Shown one piece after another: positions 1 to 64,000 of a stretch of 64,000 nucleotides of DNA. Below the pieces are notes generated by a model. It was not told the origin of the DNA. It did no database searches and was given only the letters and a program-made list of their open reading frames with translations. Every line of letters starts with the position of its first letter. Position 1 is the first letter of the stretch. The stretch comes from Chitinophagaceae bacterium (GTDB lineage: Bacteria; Bacteroidota; Bacteroidia; Chitinophagales; Chitinophagaceae), in contig CANFHA010000001.1 of NCBI GenBank assembly GCA_947446645.1, positions 124,001-188,000 on the forward strand, written 5' to 3'. The position numbers were made by a program, and so were the translations under genes.

Positions 1-1
1 A

Positions 2-361
2 GAGCTCCTGCTTATCTTCAGGCGGGGTAAGTGGGATCTGCCGAAAGGCAAGCTGGACGAAGGCGAAAACATAGAAGAATGTGCCCTGCGCGAAGTAAAA
101 GAAGAAACCGGCCTAAAACAGCTGACCCTTGGCGATAAGATCTGCGACACCTACCATATTTACGAGCAGAAAGGCCAGGATTACCTGAAACGCACAGCCT
201 GGTACAAAATGAAAGGCACTTCCGCGGATACACTGAAACCGCAAAAAGAAGAAGGCATACTGGAAGCACGCTGGGTTAATGAAGCCGACCTTGCTCCTTT
301 TGCTGCCCGGTCTTACGAGGCGATACGTGAGGTACTGGGGATGGTTGCCACCACCCACTAA
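2..361 (+). CDS. NUDIX hydrolase (5' end outside window)
   Basis: The frame is open from the window edge to a TAA at 359-361, giving the last 119 residues of a protein whose start lies upstream. A complete NUDIX box is visible (G-x5-E-x7-REV-x-EE-x-GL), beginning at GKLDEGEN and ending at KEETGL, which binds the divalent metal and positions the diphosphate of the substrate. The family hydrolyses nucleoside diphosphates linked to another moiety; the exact substrate cannot be read from the fragment. The preceding residues [11 protein letters not shown] match the usual entry into the box. It is convergent with porX, with an 84-base gap containing short ATTGAGCCATT-like repeats. Confidence 0.85.
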
Positions 362-400
362 TATACCCCGATTGAAGACCAAACCAATTCCACTATATCG

Positions 401-441
401 CTGAGCATTGAGCCATTAAGCTATTGAGTCATTGAGCATTT
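401..441. repeat. short-period intergenic repeat (GAGCATTGAGCCATT family)
   Basis: Degenerate repeats of about 9 bases (GAGCATT, GAGCCATTAAG, GAGTCATT, GAGCATT) fill the gap between the stop codons of the NUDIX gene and porX. Related strings occur at 21467-21502 and 25167-25188. Confidence 0.5.
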
Positions 442-445
442 ATCC

Positions 446-1999
446 CTACTTACTCTCCAGCCTTACTATGGGTATAATCATTTCTTCCAGCGATATACCG
501 CCGTGCTGAAAGGTGTTCTTATAGTAGTTTACAAAGTGGTTGTAATTGTTCGGGTAGCAGAGGAACACATCGCCTTTGGCAAAGATAAATGTTGAGCTCA
601 CATTCGGCCTTGGCAACCCGGCAAACTTAGGATCGCGGAATGCAAGTACATCACGATCTTCATACTGCAGGTTGCGGCCATGCTTGTAGCGCAGATTGGC
701 TGTTGTAGCCCTGTCACCTACGCATTTGCTTGGCGTTTTCACACGCACACTACCGTGGTCGGTAGTCAGCAATACCTGTATTCCCTTATCAGCTATCTTT
801 CGCAATGCCCTGTGCAGCGGCGAGTGCTCAAACCAGCTAACTACCAGACTGCGGTAAGACACCTCGTCACCGGCCAACTCTTTCAGCACTTCCATTTCGG
901 TGCGCGCGTGAGACAGCATATCTACAAAGTTGTACACGATTACTGTAAGATCATTAGAGAGACAATTATGGATGTTATCCTCCATGGTTTTCGCGTCATC
1001 GTTGTTCGTGATCTTTATGTATTGCGTTTTGAGCTTGTCTAGCTTCAGGTGTTTTAATTGATTCCTTAGAAACAGCTCTTCATGCAGGTTCTTGCCACCT
1101 TCTTCGTCATCATTCTTCCATTCCAGCGGAAAGTGTGCGGCTATATCTATGGGCAGCATACCGGCGAAGATGGCATTGCGGCAATACTGCGTTGCAGTAG
1201 GTAGAATGCTGTAATACTGGTCTTCTTCTACTACGCGCAGCGATTCCGAAATAATAGACTGGAAAGCCTTCCAGTGGTCAAGGCGTAGATTATCTACTAC
1301 TACCAGGAAGGTGGGTTTCCCTTGTTTTAAATGGGGCGCCACCTTCTTTTCAAACACCTTGTGCGACATAAGCGGACCACTACCATCCTTTATCCAGTTG
1401 GCGTAGTTTTTCGATATGTATTTAAAGAACTCAGTATTAGCTTCTATCTTCTGCGACTGCAGCACCTCCATCATATCCTCGCTATGGCTTTTGCCCATTT
1501 CCAGTTCCCAGTACACCAGTTTTTTATAAAGGTCCTTCCACTCTTCATGGTTAGGGTTTGAGCTCAGTGCCATGAACAGGTTGCGGAAATCCTGCTGGTA
1601 AGCTGTTGTTGTCTTTTCAGATACAAGGCGCTTACCATCCATTATCTTTTTCAGTGACAGCAGCACCTGGTTAGGGTTTACCGGCTTTATCAGGTAGTCG
1701 GTTATCTGTGCGCCAATGGCATCTTCCATTATGTACTCAGCCTCGTTCTTGGTAATCATTACCACTGGCTGCTGCGGCAGCATCTCTTTTATCTTTGCCA
1801 GCGTTTCCAGGCCGGTAAGGCCGGGCATACTCTCATCCAGCAGCACCACATCTACTATTTTATCTTTAAGCAGTTCCAGCGCATCATGGCCATTACTGAG
1901 TGGGGTCACCTCATAACCTTTATTCTTCAGGAAGAGTATTTGCGACTTAAGGGAGTCAATGTCGTCATCCACCCATAGTATTTCGCCTTGTGTGCTCAT
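446..1999 (-). CDS. porX: PorX-type response regulator with PglZ/alkaline-phosphatase-superfamily domain
   Basis: The 517-residue protein has an N-terminal receiver domain (about residues 5-120) with the acidic cluster D11-D13, phospho-acceptor D55 in LLDESMPG, T83 and K105 in YLIKPVNP. A long helical linker leads to a C-terminal PglZ-type domain of the alkaline phosphatase superfamily, with TTDHGS near residue 415. Length and architecture match PorX of Porphyromonas gingivalis, which works with the sensor PorY and sigma factor SigP to control type IX secretion genes. No typical DNA-binding domain is seen. The porY partner is not in the window. The many T9SS cargo genes nearby fit the assignment. 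Start ATG at 1999 gives the conventional receiver N-terminus. Confidence 0.88.
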   Translation of the reverse strand: MSTQGEILWVDDDIDSLKSQILFLKNKGYEVTPLSNGHDALELLKDKIVDVVLLDESMPGLTGLETLAKIKEMLPQQPVVMITKNEAEYIMEDAIGAQITDYLIKPVNPNQVLLSLKKIMDGKRLVSEKTTTAYQQDFRNLFMALSSNPNHEEWKDLYKKLVYWELEMGKSHSEDMMEVLQSQKIEANTEFFKYISKNYANWIKDGSGPLMSHKVFEKKVAPHLKQGKPTFLVVVDNLRLDHWKAFQSIISESLRVVEEDQYYSILPTATQYCRNAIFAGMLPIDIAAHFPLEWKNDDEEGGKNLHEELFLRNQLKHLKLDKLKTQYIKITNNDDAKTMEDNIHNCLSNDLTVIVYNFVDMLSHARTEMEVLKELAGDEVSYRSLVVSWFEHSPLHRALRKIADKGIQVLLTTDHGSVRVKTPSKCVGDRATTANLRYKHGRNLQYEDRDVLAFRDPKFAGLPRPNVSSTFIFAKGDVFLCYPNNYNHFVNYYKNTFQHGGISLEEMIIPIVRLESK

Positions 2000-2133
2000 G
2001 TGCCTTTATTTATTTTTCAGTGTGAAGATATACTTATTGCAAAAGATATTTCCTGTACAACAAATTTACGGATCGCTGTTTTTGGAATAACGTGCATAAG
2101 CATTTAGTATTGCATAAGGAAAGTTAAAGAAAC

Positions 2134-2583
2134 ATGCCACCAACCATAAGGAAAGCAAAAATTGAAGATTGTCCGCGAATGCTGGAACTGATTAATGAGC
2201 TGGCGCTCTATGAGCGCGCACCACATGAGGTCACCGTATCTCCCGATCATTTTTGCGAAAGCGGCTTTGGTCCTAACCCGATTTGGTGGGCATTCGTTGC
2301 CGAGGAAGATGGCATAGTCAATGGCTTCGCACTATACTATATACGCTATTCCACATGGAAAGGACAGAAAATGTACCTGGAAGACATCATCGTTACTGAA
2401 GCAGCCCGTGGGCATGGGCTGGGAGCACTGCTGATGGAAGCACTTATTGCAGAAGCAAAGGAACGCAAGTTCCAGGGCATCACCTGGCAGGTACTTAACT
2501 GGAACGAACCGGCCCTCAATTTTTACCGCAAATTCAACACCCGTTTCGATGATGAATGGGTAAATGGGATACTGGACTTTTAA
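2134..2583 (+). CDS. GNAT family N-acetyltransferase, SSAT-like
   Basis: This 149-residue single-domain protein transfers an acetyl group from acetyl-CoA to an amine. The acetyl-CoA loop is visible as ARGHGLGALL (about residues 90-99), preceded by the strand MYLEDIIV; the C-terminal WNEPALNFYRKF is the usual last helix. The pattern YLEDI...RGHGLG and the length resemble the spermidine/spermine and thialysine acetyltransferase branch, so a polyamine or related amine is a plausible substrate, but this is inferred. It is transcribed divergently from porX. Its stop codon overlaps the stop of the convergent TPR gene by three bases. Confidence 0.85.
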   Translation: MPPTIRKAKIEDCPRMLELINELALYERAPHEVTVSPDHFCESGFGPNPIWWAFVAEEDGIVNGFALYYIRYSTWKGQKMYLEDIIVTEAARGHGLGALLMEALIAEAKERKFQGITWQVLNWNEPALNFYRKFNTRFDDEWVNGILDF

Positions 2584-4616
2584 GGATGCGCGCCCTGTGG
2601 TGCATTATACCCCAGTGCCCTGGCCTTTTCCATATCACTTTGGGCCTGGGCAGTATTTCCCTTTGCTGCATATACTGATGCCCGGGTGTAGTATATCTCG
2701 CCCATTTGCGGGTTTAGCTCTATTGCCCGGTTAAAGTCTTTAAGCGCTTCGTCCAGCCTGTTTTTGCGCATCAATGCCCTGCCACGGTTTAGCAGCGGTG
2801 CATACATGTCGGGATTCTGCGACACAGCCACACCGTACATTATTATCGCCGAGTCCGTCTTGCCCGTCATATCCAGGAAGTTGCCGTAGTTGCTTACTGC
2901 CTCAGGGAAGTAGGGACGTTCTTTAAGCGCCATACGGAAGCATATGCCCGATGAATCAAAGTTCTGATTGATAGCGTAGATGATAGCCAGGCCCAGGTAA
3001 GCATTCGGCGTTTCCTGCTTGTCATTTAGCGATATGGCTTTGTAGTAGTGCATTTTCGCTGGTCCCCATTGCTGGGTACTGCGCTCCAGTTCTCCCAGCG
3101 AAATATACGGATTCGCAAAGTCTTTCTGTAATGCTATTGCCTTATTCAGCAGGGTTGACGCAGAGTCGTAGTATATCTTTCGCTTATTCTGATCTACCGA
3201 TTCATTGAATTTATTAAAGTATTCGAAGCCTAGATTATTATACGCATTCGGAGCCAGCGGCTGCTGTTCTATCTCATCGCGCCACAGGCTGCTTGTGTCA
3301 TACCATGCTTTGCAGCGCTCAGTACTTAGATAGCCTAGATACATAGAGTAGCCTACTGAAGCTGCGAATAAGATATAGCCGATCTGTCTTTTTGCTCCCT
3401 GCTCAAAATACTCCGACACCAGCCAGCCAGCCATGAAGAACAAACCGAGGTAAGGGATGTAGGTATACCTGTCTGCAAGTATAGCGCCGCCCACGGGTAT
3501 GAATTGCAGTAGCAGCACTATATTGACCAGGAAAAACATTGCCCCGAACACTATAGTTTTCTTTTTTTTCAGAAAGGCCCACACCACCACAACCAGCAAT
3601 AGAATAACCCCAACCGGGTAAAGGTAATAGCTGCCGGAGATCGCCCCATCTACTTTTTGAGGATAGGGATAAAAGCAGCTGAGCTGCAGCGGCAGTATAG
3701 CTTTCCACAAATAAGTGATGAATGCATAGCCGCCCAGTGCTATGCGCTCTACAAAAGAATACGCCACATTTTGGGTACCAAGCGCACCAAATTGATTTTG
3801 ATCGTGTATCGACCTGATACCCGCAGCTATCGCTACACCAAACGGCAGGACTTTATCAGCAATGAGCATTATATCAAATTTCCGCTTTTCAAAATAGTCA
3901 ATAAGCAGCAGCGTAACCGGCAGCACCACGGCAACGGGTTTGGCCAATAATGCGCACACAAACAGCAATATAACGCCAGCGTAGTACAACCAGCGCTTTG
4001 TATCGCCCTTACGCAGGTAGTATACATAGGCTATGCACGATGCAACATAAAATACACCATACAGCACGTCCTTCCTTCCCGCAAGCCACGCTACTGACTC
4101 CACGTGCATAGGGTGCAGCCCAAACAGCAGCGCAGCAACTAATGCAGCTACAGGCCTGCGGGTAAGCAACTTTACAAACCAGAATACCAGCAGTGTAACT
4201 ACTATATGGAGCAGCACACTATCCCTGTGGTAGATGTATAATAGTTCAGGCTTCAGCTGCGCGTAGCTATACTCCATGGCATAAGAAAGTATAGTTAGCG
4301 GGTGGTAGTTACCCATTACCGCAGTTGAGAAGATGTTCTTCAATCCGTCTGACGATACGTCTTTTATCAGTGGGTTGTCTTTTATGTATCCCGGGTCATC
4401 CCAGTTAGTGATTTGGTTATCAAGGCATACGCTAAAGAACACCCAGGTCAGTAGTGCAATGGCCCCTGCCATTACCCATTGTACTGCGGGCTTTTGCCAT
4501 ATATCCGCCTGGTCCGCACTGGCGGTTGGCCTTTGTTGATTCTGTTTGGGTGGCAGCGACTGTTTAGGTGCCGGTGCGCTGGTGGCATTTACCTGTTTGT
4601 TACTCTTTTTTGCCAT
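2580..4616 (-). CDS. polytopic membrane protein with C-terminal TPR repeats
   Basis: The 678-residue protein begins with a basic, Pro/Gln-rich cytoplasmic tail, then about ten hydrophobic segments between residues 45 and 440, then four to six tetratricopeptide repeats (about 450-670, e.g. NPYISLGELERS and LNRGRALMRKNRLDEALKDF). The motif GLHPMHVESVAWLAGRKDVL after the third segment is typical of bacterial proteins related to the TMTC/GT-C fold, some of which act as lipid-linked sugar transferases. The TPR part is expected on the periplasmic side. Substrate and role are unknown. It is convergent with the acetyltransferase gene. Confidence 0.75.
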   Translation of the reverse strand: MAKKSNKQVNATSAPAPKQSLPPKQNQQRPTASADQADIWQKPAVQWVMAGAIALLTWVFFSVCLDNQITNWDDPGYIKDNPLIKDVSSDGLKNIFSTAVMGNYHPLTILSYAMEYSYAQLKPELLYIYHRDSVLLHIVVTLLVFWFVKLLTRRPVAALVAALLFGLHPMHVESVAWLAGRKDVLYGVFYVASCIAYVYYLRKGDTKRWLYYAGVILLFVCALLAKPVAVVLPVTLLLIDYFEKRKFDIMLIADKVLPFGVAIAAGIRSIHDQNQFGALGTQNVAYSFVERIALGGYAFITYLWKAILPLQLSCFYPYPQKVDGAISGSYYLYPVGVILLLVVVVWAFLKKKKTIVFGAMFFLVNIVLLLQFIPVGGAILADRYTYIPYLGLFFMAGWLVSEYFEQGAKRQIGYILFAASVGYSMYLGYLSTERCKAWYDTSSLWRDEIEQQPLAPNAYNNLGFEYFNKFNESVDQNKRKIYYDSASTLLNKAIALQKDFANPYISLGELERSTQQWGPAKMHYYKAISLNDKQETPNAYLGLAIIYAINQNFDSSGICFRMALKERPYFPEAVSNYGNFLDMTGKTDSAIIMYGVAVSQNPDMYAPLLNRGRALMRKNRLDEALKDFNRAIELNPQMGEIYYTRASVYAAKGNTAQAQSDMEKARALGYNAPQGAHP

Positions 4617-4653
4617 GCGGTATAAATATACTTTTATTGGGGCAAGTCACAAA

Positions 4654-4681
4654 AAAAGAGCCCCATTTCCGGAGCTCTTTT
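4654..4681 (-). terminator. intrinsic terminator
   Basis: On the minus strand, AAAAGAGC pairs with GCTCTTTT across an 11-12-base loop and a run of T follows. It sits just after the stop of the Ig-repeat gene that ends at 4701. Confidence 0.75.
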
Positions 4682-4700
4682 AAATTCAGTTTAAGCGATA

Positions 4701-7040
4701 CTATTGTTTGGTCACCTTACGCGCCACAAGCATATTACCACGCTCATCATAGAGCGCTATCATATACAGGCCGTTTGCAAGGTGTGTCAGGTCCACTTCT
4801 GTAGCGTTTACCTGCTCCAGTATGCTCCTGCCGTCCACTCCGCTTACCACTGCACGCACCTTTACCGGCGCATCTATATGCAGCGTGGTAGTGGCAGGGT
4901 TAGGATATATTCTGATGTCTGAAATATTCACATTGCTCACACTGGTTGCATTATGGAAGTACCATTGAGATGTGCCGGCACAACCATTGCCATCTATTAC
5001 AGTAACACGAACAGAATCATTTGTGTGCGGCAGTGTAATTGCAGAGCCGGTAGCGCCACCTATAAGACCTGTGCGGCTGTCATACCACTGGTAGCTGCTA
5101 TAGAATGAATATGTGCTGGCTATATGACCGGCATAGTTATAGGTTACAACCGGTATAGGTAATGAATCTACGGTAAAGATAGTGCGCGCATAGCAGCCCT
5201 GGAATTCATTGACCATGAACGTTACTGTAGCCGTATCAGGATAGAGTGCATTCAGCACACCGGTAAGTGGGTTTATGTGTACCACAAAGTTATTGGCGCT
5301 GCTCCATGTACCAGATCCGGTATATGCATCGGCCAGCGTAATGGTAGTGGCACTGCATGCTTCGTTAGTGCCAGAGACAGGTGGTATCGCTGGCTTGCAT
5401 GTTTCCAGCAGCGATTTGCGACAGCCCGAAGGAAGGGTATAAACGATATAGGAAATGCCGGTAAGGACACCTGTAAGCAGGCCTGTTACAGGGTCTATTG
5501 TAGCCACCGCCGGATTACTGCTGGTCCATGTGCCACCACCTACTATATCTGTAAGCCAGGCTATACCTGTAGAGCAGATAGTATCAGTACCTGCTATAGG
5601 TGGGGCAGCCGGATTTACTGTTACCTGCCAGGTGACATAGCAACCTGTACCGGAAATGGTATAGCTCAGCGTTGTAACGCCAAGGGAAACACCAATGCCA
5701 TACGCCGTTGTGGGATCAGATGAAGGTGACACTTTGGCGATAGACGTATCGTTGCTTGTCCAGTTGCCACCAGGTGTTAATTCAAATAAGAATGTTGTAT
5801 CGCCGTCGCAAAGGTGATCGCCACCGGTTACGGCAGACGGTATCGGGTTTACTGTAATGTTATGTGCAACAGGTGTGCATCCCACTATTGTGTAATAAAT
5901 AGTTACTGATCCGGGTGCAGCGCCTGAAACAAGACCGGTCGCCGGATCTACAACAGCACTTCCCGGAGCTCCGCTTTGCCAAGTACCGCCGCTAACCCCG
6001 TCTGTTAATGTGGTTGGATAACCAACGCATAAGCTGGAAGCGCCACCTATTGCTGTAGGAGACACCGTTACGTTTTCTGTATAGGTTGCATAACAACCGT
6101 TTGGCAATGCATAGGTGATGGTTGTAGTACCGCCGCTAATGCCGCGTACTATACCCGATCCGGTGCCAACAGAAGCAACCCAGAAAGCACTGCTGCTCCA
6201 GCTGCCGCCCGCCGTAGCATCTGATAGTGTTACGCTGTCGCCTGTACACAGGCTGATTGCACCGGTTATTCCTGCGGGTGTTGCTATTACAGTTACCTGT
6301 GTTGTTGCAAAGCAACTTCCAACTGCATAAGTAATATCAGCTGTACCCAGTGAAACACCTGTAACACTGCCTGTAGCAGCGCCTACCGACACTGTTGGGT
6401 CAGGGCTGTTCCATGAGCCGCCTGCAGGTGAGGCACCAAGCAGATTTGATGAGCCCTGGCAGATATTCAATGATCCGGTTATGGTGCCCGGAGCTGTAAT
6501 TACTGTTTCTACCTGAGTCGCCGCACAGCCCGTCGCAGGATCGGTATATGAAATTGTAGCCGTACCTGCCACAAGCCCGCTTACATCGCCGCCGGTGCCC
6601 ACAGTTGCAACTGATATATTGCTGCTACTCCACGATCCGCCAGAGGCGAGGTCGGTCAGAAACACGATCTGGCCGATACATATGGATGGTGACCCGGATA
6701 TTACGCCAGGCAGAGGATTAACAGATACCTGTGTGGTGGCTATAGCTGTGGATCCACTACCATCAGTAACGGTTACTGTATAAATGGTAGTCGTTAAAGG
6801 AGAAGCTGTTACACTTGTACCGGTGGATGCTGACAAACTGCCGGCAGGTGCCCATGAATAAGTAAGCGTAGGAACTCCGGTTGAACTAACTACAGAAAGA
6901 ACCGTGCTGCTACCTGCACAAATGGTAACATTTGGCGATGAAGTAACTGTAGGAGGCGCTGCGGGTGCACTACCTATGGCGCTCACAGAACCTGCAAAAC
7001 CCAGGCAGCAAAGAACAAGGAACAAGTAAACTTTCTTCAT
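4701..7040 (-). CDS. Ig-repeat (BIG2-like) cell-surface protein with T9SS type A sorting domain
   Basis: The start at 7040 gives MKKVYLFLVLCCLGFAGSVSA, a clean signal peptide; an upstream in-frame ATG at 7115 would add an unlikely 25 residues. The mature part (about 780 residues in all) is a chain of seven to eight Ig-like modules of 70-80 residues, each with the pattern GGTWSSSNPxVATVDPxTGxVTG, then TISYT and a late Cys. The C-terminus has the T9SS signal IRIYPNPATTTLHI and ends ARKVTKQ. T9SS signals direct passage through the outer membrane and anchoring or release. An adhesin or matrix role is inferred only. Its neighbour at 7140-9701 is a paralogue in the same orientation, 100 bases upstream. 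Confidence 0.85.
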   Translation of the reverse strand: MKKVYLFLVLCCLGFAGSVSAIGSAPAAPPTVTSSPNVTICAGSSTVLSVVSSTGVPTLTYSWAPAGSLSASTGTSVTASPLTTTIYTVTVTDGSGSTAIATTQVSVNPLPGVISGSPSICIGQIVFLTDLASGGSWSSSNISVATVGTGGDVSGLVAGTATISYTDPATGCAATQVETVITAPGTITGSLNICQGSSNLLGASPAGGSWNSPDPTVSVGAATGSVTGVSLGTADITYAVGSCFATTQVTVIATPAGITGAISLCTGDSVTLSDATAGGSWSSSAFWVASVGTGSGIVRGISGGTTTITYALPNGCYATYTENVTVSPTAIGGASSLCVGYPTTLTDGVSGGTWQSGAPGSAVVDPATGLVSGAAPGSVTIYYTIVGCTPVAHNITVNPIPSAVTGGDHLCDGDTTFLFELTPGGNWTSNDTSIAKVSPSSDPTTAYGIGVSLGVTTLSYTISGTGCYVTWQVTVNPAAPPIAGTDTICSTGIAWLTDIVGGGTWTSSNPAVATIDPVTGLLTGVLTGISYIVYTLPSGCRKSLLETCKPAIPPVSGTNEACSATTITLADAYTGSGTWSSANNFVVHINPLTGVLNALYPDTATVTFMVNEFQGCYARTIFTVDSLPIPVVTYNYAGHIASTYSFYSSYQWYDSRTGLIGGATGSAITLPHTNDSVRVTVIDGNGCAGTSQWYFHNATSVSNVNISDIRIYPNPATTTLHIDAPVKVRAVVSGVDGRSILEQVNATEVDLTHLANGLYMIALYDERGNMLVARKVTKQ

Positions 7041-7080
7041 AAAATCGATCCTATAGAAATTAATAAAAATATTAACAAAA

Positions 7081-7109
7081 ATCATAGTTCCGCAGGGCAG
7101 AACTATGAT
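7081..7109 (-). terminator. intrinsic terminator
   Basis: ATCATAGTTC and GAACTATGAT form a perfect 10-bp stem with a 9-base loop. On the minus strand it is followed by TTTTTG. It lies 31 bases beyond the stop of the gene ending at 7140 and separates the two paralogous Ig-repeat genes. Confidence 0.8.
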
Positions 7110-7139
7110 CAACATTCACCTAATATCGTTTAAAGCAAA

Positions 7140-9701
7140 TTATTGCTTTATCAGCTTCTGCACCTGCACACGCTCACCTGCGTCATTGTATAGTGAAATA
7201 AAGTACATTCCATTTGCAAGCGCTGTTATATTCATTTCTTTTGCGTCTGCCTGCTCCATAGCTGTCTTACCATCTATGCCGGTTATCACCGCACGCACAG
7301 CCACTGCCGACTCAATATGCAAAATATTGGTAGCGGGGTTAGGATAGATACGGGCGTCATCTATGTGCGCCGTATTTTGCACACCGGTCATTGCTGTATT
7401 ATACAGCACGTGTGCACCTTCACCCACACAACCGTTAGTATCTACAACCACTACCCAGTAATGTCCATTATACAGCGCAGCTGTTCTGAAGCTAACTGCT
7501 CCCGGTATTGCGCCTTCCAGGTCATCGTACCACTGGTAGCTTGTGTAGAACGTATCGGTAAAGAACGAATTGGTTACAAAGTTATAAGTAACTAATGGAA
7601 CCGGTGCAGGATTTACGGTCAATACCTTTGTAGCATAACAACCTGTCGCTACCAGTTTATAGGTAATTACAGATGTGCCACCGCTATGCGTGGTTATGAT
7701 GCCGGTAGCAGCACCAATGGTGGCAACACCCGTTGAAGAGCTGCTCCATAGACCACCGGGTGTACCGTCATAAACGGTATCTGTGGAGAACCCACACGGA
7801 ATGTTAGTTCCAGTAATTGGCACAGGTGCCGGATTCACGGTTACTACTGTACTTGTTTTACAATTCTTATTTGTTGTGAAAATTATAGTTGCTGTATCTG
7901 CTGATACACCCGTTACTACACCGGTAGTCGTTGTCACCGTAGCCACAAAATTGCGTAGGCTGGTCCACGTACCGGGAGTGCTTGCATCAGACAGTGTCAC
8001 CGTAGTACCAGGACATATTGCAGTACTATTGCCGGTAATTGCCAGGGGAGTCGCGTTTATCGTTACCATGCGGGTTGTATAGCAACCGGGAGGTATTGAA
8101 TAGGTTATTACGGCAGTACCTGTGCTCACACCTGTTATAACCCCGGAGCCGGTAAGCACTGTTGCAACCGAAGTGTTGCTGCTGGTCCACGCACCGCCAA
8201 GTGTAACATCCGCGAATACAGTAGATGTATTAACACAGGCGCTATCGCCATAGCTGGTTATGTTTGCAGGTATGGCAAGTGATGTATCTACTGCATACAC
8301 TGCGTGGGTAGGCCCGCAGGAATTAGTATAGGTGATGATTGAGGTACCCGGAGTGGCTTCCACCAAAATACCAGATGCCGGATCTATTGTGGCCACACTA
8401 ATGGTTCCGCTTGACCATGTTCCACCGGGTACTGCATTAGACAAAGTAACTGCGCTTCCCGAACAGGCTTTCAACTGTCCCAGTATCGGCCCTGGTACAG
8501 GCTGAACAGTTACAACCCTTGTTGTCGTACACCCTGTACCTGCCGCAGTATAGGTTATTGTTGCTGTGCCTGGAACCACGCTGGCTATGTCGCCTGTATT
8601 TGGACCAGTGGTAGTTGCTGTTGCTACTGATGGTGTAGAGCTGCTCCAGGTGCCACCCGGGTCAGCATCGCTGAGTGTAATGTGATCGCCACCTGAGCAT
8701 ACTAGTGAAGGCCCTGTAATAGAAGGTGGAGTAGGATTAATAGTTACAACCACACTGGCAGAACCGCACATGTTTGTATAATCCACAGTAGTCGTTCCGG
8801 CTGTGATACCCGTTACGAGGCCAGAGGCCGACACGCTAGCCACACTGGTAGTGCTGCTCGCCCACGTGCCGCCCAGGGCAAATTCTGAAAGAGATGTGGT
8901 AGTACCGGGGCAGGCTGTAAGCCCTCCTGTAATTGGTGTAGGTGTTGCATACACTGTTTCTACTGTTGTAGCAGAGCAGACACCTATCGTATAGCTGATC
9001 ACAGCCGTACCCTGCGATACGCCTGTAACAACACCACCAGAAACCGAGGCTATGCCGGGAGAACCGCTACTCCATGCTCCGGAACCTGTAGAAGGAGTTA
9101 GCGTAGCAGAGGCACCCACGCACACCGGAGTGGCGCCTGATATAGTGCCGGGATCTGTAACAACAACGGTTGTAAGGCCTGAATATAACGTACCTGGAGC
9201 AGCTGTGCCACCAGTGTAATCAACGTAAAGGAAGTAATAATAGGTGCCGGGCACAGCAGTTGATATGCTTGCTCCTGGCAAATTAGCTACTGCTGCGGCA
9301 ACGTTAGCGGTATAAGATGCACCGGTAAAAGCCAGAGTTGCACCAGCAAGTGTACCTGTAGCACCAGTTGTGTTATAATACCAAAACCAGTTTACTGTCG
9401 AGCTCGTACCTCCTGTAGCCGTTGCGCTGCCTGTGCTTATGGAGCCGGCTATGTCTGCAGCGGTAGCTCCCATACAGTAAGTTCCACCTCCGGTTGCTGT
9501 TGCAGTAACAGGATAATAGTAGGTAGTACCAAACGCTAACGCATTATTCCCAACACTGCATAAGAGCAGGAGAATAGACAATAGTAAAAGCTTCCGCTTC
9601 CCTGCATTACGGGGCTTGCAGCTGCAGGCATTTACGGAGACTGGGGTTGGCGCAAATGCCTGCCCGGTGTTATGCACACCATAAGATGTAGAGTTGATCA
9701 T
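7140..9701 (-). CDS. Ig-repeat (BIG2-like) cell-surface protein with T9SS type A sorting domain
   Basis: The 853-residue protein has a long N-terminal region of about 35 polar and basic residues before the hydrophobic core LLLLSILLLLC, an unusually long signal peptide; no better ATG is present downstream. A low-complexity Gly/Thr/Ala segment (about 60-165) precedes roughly seven Ig-like modules with GGTWSSSTxSVATV and TITYT strands and paired cysteines. The C-terminus carries ARIYPNPATNILHIES and ends VQKLIKQ, a type A T9SS signal. It is closely related to the products at 4701-7040 and 11276-13054, especially in the last 70 residues (VRAV..GIDGK). Surface display is inferred from the sorting signal. 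Confidence 0.83.
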   Translation of the reverse strand: MINSTSYGVHNTGQAFAPTPVSVNACSCKPRNAGKRKLLLLSILLLLCSVGNNALAFGTTYYYPVTATATGGGTYCMGATAADIAGSISTGSATATGGTSSTVNWFWYYNTTGATGTLAGATLAFTGASYTANVAAAVANLPGASISTAVPGTYYYFLYVDYTGGTAAPGTLYSGLTTVVVTDPGTISGATPVCVGASATLTPSTGSGAWSSGSPGIASVSGGVVTGVSQGTAVISYTIGVCSATTVETVYATPTPITGGLTACPGTTTSLSEFALGGTWASSTTSVASVSASGLVTGITAGTTTVDYTNMCGSASVVVTINPTPPSITGPSLVCSGGDHITLSDADPGGTWSSSTPSVATATTTGPNTGDIASVVPGTATITYTAAGTGCTTTRVVTVQPVPGPILGQLKACSGSAVTLSNAVPGGTWSSGTISVATIDPASGILVEATPGTSIITYTNSCGPTHAVYAVDTSLAIPANITSYGDSACVNTSTVFADVTLGGAWTSSNTSVATVLTGSGVITGVSTGTAVITYSIPPGCYTTRMVTINATPLAITGNSTAICPGTTVTLSDASTPGTWTSLRNFVATVTTTTGVVTGVSADTATIIFTTNKNCKTSTVVTVNPAPVPITGTNIPCGFSTDTVYDGTPGGLWSSSSTGVATIGAATGIITTHSGGTSVITYKLVATGCYATKVLTVNPAPVPLVTYNFVTNSFFTDTFYTSYQWYDDLEGAIPGAVSFRTAALYNGHYWVVVVDTNGCVGEGAHVLYNTAMTGVQNTAHIDDARIYPNPATNILHIESAVAVRAVITGIDGKTAMEQADAKEMNITALANGMYFISLYNDAGERVQVQKLIKQ

Positions 9702-9927
9702 TCGTCTCTGATTTTAACAGTTTCGTTTAAAAAATAAAATATATTAATATCAATTATTGTGCCAAGTCACGCTAAAGATACAAAAAATACCTAAAATTTT
9801 TCTAACCCATTAAATATAATTTATTTTGCACTATATTTAAGCGCTTATGTCATCAATTCAATTGAAAATTATAAACTTACGGTTAAAATTAAATCTGATT
9901 TCTCCTATCGCATAAGACGAAATTTAA

Positions 9928-11166
9928 TTAGCTCCTGTTAGGTTCTTTGTTACCCGGCCGGAGCATTGCAACAGCTTTTCTATACATAACACCGTAAATG
10001 AAAATTAACGTCAGGAATAATGGTGTCACCCGGTGCAATGGCACCTGCTGAATCCTCAGGATGTGCAACATTATCGTTACACCAATCAGCGCCAGGGCTA
10101 CAACCGAATACCCGGCTTTTATCTTACGGCTCAGAAACGGAACAATCAGGTTAACAGGCAACGCCCATAGCACATTGAAATTATTTTTCCATGATGGCTC
10201 TGCATCAATCATCCAAAGATAAAGCATGCAGCAGCCCAGAATACCAGATGCTATCAATACAAGATTGCTCATTGCCTCCCCTACACGCCTCAATGAAGGT
10301 AGCAGTAACCCGGCTATGGTAATAACGGCGATTACAGTAAACAATATCAGTGGGCCGTTATTATTGTCAGGCCAGGGTACATTATCTTCAAACAATGTGG
10401 TTTTTGGCGCACAGAGCTTCCTGCCGTCCAGGGTAGCTCCTGCAATGCCATCTTCACAGTAATCGGCGAGGTATAATGCTTCCACATTAGTTGGCAGCAC
10501 ATCAGTTTTGCTGGAAAAAAACAGCTCCATACCCAATTCGTACCAGTATTTGTGCTGTACCCGTTGCGGGCCGCACCTTGTCGTCAGGTTCCGGAAGGAT
10601 AACTTCACGTCAGTTGGCAAAACCTTTGCCGGAATGAACCGCCTGCCCAGCACATGCATCAGCATACCCACTATTCGCGTAGAGCAGTTGTCATGCATAG
10701 CGTCGTACCAATAGTATTTATGCTCCGGCCGCAGGTTGTTCTGAAGATAGTTATAGATACCGGCCTTTTCTGCACTGTCCAGCAAAAAAACAAGCTCAGT
10801 CACTCCGCGCTGCTCAGTTGTATACTGGTATCTGAATTCATCAAAAGTATTGGTAGCTAAAAAAACATGAAGACGCCCGGAGAGCAACTGATGCATTACC
10901 GTATTTTCATCCGATGACTCCAGGAATCCATAGTTATATACCACGTCTCTTCCACGGCCTGTCTTTGTACTGTCAATTATCCTTATGCAGCTATGACCGA
11001 ATGTTTCGTAAACTTCGAGGCCAGGGGTACAGGTAAGCAGGCTAATACGGAGATGCGCCGTGGGTAAGGGCGCCTTGGTTGAATCATGGCTCATGGCATT
11101 GCCTTGCGCACTCACACGGGCACACACAATAAACGAAAGCAAAAAAACGGCCGCATATTTTAGCAT
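9928..11166 (-). CDS. DUF4105 family membrane protein
   Basis: I start the gene at 11166 (MLKYAAVFLLSFIVCARVSA), which gives a normal signal peptide; the longer reading starts at 11190. The periplasmic domain of about 230 residues matches the DUF4105 family, with GLEVYETFGHSCIRI near the N-terminus and HDNCSTRIV near the middle. The conserved His and Cys in these motifs have led others to compare the fold with papain-like enzymes, which I cannot verify. Four to five hydrophobic helices follow (about residues 280-400), so the domain is tethered to the inner membrane. The function is unknown. Confidence 0.8.
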   Translation of the reverse strand: MLKYAAVFLLSFIVCARVSAQGNAMSHDSTKAPLPTAHLRISLLTCTPGLEVYETFGHSCIRIIDSTKTGRGRDVVYNYGFLESSDENTVMHQLLSGRLHVFLATNTFDEFRYQYTTEQRGVTELVFLLDSAEKAGIYNYLQNNLRPEHKYYWYDAMHDNCSTRIVGMLMHVLGRRFIPAKVLPTDVKLSFRNLTTRCGPQRVQHKYWYELGMELFFSSKTDVLPTNVEALYLADYCEDGIAGATLDGRKLCAPKTTLFEDNVPWPDNNNGPLILFTVIAVITIAGLLLPSLRRVGEAMSNLVLIASGILGCCMLYLWMIDAEPSWKNNFNVLWALPVNLIVPFLSRKIKAGYSVVALALIGVTIMLHILRIQQVPLHRVTPLFLTLIFIYGVMYRKAVAMLRPGNKEPNRS

Positions 11167-11229
11167 ACCCCAAAAATAATCAAAACACACTTATAATTTC
11201 GGGTGCCGGCGTCAAGTACTACACCAAAA

Positions 11230-11257
11230 AAGATAGGCCCCGGATGGGGCCTATCTT
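11230..11257 (-). terminator. intrinsic terminator
   Basis: AAGATAGGCCCC and GGGGCCTATCTT form a perfect 12-bp stem with loop GGAT. On the minus strand it is followed by TTTTTTGG. It lies 18 bases beyond the stop of the T9SS cargo gene at 11276-13054. Confidence 0.88.
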
Positions 11258-11275
11258 CAGAAAAGCAATAACTTC

Positions 11276-13054
11276 TTATTCTTTAGTGAATTTGCGGATA
11301 GCAATGCGGTCTCCAGCATCATTATATAGCGTTATCAAGTACAAACCTTGCGCAAGGCCGCTTACATCTATGTCTTTTGCCTCAGCCTTGTCCATTATCT
11401 GTTTACCTTCAATGCTGCTGATCACTGCACGCACCGTAACTGTAGTGGTTATGTGCAATTCGTTGGTAGCCGGGTTAGGGAAAATGCTCACCTCCGGAAC
11501 AGCTAATTTATTCACGGCCAGCGCATTAAGAATAAGTGGTGCCGAAAAATTGCTGCAACCATGTGGATCTGTAACAACAACACGATAGCTGCCGATCTCT
11601 GTCGGGCTATAGGTGTATGAGGTAGCACCGGGTATCGCTACACTATTTACAAACCACTGATAAGTAGCATAAGAACTACTGGTGTACAGGAGACCCGTGT
11701 GCGAATTGAACGAAACTACCGGGTTTGGTGGCGGGTTCAACGTCACCTGCGTAGATGTAGAAGTATCTGAGCATCCCGTTACACTGAGTATTACGAAATA
11801 TGAACCACTCACGCCGGCCACATAAGTAGCAGCAGTGGCCCCGCTTATTACAGCGCTGTCTACCATCCATTGGTAAGTTACGCCAGTCGTCAGACCACCT
11901 GTGCCCACACTCAATGTCGTGTTAGCACCAATACATATGTCTACTGCTCCGGCCGGCGATAGCAACGGTGTTACCGGTAAAACACCGGTAGCGACAGCTG
12001 CAGAGGTTGCAGAGCAACCATTTGATCCGGTAACAACCACAGAAAAACTGCCAGCGGTTGTCGCGGTGTAGGTATTGCTCGTTTCACCACTTATAGCGCT
12101 TCCTGACTCATACCACTGGTAGCTATTCCCCGCAGGCACTGAAAGTACCACATTGCCCCCTGCACAAAATACCAGGTTGCCACTGGCGGTTACTGTAGCC
12201 ACAGGAGCAGCACTTACTGCCAATGAGGTAGTAGCTTCTGTAGCGCAACCTGCGCTATTATAGGCGGTAAATGTATACGTGCCACCCGAAGAAGCTGATG
12301 CAGCAAATGATGGGTTTTGTAACGTCGAGGTAAATCCCCCGGGACCCGCCCAGGAATACGTAGATGCTCCTGTGGCATTGCCGGTCAGGGTTGCTGTAGA
12401 CCCTTCGCAAACCGGGCTTGGCGAAGCAAGTGCAGAAACACCGCTAATACCAGCGCAAGTATACGTGATCTGCAGATAAGGAGCATGGCCTGGTGTACCG
12501 CTACTTACCGTAGTTGCAGTACCTGCTTCACCTGTTATGTTATACACCCTGCTTGCACCTCCGGTCCAGCAGATAGAAACTATGTTGCCAAGCTGGCTCT
12601 GAAGAAAAGAGGTAGTTGCCGCAGCTGAAGGGAGCGTCCTGTCTCCGGCAGCAGTACCATAGCTTACATTTGTGAGCAGTGTCCCTGCGATCATGTCAGC
12701 ATACAAAGTAGCTGCGGTGGTTATGGTTGACAGATCACCGGCAAATCCATATGTAGCCCATCCGGCAGGAGTACCGGTTCCCGCATAGTTGGATACATTA
12801 AAACCAATGATACAGCTGGTTATTGCTGTGCCGGGAGGCAAGGTACTAAGGTCAAATACGGCATAGCCGCGAGATGTAGCGAAACCAGTTGTGCTCACTA
12901 TATTATTGTCAGCCCGGGTACCAAAACTATTCGCATTACCGGTAATATAAGACCCCGTCGCTCCCGTCGCGTAGAGCACTACCGTAGTTTGGGCATTTAC
13001 TACATAAGAAAGACAGGATAGCAGAAACAAAAAGTAAATTTTCTTCATTTTCAT
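11276..13054 (-). CDS. secreted multidomain Ig-like protein with T9SS type A sorting domain
   Basis: The 592-residue protein has a signal peptide MKMKKIYFLFLLSCLSYVVNA (an ATG two codons in is equally possible). Residues 25-200 form a distinct N-terminal domain ending in an APYLQITYTC strand, similar to domains placed ahead of Ig repeats in other Bacteroidota surface proteins. About four Ig/PKD-like modules follow (YSWAGPGGFTS, YQWYESGSAISG, YQWMVDSAVISG, YQWFVNSVAIPG), differing from the BIG2-type modules of its neighbours. The C-terminus has SIFPNPATNELHITT and ends IAIRKFTKE, a T9SS type A signal like those of its two upstream paralogues. Confidence 0.83.
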   Translation of the reverse strand: MKMKKIYFLFLLSCLSYVVNAQTTVVLYATGATGSYITGNANSFGTRADNNIVSTTGFATSRGYAVFDLSTLPPGTAITSCIIGFNVSNYAGTGTPAGWATYGFAGDLSTITTAATLYADMIAGTLLTNVSYGTAAGDRTLPSAAATTSFLQSQLGNIVSICWTGGASRVYNITGEAGTATTVSSGTPGHAPYLQITYTCAGISGVSALASPSPVCEGSTATLTGNATGASTYSWAGPGGFTSTLQNPSFAASASSGGTYTFTAYNSAGCATEATTSLAVSAAPVATVTASGNLVFCAGGNVVLSVPAGNSYQWYESGSAISGETSNTYTATTAGSFSVVVTGSNGCSATSAAVATGVLPVTPLLSPAGAVDICIGANTTLSVGTGGLTTGVTYQWMVDSAVISGATAATYVAGVSGSYFVILSVTGCSDTSTSTQVTLNPPPNPVVSFNSHTGLLYTSSSYATYQWFVNSVAIPGATSYTYSPTEIGSYRVVVTDPHGCSNFSAPLILNALAVNKLAVPEVSIFPNPATNELHITTTVTVRAVISSIEGKQIMDKAEAKDIDVSGLAQGLYLITLYNDAGDRIAIRKFTKE

Positions 13055-13266
13055 TTTATAAAGACGTGAGTAATTCTTTAACTCAAACCATGCAAAAACA
13101 GGATACCACCTGCTGCGACCTCCATTCTAAAAACGACCAAAGTTGCCCAAGCTGGTAAGAGCCGATGCCTTATCTTCCGAAAAATAGCAATACTTTCCAG
13201 AATAAACAAAAATACGGGCATTTTTGTTAAAATGAAGGGCTAACCCCTTAAAGGAGCAGTGCTACC

Positions 13267-13806
13267 CTATTTTATCTTAAAGGTATTGGCAATCTTTTCA
13301 AACGTTGGATAAAAACCATTATAAGTCTCTGGCAGTGCTGAGAAATTGAGACTATATGCCTTACCGTTGTTCAGAAATATGTATAGCACATTTTTGAAAT
13401 TCATATTACTGTGCCTGAACGTGTATATCATGCGCGCGCAATCACGTCCATTTATTTTCACATACTTACTCTCAAGCTCTTTAAAATCTTCGAGTTCCTC
13501 CGGCATTTTTTTACGGGCATCAATAAGGTATTCTACCAGGTACAGATCCTGTGCGTCCCCCATTGAAAGGTTTACATTCTCCCGGAACTTTTGCCCCTGG
13601 TGCAGGTAGGGTGCCCAGAAAAAAAATACGGTCTTATCCACCGCCTTAGGTTCCCATGTTGCAGGATAGCTGATGCTTACTTTCTCTTTTGTGTTTGTAT
13701 ACGTTTTCCATTTCACCTCCGTTTTAGCAGGCTTTGGCACAGCATTTTGCGCCTTTAGCTGGGGCAATGAAACGATACATAAAAGGATAACAAAAAGTAT
13801 TCTCAT
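13267..13806 (-). CDS. secreted PsbP/DUF1795-like protein
   Basis: The 179-residue product has a signal peptide (MRILFVILLCIVSLPQLKA) and one domain with the layout of PsbP-like or DUF1795 proteins: an early strand VSISYPATWEP, a middle helix LVEYLIDARKKMPEEL, and the C-terminal pattern FYPTFEKIANTFKIK, where the final helix describes 'TF-x-I'. Proteins of this fold in Bacteroidota are small periplasmic or outer-membrane associated factors of unknown function. It lies 25 bases downstream of nadK in the same direction and may be co-transcribed with it, without an obvious functional link. Confidence 0.6.
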   Translation of the reverse strand: MRILFVILLCIVSLPQLKAQNAVPKPAKTEVKWKTYTNTKEKVSISYPATWEPKAVDKTVFFFWAPYLHQGQKFRENVNLSMGDAQDLYLVEYLIDARKKMPEELEDFKELESKYVKINGRDCARMIYTFRHSNMNFKNVLYIFLNNGKAYSLNFSALPETYNGFYPTFEKIANTFKIK

Positions 13807-13831
13807 CGTTTTACTTTTTAATATAGCTGGC

Positions 13832-14710
13832 TCAATTTCTCCTGTCTATACCCCAATATAATTTCTGGCGGATGGTCTTCAGGAAATTATGCTCATCCGG
13901 CCGCACTAGCGACACCATAAAGTTTTCCCGCTTCACAGCCAGTTGCACATTGCTCTTTATTGTTTCTGTGCGCGCATCCAGCGTGCATAAAAACTGGTCC
14001 GTGCGTCCCTCTATTTCAAAAGAGATCACATTGTCATCGGGCACTACTATTGGTCTTGTATTCAGGTTGTGGGGCGCCACAGGTGTTATCACAAAGCTTG
14101 ATGTCTGAGGAAAAACCACTGGTCCGCCACAGCTTAGTGAATATCCCGTAGAGCCGGTAGGCGTAGCCACAATAAGCCCGTCGGCCCAGTAAGTATTCAG
14201 AAACTCGCCGTTCAGGTACGTATGTATCTTTATCATCGACGAGCTGTCCTGCCGGTGAATGGTAAACTCATTGAGCGCGAATGGCGAACCATTAAACAGC
14301 GCAACGCTGGAATCAAGATGTAGTAATGTTCTCTTCTCAAGCGTATAAGACCCTCTTACCAGCGATACAATTGCTGCTTCTACTTCCTCCTCGGGTATTG
14401 CAGCGAGAAATCCCAGCCGTCCCAGGTTTACGCCTATTAGCGGAATGTTTGAGTTACCTACAAAACACACAGCGTCCAGCATAGTGCCGTCGCCACCCAG
14501 GCTAAAGAGCATATCGGTATGTGGCGGCAGATCGCGCTTGCCGGTAAAAATACGGGGCGTGCTCTTAAACGTCATATGAGGCTGCAGCCGTTCGTAAAAC
14601 TCTTTGTAGAAAACCATCTGCAACTTATGGTCCTCCAGCATTTGCAATATACGCAGCAGCAAGGGCACGTCCTGCTCCGCAAATGTTCTGTTATATAGTG
14701 CTACTAGCAT
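13832..14710 (-). CDS. nadK: NAD kinase
   Basis: The 292-residue enzyme phosphorylates NAD+ to NADP+ with ATP or polyphosphate. The diagnostic GGDGTMLD motif is at residues 72-79, followed by NLGRLGFLAAI and the substrate-binding region WADGLIVATPTGSTGYSLSCGGPVV, with NTRPIVVPDD further on. Length and motif order are those of bacterial NadK. The start ATG at 14710 gives the first beta strand LVALYNR. The NAD(P) transhydrogenase at 47.6-50.6 kb uses the same coenzyme pair but is not linked. Confidence 0.95.
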   Translation of the reverse strand: MLVALYNRTFAEQDVPLLLRILQMLEDHKLQMVFYKEFYERLQPHMTFKSTPRIFTGKRDLPPHTDMLFSLGGDGTMLDAVCFVGNSNIPLIGVNLGRLGFLAAIPEEEVEAAIVSLVRGSYTLEKRTLLHLDSSVALFNGSPFALNEFTIHRQDSSSMIKIHTYLNGEFLNTYWADGLIVATPTGSTGYSLSCGGPVVFPQTSSFVITPVAPHNLNTRPIVVPDDNVISFEIEGRTDQFLCTLDARTETIKSNVQLAVKRENFMVSLVRPDEHNFLKTIRQKLYWGIDRRN

Positions 14711-14713
14711 AAA

Positions 14714-14737
14714 GTCGTAAATCGTAAGTCGTAAGTC
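14714..14737. repeat. short-period repeat (GTCGTAA)
   Basis: Three to four tandem GTCGTAA/ATCGTAA units lie just upstream of nadK. Similar strings occur at 28571-28594 and 56442-56478. Confidence 0.5.
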
Positions 14738-14801
14738 CCGGTATCTGCATCAGAAAAACAATCCAGATTCCCAACAGCCTATCCCAAATTCCAGCAAAAA
14801 T

Positions 14802-16199
14802 TTATTCACTGTTAAAATGTAAATATAAACCATTTTGACCCAAGTGGTTTCTTGCAAACTCAATGCGGATTTTTATATCGTACAGTGTCACCACGTCTAG
14901 TCCCGCTCCTATACTGTATAGCAATTGGTTGCTTAGTTTACTATTCCCCGGCTGCGGATTACCAATGTAACCAGCATCTGCAAAAATTTTGGGGTATATG
15001 CGTATCGGTAGCGCTGTAAAGTACCTCACGGGCAGGGAATATGTTCTATTGAATAGTTCACGTTTCAGGTCCAGGCGCAGTATACCGTAGTTGTAGCCGT
15101 CTATCACATTGTATTCATAGCCCCGCACATAATCTGTCTGCGTACCCAGCCCACCGCGAAAATAATAGGGCTGCACCATTGGGTACATCAGCCTTCCCCT
15201 GAATATCGCAGAGGTATACCACCTGCGTAGCGGGCTGCGAAATATCCCTGCTTCCAGGTTTGCATAGCTTTGAAAATTCAGCCCTTCCGTTCCAGCGCGC
15301 ACCACTGCCTGTGCCACTACCTTTTCCCCCTTCAGGGAATAGTTCCAGTTATCCACCGCATTATACTCAAAGCGATAAAACAGTTCAGCAAATCTCGCCT
15401 GCCTGCTGCCATTTGCAAAGTAATCCGCATTCAATTTCACTATAGTGTCACTTACCCGGTAGTCCTTATAGCCCAGCTGAAAAATATGCTTTGCAGCATA
15501 GGCCGGCCGGTACAGGTAACTGATACCACCCTCCACCTGCCGCAGTATCACAGGTCCGGTGTAAATTCCGGTATAATCAAGCTTGTCCGAGTCTGTTGCA
15601 AAGTAGGCCTGCCGGCTCTGGGCGTAGCTCAGTGAAAATCCCAGCCCGTTCTTTTGCCCCTTATTAAGATATGGGCGGCTGTAGGCTATACCCAGCTTCT
15701 GCGTATAGCCCGCCTGCGCGGTTATAGCCAGGCGCTCCAGGTTACCCCTGAAGTTCCTATCAGTTACCGTAAGCCCGGCAGACACACGCCGCAGATCATG
15801 ATTTTCCTTTACCCACCAGGTATTAAAGTTTCGGTCTGCAAAATGTATAATAACAGAGGGTATTATATACCATCGCTCCTTCACCTTTATATACCACTCC
15901 AATCCAGCAGCGGTCCTTTCCGTATGCTGGTCTACTTCATTAAAAAGCTGCATATTAAAAAGCCGCAGTTTATTCTGCTCGATGCGTGCGGCTAATGAGT
16001 CTGCAATCAGCACATCACCTTCATGTACACTCAGTTCACGAAGTATTACTGCCGTGCGGGTCACATTATTTCCTTCTACTACTATCTTTCTTATTGTCAG
16101 TTGCCCGCCCGTTCCACTACTCGCCTGCTCCTGTTCCTGCGCACATGCATAGGACCACGGAAGTATGAATAGCAGAAGAATTAAAGCGGGATACCTCAT
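14802..16199 (-). CDS. Omp85/BamA-like outer-membrane barrel protein with one POTRA domain
   Basis: The 465-residue protein has a signal peptide ending near ACAQ, one POTRA-like domain (about residues 33-110: IRKIVVEGNNVTRTAVILREL through LEWYIKVKERW) and a C-terminal beta-barrel of about 350 residues rich in alternating aromatic strands. The barrel contains DYVRGYEYNV, which fits the VRG(F/Y) motif of Omp85 proteins, and it ends with a strand close to an aromatic residue. With only one POTRA it is shorter than BamA and nearer to TamA-like or patatin-associated barrels. A role in assembly or transport at the outer membrane is inferred. It is divergent from the lipoprotein gene at 16303. Confidence 0.78.
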   Translation of the reverse strand: MRYPALILLLFILPWSYACAQEQEQASSGTGGQLTIRKIVVEGNNVTRTAVILRELSVHEGDVLIADSLAARIEQNKLRLFNMQLFNEVDQHTERTAAGLEWYIKVKERWYIIPSVIIHFADRNFNTWWVKENHDLRRVSAGLTVTDRNFRGNLERLAITAQAGYTQKLGIAYSRPYLNKGQKNGLGFSLSYAQSRQAYFATDSDKLDYTGIYTGPVILRQVEGGISYLYRPAYAAKHIFQLGYKDYRVSDTIVKLNADYFANGSRQARFAELFYRFEYNAVDNWNYSLKGEKVVAQAVVRAGTEGLNFQSYANLEAGIFRSPLRRWYTSAIFRGRLMYPMVQPYYFRGGLGTQTDYVRGYEYNVIDGYNYGILRLDLKRELFNRTYSLPVRYFTALPIRIYPKIFADAGYIGNPQPGNSKLSNQLLYSIGAGLDVVTLYDIKIRIEFARNHLGQNGLYLHFNSE

Positions 16200-16302
16200 C
16201 TTATTACCCCCGCAAGATAATATACTTTCACGGCAGCCTCGGTTACCGCATAATTCAGTCTCAACTAATCACCTTAACTTTATAGCAAAACCGGCCAAAT
16301 CA

Positions 16303-17844
16303 ATGCGCAGGATAACATTCATTCTTGTTCTCATTTCTCTCATTGCAGCTTTATGGGTCACATCCTGCGTACACAAACCTCAAGTGCAGGTAGTGGCAAC
16401 CTACGGCGGCTTTCCCGACTCGGTAGGCAAAATATTCCTGGCAAAATGTACCAATTCAGGCTGCCACAATGCTGCCAGCTACATGAACGCTGCCGAGCTG
16501 CAGCTTGATACCTGGGAGCATCTCTTTAACGGCGGCATCAGCGGGGCTGCAGTCGTAGCCTACAGCCCAAAATATAGTCCACTCCTTTATTATATAAACG
16601 CCTACGATTCCTCCGACCTTATCGCCTATGATCGTACGCACTTCAAAACACCTCTGACCCAAAATGAGTATGTAACCATCAAAAACTGGATATCCTCAGG
16701 TGCCCCCGATCAAAACGGGAACATACCTTTTGCTTCTGACCCCACCACTCGCCAGAAGCTATACCTTACTAACCAGGGCTGTGATCTCGTTGCAGTGATA
16801 GATGGCAAAAGTAAACTGGTAATGCGCTACATACCCATCGGCATGGATCCCGGCCATTCTGAGGCGCCACACTTTGTTGCCATTTCTGCCGATGGCCGCT
16901 ATGGTTACATCCCTCTTTTTAGCGGCAACTACCTGCAAAAATTCGACACCTATACAGACACTATTATTACCAGCCTGGATCTCAGTGGTTATGCGGCTAA
17001 TCCCGGTTCACAAGGAAATGGAGGCTGGAGCCTGCTCTCCTTGTCTCCACTGGATACTGCAATACTTGTTTCGGGCTATGCACCTTTTGGCTACGCCGTT
17101 TGTGTAAACACTGCAGCTATGAAGGTAAACACAAGGCTCTCCATAACCAATGCATCTGGCGCATCAAGTATCTTTCCCTTCCTGCATGGTATCGCCAGCA
17201 ATGCCACATTCGACACTTTTTACGCTACCCTGCAATATGGCAATGCGGTAGTTAAATATCACTTCAAGCCTAATTTCGACACGCAGAATATCAGCGTCAA
17301 TGGGTTGCCGGTAGGCACGCTCGGCGATTCGTCAAATCACGGCACACCCAATCCGCACCAGATACTAATGTCACCCGACCATTCCCGCTATTTTGTTACC
17401 TGCCAGCAAACGGGTGTAGTAAGCGTGATAGATGCACATACAGATACCCTCATCAAACAAATACCCGTAGGTGCTTACCCGCAGGAAATGGACTTCTCAA
17501 AATCTAAAGGCTACCTTTTTGTGTGCTGCATGGGCGATGCCACAAACCCGCCTCCTCACTTGGGTAGTGTATACGTGATCAACTACCATACGCTCGATGT
17601 CGTGACTGTATTAAGAGGCGACTTCTACGAACCGCATGATGTTGCCGTAGATGAGCAGGACGGCCTGGTATACATTCCCAGCCGCAACACAGATGCAAAC
17701 GGCATACCCTCACATCATGCAACTTCCTGCGGCGGCAACGCTGGCTGGTATTCCGTCTACAACCTCAATACACTTGAGCCGGCAGACCACAAGCGCTACG
17801 AAGTCACAAAAGACCCCTACGCCATCTCCGCAAGATTTAAATAG
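16303..17844 (+). CDS. lipoprotein with CX4CH cytochrome-like motif and YVTN beta-propeller
   Basis: Start at 16303 gives a lipoprotein signal with lipobox WVTSC (C22); an upstream ATG at 16165 would put 46 unlikely residues in front and run into the divergent gene. The N-terminal part (about 35-150) has FLAKCTNSGCHNAAS: C49, C54 and H55 form CX4CH, a variant of the haem c motif, not the standard CX2CH. Residues 190-510 form a beta-propeller of YVTN type, e.g. VSVIDAHTDTLIKQIPVG followed by AYPQEMDFS. An outer-membrane or periplasmic redox or binding role is possible. Whether haem is attached cannot be decided from sequence. folB starts 52 bases downstream. Confidence 0.75.
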   Translation: MRRITFILVLISLIAALWVTSCVHKPQVQVVATYGGFPDSVGKIFLAKCTNSGCHNAASYMNAAELQLDTWEHLFNGGISGAAVVAYSPKYSPLLYYINAYDSSDLIAYDRTHFKTPLTQNEYVTIKNWISSGAPDQNGNIPFASDPTTRQKLYLTNQGCDLVAVIDGKSKLVMRYIPIGMDPGHSEAPHFVAISADGRYGYIPLFSGNYLQKFDTYTDTIITSLDLSGYAANPGSQGNGGWSLLSLSPLDTAILVSGYAPFGYAVCVNTAAMKVNTRLSITNASGASSIFPFLHGIASNATFDTFYATLQYGNAVVKYHFKPNFDTQNISVNGLPVGTLGDSSNHGTPNPHQILMSPDHSRYFVTCQQTGVVSVIDAHTDTLIKQIPVGAYPQEMDFSKSKGYLFVCCMGDATNPPPHLGSVYVINYHTLDVVTVLRGDFYEPHDVAVDEQDGLVYIPSRNTDANGIPSHHATSCGGNAGWYSVYNLNTLEPADHKRYEVTKDPYAISARFK

Positions 17845-17896
17845 ATTTACACTCGCACAAACCAACTTATCAACTAGTCAACCAATCAACCAAAAA

Positions 17897-18229
17897 GTGC
17901 TTACAGTCTCTCTCCACGGAATAAAAATCCACGCGCCTCACGGCCTATACCCCGAGGAGCACATCCTCGGCAATGCATTTGAAATAGATGTTGATATTAC
18001 GTTGCCTGACGCCCGGCCATGGCCTTTTGCCGACTACACTGTAGTTCAAAAAATAGTTGCCGGCATCTTCAGCCAGCCCGGCCAGCTGCTCGAAACATTC
18101 ACTTATAACATTCACACTGCGCTAAAAGAAGCATTCCCGGCATCCGAAAAAATAAAAGTAGCCGTAAGAAAACTACACCCGCCCATGCCCGGAGAGGTAG
18201 CCTATGCTCAGGTGTGTTATGAGGCCTGA
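17897..18229 (+). CDS. folB: dihydroneopterin aldolase
   Basis: The 110-residue product (GTG start at 17897, reading VLTVSLHGIKIHAPHG) matches FolB, which converts 7,8-dihydroneopterin to 6-hydroxymethyl-dihydropterin in folate synthesis. Visible landmarks are the N-terminal LHGIKIHAPHGLYPEE, the active-site Glu in GLYPEEH, DVDITL, and the C-terminal VRKLHPPMPG. The reading frame is open far upstream, inside the previous gene, but homology begins at the GTG. The intergenic space contains CAACTAGTCAACCAATCAACC-like short repeats and no ribosome site. Confidence 0.87.
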   Translation: MLTVSLHGIKIHAPHGLYPEEHILGNAFEIDVDITLPDARPWPFADYTVVQKIVAGIFSQPGQLLETFTYNIHTALKEAFPASEKIKVAVRKLHPPMPGEVAYAQVCYEA

Positions 18230-18288
18230 CCATGTACCTTGCTGAAATTTCCCGCTCACGCTACTATGCATAGTATACCGTAAAAAGC

Positions 18289-18318
18289 GAACGGGTTTTG
18301 ATCCCTCAAAACCCGTTC
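18289..18318 (-). terminator. bidirectional intrinsic terminator
   Basis: GAACGGGTTTTGA and TCAAAACCCGTTC form a perfect 13-bp stem with loop TCCC. On the minus strand GCTTTTTA follows. It separates convergent folB and purL. Confidence 0.85.
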
Positions 18319-18350
18319 AAAATCACTGATCAATTTTCTGGCTGCTACGA

Positions 18351-20552
18351 CTACGCCAAAAGTTTCTCCAGCGCAGTATCATAAGCCTCTTTCCAGTCGC
18401 TCACAAAGCCCCAGCTTTCATCATCTATCATTATTTCTTTGTTCGCATTTACTACTCCTATTTTGGTAAATGGAAAGCCTTTCAGCTCCGCTTCAAAGAG
18501 CGTGTGCAGATCAGGGTTCACCGTCACCACCACCCGGCTTTGCGCCTCGCCAAACAGTGTTGCATCTTTGCGTATCTTATCTCCTGTATGCATGCTGAAA
18601 CCAAGGCCATTGGTCATGCTGCACTCCAGCAGGCAGGCAAACAGTCCGCCCTCAGATATATCATGTGCCGATTTGACCAGCTTCTCGCTTATTACTCTTG
18701 CTACGGTCTGTTGCAGGCGATACTCTTCCTCCATATCAAAGTGCGGTGCCGGGCTATGCGTCACTCCGCATAAGTGGTGCAGGTATTCTGAGCAGTTGAT
18801 ATCATTCCTGTTCTCGCCTATCAGGTAAATATGATCGCCCGCATGTTTAAAATTCAGCGACATCTTTTGATCCGCATTATCCATCACACCTACCATACCT
18901 ATAGTTGGCGTTGGGTACACAGGTCCGTCTTCGCTCTGGTTGTAGAAGCTCACATTACCACCTGTTACCGGAGTATCCAGCTTGCGGCAGGCCTCACCCA
19001 TTCCCTTTATTGCATTTACAAACTGGTAATACACCTCCGGGTTATATGGGTTGCCAAAGTTCAGGCAGTTAGTGATAGCCACCGGCTGTCCGCCGCTGCA
19101 CACTATATTCCTTGCCGCTTCGCTCACTGCAATCATCGCACCTTTATAAGGATCGGCAAATACATATCGGCTGTTGCAGTCGGTAGTTACCGCCAGTGCC
19201 TTGTCTGTACCATGCACCCGCACTACCGTAGCATCACTTGGCTCATTGGTCTGTGTATTACCCGTCATTACCATGCTGTCATACTGCTCGTATATCCAGC
19301 GCTTTGAAGCAATATTGGGTAGCTGTACCAGTTCGTAAGCCATTGCCCGCATATCATTGGGCACTGCTATGCTTTCCGGGTTAAACGCTTTGATCTCAGC
19401 AAAATATTTTGGTTCGCTGTATTCGCGCTCATAGATAGGCGCGCCGCCGCCCAGCACCAGGCTTTCAGCAGGCACATCTGCTACCAGCTCACCGTTCATG
19501 TAGTACTTAAGGTTGGTGTCTTTTGTCACCTCACCTATCTGCACACAGTGTATATCCCACTTGTCAAATATTTTTTGCACTTCACTTTCGCGGCCCTTCT
19601 TTACCACTATCAGCATACGCTCCTGGCTTTCGCTCAGCAGCATCTCCCATGGCTTCATATTCTCCTGGCGTGTAGGCACTTTGTCCAGGTGAATGATCAT
19701 ACCATGTTCGCCCTTTGCGCTCATTTCACTGGTGCTGCAGGTAATTCCTGCTGCACCCATATCCTGCATACCTATCAGCGCGCCTGTTGGTATCATCTCC
19801 AGGCAGGCCTCCAGCAATTTCTTCTCTTCAAACGGATCACCCACCTGTACCGATGGCAGCGACTCAGCACTGTTCTCGCTGATATCAGCCGATGCAAACG
19901 ATGCACCACCTATACCGTCCTTACCGGTAGATGCACCCACTATAAATACCGGGTTGCCCTCCCCATGCGATGTTGCTGATACCGTTTGCCCTACCCTTAC
20001 CACACCTACGCTCATCGCATTCACCAGCGGATTGGTCTGATAGCAGCTTTCATAGTACACCTCGCCTGCTACAGTAGGCACGCCAAAGCAGTTGCCATAA
20101 TGGCCTATGCCTTTTACAACGCCCTTTATCAGCCACTTTGTTTTGGGGTTATCTACCTTACCGAAGCGAAGTGAGTTGAGCGACGCAACAGGCCTTGCAC
20201 CCATAGTAAAAATATCGCGGTGAATACCACCCACACCCGTAGCAGCACCCTGGAATGGCTCTATGGCCGATGGGTGGTTGTGGCTTTCTATCTTGAACAC
20301 ACATCCCCATCCGTCGCCTATATCTATAAGACCGGCATTTTCCTCACCAGCCTTCACCAGCATTTTAGCGCCATCGCGTGGCAATGTCTTCAGCCACGTT
20401 ATAGAATTTTTATAGCTGCAGTGCTCACTCCACATTACGGAGTACATAGCAGTTTCATTAAAATTTGGGGTACGCCCCAGTATCTCTGTTATCTTTTGAA
20501 ATTCTTCTTCGCGAAGGCCAAGTTTCATGGCTTGTTCGAGTGTGGCAGTCAT
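18351..20552 (-). CDS. purL: phosphoribosylformylglycinamidine synthase subunit PurL
   Basis: The 733-residue enzyme makes formylglycinamidine ribonucleotide from FGAR, ATP and ammonia in purine synthesis. Its length is that of the small PurL, which needs separate PurS and PurQ subunits (not in this window). Visible features are YSVMWSEHCSYKNS near residue 40, ESHNHPSAIEPFQGAATGVGG with GRD-like HRDIFTMGARPVA, and GNVSFYNQSEDGPVYPTPTIGMVG in the second half. A consensus TAnnTTTG box ends only five bases before the ATG, so the messenger may have almost no leader. Confidence 0.95.
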   Translation of the reverse strand: MTATLEQAMKLGLREEEFQKITEILGRTPNFNETAMYSVMWSEHCSYKNSITWLKTLPRDGAKMLVKAGEENAGLIDIGDGWGCVFKIESHNHPSAIEPFQGAATGVGGIHRDIFTMGARPVASLNSLRFGKVDNPKTKWLIKGVVKGIGHYGNCFGVPTVAGEVYYESCYQTNPLVNAMSVGVVRVGQTVSATSHGEGNPVFIVGASTGKDGIGGASFASADISENSAESLPSVQVGDPFEEKKLLEACLEMIPTGALIGMQDMGAAGITCSTSEMSAKGEHGMIIHLDKVPTRQENMKPWEMLLSESQERMLIVVKKGRESEVQKIFDKWDIHCVQIGEVTKDTNLKYYMNGELVADVPAESLVLGGGAPIYEREYSEPKYFAEIKAFNPESIAVPNDMRAMAYELVQLPNIASKRWIYEQYDSMVMTGNTQTNEPSDATVVRVHGTDKALAVTTDCNSRYVFADPYKGAMIAVSEAARNIVCSGGQPVAITNCLNFGNPYNPEVYYQFVNAIKGMGEACRKLDTPVTGGNVSFYNQSEDGPVYPTPTIGMVGVMDNADQKMSLNFKHAGDHIYLIGENRNDINCSEYLHHLCGVTHSPAPHFDMEEEYRLQQTVARVISEKLVKSAHDISEGGLFACLLECSMTNGLGFSMHTGDKIRKDATLFGEAQSRVVVTVNPDLHTLFEAELKGFPFTKIGVVNANKEIMIDDESWGFVSDWKEAYDTALEKLLA

Positions 20553-20556
20553 ACCG

Positions 20557-20564
20557 CAAACCTA
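20557..20564 (-). promoter_or_regulatory. possible -7 promoter element of purL
   Basis: On the minus strand TAGGTTTG matches TAnnTTTG, the -7 box of Bacteroidota primary sigma factors. No good TTTG is found 19-21 bases further upstream, so support is partial. If used, transcription would begin at or next to the purL ATG. Confidence 0.4.
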
Positions 20565-20662
20565 CAAAAATTTCGGGAGGGATATATTTGAAGATAGAAA
20601 TATACAACTGACATTCCTATATGGAATACAATATAAATTTATCATAAGCTCAAGGTAGTGAT

Positions 20663-20690
20663 GTCATGGTGAGCGAAGTCGAACCATGAC
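20663..20690. repeat. REP-like inverted repeat
   Basis: GTCATGGT and ACCATGAC pair perfectly around GAGCGAAGTCGA. No T run follows in either direction, so it is not a typical terminator. It lies between purL and the unknown gene at 20727. Confidence 0.55.
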
Positions 20691-20726
20691 ACTGATGAGG
20701 TTTATCCTGAAGTTGAAAATTAGTTT

Positions 20727-21386
20727 TTAGAATTCTTTCTCCGATAAGTTCTTTATCAATTTCCCCTTAAAATCATAAAGTTGTTTTTGAACATACCTGC
20801 CCTTACTCTCTCCCTTTTTATCATATTCAATGCCCGTGACCTGGATCTCCACTCCTTCTTTGGTGGCTTTTGTCAGCCACCCATCTCTGAAAAACGTAAG
20901 TTTATTGTCTATAAGATTATAACAATGTACAGCAGGTGATACTGTCCATCCATCAGTTTGAAAATAAAGTAATTCACCGTCTTTGGCGATCATTCCGGTA
21001 TCAAAACCGCACAAATAGTCAAATGGATAATTCTTAGAACCTGCATATAACGGCTTAGTGCCGCCTTCAAAATCAAGGCATGTTGTAAAAAGTAGTTTTT
21101 CCGTGTTCGTCGCAATGTAAAAACACCTGATCGAATACTGGTCGTGACCTTCGTCTCCTTTTGCTGCTTTTGAGCGTTGTTCCAATTTCTCGTAAATAAC
21201 CAGATTCTTCGACGTAGAATAACCAATCAAATGAACATCCTTGCCATTAGCGATATTTCTGATTTTACCATCTTGTAATTTTGCCATTACCGCCCCGCCC
21301 TTTTCATATGCCTGCACCAACTTTTGCGCTGACGAACTGTTGAACACAAGCAAAACAATGGTCACTAATGCTACTCTCCGCAACAT
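20727..21386 (-). CDS. secreted protein of unknown function
   Basis: The 219-residue product has a signal peptide (MLRRVALVTIVLLVFNSSSA) followed directly by AQKLVQAYEKGG. The mature part is predicted from the sequence to be beta-rich, with repeated aromatic-hydrophobic strands (LVIYEKLEQ, SIRCFYIATNTEKLLF, LLYFQTDGWTVSP, VHCYNLIDNKLTFFRDGW) that resemble bladed or lipocalin-like folds. Four cysteines are scattered. I do not recognise a family. It is preceded by a 260-base gap to hsp20 and followed by a REP-like inverted repeat. Confidence 0.6.
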   Translation of the reverse strand: MLRRVALVTIVLLVFNSSSAQKLVQAYEKGGAVMAKLQDGKIRNIANGKDVHLIGYSTSKNLVIYEKLEQRSKAAKGDEGHDQYSIRCFYIATNTEKLLFTTCLDFEGGTKPLYAGSKNYPFDYLCGFDTGMIAKDGELLYFQTDGWTVSPAVHCYNLIDNKLTFFRDGWLTKATKEGVEIQVTGIEYDKKGESKGRYVQKQLYDFKGKLIKNLSEKEF

Positions 21387-21466
21387 ACTTTTTTTGTGAA
21401 AATAGTGAATTTATTAAGTTAATAAATGCGCCATAAATCAACAATAAACGAACGCTAATCCCACAA

Positions 21467-21502
21467 TTGAGCCAATGAGTTATTCAGCCATTCAGCCATT
21501 TA
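21467..21502. repeat. short-period intergenic repeat (TGAGCCA / TTCAGCCA)
   Basis: ATTGAGCCAATGAG is followed by two copies of ATTCAGCC. It belongs to the same family as 401-441 and 25167-25188. Confidence 0.5.
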
Positions 21503-21642
21503 TACTTTAAAATATTGTTAAGTGTCATGCTATGTTTCAATTTGTCGCATCAAGACTGAAATTTTTTCAGATTCCTTTGTCAAATTTTCATTTTTTGCCA
21601 CTGGCATTTCGTTTGACGTTTTTACAGAAAAAACAACACATT

Positions 21643-22119
21643 ATGAACAGGCTATTAAAGAAAACAAACGGAAATGGCAATGCGCCAGTAAACACTTTCA
21701 GCGGCCTGGTAGAACGGATGCTGCACAACAATGTAAACCGCTTATTGGATGACGGCTTCTGGGGAGCCGGCAATGTAGCCCGCAACACGAATGTACCCGT
21801 GAATGTGCAGGAGACAGACAAATCCTACGAACTGGAACTGGTAGCCCCCGGCCTGAGAAAAGAAGATTTCAAGGTAAACGTTCAGAGCGATACATTGACG
21901 ATAAGCTTTGAACATACTGAAGAGCAGAACGAGCAAGGCACGGAAAACGGTTGGCTACGCAGGGAATATAGGAAACAATCGTTTGCCCGCACCTTTAGCC
22001 TCGATGAGGCGATAGACGCCGGAAAGATCAGCGCTCAATATACCGATGGCATACTCCATCTCACTTTGCCAAAAAAGGAAGGCGAGCAGAAAATCAGTCG
22101 CACTATAGAGATCAAATAG
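21643..22119 (+). CDS. small heat-shock protein, Hsp20/alpha-crystallin family
   Basis: Start at 21643 gives 158 residues beginning MNRLLKKTNGNGNAP; the longer frame from 21532 adds an implausible hydrophobic stretch. The alpha-crystallin domain runs from about residue 45 to 145: VPVNVQETDKSYELELVAPGLRK-like strands, then SFARTFSLDEAIDAGKISAQYTDGILHLTLPKK, which contains the conserved A-x-x-x-n-G-v-L signature. The C-terminal ISRTIEIK supplies the I-x-I anchor used for oligomer assembly. It acts as an ATP-independent holdase in the cytoplasm. It heads a run of four same-strand genes. Confidence 0.9.
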   Translation: MNRLLKKTNGNGNAPVNTFSGLVERMLHNNVNRLLDDGFWGAGNVARNTNVPVNVQETDKSYELELVAPGLRKEDFKVNVQSDTLTISFEHTEEQNEQGTENGWLRREYRKQSFARTFSLDEAIDAGKISAQYTDGILHLTLPKKEGEQKISRTIEIK

Positions 22120-22146
22120 AGGGCAGGTTTTTAAATAGAAGGTGCG

Positions 22147-22176
22147 CAGGCGGTGTAGAAATACGCCGCCTGTTTT
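22147..22176 (+). terminator. intrinsic terminator
   Basis: CAGGCGG and CCGCCTG pair across a 12-base loop and TTTT follows. It lies 27 bases after the hsp20 stop and so separates hsp20 from the lipoprotein gene. Confidence 0.7.
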
Positions 22177-22199
22177 GTGAAACTCAAAACATACCAGTT

Positions 22200-22682
22200 A
22201 TGAAAAAGATACTTTTGGCAGCATTGCTGTTAGTTGCCTTTACCGGCTGCCAGGCACAGGAGACCGGAAGCAGGAAAAACTTTGCGTCGATAAATGATAC
22301 TGCCGCGCACCAAAAGCCGCAGGTTACCAGTAAGGTAAATAAACGCTACGACGATAGTGGCAATCTGGTAGGCTACGATAGCACTTATTCCTGGTCCTAT
22401 TCTAGCACGGGCAAAGATGACGATATTAATGCGGATAGTCTGATCAATGCATTCAGAAAACAATTTGATGACGACTTTCCTTCCTTTTTTGGTCAGCGCT
22501 TTGGTGGCCCGTTATGGAACGACAGCTTACTTGACCATCACCTAACCAACCCGCTCCGATTCATGCAGCAATGGGAAAACCACTATTTCGACATGGGAAA
22601 AATGATGCACCGGCTTGACTCACTGGGTAGCCTTTTGCAGGACGACAATTTTCCCGGCATGGAAACCAAACCTAAATCGTAA
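22200..22682 (+). CDS. small lipoprotein of unknown function
   Basis: The 160-residue product has a lipoprotein signal with lipobox AFTGC (C17), so it is probably attached to a membrane facing the periplasm. The remainder is hydrophilic, rich in Asp, Ser and Tyr (GNLVGYDSTYSWSYSSTGKDDDI), and ends with FRKQFDDDFPSFFGQRFGGPLWND and a helical tail of Met, Leu and Asp. No family is recognised. It follows hsp20 and a terminator, and precedes the pair at 22701 and 22988, 18 bases from the first. Confidence 0.6.
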   Translation: MKKILLAALLLVAFTGCQAQETGSRKNFASINDTAAHQKPQVTSKVNKRYDDSGNLVGYDSTYSWSYSSTGKDDDINADSLINAFRKQFDDDFPSFFGQRFGGPLWNDSLLDHHLTNPLRFMQQWENHYFDMGKMMHRLDSLGSLLQDDNFPGMETKPKS

Positions 22683-22700
22683 GATCAAAACCTCACGGAA

Positions 22701-22991
22701 ATGGAAAACGTGTATAACATAGTAGTAAGCATACGCACGCTGCAAGGGATGAGGGAAGCCGGCAACTTTTATCTGGGAACAGACGAAGATTTTGCTAACA
22801 GCGTGTTTGACGATATGCAAGGCGACATTACTGCTGACGATGATGTACTAATACGCATAGACCTCGAAAAGAAAACCGAAGGCCTGCTGCCCGAACGGCT
22901 GAGGCGCATCTGCTGCACACTTAACCAGTACGCCCACAACTGCAAAATAATAACACGCGATGTCTTTAAATACTTTACGCTGGAACAATGA
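22701..22991 (+). CDS. hypothetical protein, translationally coupled to the next gene
   Basis: The 96-residue product is cytoplasmic, with an alpha/beta look: VYNIVVSIRTLQGMREAGNF, then FDDMQGDITADDDVLIRIDLEKK, and a Cys-containing helix RRICCTLNQYAHNCKIITRDVF. No known motif is seen. Its TGA overlaps the ATG of the next gene (ATGA at 22988-22991), which suggests the two products are made in a fixed ratio and may interact. It lies 18 bases after the lipoprotein gene. Confidence 0.6.
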   Translation: MENVYNIVVSIRTLQGMREAGNFYLGTDEDFANSVFDDMQGDITADDDVLIRIDLEKKTEGLLPERLRRICCTLNQYAHNCKIITRDVFKYFTLEQ

Positions 22992-23530
22992 ACGCTTATG
23001 AAAAACAAAAAGGATCTAACTTAATGGATCAAACAACGGAAACAAACATCCTGGACGACCGGCGCATAAAGCTGCTGAATTTCCTCCTGAAAGAAAACAA
23101 GATACCTGAACACGGAGATTTCAACCTGGAGAAACTACTTGCTGATATCAAGCCCGGCGAATATCAAAAACTGTTCGCCAATAATCCGGAATTTGAAACG
23201 GTATGGAAGGATGTGAATATGTCAAAGTCCCTGGCAAATTTTCTAATAGAAAATGACTTTGCCAGGCAGGATGGTGAAAACCTGGAGCTTACCGGCGTGC
23301 GTGGCCGCGACCTGCAAAAACAGGGTAGTTATGCCAAGCTGCTGGAGGATGAGCGGCATATAACAAGAGAGGCGCGCAGGGTGAGCGAGCTGGAGCTGGA
23401 AGCAAATCGGATGGCACACCGCCAGTATAAGATCAATGTGCTCATAGCTTTCGGCACTTGTATGGCAGCGCTATATTATCTGCTGGAGATTCTGAACGGC
23501 TTTTTCGGCTTCTACCATTACGCGCATTGA
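22988..23530 (+). CDS. hypothetical protein with C-terminal membrane helix
   Basis: The 180-residue protein begins with a charged N-terminal segment, then a domain (about residues 30-110) of short helices that could be a winged-helix fold (FNLEKLLADIKPGEYQKLF, SLANFLIENDFARQDGENLELTGVRG). A strongly charged helix rich in Glu and Arg follows (EDERHITREARRVSELELEANRM). A single hydrophobic helix (INVLIAFGTCMAALYYLLEIL) lies at the end. This is a tail-anchored layout. No family is recognised. The start codon overlaps the previous stop; M13 at 23024 is an alternative start. Confidence 0.6.
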   Translation: MNAYEKQKGSNLMDQTTETNILDDRRIKLLNFLLKENKIPEHGDFNLEKLLADIKPGEYQKLFANNPEFETVWKDVNMSKSLANFLIENDFARQDGENLELTGVRGRDLQKQGSYAKLLEDERHITREARRVSELELEANRMAHRQYKINVLIAFGTCMAALYYLLEILNGFFGFYHYAH

Positions 23531-23582
23531 TTGCATATAATGGAGCACTAGTTTGTCCAAATAGAAACTTACGCCACAAGGG

Positions 23583-23630
23583 CATTTTCAAATTTGCGCA
23601 TGTTCATCCCGATAGCTATCGGGACAAATT
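23583..23630 (-). repeat. 48-bp palindromic repeat, copy 1 (inverted)
   Basis: Read on the minus strand, this matches 42259-42306 over 48 bases with about five differences. The core is the perfect palindrome TCCCGATAGCTATCGGGA at 23607-23624. It lies between the tail-anchored protein gene and the convergent oxygenase gene, ending at the oxygenase stop codon. Confidence 0.8.
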
Positions 23631-24225
23631 ACTTCCTCTTCAGCCATCCAGTCACACTCATGCGCTGGCGGTTGGCCACCGCTACTTCATGCTCCAGTAT
23701 GTCGCTCTGAAAGAAAATGGCTTTTTGATTGTTAGGTTGTATCGTCTGTATCGTCTCATCATCATGATGTATCAATAGCTGGCCGCCGTCTGCATCTACC
23801 CAGTCCTGGTTCAGGTAGCTGATCATTGAGTATTTGCGGTTGTAGTCGTTTTTAAACTGGTCTTTATGCCTAATGTAAGAGGTGCCTTCTTCGTATAGTG
23901 CGTAGTGGAATTCGCAACAGTTAATGCCCGTAAAGCACGTTTTGTTCAGGTGCCCGGTAAACTGTTTTATCATATCAAGGAATTCCATCTCCGCCAGGTT
24001 CTTGCTCTTGCTGTCTATCCAGCAGGTCTTATCGCCGCGTATCTTTTGGGTTTTGTCTTTTACAGCTATATTGCCTATACCGGCTTTTTCCATGCGGCTA
24101 TCCCGGTTCAGCCTGTGTATATTCTGCTGCAGGGCCGCAGCCAGAGGAAGACTCAGGAAAGACTCGGATATCCCGATCTTATTTGTCATAAACCCCTCAA
24201 TCAACTCCTCGAATTTCGCTTCCAT
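23629..24225 (-). CDS. 2-oxoglutarate/Fe(II)-dependent oxygenase, prolyl-4-hydroxylase-like
   Basis: The 198-residue enzyme belongs to the jelly-roll dioxygenases that couple substrate hydroxylation to decarboxylation of 2-oxoglutarate. The iron triad is visible as H120-x-D122 (YIRHKDQF) and H179 (DILEHEV), with R188 to bind 2-oxoglutarate and the typical GGQLLIHHDD strand between them. It is close to the P4H-like group found in many Bacteroidota. The substrate is unknown; the absence of a signal peptide suggests a cytoplasmic target. Its stop abuts the palindromic repeat. Confidence 0.85.
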   Translation of the reverse strand: MEAKFEELIEGFMTNKIGISESFLSLPLAAALQQNIHRLNRDSRMEKAGIGNIAVKDKTQKIRGDKTCWIDSKSKNLAEMEFLDMIKQFTGHLNKTCFTGINCCEFHYALYEEGTSYIRHKDQFKNDYNRKYSMISYLNQDWVDADGGQLLIHHDDETIQTIQPNNQKAIFFQSDILEHEVAVANRQRMSVTGWLKRK

Positions 24226-24312
24226 TACTGTCGTTCAACCCTCAAGGTAGGCTTTATTTCGCAGGAACGGCGTTTGGCGCTGTATCAGGGCGTGGGTGGT
24301 CCAGCAATTTCC

Positions 24313-25059
24313 CTACATAAAAAGATAGGTCCACTTCACCGCTATAGTATATCCGGTCACTGTCACACCGCTGTCTTTGGCCAGGTTCATAGCATCATAT
24401 CCGCCGTACAGACCCATTAGCGCACGGCCACCGCCCACATCTGAGTGGCTTCTTCTGTTTCTCAGCACAAAGGGTACACTGAAGCCAAGGCTGGCAAAGG
24501 GTTCTAAAAATATATTGGTGTAGTGGCTCGTTACTTTCCTGTCCTCATCTTTCACCTGGTACATGTAGTCTGTGTTTATTCCCAGCTGCCAGTAAAAACC
24601 AACCCCTGCTCCGCCACTGCCATAGCTCATATTCATGTAAGACAGTGGCAGCTTCAACAGTGTATACTTGCGCTGGTAGCTTTGCGCCTTACCTAGGTCA
24701 TCAGTGTACTTGTATTTTATATTGTATTCATTTGCCGCTACCGATACAAAAAGAAAATTAGACTTGTTCTCATTGCGGCATGGCAACGATATCTTGATGC
24801 CAAAGTCGCCGCCGTAGTAGAATGCGCCACCCTTCGCCTTTATCGTCCCGGCACTGGTGCTGGATCCGGCATAGCCGAGATCAATACCGTAGAAGAAATG
24901 AACGCCGCCGCTGTTGCTCTTATTGCCATAGTAGGTGGGGAGCGTTGCAGTAGCGCTGGTCGTATTTAGTTCAGATGTTGTATCTGGCGTAGCCATCGCA
25001 AAGGTCGTGCTGCAGCAAATCACAAAGAGCAGGCATATAGGTATGTGTCGGTATAACAT
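24313..25059 (-). CDS. outer-membrane beta-barrel protein of unknown function
   Basis: I choose the ATG at 25059 (MLYRHIPICLLFVICCSTTFA), which gives a good signal peptide; an ATG at 25077 is also possible. The mature protein of about 225 residues has alternating amphipathic strands with turns rich in Gly, Ser and Asp: GGVHFFYGIDLGYAG, KGGAFYYGGDFGIKIS, NYNIKYKYTDDLGKA-like, GAGVGFYWQLGINTDYMYQV, and the last strand GYTIAVKWTYLFM ending in an aromatic-hydrophobic residue pair, as barrels usually do. Function cannot be inferred. Confidence 0.65.
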   Translation of the reverse strand: MLYRHIPICLLFVICCSTTFAMATPDTTSELNTTSATATLPTYYGNKSNSGGVHFFYGIDLGYAGSSTSAGTIKAKGGAFYYGGDFGIKISLPCRNENKSNFLFVSVAANEYNIKYKYTDDLGKAQSYQRKYTLLKLPLSYMNMSYGSGGAGVGFYWQLGINTDYMYQVKDEDRKVTSHYTNIFLEPFASLGFSVPFVLRNRRSHSDVGGGRALMGLYGGYDAMNLAKDSGVTVTGYTIAVKWTYLFM

Positions 25060-25166
25060 AAGGGCGTTTGCCCGCAAATATATACTTCACAGTCAATCTT
25101 TTATAATGATACTCTTTAGCCATGTGGTCATGATCTAAAGCAGATAGCATCATCAGTTTGCTAAAA

Positions 25167-25188
25167 CCATTAAGCCATTAAGCCATTA
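25167..25188. repeat. short-period repeat (CCATTAAG)
   Basis: Three tandem CCATTAAG/CCATTA units end in the stop codon of lolD. It belongs to the same family as 401-441. Confidence 0.55.
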
Positions 25189-25854
25189 TTTATTCACCAC
25201 TTCGCCCACTATCTTCCCGTCCTGCATGGTAAAAGTGCGGTCGGTCATTTTCGCCAGCGCATCATTATGGGTTATCATTATAAAGGTCTGGTCAAACTTA
25301 TCCCGCAGCGCCAGGAACAGTTGGTGCACAGAATGTGCGTTGGCACTATCCAGGTTCCCCGTTGGCTCATCAGCCATCACTACAGATGGTCGGGTCACCA
25401 GTGCCCTTGCTATGGCTACACGCTGCTGTTCCCCGCCCGATAATTCTGATGGTTTATTCTCAAGGCGGCTGGTCAGGCCCACCACGCCCAGCATTTCAGC
25501 CGCCTGGGCCAGCGCTTCTTTCTTGCCTACGCCCTTTATCCACAGTGGCACAGATACATTCTCTATCGCGCTGAATTCCGGGAGCAGGTGGTGAAACTGG
25601 AATACAAAACCTATATGTCGGTTACGAAACTGAGCTTGCTTTTTAGATGGCAGCTGCAATATGTTCGTGCCGTCAATCAGCACGCTTCCACTGTCTGGCT
25701 TGTCCAGCGCACCTACCAGGTGCAGTAGCGTGCTTTTACCCGCACCCGATGGGCCTACTATCGATACTATCTCCCCCTTCTGCACATCCAGCGACACATC
25801 ATTCACTACCGTCAGGCTCGAATATTTTTTACAAAGGTTCCTTACCGCAAGCAT
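25186..25854 (-). CDS. lolD: lipoprotein-releasing/cell-division type ABC transporter ATP-binding protein
   Basis: The 222-residue ATPase has Walker A GPSGAGKST (34-42), Q-loop FQFHHLLPEFSAIENV, ABC signature LSGGEQQRVAIARAL, Walker B VVMADEPTGNLDS and H-switch ITHND. The LPEFSAIENV stretch after the Q-loop and the EPTGNLDSANAHSV segment are typical of the MacB/LolD family. In Bacteroidota, LolD-like proteins power lipoprotein extraction from the inner membrane with a LolCE permease, which is not adjacent here. The symbol reflects family similarity; FtsE or another member of the group cannot be fully excluded. Confidence 0.8.
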   Translation of the reverse strand: MLAVRNLCKKYSSLTVVNDVSLDVQKGEIVSIVGPSGAGKSTLLHLVGALDKPDSGSVLIDGTNILQLPSKKQAQFRNRHIGFVFQFHHLLPEFSAIENVSVPLWIKGVGKKEALAQAAEMLGVVGLTSRLENKPSELSGGEQQRVAIARALVTRPSVVMADEPTGNLDSANAHSVHQLFLALRDKFDQTFIMITHNDALAKMTDRTFTMQDGKIVGEVVNK

Positions 25855-25929
25855 AGATGATAAAGGTAGTTATTTTACCTGTCCATTCTCACCCCGCCTA
25901 TCCCGCTATTCACCACTAACCTATGTGTT

Positions 25930-25947
25930 AAAAAAGTTAACTTTTTT
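25930..25947. promoter_or_regulatory. 18-bp perfect palindrome (possible operator)
   Basis: AAAAAAGTTAACTTTTTT is a perfect palindrome in the intergenic region between divergent lolD and the DUF2795 gene. It lies 19 bases upstream of the candidate -33 box at 25966. It could be a regulator-binding site or a simple A/T-rich hairpin. Confidence 0.4.
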
Positions 25948-25965
25948 ATGTTTATAAAAATGGCT

Positions 25966-25994
25966 TTTGAATTTTGAATTTTCCCTTACATTTG
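25966..25994 (+). promoter_or_regulatory. candidate promoter of the DUF2795 gene
   Basis: TTTG at 25966-25969 and TACATTTG at 25987-25994 are separated by 17 bases, close to the Bacteroidota TTTG-N19-TAnnTTTG pattern. The ATG at 26028 is 33 bases downstream. Confidence 0.55.
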
Positions 25995-26027
25995 CGGGAA
26001 TCGCAATAAAACAAATCTATTTATAAT

Positions 26028-26249
26028 ATGTTTTGGACACTTGAATTAGCCTCACACCTCGAAGATGCTCCCTGGCCTGCCACTAAGGACGAGCTTATTG
26101 ATTACGCCATTCGCTCTGGCGCACCTCTTGAAGTAGTCGAGAACCTGCAGGAGCTCGACGATGAAGGCGAGATTTACGAAGGCATAGAAGACATATGGCC
26201 CGACTACCCAACCCAGGATGATTTCTTTTTCAACGAAGACGAATACTAG
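26028..26249 (+). CDS. DUF2795 domain protein
   Basis: This 73-residue acidic cytoplasmic protein contains the DUF2795 pattern WPATKDELIDYAIRSGAPLEVVENLQEL followed by acidic DDEGEIYEGIEDIWPDYP. The strongly negative C-terminus (DDFFFNEDEY) is usual in the family. The structure suggests a small helical domain, and some members are found as regulators or adaptors; no function is established. It has its own promoter and a downstream terminator, so it is probably a single-gene unit. Confidence 0.8.
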   Translation: MFWTLELASHLEDAPWPATKDELIDYAIRSGAPLEVVENLQELDDEGEIYEGIEDIWPDYPTQDDFFFNEDEY

Positions 26250-26328
26250 AAATAAGTCAAAAGGTAAAAGTCAAAACCAACCTGGGTCTTGACTTGCCAC
26301 TGGTTTAGCCGCTTACAAAGTATTATCG

Positions 26329-26354
26329 ATCCCGCAGCAATGCGGGATTTTTTT
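26329..26354 (+). terminator. intrinsic terminator
   Basis: ATCCCGC and GCGGGAT pair across AGCAAT, with a long T run immediately after. It is 80 bases downstream of the DUF2795 stop. Confidence 0.85.
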
Positions 26355-26639
26355 ATTGCCGATGATAGTTTCTCACCCGGTATAACATAACAAATTGCCG
26401 GATAAACTTGATGATAGACGACTTTTAGCTGAGCATATGATGGCGCCTTTTTTTTGCCGTAGATGTATATTCGGTTGTTAATAGAGCGCAGTTTAGCTGA
26501 TGCATATTACTAGTGCTAAAAAATAGCAATAGTAGGCAAAAAAGCCAGCGCCATGTTGCTGAGTAGAGTACTACGTTGACAGCGTAGAGCTATTCTTTGG
26601 CCGGCGGAGCCTTTGGCCAAGGATCGCCTTTTCTTTTGT

Positions 26640-26671
26640 TACTTTTCTTTTGGCGAAGCAAAAGAAAAGTA
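26640..26671. repeat. 13-bp perfect inverted repeat
   Basis: TACTTTTCTTTTG and CAAAAGAAAAGTA are separated by GCGAAG. The flanking GGCCAAGGATCGCCTTTTC resembles intergenic repeat elements common in Chitinophagales. It is not next to a stop codon and so is not an obvious terminator. Confidence 0.65.
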
Positions 26672-26726
26672 AGGTTCTGAGGGTCAGTCTTAACAAAATA
26701 CAAACCATTCTCTCCTTTTATCCGTT

Positions 26727-26734
26727 TATATTTG
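26727..26734 (+). promoter_or_regulatory. candidate -7 promoter element of the LOG gene
   Basis: TATATTTG matches TAnnTTTG and lies 20 bases before the ATG at 26754. No clear -33 TTTG is present. Confidence 0.35.
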
Positions 26735-26753
26735 AGTAACAAATACTTAGTAC

Positions 26754-27335
26754 ATGAAGAGCATTGTTGTTTTCTGCGGATCATCCGATGGTTATCACGA
26801 ATCTTACCGCGAGGCAGCTTACACTATTGGCGCCATGCTCGCAGAGCAGAATATACGCGTAGTCTATGGCGGTGCCAAAATAGGCCTCATGGGCGCTGTA
26901 GCAGAGGGTGCGCTGGCAGCAGGCGGTAAAGTTATCGGTGTCATTCCCCGCTTCCTGGAGACAATGGAAGTGGCCCACGATGGCCTCACAGAGCTGATAA
27001 CAGTAGAAACCATGCATGAGCGCAAACTAAAGATGCACGAGCTCAGCGATGGCATCATTACTCTGCCCGGTGGCTGGGGCACTATGGAAGAGCTGTTTGA
27101 AATGCTTACCTGGGGGCAGCTTGGGCTCCACAGCAAGCCCATTGGCCTGCTCAATGTAAATGGTTATTACGATGCATTAAAAGCCCTGTCTGATAACATG
27201 GTTACAGAAGGTTTCCTTGGTGAGTTTATTAGCAACTCACTGCTCATTAGCGAAGATCCAAAAGAGCTGCTCGAAAAAATGGAAGCGTACACCCCTGTTC
27301 CCACAACCAAAATAATGACCAAACAAACCACATAA
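26754..27335 (+). CDS. LOG family (TIGR00730) cytokinin riboside 5'-monophosphate phosphoribohydrolase-like protein
   Basis: The 193-residue protein has the Rossmann-like fold of the lysine-decarboxylase-like/LOG family. The diagnostic PGGWGTMEELFE motif (PGGxGTxxE) is at about residues 105-116, and the N-terminal VFCGSSDG and VVYGGAKIGLMG strands bind the nucleotide phosphate. Enzymes of this family split the N-glycosidic bond of nucleoside monophosphates, or of cytokinin-type AMP derivatives; the natural bacterial substrate is not settled. It is convergent with the T9SS cargo gene, with a terminator between them. Confidence 0.85.
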   Translation: MKSIVVFCGSSDGYHESYREAAYTIGAMLAEQNIRVVYGGAKIGLMGAVAEGALAAGGKVIGVIPRFLETMEVAHDGLTELITVETMHERKLKMHELSDGIITLPGGWGTMEELFEMLTWGQLGLHSKPIGLLNVNGYYDALKALSDNMVTEGFLGEFISNSLLISEDPKELLEKMEAYTPVPTTKIMTKQTT

Positions 27336-27413
27336 AAGCAGTTGAGACCTTATCTTGCTTGGGATACTCAGGAAGCAATTAAAGCAGGTAGAACTTGATA
27401 CTGTCCTCACATC

Positions 27414-27443
27414 AAAATGGCCCCGCATAAGCGGGGCCATTTT
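27414..27443. terminator. bidirectional intrinsic terminator
   Basis: AAAATGGCCCCGC and GCGGGGCCATTTT form a perfect 13-bp stem with loop ATAA. It sits between convergent genes ending at 27335 and 27478. Confidence 0.9.
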
Positions 27444-27477
27444 ACTAAAACTCTTTCAACACGGATAAACTAATCAA

Positions 27478-28467
27478 CTACCTCACCACACTCAACTTAC
27501 CGCGCTGTATAGTGTTTCCTTTATCAGAAATGCTGTACGTGTACAGTCCTTCTGGCAATGAAGAAATATCTATAGCGTTTTTATTGCTCAGTGTCTTTGT
27601 AGCTACCACCTGGCCGCTTACAGAATAAACATGCAGTTCAGTTCCTTCTATGTTGCTTCCTTCAAGGTGCAGCATGCCGGAAACCGGGTTAGGATATACC
27701 TTAACGATCTCATCCGCTGCATTAACATTTTTTACAGCTGTGAAGTCAGGAGCGTAAACCATTGTAATGTCATCTACATAGAGCGTGCTGCTATCCAGTG
27801 CACCTGCCTGTCCGCTGCTCGCGAAGGTCATACGGATGGTATCAGCGCCATCAAGCGTATCATTATATACTACGTTAGCAGTAATGTGCTGAAACGAAGT
27901 GGATGGTCCTATTTTCAATGCAGCAACTCCTACAGCCGAATCTATACCATGCACATTTGCATAAACAGTTACATTGACCACGCCGCTGTCTATTCCGGTA
28001 AGGTGAGTAATGCTGTCAAGCCCTGCAGTATACTGTACCCATGCACTTACTGATGCTATTCTGCCTGTAATTGCTTGTCCTCCGCTAAATGTGATAGACA
28101 TCGCAGTAAGATCAAGATTCACCTTGGCGTTTGACAAAACACCTGCAAATCGACCTAATGTATCCTGTTTCAAAGTCATCATCTTTGCAGCTGATGATCC
28201 ACCATGTTTTATTGTAGTTTCCTGCCACAATTGTGTGTGCAGGTCTGTTGGCATGTAGCCTGAATAGAAAATTGGCAGGTATGCTTCCTCTGCAGCTATC
28301 AGCAGCGAGTCTATGCCATACCATTGAGTAGGGGCGTGTATTGGTATTGAGGGAGAAGTTCCTGCTGTACCAGAACGCCATGTTTCCATGCCCGCATTAG
28401 GCACCGTTTGCGCAAAAGCAGTACTTCCTGCTACCATTGCCACAAAAAGAAAATAAAGTTTTTTCAT
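27478..28467 (-). CDS. secreted protein with T9SS type A sorting domain
   Basis: The 329-residue protein has a signal peptide (MKKLYFLFVAMVAGSTAFA) and begins TVPNAGMETWRSGTAG, a start seen in Bacteroidota carbohydrate-associated surface proteins related to the PCMD/choice-of-anchor type. The body (about 30-240) is beta-rich with FAGVLSNAKVNLDLTAMS and STLYVDDITMVYAPD, consistent with a jelly-roll binding module. The C-terminus has KVYPNPVSGMLHLEG and ends RGKLSVVR, a T9SS signal. Glycan binding is possible but not shown. Its terminator is shared with the LOG gene. Confidence 0.75.
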   Translation of the reverse strand: MKKLYFLFVAMVAGSTAFAQTVPNAGMETWRSGTAGTSPSIPIHAPTQWYGIDSLLIAAEEAYLPIFYSGYMPTDLHTQLWQETTIKHGGSSAAKMMTLKQDTLGRFAGVLSNAKVNLDLTAMSITFSGGQAITGRIASVSAWVQYTAGLDSITHLTGIDSGVVNVTVYANVHGIDSAVGVAALKIGPSTSFQHITANVVYNDTLDGADTIRMTFASSGQAGALDSSTLYVDDITMVYAPDFTAVKNVNAADEIVKVYPNPVSGMLHLEGSNIEGTELHVYSVSGQVVATKTLSNKNAIDISSLPEGLYTYSISDKGNTIQRGKLSVVR

Positions 28468-28570
28468 GCTGTTTTGTTTTTTTGATTTTTATTTTGGGGT
28501 TTCAAAATACACTATTTATAAAGCTCATATTCGTATATTGCCACCTTCCACGCCCACCTACTACTTAAAA

Positions 28571-28594
28571 CTCACGACTTATGACTTACGAGTG
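28571..28594. repeat. short-period repeat (ACGACTTATGACTTACGA)
   Basis: A degenerate CGACTTA/TGACTTA repeat just past the peroxiredoxin stop, related to 14714-14737 in complementary orientation. Confidence 0.45.
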
Positions 28595-28600
28595 ACAAAC

Positions 28601-29071
28601 TTACTTATTTATTTCTTTTAAACATAATTGTATAGCATCAAAATCTGGTATATCAGATGCATTTTCAAGTACTTCGGCATACCGCACTATCCCTTCCTTG
28701 TCTATCACAAAGGCCGAACGCTTAGATACACCGTCCATATCATTATACCAGTGGTCATAGATAGTATCATAGGCTGTAGAGGCCACCTTATTAAAATCAC
28801 TCAGCAGCGAAAAGTTCAGTTGCTGCTCCTCCTTAAATTTACCAAGAGCGAACAAAGAGTCTACAGATATTCCATATACCGTAGCATCAAGCCCGTTATA
28901 TATGGCTATGTTATCGCGGGTCATGCACAGTTCTTTCGTACATGTGCTGGTAAATGCCAGCGGAAAAAACAGCAACACAACGTTCTTGCCTTTCTGTTCG
29001 CCTAGCGTCACTTTATTCTTTTCTGTATCCCGCAGCGTAAAATCCGGGGCCTGTGCTCCTGTAACTATCAT
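28601..29071 (-). CDS. peroxiredoxin (AhpC/TSA-Redoxin family, AhpE/Bcp-like)
   Basis: The 156-residue thiol peroxidase reduces hydrogen peroxide and organic peroxides. Peroxidatic C44 lies in PLAFTSTC, the family active-site motif, and a second cysteine at position 49 (CTKELC) could be the resolving residue, as in Bcp-type enzymes. VYGISVDSLFALGKFKEEQQLNFSLLSDFN follows the usual order. The protein lacks a signal peptide and acts in the cytoplasm. It is divergent from the HipA_2 gene, with 130 bases between starts. Confidence 0.9.
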   Translation of the reverse strand: MIVTGAQAPDFTLRDTEKNKVTLGEQKGKNVVLLFFPLAFTSTCTKELCMTRDNIAIYNGLDATVYGISVDSLFALGKFKEEQQLNFSLLSDFNKVASTAYDTIYDHWYNDMDGVSKRSAFVIDKEGIVRYAEVLENASDIPDFDAIQLCLKEINK

Positions 29072-29201
29072 ATCTTTTTTTGCAGTAAAGCTAATGCAAT
29101 TTTGTCTTTGTGTAAGAAATGTGGTTCACAACAATTTCAGTTCTATCGCGAAATCCGTGTTCACTATTATAGTCCTACTTTTGTTGAAACAACATTGATC
29201 A

Positions 29202-30002
29202 ATGTCCTATACCGTACCACAGCTCAAAACGGTAAATGTCACCCGGTATGTATTGCCACTCCGTGAGGGCGGCTCCCTGCCGGGCCTGGTAGAAGCCAGC
29301 GACGGGCAGAACTATGTATTAAAATTCCGGGGTGCCGCACAGGGGTCCAAAGTCCTGATCGCAGAGATCATTGGTGGTGAACTTGCCCGCGCCCTTGGCC
29401 TCAACGTGCCTGAGCTGGTCTTCGCCAACTTCGATGAAGCCTTCGGCCGCACCGAGAGCGACCACGAACTGCAGACGCAGTTCAAAGCCAGCGTAGGGCT
29501 CAATCTTGCCCTGCGCCATCTCTCCGGCAGCAATATGTTCGATCCCACAGTTACAAAAGTCGATCACATCATGGCTTCCAGTATAGTATGGCTCGATAGC
29601 CTGCTTATGAATATGGACCGTACAGTGCGCAACACAAACCTGCTTGTGTGGAACAAAGACCTCTGGCTTATAGACCAGGGTGCAAGCCTCTACTTCCATT
29701 ACAACTGGAGCACAGAGCCGAAATTGCAGGCCGTAAAGCCCTTCCCGTTCATAAAAGATCACGTATTGCTTCCCAAAGCTTCCAGACTCAAAAAGGTAAA
29801 CACAGACAATCGCACCTTGCTCACCCGCGATGTTATTGAAGCTATCGTCGCGCAGATACCTGATGAATGGTTAATAATAGACCCGCCCTTCACCTCGCCA
29901 CAGGATTACCGCGATGCATACACCCAGTTTTTACTTACGCGCATCGCAAAATCAGATATTTTTGTAAAAGAAGCACAGCATGCAAGAGAACAGATCATAT
30001 GA
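29202..30002 (+). CDS. HipA_2 family kinase-like protein
   Basis: The 266-residue protein matches the HipA-like family PF20613, often mis-annotated as an aminotransferase. A candidate ATP lysine is K41 in YVLKFRGAAQGSK, and kinase-like residues are WLDSLLMNMDRTVRNTNLLVW (catalytic Asp and Asn) with LIDQGASLYF as the metal-binding Asp loop. HipA itself is the toxin kinase of a toxin-antitoxin pair. The HipA_2 branch is usually followed, as here, by a DUF3037 gene and lacks a known HipB-like partner. The role is therefore unknown; the two genes overlap by 23 bases. Confidence 0.8.
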   Translation: MSYTVPQLKTVNVTRYVLPLREGGSLPGLVEASDGQNYVLKFRGAAQGSKVLIAEIIGGELARALGLNVPELVFANFDEAFGRTESDHELQTQFKASVGLNLALRHLSGSNMFDPTVTKVDHIMASSIVWLDSLLMNMDRTVRNTNLLVWNKDLWLIDQGASLYFHYNWSTEPKLQAVKPFPFIKDHVLLPKASRLKKVNTDNRTLLTRDVIEAIVAQIPDEWLIIDPPFTSPQDYRDAYTQFLLTRIAKSDIFVKEAQHAREQII

Positions 30003-30372
30003 GTATGTAGTCATTCGCCTGGTGCCCCGCGTAGAGCGCGAGGAGTTCCTCAATATCGGGGTAGTGCTGTATGCCCCCACAGGCAGGTTTTTGCAAATGA
30101 AGTTTCACCTGGACAAGAAGCGCCTGCGCGCGCTGTTCCCCGGCGCCGACATAAAAACAACTCAAAAATACCTGGAAGCCTTTATGCACATCTGCTCAGG
30201 CAGCCCTGATGCAGGCCCTATTGGCAAGCTCACCGTACCCGAGCGTTTCCGCTGGATATCATCTACCCGCAGCACCACACTGCAAATGTCAAAAGTACAT
30301 TCCGGCCTCTGTACTGACCCGGCATCAAAACTCTGTGAATTGTACGAGCAACTGGTACTCGTTACGGCCTGA
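29980..30372 (+). CDS. DUF3037 domain protein, partner of HipA_2
   Basis: The 130-residue protein matches DUF3037: RSYEYVVIRLVPRVEREEFLNIGVVLYAP near the N-terminus is the family signature. Its start codon lies inside the last eight codons of the HipA_2 gene, so translation is coupled. The pair is widely conserved in bacteria, which suggests joint action, for example as a regulator or substrate of the kinase-like protein, but no function is established. Confidence 0.85.
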   Translation: MQENRSYEYVVIRLVPRVEREEFLNIGVVLYAPTGRFLQMKFHLDKKRLRALFPGADIKTTQKYLEAFMHICSGSPDAGPIGKLTVPERFRWISSTRSTTLQMSKVHSGLCTDPASKLCELYEQLVLVTA

Positions 30373-30443
30373 AAATATCCGGTGTGCTGTTTGGACTTAA
30401 ACCTAACTAAAGCATCCTGATTACTCAACCGCTTAGCTAATAA

Positions 30444-30472
30444 GAGGCTGGGAGGGGCATCCCCTAAGCCTC
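30444..30472. terminator. possible hairpin terminator between convergent genes
   Basis: GAGGCT-ggg-AGGGG-cat-CCCCT-a-AGCCTC folds into a strong hairpin spanning the stop codon of the minus-strand gene. No T run follows, so termination is uncertain. Confidence 0.35.
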
Positions 30473-31024
30473 CACCATTTCTTCCTTCGCAGCTACTTCA
30501 GTTATAGCCAGCCGCAGTTTATCCCACAGCTCCTGCCCGAATGCCCTTTGCCCCCCCGTAAGATTTATCTGTCTGCCATACGCATTCACAGCAATAAAAT
30601 CCGCAGGTTCATCCCACACCTTACCAAATTGTATGCTTAGATATTTGTCTGTGTTCTTAAGATAGCGGCTATATAAGGCGCGGTTAGCCGCCACAAACTC
30701 CGGATGCAGCAGAATCACCTCGCGCAGCGGTGCCTCTGCTTCCTTCGTCACAAAACCAATCATTTTAGTTTCTACCCGCAGCAGATCCGGCGTTATTTCT
30801 ATACGGAACCTGCACACATAAGGCAATAAACACAATAACACAGCTCCCGCGCCTGCAAAAAATAGGTAATTTTTGGGGTGCCATAGCAGATACGTGATAA
30901 TATCAATGGCCAATATCACCATTGCCCGTTCGGCATATGGCCCTAAAGCCCTGCCCTTAATCAGTATGCCTTTACCTGGCACATCAATCCAGTTTATCTT
31001 ATATGGAATTACGAATTTTCTCAC
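30464..31024 (-). CDS. membrane protein of unknown function
   Basis: The 186-residue protein has two adjacent hydrophobic helices (about residues 33-72, AMVILAIDIITYLLW and YLFFAGAGAVLLCLLPYV) followed by a beta-rich cytoplasmic domain: FRIEITPDLLRVETKMIGFVTK, APLREVILLHPEF, KYLSIQFGKVWDEPADFIAVNAYG, then a C-terminal helix. This order of two helices and a beta domain recalls PH-like bacterial membrane domains, but the similarity is weak. It is convergent with the DUF3037 gene. Confidence 0.6.
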   Translation of the reverse strand: MRKFVIPYKINWIDVPGKGILIKGRALGPYAERAMVILAIDIITYLLWHPKNYLFFAGAGAVLLCLLPYVCRFRIEITPDLLRVETKMIGFVTKEAEAPLREVILLHPEFVAANRALYSRYLKNTDKYLSIQFGKVWDEPADFIAVNAYGRQINLTGGQRAFGQELWDKLRLAITEVAAKEEMVEA

Positions 31025-31070
31025 GGTGCGTAAAAGTAAAAAATATCTTCAATGCTTAAAGCGTTCCTTT

Positions 31071-32096
31071 CTACTCCTGTGTAATACTTGCAATTTTCCC
31101 TTTACCGGCTGCCACTACAAGCTTCCCTTTCCGTGCCTTTCGCACCACCGCAAAATCCTTTTGTTCCGCTACCGCCATCCAGCTGGCACCCCCATCGTGC
31201 GAAACGTCCATCCCCGTTACACCGCTCGCCACCAGCACTCCGGGGCCTATATATTCCACGCATTCTCTTTGTCCGCCGGGTGTGGTGCCGGGCTTGCTCC
31301 ATGTCTTGCCGCCATCGCGCGTATAAAAAGCATGGTTCTCCGCCACCGTATTTTTCAGATAGTCTCCGCCTACGATCATACCATCGGCCTCACTGGCAAA
31401 CGCCAGCGAAAAGATTCCTGCACTGTTTTCCCCCTGCATTACCGGAGGCTTGTAGTCCGTCCAGGTTTCCCCTCTGTCATTAGACACAAACAGTCTCGAC
31501 ACTTTACCTCCTGTGCTAATGATCACCTGGTACTTACCATAACACCTTATTCCCGTTCCGCTTGCCGCAAACGAGGCTTCACCTTGTTCCAGCATCGGTC
31601 TGCTTTGTTTCTTCATTTCCCGCCAGGTCTTTCCACCATCACTCGTTTTAAGCAACAGCATGCGGCCATTCAGCGCATCCCCGTATGCTATACCATCCTG
31701 CTCGTTCCAGAAATCTATCCCATCTATAAAAGCATTAGTATCGCCGTTTGTATAGGCTACATCCCAGCTTCCGCCGCCATCTTTTGTGCGCATTATGTAT
31801 GCCGGGCTTCCCGCATTGGCTATTACAGCCTTCCGTGCATTCATTGCATACAGCGATCGGAAATCCAGCTTTTCAAAACCCTTCACATTTACATACACCC
31901 ACGTCCTGCCACCGTTCACACTGTTCAGCACCACGCCATTTTTCCCGCTCGCCCATACCACGCTGTCATCCACCACCGATAGCCCGCGAAACATGTCCGT
32001 GTTATTCATTAGTGTGGTTTTAAAATGCAAAGACTGTGCAAATCCCTGCTGCGCAAATATCATCAACAATACTACTATCCTCCGGGACTTCATCAT
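31071..32096 (-). CDS. secreted YCF48/BNR-repeat beta-propeller protein
   Basis: Start at 32096 (or 32093) gives MMKSRRIVVLLMIFAQQGFAQ, a good signal peptide. The longer frame from 32141 would cross the terminator of the giant gene upstream. The mature protein of about 320 residues contains several Asp-box repeats: NSVNGGRTWVYV, TKDGGGSWDVA, TSDGGKTWREM, SNDRGETWTDY, TRDGGKTWSKP and SHDGGASWMAV. This gives a beta-propeller as in YCF48-like photosystem II assembly factors and sialidases; catalytic residues of sialidases are not evident. A structural or binding role outside the cytoplasm is likely. Confidence 0.8.
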   Translation of the reverse strand: MMKSRRIVVLLMIFAQQGFAQSLHFKTTLMNNTDMFRGLSVVDDSVVWASGKNGVVLNSVNGGRTWVYVNVKGFEKLDFRSLYAMNARKAVIANAGSPAYIMRTKDGGGSWDVAYTNGDTNAFIDGIDFWNEQDGIAYGDALNGRMLLLKTSDGGKTWREMKKQSRPMLEQGEASFAASGTGIRCYGKYQVIISTGGKVSRLFVSNDRGETWTDYKPPVMQGENSAGIFSLAFASEADGMIVGGDYLKNTVAENHAFYTRDGGKTWSKPGTTPGGQRECVEYIGPGVLVASGVTGMDVSHDGGASWMAVAEQKDFAVVRKARKGKLVVAAGKGKIASITQE

Positions 32097-32121
32097 TACC
32101 CATTTAATTCTAAAAGCATAA

Positions 32122-32150
32122 AAATGGCTGGCACAAAGCACCAGCCATTT
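32122..32150 (-). terminator. intrinsic terminator of the giant surface-protein gene
   Basis: AAATGGCTGG and CCAGCCATTT form a perfect 10-bp stem with a 9-base loop. On the minus strand TTTTTATGC follows. It lies 35 bases past the stop of the 8.5-kb gene. Confidence 0.85.
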
Positions 32151-32184
32151 ACATTATCATTCCAACTTACGCGCTGAGCGCCCC

Positions 32185-35100
32185 CTATTTCTCTACCACA
32201 AAATGGAAAACCTTGCTCTCTCCGCCACTCCGTGCATTCAGAAGGTACATACCGTTGGCCAGTGTGTTGCTCAGTAGTATCTGCTCATTCACTTTGCCAT
32301 TCTGTGTCGCCACCTTGCGCTCGTAGATCACTTGCCCCAGCATATCGGTCACCATTACTTCCAGGTCATTATCCCCGGTCACAGTTCCTTTTATGGTAAA
32401 GGTACCGGTGTTCGGGTTAGGTAGCAGCCCCAGCTCTCCGCCATCCTGCAGGTTGTGTATACCCAGCGTCACCGTGTCTACAATAGTCACACTCGCATCA
32501 CGTGTTGCTGATCCGCAGGTGCTGTAGCCGGTTACCAGGCAGGTCACAGAGTCGTGGTTATTAAAGCTGCTTCTGAATGTATCATTGGTTGCACCGGGTA
32601 CCGGCAGTCCGTTTATTTCCCATTGATAAGAAACGCCCAGGCCCGTAAAGCCTACGCCTGCTACCAGCATCACAGTATCTCCAAACGCCACCTTATTGCC
32701 CGGGTAAGCACTCACCGTAACTGCCGGCGCTGTTATCACTGGTACCACAAGATTCACATTATTGCTCGCAACCGAATCATACAATGCACAGCCAAATGAG
32801 CTGAACATCCAGCAATAAATGTTGTCTCCACCCACCGGCATATAAGTATAGGTTGATCCCGTAGTCTGGAATATACCGTTCTTTATCCAGTGATACGAAG
32901 GTGTAAATCCGCCAAAGCTTGGGAAAGGTGTCAGTGTCACAGGTGTTCCCGGACAAACCGAATCTCCCGGGCTTGCCACAATAGTCACCATTGGCGAAAC
33001 GCCCGTCGTTGTTGTCATCAGCACATACGCTGTGGCCGTGGCCGGCGATGCACATGCAGCATTGCTGGTAAGCATCACAGAAACGCTGTCGCCATTATTT
33101 GGTATATAACCATACGTGCTGCTTGTGCTCACGTTCACCCCATTCACATACCAGGTATAAACAGGTGCTGTACCGCCATTCACCGACAATGGTGTAAACA
33201 ATGCAGGTGTGCCCACACACACTGTCGTTCCTGGGCTGGTGCTCAGCGTCACAAATGGTGTTACAGTGCCGCCTACCACTACTTCAGCGCTGCCGCCCAT
33301 TACTTTAATACAGCCTGTTATATCGTTCACTGCTATTACAGAATAAGTACCGGGTATCGATTCTGCGCCAAAGTCTATTGCAGAACCGGTGCCTGCCCGC
33401 GTGCTCAGCACACTTGTTGCCAGCACCAGCTGGTGCGTCACCCCTGTGTCCGATCCGTCAAGTCCTACATGTACACCACCTGCTCCGCTGCAAAAAGTGC
33501 CGCCGCCGGTCACATAGTAGTTAGCAGGCAGCATATTCACAGTCATTGCCACACCTGTAGTGCAGCCTGCGCCCAGTGTATAAGATATTATTGTTGCCCC
33601 CGACTCCATTGCAGTTATTTGGCCTGTTGCAGGATCTACTGTCGCCACCGTAGGGTTACTGCTGGTCCAGCTACCGCCGCCAGGCAGGTCTGTTGCAGTC
33701 TGCGTACTACCCACGCACATATTGCCTGCTGCAGATATGGCCCCGAGCGGATTAATAGTTACGGCCTTGGTCACATAGCAACCCGGGGCAACCACATAAG
33801 AGATGTCAACTGTTCCCGTAGTTATACCAGATACCAGCCCTGTAGGGAAAGCGCTAACAGCCGGTGCCACTATGGCAATTGCGGCATTACTGCTGCTCCA
33901 CACACCATCTGCTACCGAGTCGCTTACAGTGATAGCGTTCGCCTGGCATAACACACCAAGCCCGCTGATTGGCTTAGGGAAAGGATGCACGGTCACCGTG
34001 GTGGTGGTAAATGCGCTGCCACAGGTATTGGATACCGTATAGGTTATTGTTGCAGTACCTGTTGTCACACCGGTCACTATACCGGTCGTGCTGCCCACAG
34101 TCACTATCGTTGTTGGTGAGCTGCTCCATACACCCGTTCCGCTGCCACCACTTGCCGGGTCGCTTAGTGTCACAGTTGTTCCTGGGCATACCACAGAGCC
34201 GCCTGTTATAGTGCCTGCTATCGGCAGCGGATTGATAGTTGCAATTGCAGTAGCATAAGCTGTTCCGCACATATTAGCTACCGCATAAGATATTGTTGCT
34301 GTACCAAGGGTTACACCCGTCATCAGGCCGGTAGCGCTTATGCTGGCAACGCCTGGCAGTGCCGAGCTCCACGTGCCGCCTGCTACGCCATCCGTCAGCG
34401 TAGTAGAGTTGGTCTGGCAGATCAGCAGCGATCCTGAAATAACACCCGCGTATGGCGAAGGATTAATCGTTACATCAGCTGTAGCATATACCGTAGCACA
34501 GCTGTTCGTTACTCCGTAAGATATGGTTGTGGTGCCTGCAGCGTGTCCTGTTACTATACCAAAGGCATCTACACTTGCAAGGCTTGGCGTCAGGCTGCTC
34601 CACACACCACCGGTTGTAGCATCAGTCAGTGCACTTGTTGTAGACGGGCACACACTGAATGTACCGGTTATGAAGCCGGCCGTAGGCAATGGATTCACCG
34701 TTACTACGGCAGTGCTGGCCACCGTTCCGCAGCTGTTCGTTACGGTATAAGATATGGTCGATGTGCCTGCAGCTATGCCGGTCACTGTACCTGCTGTGCT
34801 CACACTGGCAATACCACCGCTCACCGAGCTCCAGGCGCCACCGGTCGCAGCATCAGTCAGCGTTGTCGTAGCGGCCGGGCACACGGTGAGCGTGCCGTTT
34901 ATCACACCCGCATTTGGAGATGGGTCTACTGTTACCACAGTTGTTGCATATGCCGTAGCGCATACATTGGTTACTGCATAAGATATCGTTGCTGTTCCTG
35001 CTGACACACCGGTTACTACGCCAGTGCCGCTAACAGTTGCTGTGCCGGTAGCTCCGCTGCTCCACACGCCTGTGCCGCCACCTGCTGCATCAGCAAGGGT

Positions 35101-38100
35101 GGTGCTGGTAGTGGGGCATACATGTAGCGTTCCCGTTATGCTGCCTGCATTAGGACTCGGGTTCACCGTTACTGTAGCAGTTGCATACGCCACACCACAA
35201 CTGCTGGTTACCGCATAAGATATGGTCGATGTACCGCCGCTAACACCGGTCACTACTCCTGTTCCACTCACAGTCGCCACCAGTGTATTTGTACTGGTCC
35301 ACAGGCCCAGTGGTGTAGCATCTGTCAGGGTAGTTGTAGCAGTCGGGCATAGCGTAAAGGTGCCTGCTATCGTGCCCGCATTCGGGCTTGGGTCCACCGT
35401 TACGGTAGCTGTTGCGGCTATGGTACCGCAGCTGTTCGTTACTGTATATGATATTATTGAGGTGCCGTTTGTCACCCCGGTCACCACACCTGTAGCGCTC
35501 ACCGTGGCTACACCTGTAGATACTGAGCTCCATACACCGCCGCCGGTAGCATCTGTCAGCGCAGTGGTCGCTGTTGGGCAAACCACCAGGCCGCCGGTTA
35601 TGCTGCCTGCTGATGGTGATGAATTTACGGTTACTATGGCCGTTGCTGCAGCTGTGCCGCAGCTGTTGGTCACTGTATAAGAAATGGTAGATGTACCGTT
35701 CGCAATCCCTGTTACCACACCGGTAGCGCTCACTGTCGCTACACCGGTAGCTACCGAGCTCCAGTTCCCGCCGCTTGCGGCATCTGTCAGTGCTGTAGTC
35801 GTTGCCGGGCACAGTACCAGTCCCCCGGTTATGCTGCCTCCGTTTGGCGTTGCACTTACTGTTACTACTGTCGTTGCAGCAGCCGTGCCGCAGCTGTTGG
35901 TTACTGTATAAGATATTGTTGATGTGCCTGAAGAAACACCGGTTACCGCACCCGTAGCGCTCACTGTGGCTACTCCGGTAGATACTGAGCTCCATGTGCC
36001 GCCCGCAGCCGCATCAGTCAGTGCGCTGGTCGTGGTCGGGCATATGCTCAGCAGGCCGGTTATTGTTCCTGCATTTGGCAGTGGGTTTACAGTTACTATT
36101 ACCGTAGCAGCTGCAGTTCCGCAGCTGTTGGTTACCGTATACGATATGGTCGATGTGCCTGCGCTCACGCCACCCGCTACACCTGTAGCGCTTACTGTGG
36201 CCACGCCGGTGCTCACGCTGCTCCAGTTACCCCCGGTTGCAGCATCCGTCAGGTTGGTTGTAGCCAGTGCACACACAGTCGCTATGCCGGTTATGCTGCC
36301 CGCATTCGGGTTCGGATTCACCGTCACCGTTGCTGTTGCCGCCACCGTACCGCAGCTATTGGTTACTGTATAAGATATTATTGAGGTGCCGGAAGTAACA
36401 CCCGTTACCACACCCGTAGCGCTCACTGTTGCCACACCGGTAGATACTGAGCTCCACACACCTGCACCGCCCGTAGCATTGCTCAGCGTAGTGCTTATTG
36501 CCGGGCATACAGTCAGCGAACCCGTTATCGTGCCTGCCACCGGTGCAGGGTTCACGGTTATTACCTGTGTCGCAGCCACTGTTCCGCAGCTGTTAGATAC
36601 CAGGTAAGATATTATGGAAGTTCCTGCCGACACACCGGTCACCACGCCTGTAGCGGTTATCGTTGCCACGCCGGTGCTCACACTGCTCCACGTGCCTGCG
36701 CCCACACCGCTGCTCAGCGCATCGGTAAGCGAGGCAGATGTTGTAGGGCATAAAGTAAAGGTGCCAAATATAGTACCCGCATTCGGACTAGGGTTCACCG
36801 TCACTATCGTTGTTGCAGAAACACTGCCGCAGGATGATGTTACCGTATAAGATATGGTAGATGTACCTGCAGTCACACCGGTTACAATACCCGATGTGCC
36901 TACTGTTGCATTTGATGTTGATGATGTCCACACACCGCCCGGGTCGCCCGTAGGGTCACTCAGTGCGGTTGTTGTAGTCGGACAAACATTTAATGATCCT
37001 GTTATAGCACCTGCAAATGGTCCCGGGTTCACCGTCACCGCTTGTGTCACGCTGCACCCCGCTATGGTATAAGATATAGTTGCTGTTCCTGCCAGTGTTC
37101 CTGTCACCAGGCCCGTAGCGCTCACCGTTGCATTGCCTGTCCCTGCGGCAGATGACCATGTACCACCGGCCACCGCATCGGTAAGGTTGGTTGTGCCACC
37201 CACGCATACAGTTGTCGGGCTGCCGGTTATCGTCAGCGGACAAAGTATCAGCTCGTCCGCACCCATCGTTGGCGATATGCGGGTATCTCCGTCTATATCC
37301 TGTGTTATTCCGGATACCGTCACGCCTGTGTTAAGTCCCAGGTTCGCGGCAAGCAGCTGCAGATGCAGATCAGTTACAGAAACAAATGTTGGTGATAAAT
37401 TAATGGAATTTAGATTACCGCCATATCCTGTTTGCATTGCCGCTAGCGTCGCTCTATTTAATCCGCCTACAAATCCAAGGTTTGTTCCTGTAGTGTAATA
37501 ATCGTTGTAGTTAATCGTTCCGAAAACAGTGCTCGGACTATTAGCATTATTGTATATGGCATACCTGTTTGCAGCAACAACGCCTGCTGTTTGATTATTG
37601 CTAAGAATATTGTCTACCAGGTTTATTGAACCCGGCAAAGCTGCACCCGCTGGATAGCTAACATTAATTGCAGCCGATATACTCCCCCCTACAGCAGGCT
37701 GGTTCGTTCCCATGTTTATAGAATTCTCCAGAATATTATAACCTGTACCAAAAGCAACATAAAGTCCAAAACCATTATTTACAGTGCCGGTATTTCCGGT
37801 TGTGTTATAAACATTGGAAATAAAATTATTAAATATATTTACACCTGATGAAGAGGAGTTTGTATTTAGATAAATTCCGTATGCTCCAAAAGCACCAGCG
37901 GTAGAAATACCCGAAATATTGTTTGCGTATATATTGACATTATAAAATGAGCCCGCATTCAACAATACGCCCATTTGAGATCCTGCCGCTACGCCATAAG
38001 TACTGAGGATATTTTTGTAAATATTCGAATATTGCATATTGAAAAAATCAAGCGAAAACCTGCCTGCTTGCACGGTATTACTATTTACGGTCCAATTCGA

Positions 38101-40680
38101 ATCGGCCGTGCTGGCAAAACCATTGATATATATTCCTACCACTCCGTTACTGATATTATTATTCTGTATGGTATTATTCCTATTCACACATTCGGCAGCA
38201 TTACCAATGGTTGCCCCCCCGCTACCGCTTAGAAAACAATACGTGCTGGTAGTTGCGCTACCGTTGGTAACAATGCAATTCTTAACGGTATTATTATTAT
38301 TCGCGAGCAATAGCGATGGAGTACCAAATCTTATTACATAGCTATTTCCTGCTACGCCCACATTTGACCACGTCAGGTCCTGGCTCGTAGTTCCTGAGTT
38401 CGATCCGTCTATTGTCACATACCGTGCTCCGTAGAAATAGAACAACCCGCTTCCCGGCATGCCGCCAGTTATATTGGTCGTAGCCGCTGGTTTTATCGTT
38501 AGTGTATTTACTGCACTTGCTGAGCTGTTATATCTCACTGTTATCGGGAAGGTCTCACTCGGGTAGTTAGGATCAGTCAGCAAAAACACAACCGGCCCCA
38601 GCAGGCAGGCTGTGTTATACGCGTTTATTGCTGCCGTTAGTGTGGGGTAAGTACCTGCCGCACCCACGGTATAGGTTCCACTCAGCGCCGTGCCCACTGC
38701 ATAGCTGTTCGGCGTAGTTGGTGGCGTGGTCACCGTATTCACATCTGTGGCCACCAGCCCTGCTGCAGGGTTGGCAGTTATGTTACCAAAGTTATCCTGT
38801 GCTATCACATAGTAGTTCACCACATCGCCTGTTGCCAGTCCTCCCAGTGCTGCCACCGTTATCGTAAAGTTCCACGAGCCGCTAATGGTAGTGCCGCTTG
38901 CCAGTGTTCCGGGGGCCGATATCCATGGTCCGGCATTCTTCTGAAAATAAATGCGTGGCATCAGTGCACCTGCCGTAGGCACTCCCGTAGCATCCACCAG
39001 GGTCACACCACTCAGGGTCACATCCGCAGGTGAGCATATATTAGGTATTGGCGCAAAAGCCGGTGAAAAAATGATTGCTGGCGGTGTGGCATCATTTATC
39101 CCGCCGTCAAATTCATCAGCGCCTATATCCGGTGCCGTGCCGCCGCCGCAGGTAGATAGTGCAGGGCCTGGGCGCACCTGTCCGTCTATATCTGTTGTTA
39201 TTCCTACACTTGCCCCGCCAGACTCAAGCGGTGTTCCTGAGCAAGCAACTATATTTATGTGGGGATCAGTTGTCGATACAAATGGGGGTATCACGCTAAG
39301 CGAGTGAACATTGCCTCCCATCGCTGTGCGCACAGCTGTAAGGTTTAGCAACGCGCCGGATCCTGACTGGAAGCCAAGATTGGGACCGGATGCAGTATAG
39401 TATTCGTTATTGTCAATAGCCGCAAAAACATTTGAGCCCAGTGCCGAATTATTATAAATCGAATAGCGCTGCGTACTTCCCCCGGTCTGGCTATTGGCAA
39501 ATATATTGTTCACTACTGCCATAGCGCCTGCAGAGGTTACACCCGCGCCCACCATAAATGCTGCAGGAGCGCCTGCGGCCGATGTCTGCGATGTAGTAAG
39601 ATTTACCGTGTTATGGTATATATAATACCCGCCGCCCTGCTCTACGTATATTCCTTCACCATTGCTGGTAGATGTTGCATTACCACCACTTGCTACATTA
39701 TAAACGAAGTTATTGTAAACATTAACTGGCCCGTTGAAAGCAGATAGAAATATACCATAAGCTGCAGATCCTGCTGCTGTGCTGGTATTACGTATTGCAC
39801 TTATGTTGTTGTTGAATACGTTTACGTTTACCATGGTGCCATTCACAAGTATGCCGTCAAAAGCAAAACCACCTCCCACAGGGGTACCGGTCAATGTATT
39901 TCCGGAGATGATACTGTTTTGACAAAACGTAAACCAGATACCCGACACGGTGAACGACATTGTATTATTGCTTATCTCCGCCTGGTTGTCAGGGCTCGCC
40001 ACACATCCCTCATAAAATATAGAGTATTCAGCACCGGTTATCAGGTTGTTTCTGATCAGCGTCTTATTGTTTGGTGCCTCCGCATAGCTGAAAGTCGTTA
40101 CCCCACTTCCTACCATTACCCCGCAACCCAAGTTTAATGCATTGGAGCTGTTAATGTTGGTGTTAAGGATCATGTCATTTATCGCACCTAGCGTAGTACT
40201 TGGGCTGGCTATACGCACTACATAGCTATTCGCAGTCGTACTTGTGTTTTGTATCGTGAGATCACGCGTCACTCCACCTGCATTGTTACAGCCATTTATA
40301 GTCACATTGCTGCCAAAGATCATCAAGATACCCGTGCCTATGTTACCCGTAATAGTAGGCGTGGTAGCCGCTGCCGGCTTTATTGTTACCGTGGTATAGC
40401 TCGCCGCTCCAAATCCGCTCTGGTTCAAGGTAGACTGTATGGTTTCCGTTGTATTGCCGGTTACCGTCAGCAGCACATCCCCTTGGTGTGTACCCGCATT
40501 CACCGCACCTATTGCGCCATTTAGCGTTGCATATACAGTCGGCCCCAGCGTTCCGGCTGTCGCGGTCACAGATATCTGCGCACCCGCCTGCGTTGCTCCC
40601 AGCAGCAGCACAAAAAGTAGCGCAGATCTTACTATAGCGCCTATACGAAGAGAGGAAAAGGGAAAGGAAAAATGCTTCAT
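32185..40680 (-). CDS. giant (2831-residue) surface protein: beta-helix, about 16 Ig-like repeats, T9SS signal
   Basis: The gene spans 8.5 kb. The product has a signal peptide (ending TQAGA near residue 34) and two stretches of parallel beta-helix repeats (about 40-480 and 690-1180; Asn-rich turns such as NNTIQNNNISNGVVGIYING). About sixteen Ig/BIG2-like modules of about 75 residues follow (about 1150-2380). A final region of four PKD/Ig-like modules ends in the T9SS type A signal LGLLPNPNTGTFTIKG. Each BIG2 module has paired Cys (LTVCP...TNSCGT) that could form disulphides. Such architecture suggests a long surface stalk carrying a glycan-binding or lyase-like helix, but no catalytic residues are recognised. 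Confidence 0.9.
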   Translation of the reverse strand: MKHFSFPFSSLRIGAIVRSALLFVLLLGATQAGAQISVTATAGTLGPTVYATLNGAIGAVNAGTHQGDVLLTVTGNTTETIQSTLNQSGFGAASYTTVTIKPAAATTPTITGNIGTGILMIFGSNVTINGCNNAGGVTRDLTIQNTSTTANSYVVRIASPSTTLGAINDMILNTNINSSNALNLGCGVMVGSGVTTFSYAEAPNNKTLIRNNLITGAEYSIFYEGCVASPDNQAEISNNTMSFTVSGIWFTFCQNSIISGNTLTGTPVGGGFAFDGILVNGTMVNVNVFNNNISAIRNTSTAAGSAAYGIFLSAFNGPVNVYNNFVYNVASGGNATSTSNGEGIYVEQGGGYYIYHNTVNLTTSQTSAAGAPAAFMVGAGVTSAGAMAVVNNIFANSQTGGSTQRYSIYNNSALGSNVFAAIDNNEYYTASGPNLGFQSGSGALLNLTAVRTAMGGNVHSLSVIPPFVSTTDPHINIVACSGTPLESGGASVGITTDIDGQVRPGPALSTCGGGTAPDIGADEFDGGINDATPPAIIFSPAFAPIPNICSPADVTLSGVTLVDATGVPTAGALMPRIYFQKNAGPWISAPGTLASGTTISGSWNFTITVAALGGLATGDVVNYYVIAQDNFGNITANPAAGLVATDVNTVTTPPTTPNSYAVGTALSGTYTVGAAGTYPTLTAAINAYNTACLLGPVVFLLTDPNYPSETFPITVRYNSSASAVNTLTIKPAATTNITGGMPGSGLFYFYGARYVTIDGSNSGTTSQDLTWSNVGVAGNSYVIRFGTPSLLLANNNNTVKNCIVTNGSATTSTYCFLSGSGGATIGNAAECVNRNNTIQNNNISNGVVGIYINGFASTADSNWTVNSNTVQAGRFSLDFFNMQYSNIYKNILSTYGVAAGSQMGVLLNAGSFYNVNIYANNISGISTAGAFGAYGIYLNTNSSSSGVNIFNNFISNVYNTTGNTGTVNNGFGLYVAFGTGYNILENSINMGTNQPAVGGSISAAINVSYPAGAALPGSINLVDNILSNNQTAGVVAANRYAIYNNANSPSTVFGTINYNDYYTTGTNLGFVGGLNRATLAAMQTGYGGNLNSINLSPTFVSVTDLHLQLLAANLGLNTGVTVSGITQDIDGDTRISPTMGADELILCPLTITGSPTTVCVGGTTNLTDAVAGGTWSSAAGTGNATVSATGLVTGTLAGTATISYTIAGCSVTQAVTVNPGPFAGAITGSLNVCPTTTTALSDPTGDPGGVWTSSTSNATVGTSGIVTGVTAGTSTISYTVTSSCGSVSATTIVTVNPSPNAGTIFGTFTLCPTTSASLTDALSSGVGAGTWSSVSTGVATITATGVVTGVSAGTSIISYLVSNSCGTVAATQVITVNPAPVAGTITGSLTVCPAISTTLSNATGGAGVWSSVSTGVATVSATGVVTGVTSGTSIISYTVTNSCGTVAATATVTVNPNPNAGSITGIATVCALATTNLTDAATGGNWSSVSTGVATVSATGVAGGVSAGTSTISYTVTNSCGTAAATVIVTVNPLPNAGTITGLLSICPTTTSALTDAAAGGTWSSVSTGVATVSATGAVTGVSSGTSTISYTVTNSCGTAAATTVVTVSATPNGGSITGGLVLCPATTTALTDAASGGNWSSVATGVATVSATGVVTGIANGTSTISYTVTNSCGTAAATAIVTVNSSPSAGSITGGLVVCPTATTALTDATGGGVWSSVSTGVATVSATGVVTGVTNGTSIISYTVTNSCGTIAATATVTVDPSPNAGTIAGTFTLCPTATTTLTDATPLGLWTSTNTLVATVSGTGVVTGVSGGTSTISYAVTSSCGVAYATATVTVNPSPNAGSITGTLHVCPTTSTTLADAAGGGTGVWSSGATGTATVSGTGVVTGVSAGTATISYAVTNVCATAYATTVVTVDPSPNAGVINGTLTVCPAATTTLTDAATGGAWSSVSGGIASVSTAGTVTGIAAGTSTISYTVTNSCGTVASTAVVTVNPLPTAGFITGTFSVCPSTTSALTDATTGGVWSSLTPSLASVDAFGIVTGHAAGTTTISYGVTNSCATVYATADVTINPSPYAGVISGSLLICQTNSTTLTDGVAGGTWSSALPGVASISATGLMTGVTLGTATISYAVANMCGTAYATAIATINPLPIAGTITGGSVVCPGTTVTLSDPASGGSGTGVWSSSPTTIVTVGSTTGIVTGVTTGTATITYTVSNTCGSAFTTTTVTVHPFPKPISGLGVLCQANAITVSDSVADGVWSSSNAAIAIVAPAVSAFPTGLVSGITTGTVDISYVVAPGCYVTKAVTINPLGAISAAGNMCVGSTQTATDLPGGGSWTSSNPTVATVDPATGQITAMESGATIISYTLGAGCTTGVAMTVNMLPANYYVTGGGTFCSGAGGVHVGLDGSDTGVTHQLVLATSVLSTRAGTGSAIDFGAESIPGTYSVIAVNDITGCIKVMGGSAEVVVGGTVTPFVTLSTSPGTTVCVGTPALFTPLSVNGGTAPVYTWYVNGVNVSTSSTYGYIPNNGDSVSVMLTSNAACASPATATAYVLMTTTTGVSPMVTIVASPGDSVCPGTPVTLTPFPSFGGFTPSYHWIKNGIFQTTGSTYTYMPVGGDNIYCWMFSSFGCALYDSVASNNVNLVVPVITAPAVTVSAYPGNKVAFGDTVMLVAGVGFTGLGVSYQWEINGLPVPGATNDTFRSSFNNHDSVTCLVTGYSTCGSATRDASVTIVDTVTLGIHNLQDGGELGLLPNPNTGTFTIKGTVTGDNDLEVMVTDMLGQVIYERKVATQNGKVNEQILLSNTLANGMYLLNARSGGESKVFHFVVEK
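33535..37245 (-). repeat. tandem repeats of about 225 bp in the giant gene
   Basis: About sixteen coding repeats encode the Ig-like modules. The central six to eight (about 34.9-36.6 kb) are very similar at DNA level, sharing CAGCTGTTGGTTACTGTATA and GTAGCGCTCACTGT-like words, which makes length variation by recombination likely. Confidence 0.85.
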
Positions 40681-41978
40681 CTGTGTGTGTTTTATTATTA
40701 AAAGTTCATTATCTGCAATACTCCCGACAGCATGCCCCTGCGGGGCTGTACATCAGCTTTTATTTCTTATTAATTTATAGCCCAATGGTAAACAGTTATG
40801 CGTAGCAAACCAAAATACAGATCACAGCGCCTCCGGCACCGTAACTGTATCTGACGCACTCCCATTATTGCGGGTAATAAATATAAAAATAATTTTCAGG
40901 GCATACCTATTTTTTAAAATTAACAATATGTTAATGCCAACTTGTCTAAGCAATATTAGCCACCAGTTAATACTGATATAGCACCTTATAATGCGATGTT
41001 CGTCTCCATCTCAAATGTCGTTTTATTATGTTTCTTCACAGGCTGGCAAAAAAATAAAAGTAAAAATCCACAGTGTGCCACACCGCTCACTCGCGCCTTA
41101 CGCAACACTTCCACTCTGGAGAGGGGCTAGGGGTGTGTCTTTTCCAAACAATTGCCCGCCGAACTAAGACGACGAGTTATATACTGAAGTTGATGGTCCG
41201 AATGTGAAATTATTTTTCATACTCAATATCCACCCACATCAATCCCACCAATACCCCCATAACTTTTTCATCTTGCCTTGCAAGCCGGACTACAGTAAAT
41301 TTGTCCTGAAATTCACTCTTAAAAATCCCCCGAGAAATATCCTCGACCCATTTGATAACACCCAACGCCGGGCAATAGCATTGAATAAAAAACACTACAG
41401 GAGTACGGGGAAAACCTAGGGTAAATTGGGGCAAATTTAAAATCAATAATACGAATGTAAGTATCTGAATTACAAGCTTATAGAAAAAACGGAGCGAAGA
41501 AAATGCCCCATTTGCCCTAAATAAAGAAAGTAAGTATCTGGGGCATTTTCCAAATAGTCGCTACCAAAATTCTATCTCTAACCCAGACTCCCCCATTTCC
41601 GCAACCGGAAAAGCACCGGAAAAAACCAGAAAAAATAAAACACTAAGTAATTGATTATCAACACCAATGTGTGCAATTTCAGTTTTCTGACCCAACCGGA
41701 AAAACGAAATAACCTCTAGTAAGCGCAACCGCTCACCACCATGCCCTCCCCAGACTTAAGATATGACACCTCTTTAATTTACGACTGTTAACCCGAGTTA
41801 CTCTACCGACTTACCACTTATCTCTTATCACTTACTCTGCCACATCTGCAAAATTTACAGTCGCCGTCTGCCAATTCTCTGCCAAAATAGCGACTTTTGC
41901 CACCCCTTACCAAATGGCATAAAATATGATGCACTCTTTGTAAGCACAAAATCTTATAAAATTAAAAAAATAATAACT
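40681..41978. other. gene-poor stretch of about 1.3 kb
   Basis: No convincing gene is seen. A 78-codon minus-strand frame (41210-41446) has no start context or recognised family. The stretch contains an 11-bp inverted repeat at 41500-41549, the direct repeat GTAAGTATCTG (41459 and 41530), several CCGGAAAA words near 41605-41700, and a G-rich word (GGAGAGGGGCTAGGGGTG) at about 41117. The last 100 bases hold the groES promoter region, but no standard CIRCE element is present. Confidence 0.65.
41500..41549. repeat. 11-bp inverted repeat with 28-base spacer
   Basis: AAAATGCCCCA at 41500-41510 and TGGGGCATTTT at 41539-41549 pair perfectly. It sits in the middle of the gene-poor stretch upstream of groES and is not near a stop codon. 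Confidence 0.5.
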
Positions 41979-42260
41979 ATGGCGAAAAAAGCAAGCATTA
42001 CCCCTCTGCACGACAGGGTAATAGTGAAACCCGCACCAGCGGAAGAGAAAACTGCCGGAGGAATCATCATCCCGGACAATGCAAAAGAAAAACCACAGCG
42101 TGGCACCGTTATAGCTGCCGGCCCTGGTAAAAAAGATGAGCCAATGACTGTAAAAAGCGGCGACACCATATTATATGGTAAGTATGCAGGTACAGAAGTT
42201 TCTCACGAAGGCGAAGACTTCCTCATCATGCGCGAAAGCGATATCCTGGCTGTTATTTAA
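41979..42260 (+). CDS. groES: co-chaperonin GroES
   Basis: The 93-residue protein forms the heptameric lid of the GroEL folding chamber. Typical landmarks are [38 protein letters not shown] with the mobile loop (about residues 17-32), and a C-terminal [16 protein letters not shown]. The gene is followed by groEL after 122 bases containing a palindromic repeat. A CIRCE element (TTAGCACTC-N9-GAGTGCTAA) is not visible, so heat regulation may be by another route. Confidence 0.97.
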
Positions 42261-42306
42261 TTTGTCCCGATAGCTATCGGGATGAAAGTGTGCTAATTTG
42301 AAAATG
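42259..42306 (+). repeat. 48-bp palindromic repeat, copy 2
   Basis: It starts at the last bases of the groES stop codon and contains TCCCGATAGCTATCGGGA at 42265-42282. It matches the inverted copy at 23583-23630 over all 48 bases with about five differences; the shared flank GCtAATTTGAAAATG is seen again at 52259. Confidence 0.8.
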
Positions 42307-42342
42307 GCACATATTCCCGGTTTTCAAAATCAAAGACAATTA

Positions 42343-42375
42343 TCAAATTTTCAAATTACCAAATTTTCAAATTAT
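42343..42375. repeat. A/T-rich direct repeats before groEL
   Basis: TCAAATTTTCAAATTA and CAAATTTTCAAATTAT are tandem near-copies just upstream of the groEL ATG. Confidence 0.55.
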
Positions 42376-42379
42376 ATAA

Positions 42380-44020
<1,641 letters not shown>

Positions 44021-44031
44021 GAAAAAGATCC

Positions 44032-44080
44032 GCATAAAAACTCAAAAGCCCCGCCAGTCGGGGCTTTTGAGTTTTTATGC
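44032..44080 (+). terminator. intrinsic terminator of groESL
   Basis: A 22-bp perfect inverted repeat (GCATAAAAACTCAAAAGCCC... and its complement) with loop CCAGT. It includes a run of T in the 3' arm and lies 12 bases after the groEL stop. Confidence 0.9.
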
Positions 44081-44215
44081 TCTTATACCAGTTAAACATT
44101 GAAAGTACGCTAAACAAAAACAGCGTCATTGCGCGGAGCATTGCTTAGCTTTTCTGCGCGGCTGCGACAAAGCAATCTTTCGCAACACCCAAAAGCATCA
44201 GTGTATGTTAATTGG

Positions 44216-46108
44216 TTACCTGCTCAGCACAAACCGCTTTACAGCTGCAGCCCCGCCAGCACTAATACGAACAAAGTAGACACCATTCGTCAACCCTGCA
44301 TCTAGGCTCACCTTGGCCTTTAGGAGTCCCTTTTGCATGGGCTCGGTCAGCGTATAAACTAGCTGCCCCAGCACATCGGTTACATCTATTTTCGCAGCCG
44401 GCACATCCCCACCCAATGTTCCTTCAATATTAAATGTCCCACTGTTCGGATTCGGCGCCAGGCGCAGATTTTCGAAGCTTCTTATATCGCTTACATACAC
44501 TGTAGGTATAAGCGTATCGGTAATCACAAGGCCCGCACTTGCCGGCAACCCACCACAAAACTCTGCACTGGTTACTACACAGGTCACCGTATCCTGGTCA
44601 GCTATAGTGTTGCTCACAAAAGTATCATTGGTCGCACCCGGCACAGCAGAGCTATTGATCTCCCATTGGTAGTGCAGCGCAGTACCACCGTTCAGCACGG
44701 TTACCACCAGTGTATCGTACTGCCCCACGCCTATTGTAGTACCGGGGTGCGCGGTCACGCTCACTGTAGGTATCAGCAGGGGTTGCACGGTTATGTTCTC
44801 TATATTGCTGTACGCCGAGTCAACATTCAGGCACTGGTAGTCACTCTTTATCACCGCCAGTATATGGTCTCCATCTTCAGGCAGGTAAGTATAAGAGGAG
44901 CCAACGGCGCTGGATATCCCGTTCTTCATCCACCGGTATACCGGAGACGGCCCGCCATACACCGATGCAGCCTCCAGCGTCACCGGTGTGAACAGGCATA
45001 CCGTATCAGACGGTAATACATAAATGCTCACCGTAGGCGATACTCTTGGTATTATAGATACGATCATGGAGGTATCCGCTGTTCCTGGTAGCGCACATAC
45101 AGCCGTGCTGAAAAGCGTCACAGATATCTCGTCGCCATTGCTGGGCATATAGCTATAGGTCGGCCCTGTGCCCGCACTGGCACCATTCACATACCATTGG
45201 TAAGATGGCGATGGCCCACCGTTTACAGGCACAGCGCTATAAGTTGCCGCCGCCAGCAGACATACCGTATCATTTCCCGTGCTCGATGTTATACTTACAG
45301 ACGGCACATTGGCAGGCGTAGTACCCACGACCGCCACGTTAGACATCTGCTTGCTGCACCCCGTACGCACATTCATGCCCACTATTGTATACATACCGGT
45401 CGGAGCTATCGGGCCAAAGAAAATAGCACCACCTGTGCCATTCAGCGAGTCGCCTACTGCCGTATCGTTCCGGTAAAGTTTATAGTTTATTTCTGTGTCA
45501 GATCCATTAAGGCCTATGGTTACACCTGCTGTGCCTTCGCAGTATATACCACCGCCAAACACATAGTAGTTAAGCGGTAGCCCAATCACCTGTAATATCT
45601 GCTTACGTGTGCAGCCATTAGGCAGCGTATAGGTTACCACCGTTATCCCCGATGCCAAACCATAAGCTACGCCGGTGCTGGGGTTTATGGTAGCCACAGA
45701 TATATTGTTGATGCTCCAGGCGCCTCCCGGTGTCAGATCGCTGAAGAACGTTGATGAACCTGCACATACCGATGTATCACCAATTATCGGCAGCAGGGCA
45801 TTTATTACTACCATCTTTGTTACATAGCACGTGGGGGAGGTAGCATAGGTTATCGTTGCGCTGCCGCCATACACGCCTGTCACCAGGCCGGTATACGGGT
45901 TCACAATTGCCTTCGCAGTATCGCTGGAGCTCCACACCCCGCCCACCGTCGAATCAGATAAGTTGATGGCATCTCCCGCACATACCGTATCCCGCCCCGT
46001 TATCATTGATAGTCCGGCGCAGGGTATTGCATATGCTTTCACAGCACATAGATTTATTACGGTAACAAGCGCCACAAAAACAAGCGCAGTAAATTTTACA
46101 GGTCTCAC
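44216..46108 (-). CDS. Ig-repeat surface protein with T9SS type A sorting domain
   Basis: The 630-residue protein has a signal peptide (VALVTVINLCAVKAYA) and two BIG2-like modules (GGVWSSSDTAKAIVNPYTGLVTG; GGAWSINNISVATINPSTGVAYG). Three or four PKD/Ig-like modules with YQWYVNGASAG, YRWMKNGISSAVG and YQWEINSSAVPG follow. The C-terminus has LRLAPNPNSGTFNIEG and ends AAVKRFVLSR. The tail half closely resembles the last 700 residues of the giant protein at 32185-40680, including YYVFGGGIYCEG versus YYVTGGGTFCSG. The two probably arose by duplication of a common surface-protein module. Confidence 0.83.
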   Translation of the reverse strand: MRPVKFTALVFVALVTVINLCAVKAYAIPCAGLSMITGRDTVCAGDAINLSDSTVGGVWSSSDTAKAIVNPYTGLVTGVYGGSATITYATSPTCYVTKMVVINALLPIIGDTSVCAGSSTFFSDLTPGGAWSINNISVATINPSTGVAYGLASGITVVTYTLPNGCTRKQILQVIGLPLNYYVFGGGIYCEGTAGVTIGLNGSDTEINYKLYRNDTAVGDSLNGTGGAIFFGPIAPTGMYTIVGMNVRTGCSKQMSNVAVVGTTPANVPSVSITSSTGNDTVCLLAAATYSAVPVNGGPSPSYQWYVNGASAGTGPTYSYMPSNGDEISVTLFSTAVCALPGTADTSMIVSIIPRVSPTVSIYVLPSDTVCLFTPVTLEAASVYGGPSPVYRWMKNGISSAVGSSYTYLPEDGDHILAVIKSDYQCLNVDSAYSNIENITVQPLLIPTVSVTAHPGTTIGVGQYDTLVVTVLNGGTALHYQWEINSSAVPGATNDTFVSNTIADQDTVTCVVTSAEFCGGLPASAGLVITDTLIPTVYVSDIRSFENLRLAPNPNSGTFNIEGTLGGDVPAAKIDVTDVLGQLVYTLTEPMQKGLLKAKVSLDAGLTNGVYFVRISAGGAAAVKRFVLSR

Positions 46109-46229
46109 AACCCAAAATTAAGGGTTATATACCGCCAATCTTCACGCCAAATACAATTAACAGTCCGCTAATATCTTTTTGATTATATACACTGCCTGTG
46201 TTAACTTTATGCAGAGTAAAACACAGCAT

Positions 46230-46499
46230 ATGAAAAATGTAGCTCAAAAACGCATTGTCTTTGTTGCAAAATCCATGATGTGGTCGTTGCTGCTATATGG
46301 CCTCTTTATGCTGGCGTTCAACTGGGAAGATATAAGCAATAAAGTAAGAGGTATTAACCCGATTACCGTTGTAAACAACATTCCTTCAGGCACTATCAAC
46401 GCTGCACCTGCCACTGCACCTGCTAGTATCGCAACCCGTAACAGTGGTCTCAATTTGATCCTGAGCATGCTTAATGAAGTTGGGAACAGTATCAATTAG
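46230..46499 (+). CDS. small single-pass membrane protein
   Basis: The ATG at 46230 gives 89 residues beginning MKNVAQKRIVFVAKSM; starts at 46179 or 46209 would add unlikely residues. One hydrophobic helix (about residues 15-33, MWSLLLYGLFMLAFNW) is preceded by a basic N-terminus, so the C-terminus should lie outside. That part is rich in Ala, Pro and Asn with a short helix NLILSMLNEVG. Function is unknown. It is divergent from the T9SS gene and convergent with the XRE regulator, with a hairpin between. Confidence 0.5.
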   Translation: MKNVAQKRIVFVAKSMMWSLLLYGLFMLAFNWEDISNKVRGINPITVVNNIPSGTINAAPATAPASIATRNSGLNLILSMLNEVGNSIN

Positions 46500-46530
46500 T
46501 CGCATTACAACTGGCTCCCACCATACAAAA

Positions 46531-46558
46531 AATTGCATGCACAAATATGCATGCAATT
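46531..46558 (-). terminator. intrinsic terminator
   Basis: AATTGCATGCA and TGCATGCAATT form a perfect 11-bp stem. On the minus strand TTTTTTTG follows. It is between convergent genes and best fits termination of the XRE regulator. Confidence 0.65.
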
Positions 46559-46669
46559 ATGAATTAACTTAGGAAAAATGCCCCCGAAAATAGAAGAGAA
46601 AAGAATTCTTTAAAATGCCGATTGGCTTAGTTTATGGAGAATCCGCCTGCAACACAGGCTGGCAATATA

Positions 46670-46987
46670 TTAGTTGGCCTCTACCAGCGCAAGATGCTCT
46701 GAGCTTACCATTTGCAAAGCAAGGCTCTTTATAGAAGGATATACCAGTTCATACACACCCTTTTTGCTTGGCGGCACGTCTGCCTCTTGCATGGCCACAA
46801 TGTAGATTATTGATTCAGGAATATCCAGCACGGCACAAACCTTTGTGATGGTTTTCTGGCTCGGACGTTTCACACCTGTCTCTATCTGAGATAGCGAAGT
46901 TTGGGAAAGGTCGCATCTTTCAGCGAGCTCGTACTGGGTAATAGCGAGCTTTTTTCTAATCGACTTTATAGCTGTTCCAATGTTCAT
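46670..46987 (-). CDS. XRE family helix-turn-helix regulator
   Basis: The 105-residue protein has an N-terminal HTH of the Cro/C1 type (about residues 1-60): IGTAIKSIRKKLAITQYELAERCDLSQTSLSQIETGVKRPSQKTITKVCAVLDI, with the recognition helix at QTSLSQIETG. The C-terminal 40 residues are a short extension with no recognised ligand domain. It is a DNA-binding repressor or activator; targets are unknown. It is not paired with a toxin gene. Confidence 0.85.
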   Translation of the reverse strand: MNIGTAIKSIRKKLAITQYELAERCDLSQTSLSQIETGVKRPSQKTITKVCAVLDIPESIIYIVAMQEADVPPSKKGVYELVYPSIKSLALQMVSSEHLALVEAN

Positions 46988-47163
46988 ATGGCCGTTTTTT
47001 GAGAAGTTTTACCTCAATGAGAATATAACGTATAGATTTTCAAATCCCTACTGCTATATAAGACGTGCACAAATCAAAAAACGTTGGAAATATTTAAAAA
47101 TAAATTCCTGCCGTGCCTTTACAAGCTTCATTTTCATTCATTTTTTGATCCTAACTTTGGCAT

Positions 47164-47409
47164 GTGGCAAACAGCTTTTCACAACCCGTATTCTTTGATA
47201 AGAAATCACTTCTCGCTACAGTGGTCCCTCAATTGCGGAAAGACGGCATATACTACGAAATAAACATCAAAAATTATCCGCGCTTTTACATGACATGGTC
47301 GCAGCTGGGGCGGTATGATGTAGTGGACGATGATGGTAATAATCTTCCGTATCAGCTGGTGCTTGCAGTCAGCGACATGATCGAAAAGCAGGTGGTAAAA
47401 AAGAAGTGA
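47164..47409 (+). CDS. hypothetical protein (GTG start)
   Basis: The 81-residue product starts at a GTG (VANSFSQPVFFDKKSLLATVV); ATG codons are not available in frame upstream. It has one alpha/beta-like segment (KDGIYYEINIKNYPRFYMTWSQLGRYDVVDDDG) and a basic tail KQVVKKK. It is read in the same direction as the transhydrogenase operon, 184 bases upstream. No family is recognised. Confidence 0.5.
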   Translation: MANSFSQPVFFDKKSLLATVVPQLRKDGIYYEINIKNYPRFYMTWSQLGRYDVVDDDGNNLPYQLVLAVSDMIEKQVVKKK

Positions 47410-47593
47410 TTTTTCAATAAATAGCCCCGCCCAATTTCTTTTGTTGCCAATGCGTTGGTAACATTCCGGATATCTCCGGGTCCTCCCCTGATATTTTAAT
47501 AACCGATCGGATTTAATATTTTTTGCAATAGATTTTCTTATTTCAAAGAAAACTGTTATTTTACCCATCGTTAAAAAACGATTCCTTAGTTAT

Positions 47594-48718
47594 ATGATCA
47601 TAGGTGTACTGAAAGAGCAGGCCCCGGAGACGCGGGTATCGCTGGTACCGGAAGTAGTGGCTTCCCTGGTAAAAATGAACGTGACAGTGTGGATAGAACA
47701 GGGCGCAGGCGACACGGCCTTCTTTAGCGATCAGGCTTTTACGGCAGCTGGCGCAGCCATCAAAAGCGGGCAGGAGATTCGTTCCTCCGCAGATATGGTC
47801 CTGTCGATACAGCCTTCCAACGTAGGTAATGTAAAAAATGGTGCAGTGGTAATGGGCGTGTTCCAGCCATTGTTCAATCATCACCAGATGCAGCAATGGG
47901 CTGAGAAAGGCGTGACAACCTTTAGCCTGGATACAATACCCAGGACAACACGTGCACAATCAATGGACGTGCTTAGCTCACAGGCCAATATTGCCGGTTA
48001 TAAGGCAGTGCTGCTCGCAGCCTCGCAATACTGCAGGTATTTTCCTATGTTCATGACTGCCGCTGGCAGCATACCTCCGGCAAAGGTGCTGATCCTTGGA
48101 GCTGGTGTTGCCGGACTTCAGGCTATTGCCACTGCAAAAAGGCTGGGCGCAGTAGTAGAGGTTTTTGATACGAGGCCCGCTGTTAAAGAAGAAGTTATGA
48201 GCCTTGGTGCCAAATTCGTTGAGGTGGAAGGCGCTGCGGATGCATCTAAAGCAGGTGGCTATGCCGTGGAGCAAAGCGAGGACTTTCAGAAAAAACAACG
48301 TGACAAGATACACGAGCATGCAAAAAAGTCTGATATCATAATTACCACTGCTCAGATTCCCGGCAAAAAAGCGCCAATACTTATTACCAGGGCTATGATA
48401 GAAGATATGCGCGCAGGTTCTGTAATTATAGATATAGCCTCAGTAACCGGTGGCAATACCGACCTTACCGAAAACGATAAAACGGTAATGCATAACGGAG
48501 TAGCCATAGTGGGCAACTCTGCATTAGCAGCTACCGCCTCCTCTGACGCCAGTAAACTATACAGTAAAAACGTGCTCAACTTTGCTAAGCTTATCATAGA
48601 TAAGGATGGCGGCCTGAATCTGAACTTTGAGGATGACCTCGTGAAAGGAACTTGTATTACCCACAGCGGCAATATTGTAAACGAGCGGGTAATGGCATTA
48701 ACCGGAGCTGTGGCGTAA
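47594..48718 (+). CDS. pntAA: NAD(P) transhydrogenase, alpha subunit part 1 (NAD-binding)
   Basis: The 374-residue protein is the NAD(H)-binding domain I of proton-translocating transhydrogenase, which makes NADPH from NADH using the proton gradient. The N-terminal IIGVLKEQAPETRVSLVPE and the Rossmann motif KVLILGAGVAGLQAIATAKRLGA are diagnostic, as is the mobile-loop region followed by VIIDIASVTGGNTDLTE. It lacks the membrane helices, which are on the separate next gene, the split form found in many Bacteroidota. The three genes lie within 72-76 bases of each other. Confidence 0.93.
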   Translation: MIIGVLKEQAPETRVSLVPEVVASLVKMNVTVWIEQGAGDTAFFSDQAFTAAGAAIKSGQEIRSSADMVLSIQPSNVGNVKNGAVVMGVFQPLFNHHQMQQWAEKGVTTFSLDTIPRTTRAQSMDVLSSQANIAGYKAVLLAASQYCRYFPMFMTAAGSIPPAKVLILGAGVAGLQAIATAKRLGAVVEVFDTRPAVKEEVMSLGAKFVEVEGAADASKAGGYAVEQSEDFQKKQRDKIHEHAKKSDIIITTAQIPGKKAPILITRAMIEDMRAGSVIIDIASVTGGNTDLTENDKTVMHNGVAIVGNSALAATASSDASKLYSKNVLNFAKLIIDKDGGLNLNFEDDLVKGTCITHSGNIVNERVMALTGAVA

Positions 48719-48793
48719 CTAAGCCGAAGTGAAGTAGTACCGAAAAAGAGCTAACGACCATCAACCAATTACTAAAGACTAACTACTAAAAGT

Positions 48794-49114
48794 ATGGATT
48801 CATTGATCAGTTTATTTACCGATGCGGCTACTTACCGCCTGATTACTATTGTCATTCTGTCTATTTTCCTGGGCATTGAGGTTATTTCCCGTGTGCCCTC
48901 TGTGCTGCACACACCACTGATGAGCGGTGCCAATGCCATACATGGTGTGGTAATTATTGGAGCCATTATTGTTATGGGTGAGGCCCGAACAGATGATTAT
49001 GTTGCACTCACGCTTGGCTTCCTGGCGGTTATTCTCGGCACACTGAATGTGGTTGGTGGTTTTGTGGTTACAGACCGTATGCTGGAAATGTTCAGCAAGA
49101 AGAAGAAAAAGTAA
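48794..49114 (+). CDS. pntAB: NAD(P) transhydrogenase, alpha subunit part 2 (membrane)
   Basis: The 106-residue protein has three to four hydrophobic helices (LITIVILSIFLGIEVISRV, LMSGANAIHGVVIIGAIIVMG, ALTLGFLAVILGTLNVVGGFVVTD), matching the membrane part of the alpha subunit. TPLMSGANAIHGV contains the conserved His-bearing segment thought to take part in proton transfer. It ends MFSKKKKK. It lies between pntAA and pntB. Confidence 0.93.
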   Translation: MDSLISLFTDAATYRLITIVILSIFLGIEVISRVPSVLHTPLMSGANAIHGVVIIGAIIVMGEARTDDYVALTLGFLAVILGTLNVVGGFVVTDRMLEMFSKKKKK

Positions 49115-49185
49115 TTTTCTTTTATTAGCCGCCGCAGGAAAGAATACAAATTAAAAATTCCACATTACAAATTTCACAAAAAACA

Positions 49186-50607
49186 ATGGGAAACGCTTTA
49201 TTACAGTTGTGTTATCTGATAGGCTCAGTTACATTTATTATGGGCCTCAAAATGCTGTCGCATCCTGATACCGCAAGGAAAGGAAACCTTGTTGCCGCTG
49301 CAGGAATGATCATAGCTATCTTCGGAACGATCTTCCTCTTTACCAGCGAGAATACAGAACACCTGCACAACTATATATGGATATTTGCCGCACTGGCAAT
49401 AGGAACTATAGTGGGCACAATGGCTGCAAAAAAAGTGCAGATGACCGCAATGCCCGAAATGGTGAGCCTGTTTAATGGTATGGGTGGTGCCTGTGCTATG
49501 CTTATATCTATAGTAGAGTACCGCAGGATAATGGACATCATTGCCGCAAACCCTTCATACATCCCTGAAACAGGCAAAATGATAGTGGTGGTGCTGGGTA
49601 TGCTTATTGGCACTGTTTCATTTGCAGGTAGTATGATAGCCTGGGGTAAGCTCAATGGCCGCATTAAAGACCGCACTATTCCGGGCGGGCAAATGATCAA
49701 TTTTGTAATTTTTGCAGGCCTTATAACACTAGTGATCATTGTATCCGGTGGCTTTTTCCCAAATATGCCAGCCTTATTTTATGGTATATTAGCCCTCGCA
49801 GCCCTGTACGGAATACTGTTTGTAATGCCTATTGGCGGTGCAGATATGCCCGTGGTTATATCGCTGCTCAACTCCTTTACCGGTGTCGCAGCGGCATTTG
49901 GTGGCTTTCTTTACAACAACCCGGTAATGCTTACCGGTGGTATACTCGTTGGCTCTGCCGGTACCATTCTTACTATTCTCATGTGCAAGGCCATGAACCG
50001 CTCACTTAAAAATGTGCTGATCGGCTCATTTGGCGCTCAGAAGGCAGGCCCCACAGGTGCTGCAAAAGAGCAAGGCAACTTCAAGGAAATATCACTCAAT
50101 GACTCTGCAACCCTGATGGCTTATGCCCAGAAGGTGATAATCATACCAGGCTATGGCCTCGCAGTAGCACAGGCGCAGCACGTATGTCATGAGCTGGAGA
50201 AAGTGCTGGAAGAAAAAGGAGTAGAGGTGCTTTATGGCATTCACCCCGTAGCAGGCCGTATGCCGGGCCATATGAATGTACTATTGGCCGAAGCAGATGT
50301 ACCTTATGAGAAACTGCTGGAAATGGAAGATGCTAACGACCAGATGGGATCAACCAATGTAGTGCTTATATTGGGCGCGAATGATGTGGTGAATCCTGCA
50401 GCAAAAGAAGACCCGTCAAGCCCTATATACGGTATGCCCATACTGGAGGTAGAGAAAGCCGAGCATGTAATAGTTAACAAGCGCAGCATGAAGCCGGGTT
50501 ATGCTGGTATCGAAAATGAATTATTCTTCAGGCCAAAAACATCCATGCTTTTTGGTGATGCAAAAAAAGCACTGCAGTCGCTGGTGAGCGAATTGAAGCA
50601 AATGTAA
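49186..50607 (+). CDS. pntB: NAD(P) transhydrogenase subunit beta
   Basis: The 473-residue protein has eight or nine membrane helices in the first 260 residues (e.g. FIMGLKMLSHPDTARKGN), then the NADP(H)-binding domain III (about 290-473) with VIIIPGYGLAVAQAQHVCHEL and GIHPVAGRMPGHMNVLLAEADVPYE, and NDVVNPAAKEDPSSPIYGMPILEV. It completes the proton-pumping enzyme with PntAA and PntAB. The gene order and split match other Bacteroidota. Confidence 0.95.
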   Translation: MGNALLQLCYLIGSVTFIMGLKMLSHPDTARKGNLVAAAGMIIAIFGTIFLFTSENTEHLHNYIWIFAALAIGTIVGTMAAKKVQMTAMPEMVSLFNGMGGACAMLISIVEYRRIMDIIAANPSYIPETGKMIVVVLGMLIGTVSFAGSMIAWGKLNGRIKDRTIPGGQMINFVIFAGLITLVIIVSGGFFPNMPALFYGILALAALYGILFVMPIGGADMPVVISLLNSFTGVAAAFGGFLYNNPVMLTGGILVGSAGTILTILMCKAMNRSLKNVLIGSFGAQKAGPTGAAKEQGNFKEISLNDSATLMAYAQKVIIIPGYGLAVAQAQHVCHELEKVLEEKGVEVLYGIHPVAGRMPGHMNVLLAEADVPYEKLLEMEDANDQMGSTNVVLILGANDVVNPAAKEDPSSPIYGMPILEVEKAEHVIVNKRSMKPGYAGIENELFFRPKTSMLFGDAKKALQSLVSELKQM

Positions 50608-50763
50608 ATACGCGCAAAAGGATGAGGGTAAAAACTGGCGCAGTATTTGCAATCATTAATTTTCAATTATTAATAGTGGCAAACAGTTGTACATTTTGCT
50701 GGCATTGATTTTTGAATTTTGGCTTTTTAAATAAAAATTGGAAACTTTGACTAAATTTATGCC

Positions 50764-51444
50764 ATGGTAAATAATAAGCGCAATGTGATCATTGCAGCCA
50801 TACTTTGTGTATGTTGTGTTGTATCGGCAATTTATATATCCTCTTGCAGTAAGCCAAAAAAAGGGCCTACCTGTGATAACTACCAGTGTACGAACGGCGG
50901 ATATTGCTCTGTGGATACATATAGCAAAAATGTATTCTATCCGCATGACTACAATTCATCGGCATTACATTGTAATTGCCCTGACGATGGAGTTATATTG
51001 CCGCATTGCAATTGCCCTGGCGGCTATGAGGGTACTTACTGCGAAAATGCATTTGTTACCAAATATCTTCGTGAATGGGATGTAACACAAACCGTGCTCA
51101 GCAGTGATTCGGCAAATACTGTTGGCCGCGTTAGTACCTATTCGGTATTCCTGCTGCAGTCTTCTACACCAACTACTTTCTTCATCAATAACATCTGCGA
51201 CTCCAGCAACTACAACAATATCATTTGCACAGTAGACAGCACCAACAGCCATAACTTCGTAATTGATACTATCTCTGCCTTCCATATGTTCTACCAGCAC
51301 TTTAAATTTACCAAAGAAGGTATTGGCAACATTTCAGCAGACGATTCTACCATTACAGCAACGATTTGGACAAGACATCTGAATTATAATGTTAACTGGC
51401 AAAACGATGTTCTGAAATTGGTAATGACCCCTCATCACCAATAA
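50764..51444 (+). CDS. lipoprotein with EGF-like module
   Basis: The 226-residue protein has a signal with lipobox YISSC (C28). Residues 30-100 form a Cys-rich region (PTCDNYQCTNGGYCSV, CNCPDDG, HCNCPGGYEGTYCEN) whose last part is an EGF-like motif. The remaining 130 residues are beta-rich without cysteine pairs of note (ATIWTRHLNYNVNW). EGF-like modules are uncommon in bacteria but occur in Bacteroidota surface lipoproteins. Function is unknown. It is followed by the tRNA operon promoter. Confidence 0.75.
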   Translation: MVNNKRNVIIAAILCVCCVVSAIYISSCSKPKKGPTCDNYQCTNGGYCSVDTYSKNVFYPHDYNSSALHCNCPDDGVILPHCNCPGGYEGTYCENAFVTKYLREWDVTQTVLSSDSANTVGRVSTYSVFLLQSSTPTTFFINNICDSSNYNNIICTVDSTNSHNFVIDTISAFHMFYQHFKFTKEGIGNISADDSTITATIWTRHLNYNVNWQNDVLKLVMTPHHQ

Positions 51445-51499
51445 TGATTTTCCCCTTACACTGCGATCAAAAAAATTCCTCGAAAAGGCGCGAAAATTA

Positions 51500-51531
51500 T
51501 TTGTAAAACCAAATTAAGTTATCTACTTTTG
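51500..51531 (+). promoter_or_regulatory. promoter of the tRNA-tuf operon
   Basis: TTTG at 51500-51503 and TACTTTTG at 51524-51531 are separated by 20 bases, a full match to the Bacteroidota TTTG-N19-21-TAnnTTTG promoter. Transcription would begin near 51538, 18 bases ahead of a boxA-like element. Confidence 0.8.
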
Positions 51532-51555
51532 CAATCCCGTTAGCAACCACGGTAA

Positions 51556-51566
51556 GTTCTTTAACA
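51556..51566 (+). promoter_or_regulatory. boxA-like element 1
   Basis: GTTCTTTAACA resembles boxA of stable-RNA operons (GCTCTTTAACA in E. coli rrn leaders), where NusB and S10 bind to prevent premature termination. It lies nine bases ahead of tRNA-Thr(TGT). Confidence 0.6.
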
Positions 51567-51574
51567 CAAAAAAA

Positions 51575-51647
51575 GCCACTTTAGCTCAGTTGGTAGAGCA
51601 ACTGATTTGTAATCAGTAGGTCGCTGGTTCGACTCCGGCAAGTGGCT
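51575..51647 (+). tRNA. tRNA-Thr (anticodon TGT)
   Basis: 73 nt. Acceptor GCCACTT/AAGTGGC, D arm GCTCAGTTGGTAGAGC, anticodon loop TTTGTAA, T arm GCTGG/CCGGC. The gene order tRNA-Thr, tRNA-Tyr, tRNA-Gly, tRNA-Thr, tuf equals that of thrU-tyrU-glyT-thrT-tufB in E. coli. Confidence 0.97.
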
Positions 51648-51661
51648 CACAGAAAATCAGG

Positions 51662-51690
51662 AACCGGGTTTTTCTTAAGTCCGGTTTTTT
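51662..51690 (+). terminator. weak hairpin with T run between tRNA-Thr and tRNA-Tyr
   Basis: ACCGG and CCGGT pair across 13-14 bases and a six-T run follows. It looks like an internal terminator or processing site; the boxA-like element just upstream could allow read-through. Confidence 0.45.
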
Positions 51691-51705
51691 GATCTTTATG
51701 TAGTA

Positions 51706-51788
51706 GGGTAGATGGCCGAGTGGCTAAAGGCGACAGACTGTAAATCTGTTCTCTCACGAGTACGGAGGTTCGAATCCTTCTCTGCCCA
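51706..51788 (+). tRNA. tRNA-Tyr (anticodon GTA)
   Basis: 83 nt with a long variable arm. Acceptor GGGTAGA/TCTGCCC, anticodon loop CTGTAAA, as expected for class II tRNA-Tyr. Confidence 0.97.
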
Positions 51789-51795
51789 CTTTTTT

Positions 51796-51846
51796 GCAGT
51801 TAGCAGTTTTCAGTCAGCAGTTTTAAAACTGCTGACTGCCAACTGC
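51796..51846 (+). repeat. long palindromic hairpin between tRNA-Tyr and tRNA-Gly
   Basis: CAGTCAGCAGTTTT and AAAACTGCTGACTG at 51811-51838 form a perfect 28-base palindrome, extended by GCAGTT/AACTGC outside. A T-rich tract precedes and follows. It may serve as a processing signal or attenuator. Confidence 0.7.
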
Positions 51847-51862
51847 CGACTTTTTTTTACAA

Positions 51863-51935
51863 GCGGGAGTAGCTCAGTTGGTAGAGCGACAGCCTTCCAA
51901 GCTGTAGGTCGCGGGTTCGAGCCTCGTCTCCCGCT
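51863..51935 (+). tRNA. tRNA-Gly (anticodon TCC)
   Basis: 73 nt. Acceptor GCGGGAG/CTCCCGC, D arm GCTCAGTTGGTAGAGC, anticodon loop CTTCCAA, T arm GCGGG/CTCGT with weak pairing near its base. Confidence 0.96.
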
Positions 51936-51955
51936 CTTAGTAATTAAGAGGTTTA

Positions 51956-51967
51956 GTTCTTTGAGCA
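51956..51967 (+). promoter_or_regulatory. boxA-like element 2
   Basis: GTTCTTTGAGCA lies 14 bases ahead of the first tRNA-like unit and matches the other three boxA-like copies at GTTCTTT. Confidence 0.5.
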
Positions 51968-51980
51968 GTAAATTTCAAAA

Positions 51981-52042
51981 GCTGTTGTAGCTCAGCGATA
52001 GAGCATCCCGATGGATATCGGGAACTTCGGTGGCCAGCAGCA
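51981..52042 (+). pseudogene. degenerate tRNA-Thr-like unit 1 (hairpin in place of anticodon arm)
   Basis: The first 25 bases equal tRNA-Thr(GGT) except one: acceptor strand GCTGTTG, TA, and D arm GCTCAGCGATAGAGC. In place of the anticodon arm is TCCCGAT-GGAT-ATCGGGA (52006-52023), a 7-bp stem. The T arm is missing. CAGCAGC at 52035-52041 can pair with all seven acceptor bases (one wobble), so a tRNA-like fold is still possible. Alternatively GAACTTC (52022) pairs with GAAGTTC (52048) to make a hairpin followed by TTT. It cannot decode. Confidence 0.75.
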
Positions 52043-52050
52043 GAAATGAA

Positions 52051-52063
52051 GTTCTTTATAACA
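52051..52063 (+). promoter_or_regulatory. boxA-like element 3
   Basis: GTTCTTTATAACA, between the two degenerate units, followed by ACGAGTAATTA shared with the next copy. Confidence 0.5.
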
Positions 52064-52073
52064 CGAGTAATTA

Positions 52074-52134
52074 GCTGTTGTAGCTCAGCGATAGAGCATC
52101 CCGATCGATATCGGGAACGTCGGTGGTTAGCCGC
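52074..52134 (+). pseudogene. degenerate tRNA-Thr-like unit 2
   Basis: It repeats unit 1 at a distance of 93 bases. The acceptor strand and D arm are the same, the hairpin is TCCCGAT-CGAT-ATCGGGA (52099-52116), and the tail differs by a few bases (GGTTAGCCGCAG instead of GGCCAGCAGCAG), which allows six of seven acceptor pairs. The unit is followed by boxA-like element 4 and then the intact tRNA-Thr 92 bases on. Confidence 0.75.
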
Positions 52135-52143
52135 AGAAATGAA

Positions 52144-52155
52144 GTTCTTTAAACA
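52144..52155 (+). promoter_or_regulatory. boxA-like element 4
   Basis: GTTCTTTAAACA, 10 bases ahead of the intact tRNA-Thr(GGT). Confidence 0.5.
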
Positions 52156-52165
52156 CGAGTAATTA

Positions 52166-52237
<72 letters not shown>

Positions 52238-52258
52238 CAGAATAATTGGAAAATTTGG

Positions 52259-52278
52259 CATGTGCAAATTTGAAAATT
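52259..52278. repeat. partial copy of the 48-bp repeat flank
   Basis: CATGTGCAAATTTGAAAAT matches the right-hand part of the repeat at 42259-42306 and 23583-23630, without the palindrome. Confidence 0.45.
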
Positions 52279-52383
52279 AGACGAGGATGAATGAAATGTG
52301 CAGGTAAATAGTAATCATCGCTGCAAAGCGTGAATAATAACAACAAAACAATAATTTAAACAGCTTTTTAAAAAAAGATAACA

Positions 52384-53571
52384 ATGGCAAAAGAAACCTT
52401 CAAGCGGGACAAACCCCACGTAAACATTGGCACCATAGGCCACGTTGACCATGGTAAGACCACTTTAACTGCAGCAATCACTACGATCCTGGCAAATAAA
52501 GGCCTGGCAGAGAAGAAAGGATATGATGAAATCGATGCAGCTCCAGAGGAAAAAGAGCGTGGTATCACAATCAATACAGCACACGTAGAATATGCAACTG
52601 CTAACCGTCACTATGCACACGTTGACTGTCCAGGTCACGCTGACTATGTGAAGAACATGATCACTGGTGCTGCGCAGATGGACGGCGCTATCCTGGTGGT
52701 TGCGGCTACAGATGGTCCTATGCCACAAACAAGAGAGCACATCCTGCTGGCTCGCCAGGTAGGTGTACCTCGTATGGTTATATTCATGAACAAGGTTGAC
52801 CTTGTTGATGACGCAGAAATCCTGGAACTCGTTGAAATGGAGATCCGCGAACTGCTTTCTAAGAACGGTTATGATGGTGATAACACACCAATCATACAGG
52901 GTTCTGCAACCGGCGCATTGGCAGGTGATGCTAAATGGGTTAAGGCTGTAGAAGACCTGATGCAGGCTGTAGATGATTATATTCCACTGCCTCCACGTCC
53001 GGTTGATATGCCATTCCTTATGTCTGTGGAAGACGTATTCACGATCACTGGTCGCGGTACAGTTGCTACAGGTCGTATCGAGCGCGGTGTTATCAAGGTT
53101 GGTGAAAACGTTGAGATCGTTGGTTTCAATGAAGCACCACTTAGCTCTACCTGCACAGGTGTGGAAATGTTCAAGAAACTTCTTGATCGTGGTGAGGCTG
53201 GTGACAACGCCGGTATCCTCCTCCGCGGTATTGAAAAGAAAGACATCCGCCGTGGTATGGTAATCTGCGCTCCTAAGAGCATCACTCCGCACACTGAATT
53301 CAAGGGTGAGGTTTATGTTCTGAGCAAAGAAGAAGGTGGTCGTCACACACCATTCTTCAACAAATACCGCCCACAGTTCTACTTCCGTACTACAGACGTA
53401 ACCGGTGAGTGCGAATTGCCAGCAGGTGTTGAAATGGTAATGCCAGGTGATAACGTTAACCTCCATGTAAAGTTGATCGCACCAATCGCGATGGACAAAG
53501 GCCTTAAGTTCGCTATCCGTGAAGGTGGTCGTACAGTAGGTGCAGGACAGGTTACCGAAATAATCAAGTAA
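52384..53571 (+). CDS. tuf: translation elongation factor Tu
   Basis: The 395-residue GTPase carries aminoacyl-tRNA to the ribosome. G1 is GHVDHGKT (about residues 19-26), followed by G2 in [14 protein letters not shown]3 DCPGHADY, G4 NKVDLV and G5 SAT. Length and domain order are complete. It is co-directional with the upstream tRNA genes and has a strong terminator after it. In most Bacteroidota tuf is followed directly by tRNA-Trp, secE and nusG; here an opposite-strand cassette lies in between. Confidence 0.98.
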
Positions 53572-53594
53572 GGAATAATAAATAGTGGATAATT

Positions 53595-53621
53595 AAGCGC
53601 CTCCGAAGTTCGGAGGCGCTT
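53595..53621 (+). terminator. intrinsic terminator of tuf
   Basis: AAGCGCCTCCGA and TCGGAGGCGCTT form a perfect 12-bp stem with a 3-base loop, followed by TCTTTTG. Confidence 0.9.
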
Positions 53622-53702
53622 TCTTTTGTGCCTTAGATAAGTGGTTAAATTTATGTTCATAACGGATTGGGAATCTGATAGGCGATACAATAAATAAAAA
53701 AA

Positions 53703-53722
53703 CCAGCCTCAATTGAAGCTGG
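53703..53722 (-). terminator. intrinsic terminator of the carrier-protein cassette
   Basis: CCAGC-c-TCAA/TTGA-a-GCTGG folds with one mismatch; the minus strand then reads TTTTTTTATT. It is 22 bases past the carrier-protein stop. Confidence 0.75.
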
Positions 53723-53744
53723 CCAGGTATTTAAGATCACTATA

Positions 53745-53990
53745 TTATTTCAAGCCCTTGGTCTGCAGACAAGCAATAGTATCACCCACATTCTTAAAGT
53801 TCATGATCTCATTCAGCTTGAATTTCACTTTGAAGTGTTTTTCTATGCTGTCTATGATGATCATATGGGTAAGTGAATCCCAGCCGGGTACATCTTTGGC
53901 TGTTGTTTCCGGCGTTAGAAGAAGGTCCTTCTTCCGCACTGCGCCGCCTATTATTGTATTCAATTGCGATAATATTTCCTGATCTTCCAT
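53745..53990 (-). CDS. acyl carrier / peptidyl carrier protein
   Basis: The 81-residue protein is a four-helix carrier that is activated with phosphopantetheine at S39 in GWDSLTH. The following helix MIIIDSIEKHFKVKFKL and the ending VGDTIACLQ are typical of ACPs. It is the last gene of a three-gene unit with an adenylation enzyme and a GNAT protein, so it is probably loaded with an amino acid or similar acid by that enzyme. It is not the housekeeping AcpP, which has an acidic DSL context and usually sits with fab genes. Confidence 0.88.
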   Translation of the reverse strand: MEDQEILSQLNTIIGGAVRKKDLLLTPETTAKDVPGWDSLTHMIIIDSIEKHFKVKFKLNEIMNFKNVGDTIACLQTKGLK

Positions 53991-53994
53991 ATAC

Positions 53995-54654
53995 TTAGCT
54001 GTTGAGTTGTTTTTGCATTAATATTTTTGTGTCGCTGGGTAGCAGTTTCAGTATGGCGCGGTCGGCACAACGTTTTTCCTCCGCTACCGCAAAGCCTGCC
54101 TTTTCATAAGCTTTCTGTGCAGACACATTGTTCTTTAACAATATCACCTGCACTTTATTAAAGGTCATCCCGTCTTCCTGCCGCTGCTTTATGTGCGCTT
54201 CTATTAGCTTACCTGTTAGCCCTTTCCCCCTGTATTTGGGCGCTGTGTATACACATTCTATCTGTAGTGCATACTCATCCCGCGGTATGGCTACTTCATT
54301 CATAAGGGTCAGGTTTGGCCCAGCCGCAAGTATCTTTTCCCTGTCTATAAAGTACATCAGCAGGTTGCTCTTTATCATGCTGCTGCTCATACCCTTTGCT
54401 TTCTCTACCCATGTACTCAGTGCCGCAGCCCTTTCACCATCTGCCTCTGCCACCAGAAAGGCAGACATGGCCAGCTCCTGCCCTTCCATATCTTCATCCA
54501 GTATATGCCCCAGCGCAGTGCGCAGCTCATCTTCAGTTATGCCAAAAATAGCGCAGTAGCTAACTACATTTCCACCACTTTTTTCCGCCTCCAATATGGA
54601 AGTGATCAAAAAGTCCTTGTCCTCACTTACTGCCTTTCTTATTGTTATGTTCAT
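53995..54654 (-). CDS. GNAT family acyltransferase in the carrier-protein cassette
   Basis: The 219-residue protein has a GNAT fold with the cofactor loop YRGKGLTGKLIEAHI (about residues 160-174) and the late helix NNVSAQKAYEKAGF. The N-terminal half (about 1-110) is helical and has no clear motif. Its ATG overlaps the stop of the adenylation gene by four bases, and the carrier protein starts four bases after its stop, so the three are co-translated. It may transfer the carrier-bound acyl or aminoacyl group, or acetylate the bound amino acid; neither is demonstrated. Confidence 0.8.
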   Translation of the reverse strand: MNITIRKAVSEDKDFLITSILEAEKSGGNVVSYCAIFGITEDELRTALGHILDEDMEGQELAMSAFLVAEADGERAAALSTWVEKAKGMSSSMIKSNLLMYFIDREKILAAGPNLTLMNEVAIPRDEYALQIECVYTAPKYRGKGLTGKLIEAHIKQRQEDGMTFNKVQVILLKNNVSAQKAYEKAGFAVAEEKRCADRAILKLLPSDTKILMQKQLNS

Positions 54655-56126
54655 ATAGTCTGTACGATCATTTTTTGAAGCGCCTTCCTGTCAGTTTTGC
54701 CGCTGGTGTTCAGTGGAAAGGTAGTGACAAAATGAATTTGCGCGGGCAACATATAGGTTGGCACTTTTGTTTTCAGCGCATCCATCACGGGTTCCGTATC
54801 TGCCTTTTCTCCTTCAAAAATTACATCTATCTGCGTAAGCCCGTTGGCATTGCTCGTAGCTAGTGCCACCACATTTGAGCTGCCGGTTATAGCCCTCAGA
54901 TGAAATTCCACCTCGCTAAGCTCTACCCTGAAACCCTGTATCTTCACCTGGTGGTCTACCCTGCCGCAATATATAAAATCACCCGCCTCGTTCCTGAACG
55001 ATATGTCACCTGTGCGATAATACCGTATACCATCCACTTCAAAGAAAGCAAGTTTTGTTTTCTCAGGGTCAAGATAACCCGGTGTTAGTTGGTCGCCATG
55101 CAGGCAGAGCTCTCCTCTTTCACCATCGGGAAGTTGTTTATTATGTTCGTCTGCTAGTATGGCTCCCATACCCGCCATAGGCGCGCCTATCGCCACTATA
55201 CCGTTATAGTCAGTAATCTGGCCCGGATTTATTTGATAGGTAAGGCAGAATATGGTCGCTTCTGTAGGCCCGTACACATTTTCTACTCGTGCGTTCGGCA
55301 CACAGGCCATCCATTCGGTTACCACATCTTTATATAGTGCTTCTCCGCAAAACAGCGATACGCGCATATCCTGCAGATCTATCTCTTCAAAATAGGGCCG
55401 CAGGTTAGCCAGCACCGACGGCACCATAAGCGCAAAAGTGATATTGTGCTTCACCAGTACGTTGTAAATGCTCATGAACTTCATTCCGTTATCCGGAATG
55501 GTATACACACAGGCACCATGGCATAGCGGCACCAGGTAAGACATTACCGACAGGTCGAAGGTAAGCTCGAACATCTGCAGGAAGCGATCCTGCTCCGTGG
55601 CGCCATAGCCAAGTGCATCAAAAGCACTTACAAACGAATCAAGGTTGTGGTAAGTGATAGGCACACCTTTTGGCACGCCTGTGCTGCCTGAGGTAAAGAG
55701 TATGTAGGCATTGGTATTACCAAACGCAAATTCAGGCGGCACGGGTGCAATGCCCGAACCTGGAGTGTAGCCGCCGGTGACAATAGTTTCCGCACCATTA
55801 TAAGCTACCTCTTTCTTCGAAAGCAGGTATTTTATACTACCCTGCTCCAGTATCTGCCCTACCCTGTCTGAAGGATAGCCGGGATGCACGGGGATGTATG
55901 TCTTACCTAAAAACAGGAGGGCAAGTATGGAAGCATAAGTCTCGATATCATCATTAATCACTATACCTACATTCTGCTCACCGGGGCAATTTTCATTTAT
56001 CTTCGACTGTATCGAAGCCACTCTGGAAAACAGTTGCGAGTAGGTATAGAACGTATCCTGGATGCAAAATGCCTGCCTGCCCGGGTGTGCCTTTAAAGCC
56101 GCTATTATTTTATTAAGAAAATTCAT
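54651..56126 (-). CDS. stand-alone amino-acid adenylation enzyme (DltA/NRPS A-domain type)
   Basis: The 491-residue enzyme activates a carboxylic acid with ATP and loads it on a carrier protein. Core motifs are A3 FTSGSTGVPKG (144-154), A4 with D191 in FDLSV that pairs with an amino group, A5 NVYGPTEATIF, A7 YRTGD (370-374), A8 GRVDHQVKIQGFRVELSEVE, and A10 NTSGKTDR with catalytic K477. D191 suggests an alpha-amino acid substrate as in DltA. Condensation and thioesterase domains are absent, so this is not a full NRPS. Start ATG at 56126. Confidence 0.9.
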   Translation of the reverse strand: MNFLNKIIAALKAHPGRQAFCIQDTFYTYSQLFSRVASIQSKINENCPGEQNVGIVINDDIETYASILALLFLGKTYIPVHPGYPSDRVGQILEQGSIKYLLSKKEVAYNGAETIVTGGYTPGSGIAPVPPEFAFGNTNAYILFTSGSTGVPKGVPITYHNLDSFVSAFDALGYGATEQDRFLQMFELTFDLSVMSYLVPLCHGACVYTIPDNGMKFMSIYNVLVKHNITFALMVPSVLANLRPYFEEIDLQDMRVSLFCGEALYKDVVTEWMACVPNARVENVYGPTEATIFCLTYQINPGQITDYNGIVAIGAPMAGMGAILADEHNKQLPDGERGELCLHGDQLTPGYLDPEKTKLAFFEVDGIRYYRTGDISFRNEAGDFIYCGRVDHQVKIQGFRVELSEVEFHLRAITGSSNVVALATSNANGLTQIDVIFEGEKADTEPVMDALKTKVPTYMLPAQIHFVTTFPLNTSGKTDRKALQKMIVQTI

Positions 56127-56329
56127 CTTTGGATTAGAACGCAGTAATTAACCTGTTGAAGGAGGCGTTGCAAAGCTAGGCAAAAAGAGCTGAAATACTA
56201 GTCTGCACGATGCGGGCCACCAGCCTAAATGACAACTATTCCATCTATATCAGTTAAACAATTACCAACTGGCAACTCCTATTTTATACTTAGGTCGTAA
56301 AAAGCAACCGCTAGAAATAAAGGTGTAAA

Positions 56330-56364
56330 TTTGAAAGAATAATTCAAATTTTTGATTACCTTTG
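56330..56364 (+). promoter_or_regulatory. candidate promoter for tRNA-Trp-secE-nusG
   Basis: TTTG at 56330-56333 and TACCTTTG at 56357-56364, separated by 23 bases. The -7 box is a full match; spacing is two bases longer than usual. Confidence 0.55.
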
Positions 56365-56441
56365 CCTTCCGTTGAAAAAGTCAAAAAAGCATTCTTTTTT
56401 GACTTTTTGATTTTTTGTCGGCGGGTAGTATGCAAAATGAG

Positions 56442-56478
56442 TCGGCTTACGACTCATGGTTTACCACTTACGACTAAG
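56442..56478. repeat. short-period repeat (TTACGACT)
   Basis: GGCTTACGACTCATGG and CCACTTACGACTAAG are imperfect direct repeats immediately ahead of tRNA-Trp. The family is related to 14714-14737 and 28571-28594. Confidence 0.45.
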
Positions 56479-56483
56479 AAAAT

Positions 56484-56554
56484 ACGGGCATAGTTCAATG
56501 GTAGAATAGAGGTCTCCAAAACCTTCGATCGTGGTTCGAATCCGCGTGCCCGTG
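56484..56554 (+). tRNA. tRNA-Trp (anticodon CCA)
   Basis: 71 nt. Acceptor ACGGGCA/TGCCCGT with discriminator G, as expected for Trp; D stem GTTC/GAAT; anticodon arm GAGGT-CTCCAAA-ACCTT; T arm CGTGG/CCGCG. Its position ahead of secE is conserved in Bacteroidota. Confidence 0.96.
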
Positions 56555-56630
56555 CAGTTATTAAGTAATCAGTTCAATGGTGAACCGGCAATATTTCAAC
56601 CGGAAAACCGTTAAACTAAAAAATGAAAAA

Positions 56631-56828
56631 ATGAGCAAATTCGGTAATTATATCCAGGAGGCATATGACGAGCTGTTGCACAAAGTTACCTGGCCTACAT
56701 GGGAAGAACTGCAGCAGACTACTATCATAGTACTGGTAGCGCTTGCCCTGGTTACAGGTGTGGTGTTCACTATGGACTTCGCTTCGCAGAATGTAATGAA
56801 AGTGATCTATCAAATCCTGGGTAAATAA
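56631..56828 (+). CDS. secE: preprotein translocase subunit SecE
   Basis: The ATG at 56631 gives a 65-residue protein with one membrane helix. SecE stabilises SecY in the export channel. EAYDELLHKVTWPTWEELQQTTIIVLV is the family signature, with the helix VLVALALVTGVVFTMDF and a short tail. The upstream ATG at 56577 would add 18 unlikely residues. nusG starts two bases after its stop. Confidence 0.93.
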   Translation: MSKFGNYIQEAYDELLHKVTWPTWEELQQTTIIVLVALALVTGVVFTMDFASQNVMKVIYQILGK

Positions 56829-56830
56829 AT

Positions 56831-57421
56831 ATGGAAACGATGAGCGAGACTGAAATAATCCAGGAAACAAAACCGGCTGCTGAAACCAAATGGTACGTGA
56901 TTCGCGTGATCAGCGGCAAGGAAAGAAAAGTGAAGGAATACCTGGATAAAGAGGTTAAGATTAATAACTGGACCAACTCGGTAGTACAGGTGCTCTGCCC
57001 TATTGAAAAGGTATTCAAAGTGGTTAATGGCAAAAAAGTGCTGCGTGAAAAAACGCTGTTTCCAGGCTATATACTGCTTGAAGCTAATGATGGCAAGCTT
57101 ACTGATGACATCGTGCATGCTATAAAAAATGTTACCGGTGTTATACATTTCCTCGGTAAGGAGCATCCTACCTCGCTTCGTAAGTCTGAAGTGAATAAGA
57201 TGTTTGGTAAGATGGATGAGGTTAGCGAATCAGGTATTGGTTACGCAGATCCATACATCATAGGAGAAACAGTGAAGATCGTAGACGGACCTTTCAACGA
57301 CTTCAATGGTACGGTAGAAGAGATCAACAACGAGAAGAAGAAACTGAAGGTAGTAGTAAAAATATTCGGCCGCGCTACACCGGTGGAGCTCAACTACTCT
57401 CAGGTAGAAAAACTGGCATAA
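56831..57421 (+). CDS. nusG: transcription termination/antitermination factor NusG
   Basis: The 196-residue protein couples RNA polymerase to ribosomes and Rho. The NGN domain (about 20-125) contains [34 protein letters not shown] and [14 protein letters not shown]. The KOW domain at the end has [50 protein letters not shown] terminator follows after 19 bases, and the next genes are ppx and ppk on the other strand; rplK, which follows nusG in most Bacteroidota, is not here. Confidence 0.96.
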
Positions 57422-57439
57422 TCACAAACTACATTATAC

Positions 57440-57467
57440 AAGCCGCGTTCAGCAATGAGCGCGGCTT
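57440..57467 (+). terminator. intrinsic terminator of secE-nusG
   Basis: AAGCCGCGTTCA and TGAGCGCGGCTT pair with one wobble over a GCAA loop, followed by TTTTTG. Confidence 0.9.
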
Positions 57468-57502
57468 TTTTGTTGCCTGTATGCTGCAAGTGGATAGTTA
57501 TT

Positions 57503-58399
57503 CTAAGCATTTTCCGCCGCCGCCTTCCGCTCATTATACAGCATTTTAATCAGCCCATCGGCTAGGCCTATCTTAGGCACATATATCTCATCGGCCAGCG
57601 CCCAGCGCATTATGGAGATGTAGATTTGCAGCGCGGGCACTATCACATCCGCGCGGTCCTCACGGAACTGGTAAAGGTGCTTACGCTCTTCTATGCTGGT
57701 ATAGCTTAGTTCTTTGTAGTAGTCCTTGAGTATATCAAGTGTGAGCGGGCGCCCTTCCTTGCGTTTGGAGATAGAAAATATTTTGTTGATGTTGCCACCG
57801 GTGCCTATTGCCTCCAGCGGCTGGTAGTCGCGGGCATAGGTTTTTATGTACCATTTCATATGTTCCCATTGCTCGTCTGTCACCTTGTTGTGCAGCATGC
57901 GTATGGTACCTATGTTGAACGATTCCTTGAAAATAGTATGGTTCTGGGAGAACAGCGTGATCTCGGTGCTGCCCCCGCCTACATCTATATACAGGTAGCT
58001 CTTATTATCGCTGAGCTTCTCTGCTATGTGTGTTTCGTATATGATATTGGCTTCTTCCTGCCCGGTAATGATGTCTATCTTTATTCCAGTCTCTGCAAAT
58101 ATTTCTTCCAGTATCTGCCTGCCATTGTTGGCATCCCTCATGGCCGATGTTGCACAGGCTTTGTAAGCTTCCACATTATAGATGTTCATCAAAAGCTTGT
58201 ACACTTTCAATGTTTCTATCAGCTTATTTTTCTTCACCTCGCTTACTCCGCCATTATCAAACACATCAAAACCCAGCCTCAACGGAATGCGCAGCAGCTG
58301 CAACTTAGTAAAATCTACCGTCCCGTCTTTGTACACAGAAGTTTCACAGACCAATAACCGTGCGGCATTGGATCCTATATCAATTGCCGCCAGTATCAC
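57503..58399 (-). CDS. ppx: Ppx/GppA family exopolyphosphatase
   Basis: The 298-residue protein removes terminal phosphate from polyphosphate or converts pppGpp to ppGpp. VILAAIDIGSNAARLLVCE with GTG start is the first phosphate-binding strand of the ASKHA fold; LYIDVGGGSTEITLF and AIGTGGNINKIFSI are the second and third nucleotide-binding elements. It is the short form without the C-terminal helical domain. The G of its GTG start is the last base of the ppk stop codon (TAGTG), so translation is coupled. Confidence 0.88.
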   Translation of the reverse strand: MILAAIDIGSNAARLLVCETSVYKDGTVDFTKLQLLRIPLRLGFDVFDNGGVSEVKKNKLIETLKVYKLLMNIYNVEAYKACATSAMRDANNGRQILEEIFAETGIKIDIITGQEEANIIYETHIAEKLSDNKSYLYIDVGGGSTEITLFSQNHTIFKESFNIGTIRMLHNKVTDEQWEHMKWYIKTYARDYQPLEAIGTGGNINKIFSISKRKEGRPLTLDILKDYYKELSYTSIEERKHLYQFREDRADVIVPALQIYISIMRWALADEIYVPKIGLADGLIKMLYNERKAAAENA

Positions 58400-60474
58400 T
58401 ATTTGTAGCTTTTATGATGTAAGTATTTATAGATGGCCTCCTGCGAACGAACCTCCGGCTTATGCTCCTCTCTCTGCACATAGTTGTTGTTTTGTTCGTT
58501 ATCTAATATACGACCTTTCACATTCTCTGCAAGCTGAATGTTCAAAATATCAATCAGTTCCTGCTGAATTTCTTTGTCGTATATAGGGCATGCCGCTTCT
58601 ACCCGGTGGTCCAGGTTGCGCACCATCCAGTCGGCGGAAGAAATAAATACTACTGGTTCTTTTCCATTTCCAAAGATGAGCACCCGCGCATGCTCCAGGT
58701 ATTCATCTACTATACTTATTGCGTGCATACGGCCTTTAAACGCCGCCTGCTCCGTGTAAGCGCAGCAGATGCCTCGTATCACCATTTGCACATTTACCCC
58801 GGCCTTGGCAGCGGCATACACTTTTTCTATCAGCAGCTTGTCTACTATACTATTTAGCTTTATGATCACAGAGGCCGGCTTTTTTGCTCTTGCCAGCCTT
58901 ATTTCTTTGTCTATCTGCTGCATCATAGTTTTGCGCATAGTGAGCGGCGACACTGGCAGCACCTTACAATTCTTCAGGCTGGCTATCTTCTTTACCGGGT
59001 TTTCCAGGTAGTCGAATATCCGGTTTATATCCGCAAGTATAGCCCTGTTTGTGGTCAGCAGGCAGTGGTCGCCATATACGCGGGCTGTATTCTCATTCAG
59101 GTTGCCGGTAGACACAAACCCATATTGACGTGTACGGTTAAACTCTCTCTTCTTTATCACGCATATTTTCGCATGCACCTTCATATCGTGCGCGCCCAGC
59201 ACCACCTTTACGCCCTCCTCTTCCAGCTGCTCTTTCCAGCGCATATTCGCCTCTTCATCAAACCTTGCGCGCAGCTCCAGCGCTACTATTACCTCTTTAC
59301 CATTACGCACAGCATTGATAAGCGCATTTATGATCTTTGAGTTCTTTGCCACCCGGTAGCAGGTTACCCGTATACTCTGCACAAAAGGGTCAATAGCTGC
59401 CTCGCGTAAGAGATCTATGATAGAATCAAAAGAGTGATACGGCATATGCAGCATTACATCCCGCTTCTCTATCACATCCATTATGCGGCAGGGCTGCTTC
59501 AGCAGTGGGTGCACAAAGGGCTGCTGCCGTGGTTTTATATCGTCGAATACCGATACCGGGAAGTCAATGAATTCTTTGAAATTATGTATCCTGCCCCCTG
59601 GTATCAGGTTGTCCTTTTTAGTAAGGCCCAGCCGTCGTGTGAGGTAGTTGAGCAATGCAGGATCTATAGTCCTGTCAAATACGAAACGCGTGGCACGTCC
59701 GCGCTTGCGGTTCTTCAACCCTCTCTCCAGTTCATCCAGCAGGTTAGTATTCACGTCATTATCTATCTCCAGCTCAGCATCTCGGGTCACCTTAATTATG
59801 TACCCAAGAAACCTGTTGAACCCGAATGGCGCAAAAAGGCTGGGCAGGTTGAAGCGGATAATATCTTCAAGCAGTATCACATGCGATTCTCCATCCTCCG
59901 ATGGCAATATCACAAAACGCGGCAACACCTTGGTGGGTATCTCTATCAGCGCATACCGCTGTATCATAGACTCTTTGGTACTGCCCAGCACACAGGCCAG
60001 GTAGGCCGACTTATCGCGCAGCAACGGTATATGAGGAATAGTCTCTATCATCAGCGGGATGATCTGTGTTCTCACCTTATCCTCAAAGTACCTGGCTACA
60101 AACTCCTTTTGATGTTTGGACAGCTGCTTCTCGTTCTTAATGAAAATGTTCTTTTCTCCCAGCCCGGTTATAATGTCGGCGTAGGCGCGGTCAAACTCCT
60201 CCTGCTGTGTAATTACCGTTTGCTGTATCTTCTTTAATATTTTATCCGGGTTGGCTTCCAGGTGCATTTTAGCAGCCTTGCCCAGCAGCAGCATTTTATT
60301 AAGGGCTGCAACCCGCACCCTGAAAAACTCATCCAGGTTGTTAGAGAATATGCCCAGGAAACGGAGCCGGTCGTGAAGGTGATTTGCAGGATCGCTGGCC
60401 TCCTGTAGTACACGGGCATTAAACGCCAGCCAGCTTATATCTCTTATTATCGTCTGCTTATTTGATTTCAACAT
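58399..60474 (-). CDS. ppk1: polyphosphate kinase 1
   Basis: The 691-residue enzyme makes polyphosphate from ATP. The N-terminal ISWLAFNARVLQEASDPANHLHDRLRFLGIFSNNLDEFFRVRVA is typical, and the two catalytic histidine regions are visible: MKVHAKICVIKKREF, with the autophosphorylated His, and later DHRVEAACPIYDKE. YGFVSTGNLNENTARVYGDHCLLT lies between. Length and order are complete. It lies directly upstream of ppx, with one-base overlap, so synthesis and breakdown are encoded together. Confidence 0.96.
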   Translation of the reverse strand: MLKSNKQTIIRDISWLAFNARVLQEASDPANHLHDRLRFLGIFSNNLDEFFRVRVAALNKMLLLGKAAKMHLEANPDKILKKIQQTVITQQEEFDRAYADIITGLGEKNIFIKNEKQLSKHQKEFVARYFEDKVRTQIIPLMIETIPHIPLLRDKSAYLACVLGSTKESMIQRYALIEIPTKVLPRFVILPSEDGESHVILLEDIIRFNLPSLFAPFGFNRFLGYIIKVTRDAELEIDNDVNTNLLDELERGLKNRKRGRATRFVFDRTIDPALLNYLTRRLGLTKKDNLIPGGRIHNFKEFIDFPVSVFDDIKPRQQPFVHPLLKQPCRIMDVIEKRDVMLHMPYHSFDSIIDLLREAAIDPFVQSIRVTCYRVAKNSKIINALINAVRNGKEVIVALELRARFDEEANMRWKEQLEEEGVKVVLGAHDMKVHAKICVIKKREFNRTRQYGFVSTGNLNENTARVYGDHCLLTTNRAILADINRIFDYLENPVKKIASLKNCKVLPVSPLTMRKTMMQQIDKEIRLARAKKPASVIIKLNSIVDKLLIEKVYAAAKAGVNVQMVIRGICCAYTEQAAFKGRMHAISIVDEYLEHARVLIFGNGKEPVVFISSADWMVRNLDHRVEAACPIYDKEIQQELIDILNIQLAENVKGRILDNEQNNNYVQREEHKPEVRSQEAIYKYLHHKSYK

Positions 60475-60623
60475 ATCTCGATATCTCGGTTCCTCTCAGT
60501 TATTGGATAGCTTAAAATTACTCGCAAAAGGGTTGCTTTAAAAATTATTCCAAAAACTTAACATTGCCGGTGAAACACTGGCTCCAATGCGATAAGAATG
60601 ATAAAATAGCAGCTCCTCTTTTT

Positions 60624-60667
60624 GTAGTATCGTAGTATCTTGCAGCTATACCATTGGGAGATACTAC
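60624..60667. promoter_or_regulatory. possible operator: GTAGTATC direct and inverted repeats
   Basis: GTAGTATC occurs twice in tandem (60624-60631, 60632-60639) and inverted as GATACTAC (60660-60667). GTAGTATCT/AGATACTAC is a 9-bp perfect inverted repeat. The site lies 29 bases ahead of the methyltransferase ATG. Confidence 0.45.
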
Positions 60668-60695
60668 ATAATTATCCCATTTATGTTTTGTGAAA

Positions 60696-61799
60696 ATGAA
60701 CACATTGGATATTCAGAAAAAAAAGAAAGCAAAGAAATTTTTTGAAGACGACAGCAAACATGCGGCCCTGGCTATTCGTGATGCGCAATTCATCGCTTTT
60801 GCGCCCTATGTTTTCCAGGCATCGGTGATTCTCCGCGACAAGGGTATTCTTACATACATAGAACAAAACAGAAAAGCAGGCCGCACCATTCAACAGGTGG
60901 CAGATGAAGTGGGTATGCCTTATTATGGTGTGCGCGTGCTCATGGAGGCAGGTCTTGGCATAGGCCTGCTCTACCGCCACGGCGACAATTACTTCCTGTC
61001 CAAAACAGGCCATGTGTTTATTAATCATCCCATGGCGCGCATCAATACCGATTTTATGCGCGATGTATGCCAGCAAGGTGCTGCAGACCTTGAGCCTTCT
61101 ATCATAAACGAACACCCGGTAGGTCTCCGGCATTTTGGCAACTGGAATACCATATACGAGGGCCTTTCGATAATGCCCGACCCTGCAAAAAGCAGTTGGT
61201 TTGCATTCGACCATTATTATTCAGACCTGGCATTTCCGGAGGTGCTGCCATTCGTGTTCGAACATTCACCGGCGCGTATACTTGATATTGGCGCAAATAC
61301 GGGCAAGTGGGCGCTGGCATGCATCGACTATGATCCGGATGTCCATATTGGCCTGCTGGACCTGGGTGGCCAGCTGGATGAAGCAAAAAAGGTGATAGAT
61401 GCCGAAGGCGTAAGTCACCGGGTTACTTATCACCCCGATAACATACTAGACCCGGCACAGGCATTGCCGGCAGGCTACGATCTCATATTCATGAGCCAGT
61501 TCCTCAACTGCTTCACGGACAAGCAGATCATTTCCATTCTGCAGAAATGCCACGATGTGCTGGGCGATGACGGGCGCATCATAATCAATGAGACCTTTTG
61601 GGACTGCCAGCAATACGAGGCGGGCGCATTCAGCCTGCAAATGGCATCACTATATTTTACTACCATGGCTAATGGTAACAGCCAGATGTATGACAGTAAA
61701 GTATACCTGCAGGTGATTGATGAAACCGGTTTCGAGGTAGTGAATCAGCATAACAATATAGGCCTTAGCCATACCATACTGGAACTGAAAAAAAAATAG
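60696..61799 (+). CDS. class I SAM-dependent methyltransferase, O-methyltransferase type
   Basis: The start at 60696 (MNTLDIQKKKKAKKFF) follows a GTG two codons before. The 367-residue protein has a winged-helix dimerisation domain (about 40-120, GRTIQQVADEVGMPYYGVRVLMEAGLGIG) and a C-terminal methyltransferase domain with motif I ILDIGANTGKWALAC (about 190-204), an acidic loop LLDLGGQLDEA and post-I DLIFMSQFLNCF. This layout is used in O-methylation of polyketides and aryl polyenes; with the next gene it resembles part of a flexirubin locus. The next gene starts one base after its stop. Confidence 0.85.
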   Translation: MNTLDIQKKKKAKKFFEDDSKHAALAIRDAQFIAFAPYVFQASVILRDKGILTYIEQNRKAGRTIQQVADEVGMPYYGVRVLMEAGLGIGLLYRHGDNYFLSKTGHVFINHPMARINTDFMRDVCQQGAADLEPSIINEHPVGLRHFGNWNTIYEGLSIMPDPAKSSWFAFDHYYSDLAFPEVLPFVFEHSPARILDIGANTGKWALACIDYDPDVHIGLLDLGGQLDEAKKVIDAEGVSHRVTYHPDNILDPAQALPAGYDLIFMSQFLNCFTDKQIISILQKCHDVLGDDGRIIINETFWDCQQYEAGAFSLQMASLYFTTMANGNSQMYDSKVYLQVIDETGFEVVNQHNNIGLSHTILELKKK

Positions 61800-61800
61800 C

Positions 61801-62358
61801 GTGATCATTCGTAACTGCACATTGTTCAATAGTAAGACAACCGCCGGCACCACAACACCAGAAATGCTGTACGATGCCATGAAGTGTACTTATCCCAAAT
61901 TTTACAAAATGGACAAGTTGTGCAAATGGGCATGGGTGGGTGCAGAAGGGCTGTTTCACAAAGAAGACCTGTATAATGGTCTTGACAAAAACAAGATAGC
62001 CATTGCGCTATCTACCGCCCACGGATGCCTGGATGTGGACAAGCGTTATTTAAGCGGCATTGCCGTACCTAGTCCTGCGCTGTTTGTATACACACTGCCC
62101 AACATTATGCTGGGCGAAATTTGCATCAGGCATGGCTTTAAGGGAGAGCAGGTATGCCTGGTTAGCGAGCAGTTTGATGCCGAAGAGCTGTTTTTTACCA
62201 CTAAGGGCCTGCTGGACCGGGGCATGGATGCCTGCCTTTGTGGCTGGGTAGATGTATCAGGCGATGAGTTTGACGTTTGCCTGTTTTGGGTAACACCCGG
62301 CGGGGAGGGCCCAAAATTTGAACCGGCAGGTTTACTTGGCATTTACAACGGCCATTAA
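61801..62358 (+). CDS. small beta-ketoacyl synthase-like protein of flexirubin type
   Basis: The 185-residue protein (GTG start) resembles only the N-terminal half of a ketosynthase. KIAIALSTAHGCLDVDKRYLSG and PSPALFVYTLPNIMLGEICIRHGFKGEQ are hallmarks of small ketosynthase-like proteins found in flexirubin and dialkylresorcinol clusters of Bacteroidota. The standard active-site Cys-Ser-Ser and the second catalytic half are missing, so it is probably a partner or a regulatory subunit and not an active condensing enzyme. It is coupled to the methyltransferase gene. Other flexirubin genes are not visible. Confidence 0.7.
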   Translation: MIIRNCTLFNSKTTAGTTTPEMLYDAMKCTYPKFYKMDKLCKWAWVGAEGLFHKEDLYNGLDKNKIAIALSTAHGCLDVDKRYLSGIAVPSPALFVYTLPNIMLGEICIRHGFKGEQVCLVSEQFDAEELFFTTKGLLDRGMDACLCGWVDVSGDEFDVCLFWVTPGGEGPKFEPAGLLGIYNGH

Positions 62359-62392
62359 GATTTTTGCACGAAATTTGCTACCTGTTACTCAG

Positions 62393-62773
62393 ATGGAAAA
62401 GCTCAGACTCGATAAATACTTATGGGCCATACGCATTTTTAAAACGCGCACCCAGGCTACTACTGCTATTGACGAAGGAAAAGTGAAGTGGAACAGCGCA
62501 AATGTGAAGCCATCGCGCATAGTAGGTATGGGGGACCAGTACACTATAAAAACACCGGCCCGCCGCTGGACCATAGAAGTTACCGGTCTCATTCATAATC
62601 GTGTGGCTTACGAAGATGCAATAAAAAATTATACCGATCTTACTTCAGAAGAAGATAAGCAGCTAAACCAGCTCACGGGGTCAAGCTTCTACACCGGAAA
62701 GCGCCAAAGTAAAACAGGTCACCCCACTAAGAAACAGCGGCGTGACCTGGAAGATTTTATGGATGATCTGTAA
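62393..62773 (+). CDS. S4-domain RNA-binding protein, Hsp15-like
   Basis: The ATG at 62393 gives 126 residues; an upstream ATG at 62318 lies inside the previous gene. The S4 domain is at residues 3-60: LRLDKYLWAIRIFKTRTQATTAIDEGKVKWNSANVKPSRIVGMGDQYTI. The tail is basic (GKRQSKTGHPTKKQRRDLED). Hsp15 (HslR) binds free 50S subunits carrying nascent chains. The reading frames of this gene and the previous one do not overlap after this start is chosen. Confidence 0.85.
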   Translation: MEKLRLDKYLWAIRIFKTRTQATTAIDEGKVKWNSANVKPSRIVGMGDQYTIKTPARRWTIEVTGLIHNRVAYEDAIKNYTDLTSEEDKQLNQLTGSSFYTGKRQSKTGHPTKKQRRDLEDFMDDL

Positions 62774-62820
62774 TTATTTTCCGGACCGAATTATTTATCC
62801 CGGCCCAGGCTTTTCTGATA

Positions 62821-64000
62821 CTAATATAGGGCAGTATAGTTGCCTGCTATTGTCATTATCCAGTTAACACCACCGTCCGTGCTTTGGAAAATGCCCTTAT
62901 TGGTTGCCAGGTATATGTACTTCTGTATAGTACCGTTCTTAAAGATATTTTGTTTGAAGGCAATGTTGCGCACCACCAGGTTGCTGGCCAGGCCACTATT
63001 GTTTTGCTGCCATACGTGCGTATTAGTGTTGTAAATATACAGCCCTGCAGAGTCAGTGCCTATCAGGCAAACCTCTTCAAACGGAGCAGAGATACAACGA
63101 AGCGGACGGTTAGGCAGGCCGGTGTACTGAGCCCAGTTAGCACCATAATCATCGCTGTACCATGCGCCATACTTGCCGCGGTTGTCAATGGCAATAAGCC
63201 TGTTGTTATAGTGCCCCAGTGTAAAGAAGCTGGAATCCGTCATTACAGTGCCATGCGGTGGCAGTGGTGTGCCTGAAGGATTGCCAGAATATACACTTCC
63301 TGAGTTGTCCGGATTAGCAGTGGTTTCCAGCCATCTATCGTCTTTAGCAGGTTTGTAAAAATTCCTTGCATATCGCAGATTATATGCGCCTGGTGCAGGC
63401 AATCTTTTATTTTCGAATGCCAGGCCACACAGATATCCGTTTGCTAATTGAGTAAATGAATACATTTTAACTGGCAGTATGCCCACATGTGTGGTATCGT
63501 AGCTGTTTTCAAAATGCCATGTGCCTATTGCGCCATTCTGGTCACTGTATACCAGGCCCAGGTAGCTGGGGTAAAGGGTACTTCCATCAAGCATACTAGA
63601 AGCCCTGCTGCTTGCGTATACGCGGTTGCCCCAGCTAGGAATATTGATCAGCATTGACTGGTTAAGATTAATAGCAACGCCGTTGATGGCTGTATCTGGC
63701 TTCCAGTACAGGGAATCGTAGCTGTGATTAAAGTTTGTGCCCTCGTTAGTGCTGAAGTACAATGAGTCTTTAGCCCACAAAATATTATTGCCTGATGTAA
63801 TAAGCGCACGGCAAGGCTTCCCGTCTGGCGGAAATATTACCGGGCTGATTTTTTTGCCATCATTCGTCAGGAACAAAGTGCCGGAAGTATCGCAGAAATA
63901 CAGGCTGAACGGCGTTTCAATAACATTCTGATTATTAATAGCGTTTATTTTCTTACAACTGTATGCAGCCACAGCTATTATGGCAAGCAGTACTGCCGCA
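62821..64000 (-). CDS. lipoprotein with YCF48/BNR-like propeller (5' end outside window)
   Basis: The frame remains open through the window end. Reading from the edge it gives AAVLLAIIAVAAYSCKK, a hydrophobic signal with lipobox AAYSC, so only the first few residues are missing; a GTG at 63972 within it is not the true start. The 390 visible residues contain Asp-box repeats (YSDDYGANWAQYTGLP, STDGGVNWIMTI) and many aromatic strands (LYFSTNEGTNFNHSYDSLYW), as in the YCF48-like protein at 31071. A propeller-type binding protein on a membrane surface is likely. No catalytic site is recognised. Confidence 0.8.
   Translation of the reverse strand, partial: AAVLLAIIAVAAYSCKKINAINNQNVIETPFSLYFCDTSGTLFLTNDGKKISPVIFPPDGKPCRALITSGNNILWAKDSLYFSTNEGTNFNHSYDSLYWKPDTAINGVAINLNQSMLINIPSWGNRVYASSRASSMLDGSTLYPSYLGLVYSDQNGAIGTWHFENSYDTTHVGILPVKMYSFTQLANGYLCGLAFENKRLPAPGAYNLRYARNFYKPAKDDRWLETTANPDNSGSVYSGNPSGTPLPPHGTVMTDSSFFTLGHYNNRLIAIDNRGKYGAWYSDDYGANWAQYTGLPNRPLRCISAPFEEVCLIGTDSAGLYIYNTNTHVWQQNNSGLASNLVVRNIAFKQNIFKNGTIQKYIYLATNKGIFQSTDGGVNWIMTIAGNYTALY

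Follow-up and report, generated by a model that had tools for sequence, protein, structure and literature searches.

Hairpin-substituted partial tRNA copies at a tRNA-Thr(GGT) locus of a Chitinophagaceae bacterium and across Bacteroidota: a possible trace of tRNA-targeting GIY-YIG nucleases

Among described systems, the closest to the locus reported here is SegB, which sections of PMC13096335 present as a free-standing GIY-YIG homing endonuclease of the T-even phages that cuts within tRNA genes and drives the segmental amplification of the tRNA-bearing stretch. The motif RAWTSGAAC is common to 23 of the 83 SegB sites mapped in that source, and the discussion there raises, as an open question, what keeps such a tRNA-cutting nuclease from ruining the genome in which it resides (PMC13096335). 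As we read it, RAWTSGAAC corresponds to the T loop of tRNAs in reverse complement. Two further features of the present locus have described likenesses, namely partial tRNA copies that annotation tools may mistake for tRNAs, in parts of a paper on prokaryotic tRNA gene fragments (PMC9897764), and short palindromes that occur in many copies in some genomes, in passages on REP and other palindromic DNA repeats (PMC3733652).

Here, we report the analysis of two tandem units in a tRNA-tuf cluster of a Chitinophagaceae bacterium. The window, i.e. the whole stretch of DNA that was analysed, comprises 64,000 nucleotides. The cluster is ordered Thr(TGT)-Tyr-Gly-unit 1-unit 2-Thr(GGT)-tuf and its features, together with two dispersed palindromes of the window, are as follows:

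23607..23624, unstranded: dispersed palindrome TCCCGATAGCTATCGGGA, arms the same as those of the units
42265..42282, unstranded: dispersed palindrome TCCCGATAGCTATCGGGA, arms the same as those of the units
51575..51936, + strand: tRNA-Thr(TGT), tRNA-Tyr and tRNA-Gly, upstream in the same cluster
51981..52005, + strand: unit 1, copy of tRNA-Thr(GGT) nt 1-25 (24/25 identical)
52006..52023, + strand: unit 1, 7-bp hairpin TCCCGAT-GGAT-ATCGGGA replacing the anticodon arm
52024..52047, + strand: unit 1, post-hairpin segment, pairable with the acceptor 5' strand
52048..52072, + strand: unit 1, copy of the next unit's leader, starting with GAAGTTCTTT
52074..52098, + strand: unit 2, copy of tRNA-Thr(GGT) nt 1-25 (24/25 identical)
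52099..52116, + strand: unit 2, 7-bp hairpin TCCCGAT-CGAT-ATCGGGA
52117..52140, + strand: unit 2, post-hairpin segment
52141..52165, + strand: unit 2, leader copy preceding the true tRNA
52166..52238, + strand: intact tRNA-Thr(GGT)
52384..53571, + strand: tuf (EF-Tu), downstream gene, named from its translation

A sequence-only reading of this DNA had described each unit as the first 25 bases of tRNA-Thr(GGT) followed by a 7-bp hairpin in place of the anticodon arm, lacking a T arm and repeating with a period of 92-93 bases, and all of this was confirmed. The units, at 51980-52072 and 52073-52164, measure 93 and 92 bp, are spaced by 93 and then 92 bases to the true tRNA-Thr(GGT), and share 94% identity over 79 nt. 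In each, the 25-nt tRNA part is followed by an 18-nt hairpin where the tRNA has its 17-nt anticodon arm, then by a segment of 24 nt and a leader copy; in both, the sole mismatch to tRNA-Thr(GGT) nt 1-25 is a G to A change in the D loop. The proposal that the tail can pair with the acceptor strand held for unit 1 (7 bp) and failed for unit 2, where the pairing is poor. The hairpin arms are indeed common to the palindromes at 23607 and 42265: the search for TCCCGATNNNNATCGGGA in the window, with up to 2 mismatches allowed, returned 4 matches, all exact, and shuffles expect 0.03. With the RF00005 tRNA model, unit 1 scored 25.1 bits, below the 29-bit gathering cut-off, and unit 2 gave no match at E up to 1; by this model the units are not tRNAs. 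A scan of the 31 tRNAs (30 loci) of the same genome recovered partial copies at Thr(GGT) only, and a Gln pair also flagged by the script consists of two true tRNAs.

A number of other elements were observed nearby and elsewhere in the genome. Between tRNA-Tyr and tRNA-Gly, at 51798-51851, two 27-nt arms that are 85% complementary form an inverted repeat without a spacer. The AT-rich stretch at 52243-52278, just 3' of tRNA-Thr(GGT), is a dispersed repeat with 5 other places in this genome and many in relatives, and the tuf leader (about 52310-52383), with its small GC hairpin and AACAATAATTTAAACAG, can be recognised before tuf in many of the relatives read. At four sites of the genome (L065, L066, L072 and L074), TCCCGAT..ATCGGGA appears by eye to be centred in a longer, recurring inverted repeat.

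Three candidate interpretations were rejected. The alternative hairpin GAACTTC/GAAGTTC, which had been likened to an attenuator, occurs in both units, in unit 2 by way of a G-U pair, and is missing from the nine other 5' copies compared (11 copies in all); this stem is thus private to the units of this genome, no U-run terminator accompanies it and no terminator was called at 51981-52165. The leader copy of unit 1 starts with GAAGTTCTTT, which we take to be boxA-like; a boxA reading of the pattern AGTTCTT[TA] was weak, with 4/31 of the genome's own tRNAs against 29/1200 random stretches. A viral origin was dismissed, the hairpin pattern having 0 matches in viral_contigs.

The same locus was searched for in 60 relatives and the spacers of 30 loci were read. 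In some members of the genus, like copies precede or follow tRNA-Thr(GGT); most of the loci read have none. Of 35 genus genomes, 18 matched the pattern AGAGCATCCCGN(2-14)CGGGA, and its reversed control gave 1 match; most of the pattern loci that were read adjoin tRNA-Lys(TTT), tRNA-Val(TAC) or tRNA-Thr(GGT), with two (L036 and L046) having no tRNA. Among 195 genomes of the family, 8 matched a Thr-specific pattern with up to 3 mismatches allowed, the matches including arrays of two (L216) and of five units (L217, stem TCTCG/CGAGA). A larger set of 120 Thr loci was then reduced to 117 by leaving out 2 duplicates and 1 locus without a Thr gene. Using 22-mers of the tRNA ends, 19 copies were detected in at least 15 of the 117 loci, a lower bound because the 22-mer test missed copies visible by eye (L013, L023); a palindrome was present in 17/19 copies and was of the TCCC..GGGA type in 15/19. 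The 29 loci that came from the whole-locus search held 11 copies in 7 loci, a subset that favours copies because the query was the whole locus with the units included. The 88 loci found by the tRNA alone, 60 of which were hand-picked from the search list, are the fairer set; eight of them have one copy each, with a palindrome in 7 of these copies and the TCCC..GGGA type in 5. Random decay or absence in close relatives had been named beforehand as evidence against a meaningful arrangement: the units are absent from most relatives, and where present they are not randomly decayed, because the stem, the retained tRNA part and the position recur.

A scan of named genomes for the hairpin in a tRNA context returned at least 119 stretches, of which 110 among those listed belong to Bacteroidota and include Chitinophagales, Flavobacteriales, Bacteroidales, Sphingobacteriales, Cytophagales and other orders; Algoriphagus, Pedobacter and Flavipsychrobacter stenotrophus are among the taxa listed. 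Another tRNA lies on the same strand within 1.5 kb in 83 of these 110 stretches. Nine listed stretches fall outside the phylum: five are near a tRNA (2 Fidelibacterota, 1 Chlorobiota, 1 Myxococcota MAG and 1 other), and the four that have no nearby tRNA look like chance matches. A set of 167 hairpin-bearing sites, all selected by their hairpin, lies beside 16 tRNA species. Of the upstream copies, 64/84 begin with tRNA nt 1 and 71/84 end within -4 to +8 of G53; of the downstream copies, 50/83 stop precisely at the 3' end of the tRNA, 43/83 start at index 14-23 and 12/83 at nt 1. The geometry is therefore regular though not strict, running mostly from nt 1 to the T arm upstream and from the D arm to the 3' end downstream; the copies being mostly one-ended, most lack one acceptor strand. 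The tRNA of the same locus was the best or tied match for 69/77 upstream and 68/77 downstream copies that could be scored, hence the copies were either made locally or kept homogeneous. Compensatory changes in the stem, which the sequence-only reading had suggested looking for, do occur: pair 6 is paired in 164/167 sites and pair 7 in 147/162, where 107.7 and 106.3 respectively are expected from column composition, and covariation counts for these inner pairs only, because the scans fix, or nearly fix, the outer five pairs. Both units of the present locus are partial copies of an adjacent tRNA on the same strand with a GC-rich palindrome in place of the anticodon arm, and are thus two members of a class of hairpin-substituted partial tRNA copies that is found across Bacteroidota.

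Some copies elsewhere are more complete. ARAGORN labels near-complete tRNA copies with the substituted hairpin (L218, 1498-1570, and L043) as Ile(gat) or Lys(ttt), which may amount to misannotation in public genomes. In near full-length copies of tRNA-Arg(tct) (L147, L151, L156, L168 and L179), a palindrome some 20 nt long, either CCTGCCTGCCGGCAGGCAGG or a sequence close to it, sits in the anticodon loop in the manner of an intron.

In relatives, an 81-aa ORF lies 3' of tRNA-Lys and matches the GIY-YIG family PF01541 (2.3e-13). Against solved structures (E 0.01), the only matches of the small protein were two UPF0213 proteins; in NCBIfam, three of four such proteins matched group I intron endonucleases far below the cut-off and the fourth had no match. 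We fetched 80 regions, 79 of them hand-chosen among the matches listed with a preference for small ORFs, and the remaining one (G028:C44) because of its Lys copies. A custom model identified the small GIY-YIG ORF in 78; a tRNA lies at most 700 bp away in 37 of these, in every case on the same strand, and 41 have no nearby tRNA. A partial copy of the nearby tRNA was detected by script in 25 of the 37 tRNA-linked regions, and among the 12 missed, L154 and L166 have a copy visible by eye. The nuclease gene lies either behind the intact tRNA and ahead of a 3' copy, or behind a 5' copy and ahead of the intact tRNA. Among 31 copies chosen in these regions irrespective of any hairpin, 28 contain a palindrome with an arm of at least 6; this count is a weak test by itself because the background is high (129/620 random 80-mers and 17/42 tRNAs called in those loci), and it is the sequences rather than the counts that reveal a foreign palindrome. 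The Ala loci were left out of this test, the anticodon arm of tRNA-Ala being itself palindromic.

A tree of the tRNA-linked GIY-YIG proteins was built from 84 columns and 73 of 125 domains, leaving out 50 with no tRNA inside 350 bp and another two that bore the label Stop. The tree requires 15 isotype changes where the minimum is 10 and the shuffled mean 42.7, with 0/200 shuffles as low; Val, Arg, Pro, Ala and Asn do not form single groups. The GIY-YIG lineages on this tree of predicted proteins thus stay, for the most part, with a single tRNA isotype, even in different orders of the phylum. The Thr loci are set apart in this respect. No GIY-YIG gene was found in any of the 117 Thr(GGT) loci, the present one included, and in the set scored for own-locus matches the gene occurs in 0/21 Thr(GGT)/Thr(TGT) loci versus 18/28 Val(tac) loci (Fisher p 1.8e-6). 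Elsewhere in the same genome, at about 26830-27260 of contig C27 (about 2330-2760 of L138), a small Ala-type GIY-YIG gene is directly followed by a decayed 3' fragment of tRNA-Ala that bears the palindrome TCCCGAAAGCATTCGGA; tRNA-Ala was not found in the 5.1 kb fetched around this gene, which makes it an orphan element.

We consider that the copies may be segmental tRNA duplications thrown off by the cycle of a tRNA-targeting nuclease, with the Thr form lacking the nuclease and being kept as a self-folding RNA, and give this reading a probability of roughly 0.42. A SegB-like GIY-YIG nuclease would break tRNA genes and drive duplications; a segmental duplication running from the leader to the T arm would leave a 5'-only copy before an intact gene, a shape that is observed and a process that is presumed. 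Nuclease-triggered duplication is favoured by the SegB motif RAWTSGAAC, which, as we read it, complements the T loop, where the upstream copies end. The Thr arrays would then stem from a nuclease acting in trans or from an element that has lost its nuclease gene. With a strong hairpin for the anticodon arm and one acceptor strand lost, the product would be an RNA that folds on itself and is no working tRNA. Removal of the anticodon arm would be a plausible gain, because a partial tRNA with the arm intact could occupy synthetases or ribosomes. The array would ride harmlessly in the tRNA-tuf transcript, co-transcription being assumed from the layout, and such an origin would make a regulatory role of the units unnecessary.

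The weak point of a nuclease origin is Thr, as loci free of the nuclease demand that trans action, nuclease loss or another trigger be assumed, and the recurrence of TCCCG across different tRNAs and genera is outside what the nuclease model explains. The 41/78 GIY-YIG regions with no nearby tRNA, and the tRNA-linked ones in which the script detected no copy, also weigh against it. When the intact tRNAs of nuclease-bearing genomes were compared with this genome as the nuclease-free reference, the anticodon arm was the same for Lys, Asp, some Arg(tct) and Ala, and different for Pro(cgg), Pro(ggg), Asn and other Arg(tct); for Val, G029 differs by one compensated pair and G034 is the same. Immunity of the intact tRNAs through base changes is accordingly not general in this comparison with one nuclease-free genome, and self-cleavage would need to be tolerated. 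A bolder form of the nuclease reading, to which we assign rather less than an even chance, is that these are isotype-specific tRNA-gene homing elements of an undescribed family in Bacteroidota, each a minimal GIY-YIG nuclease with hairpin-substituted copies flanking a preserved intact tRNA; the TCCCG hairpin would be a working part, serving as a site that is either protected or recognised, while in the tuf cluster the Thr arrays would represent the nuclease-free, non-autonomous form.

The recurring hairpin could instead have come from a REP-like mobile palindrome that inserts into the stem-loops of spare tRNA copies, duplication and insertion perhaps arising in one template switch. Counting both units, TCCCGATN(2-12)ATCGGGA occurs at 19 sites of the genome and its reversed control at none, TCCCG..CGGGA is clearly in excess in 5 of 10 other genus genomes, other palindromes (CCTGCCTGCCGGCAGGCAGG and others) sit in the D, anticodon and T loops of copies, and several dispersed palindromes appear by eye to lie within longer inverted repeats. 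However, G007 and G013 carry the tRNA hairpins with TCCCG..CGGGA below the reversed control (15 vs 24 and 7 vs 16), and TCCCGATAGCTATCGGGA is absent from 16 of 35 genus genomes, several of which bear hairpin copies. A dispersed-repeat source thus appears weakened, and would be unneeded in G007 and G013, and we regard it as unlikely though worth weighing. The earlier proposal of decayed tRNA duplications hit by a repeat element stands to this extent: partial tRNA-Thr duplications with the arm replaced do lie in the tRNA-tuf cluster, and the derivation from a dispersed repeat loses ground with the two genomes that show no excess. Junctions resembling those of duplications, as in L216 and L220 where by eye the T-loop AGTTC runs into the leader AGTTCTTT, would suit plain neutral remains of tandem tRNA duplication, as would the 2/19 Thr copies that show no palindrome; against this, the other 17 have one, 15 of a single sequence type (7/8 and 5/8 in the tRNA-alone set), and the stem pairs covary. 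Neutral remains are disfavoured by this recurrence of the same hairpin and seem quite improbable. Attachment sites of integrative elements typically show partial tRNA copies and a core made of inverted repeats around a variable spacer, which would fit scars left by a tyrosine recombinase using the anticodon arm as its core, but upstream 5'-only copies and tandem arrays are an unusual outcome for such elements. No integrase-like ORF (at least 80 aa) was recognised by eye among the translations of 48-56 kb of the window, and we consider scars of this kind highly improbable.

The units could also be functional tRNA-like RNAs under selection, for instance helping the tuf transcript to be processed or to fold. 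Changes within genomes are more frequent in the post-hairpin segment (9/51) than in the tRNA 5' part, hairpin and leader taken together (3/140, p 4e-4). Among the units of this genome, G015 and G004, the tRNA part shows 0-1 differences in 26 and the stem is kept, pair 6 being A-T in some and C-G in others, while the post-hairpin segment differs at 7-11 of 25-27 positions between genomes. The G004 units fold into a mini-cloverleaf (z -3.3 and -3.1) whose pairs, by our own reading, are kept by the substitutions between units, and folding z values were -3.7 and -2.1 for units 1 and 2 of this genome, -2.0 for G015, and -1.3 and -1.5 for two L217 units. Over five homologous units, in an alignment whose tail gap position is uncertain, 96% of cells are paired, compared with 29-55% in slid versions; however, on five measures of the five-unit structure between 35 and 333 of 500 shuffles did as well, and the present units fold unlike those of G004. 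This pattern of constraint favours selection for folding, and an inert but well-behaved RNA explains it likewise. A dedicated role near tuf is further at odds with the presence of copies in only some Thr(GGT) loci (at least 15/117) and beside many tRNAs that do not precede tuf; the idea that the units regulate tuf gained no support from these loci, and a selected RNA function is, in our view, distinctly unlikely.

If the nuclease-linked origin is correct, a selfish or domesticated nuclease family would have reshaped tRNA loci throughout the phylum while leaving an essential gene working. It would be a chromosomal counterpart of the phage SegB, and would supply substrates for studying how a nuclease that cuts tRNA genes spares its host genome. 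For annotators, the copies are tRNA look-alikes, some of which ARAGORN calls Lys or Ile.

Among the papers listed by full-text searches of a literature that mostly excludes subscription journals, none dealt with the copies, their palindromes or the tRNA-linked GIY-YIG genes, and three palindrome strings were not found in print there. Where integrative elements have left attachment-site remnants at tRNA genes, partial tRNA copies adjoin an intact tRNA, as they do here. The present arrangement differs from such remnants in its upstream 5'-only copies, tandem arrays and exchanged anticodon arm, and in being linked to a nuclease and not an integrase. The passages searched of the tRNA gene fragment paper mention neither Bacteroidota, homing nor a hairpin, and palindromes figure in its reference list only (PMC9897764). 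Unlike REP repeats as outlined in parts of PMC3733652, the hairpin of the units replaces a defined tRNA arm, and does so also in genomes without a dispersed excess. SegB resembles the elements considered here in that a GIY-YIG gene stands beside tRNA genes, cutting by the Bacteroidota proteins being a prediction; it differs in belonging to a phage where the Bacteroidota elements are chromosomal, and the sections cited describe no hairpin-substituted tRNA copies (PMC13096335). SegB is presented in those sections as having no preference for particular isotypes (PMC13096335), whereas the predicted nuclease lineages of Bacteroidota largely keep to one.
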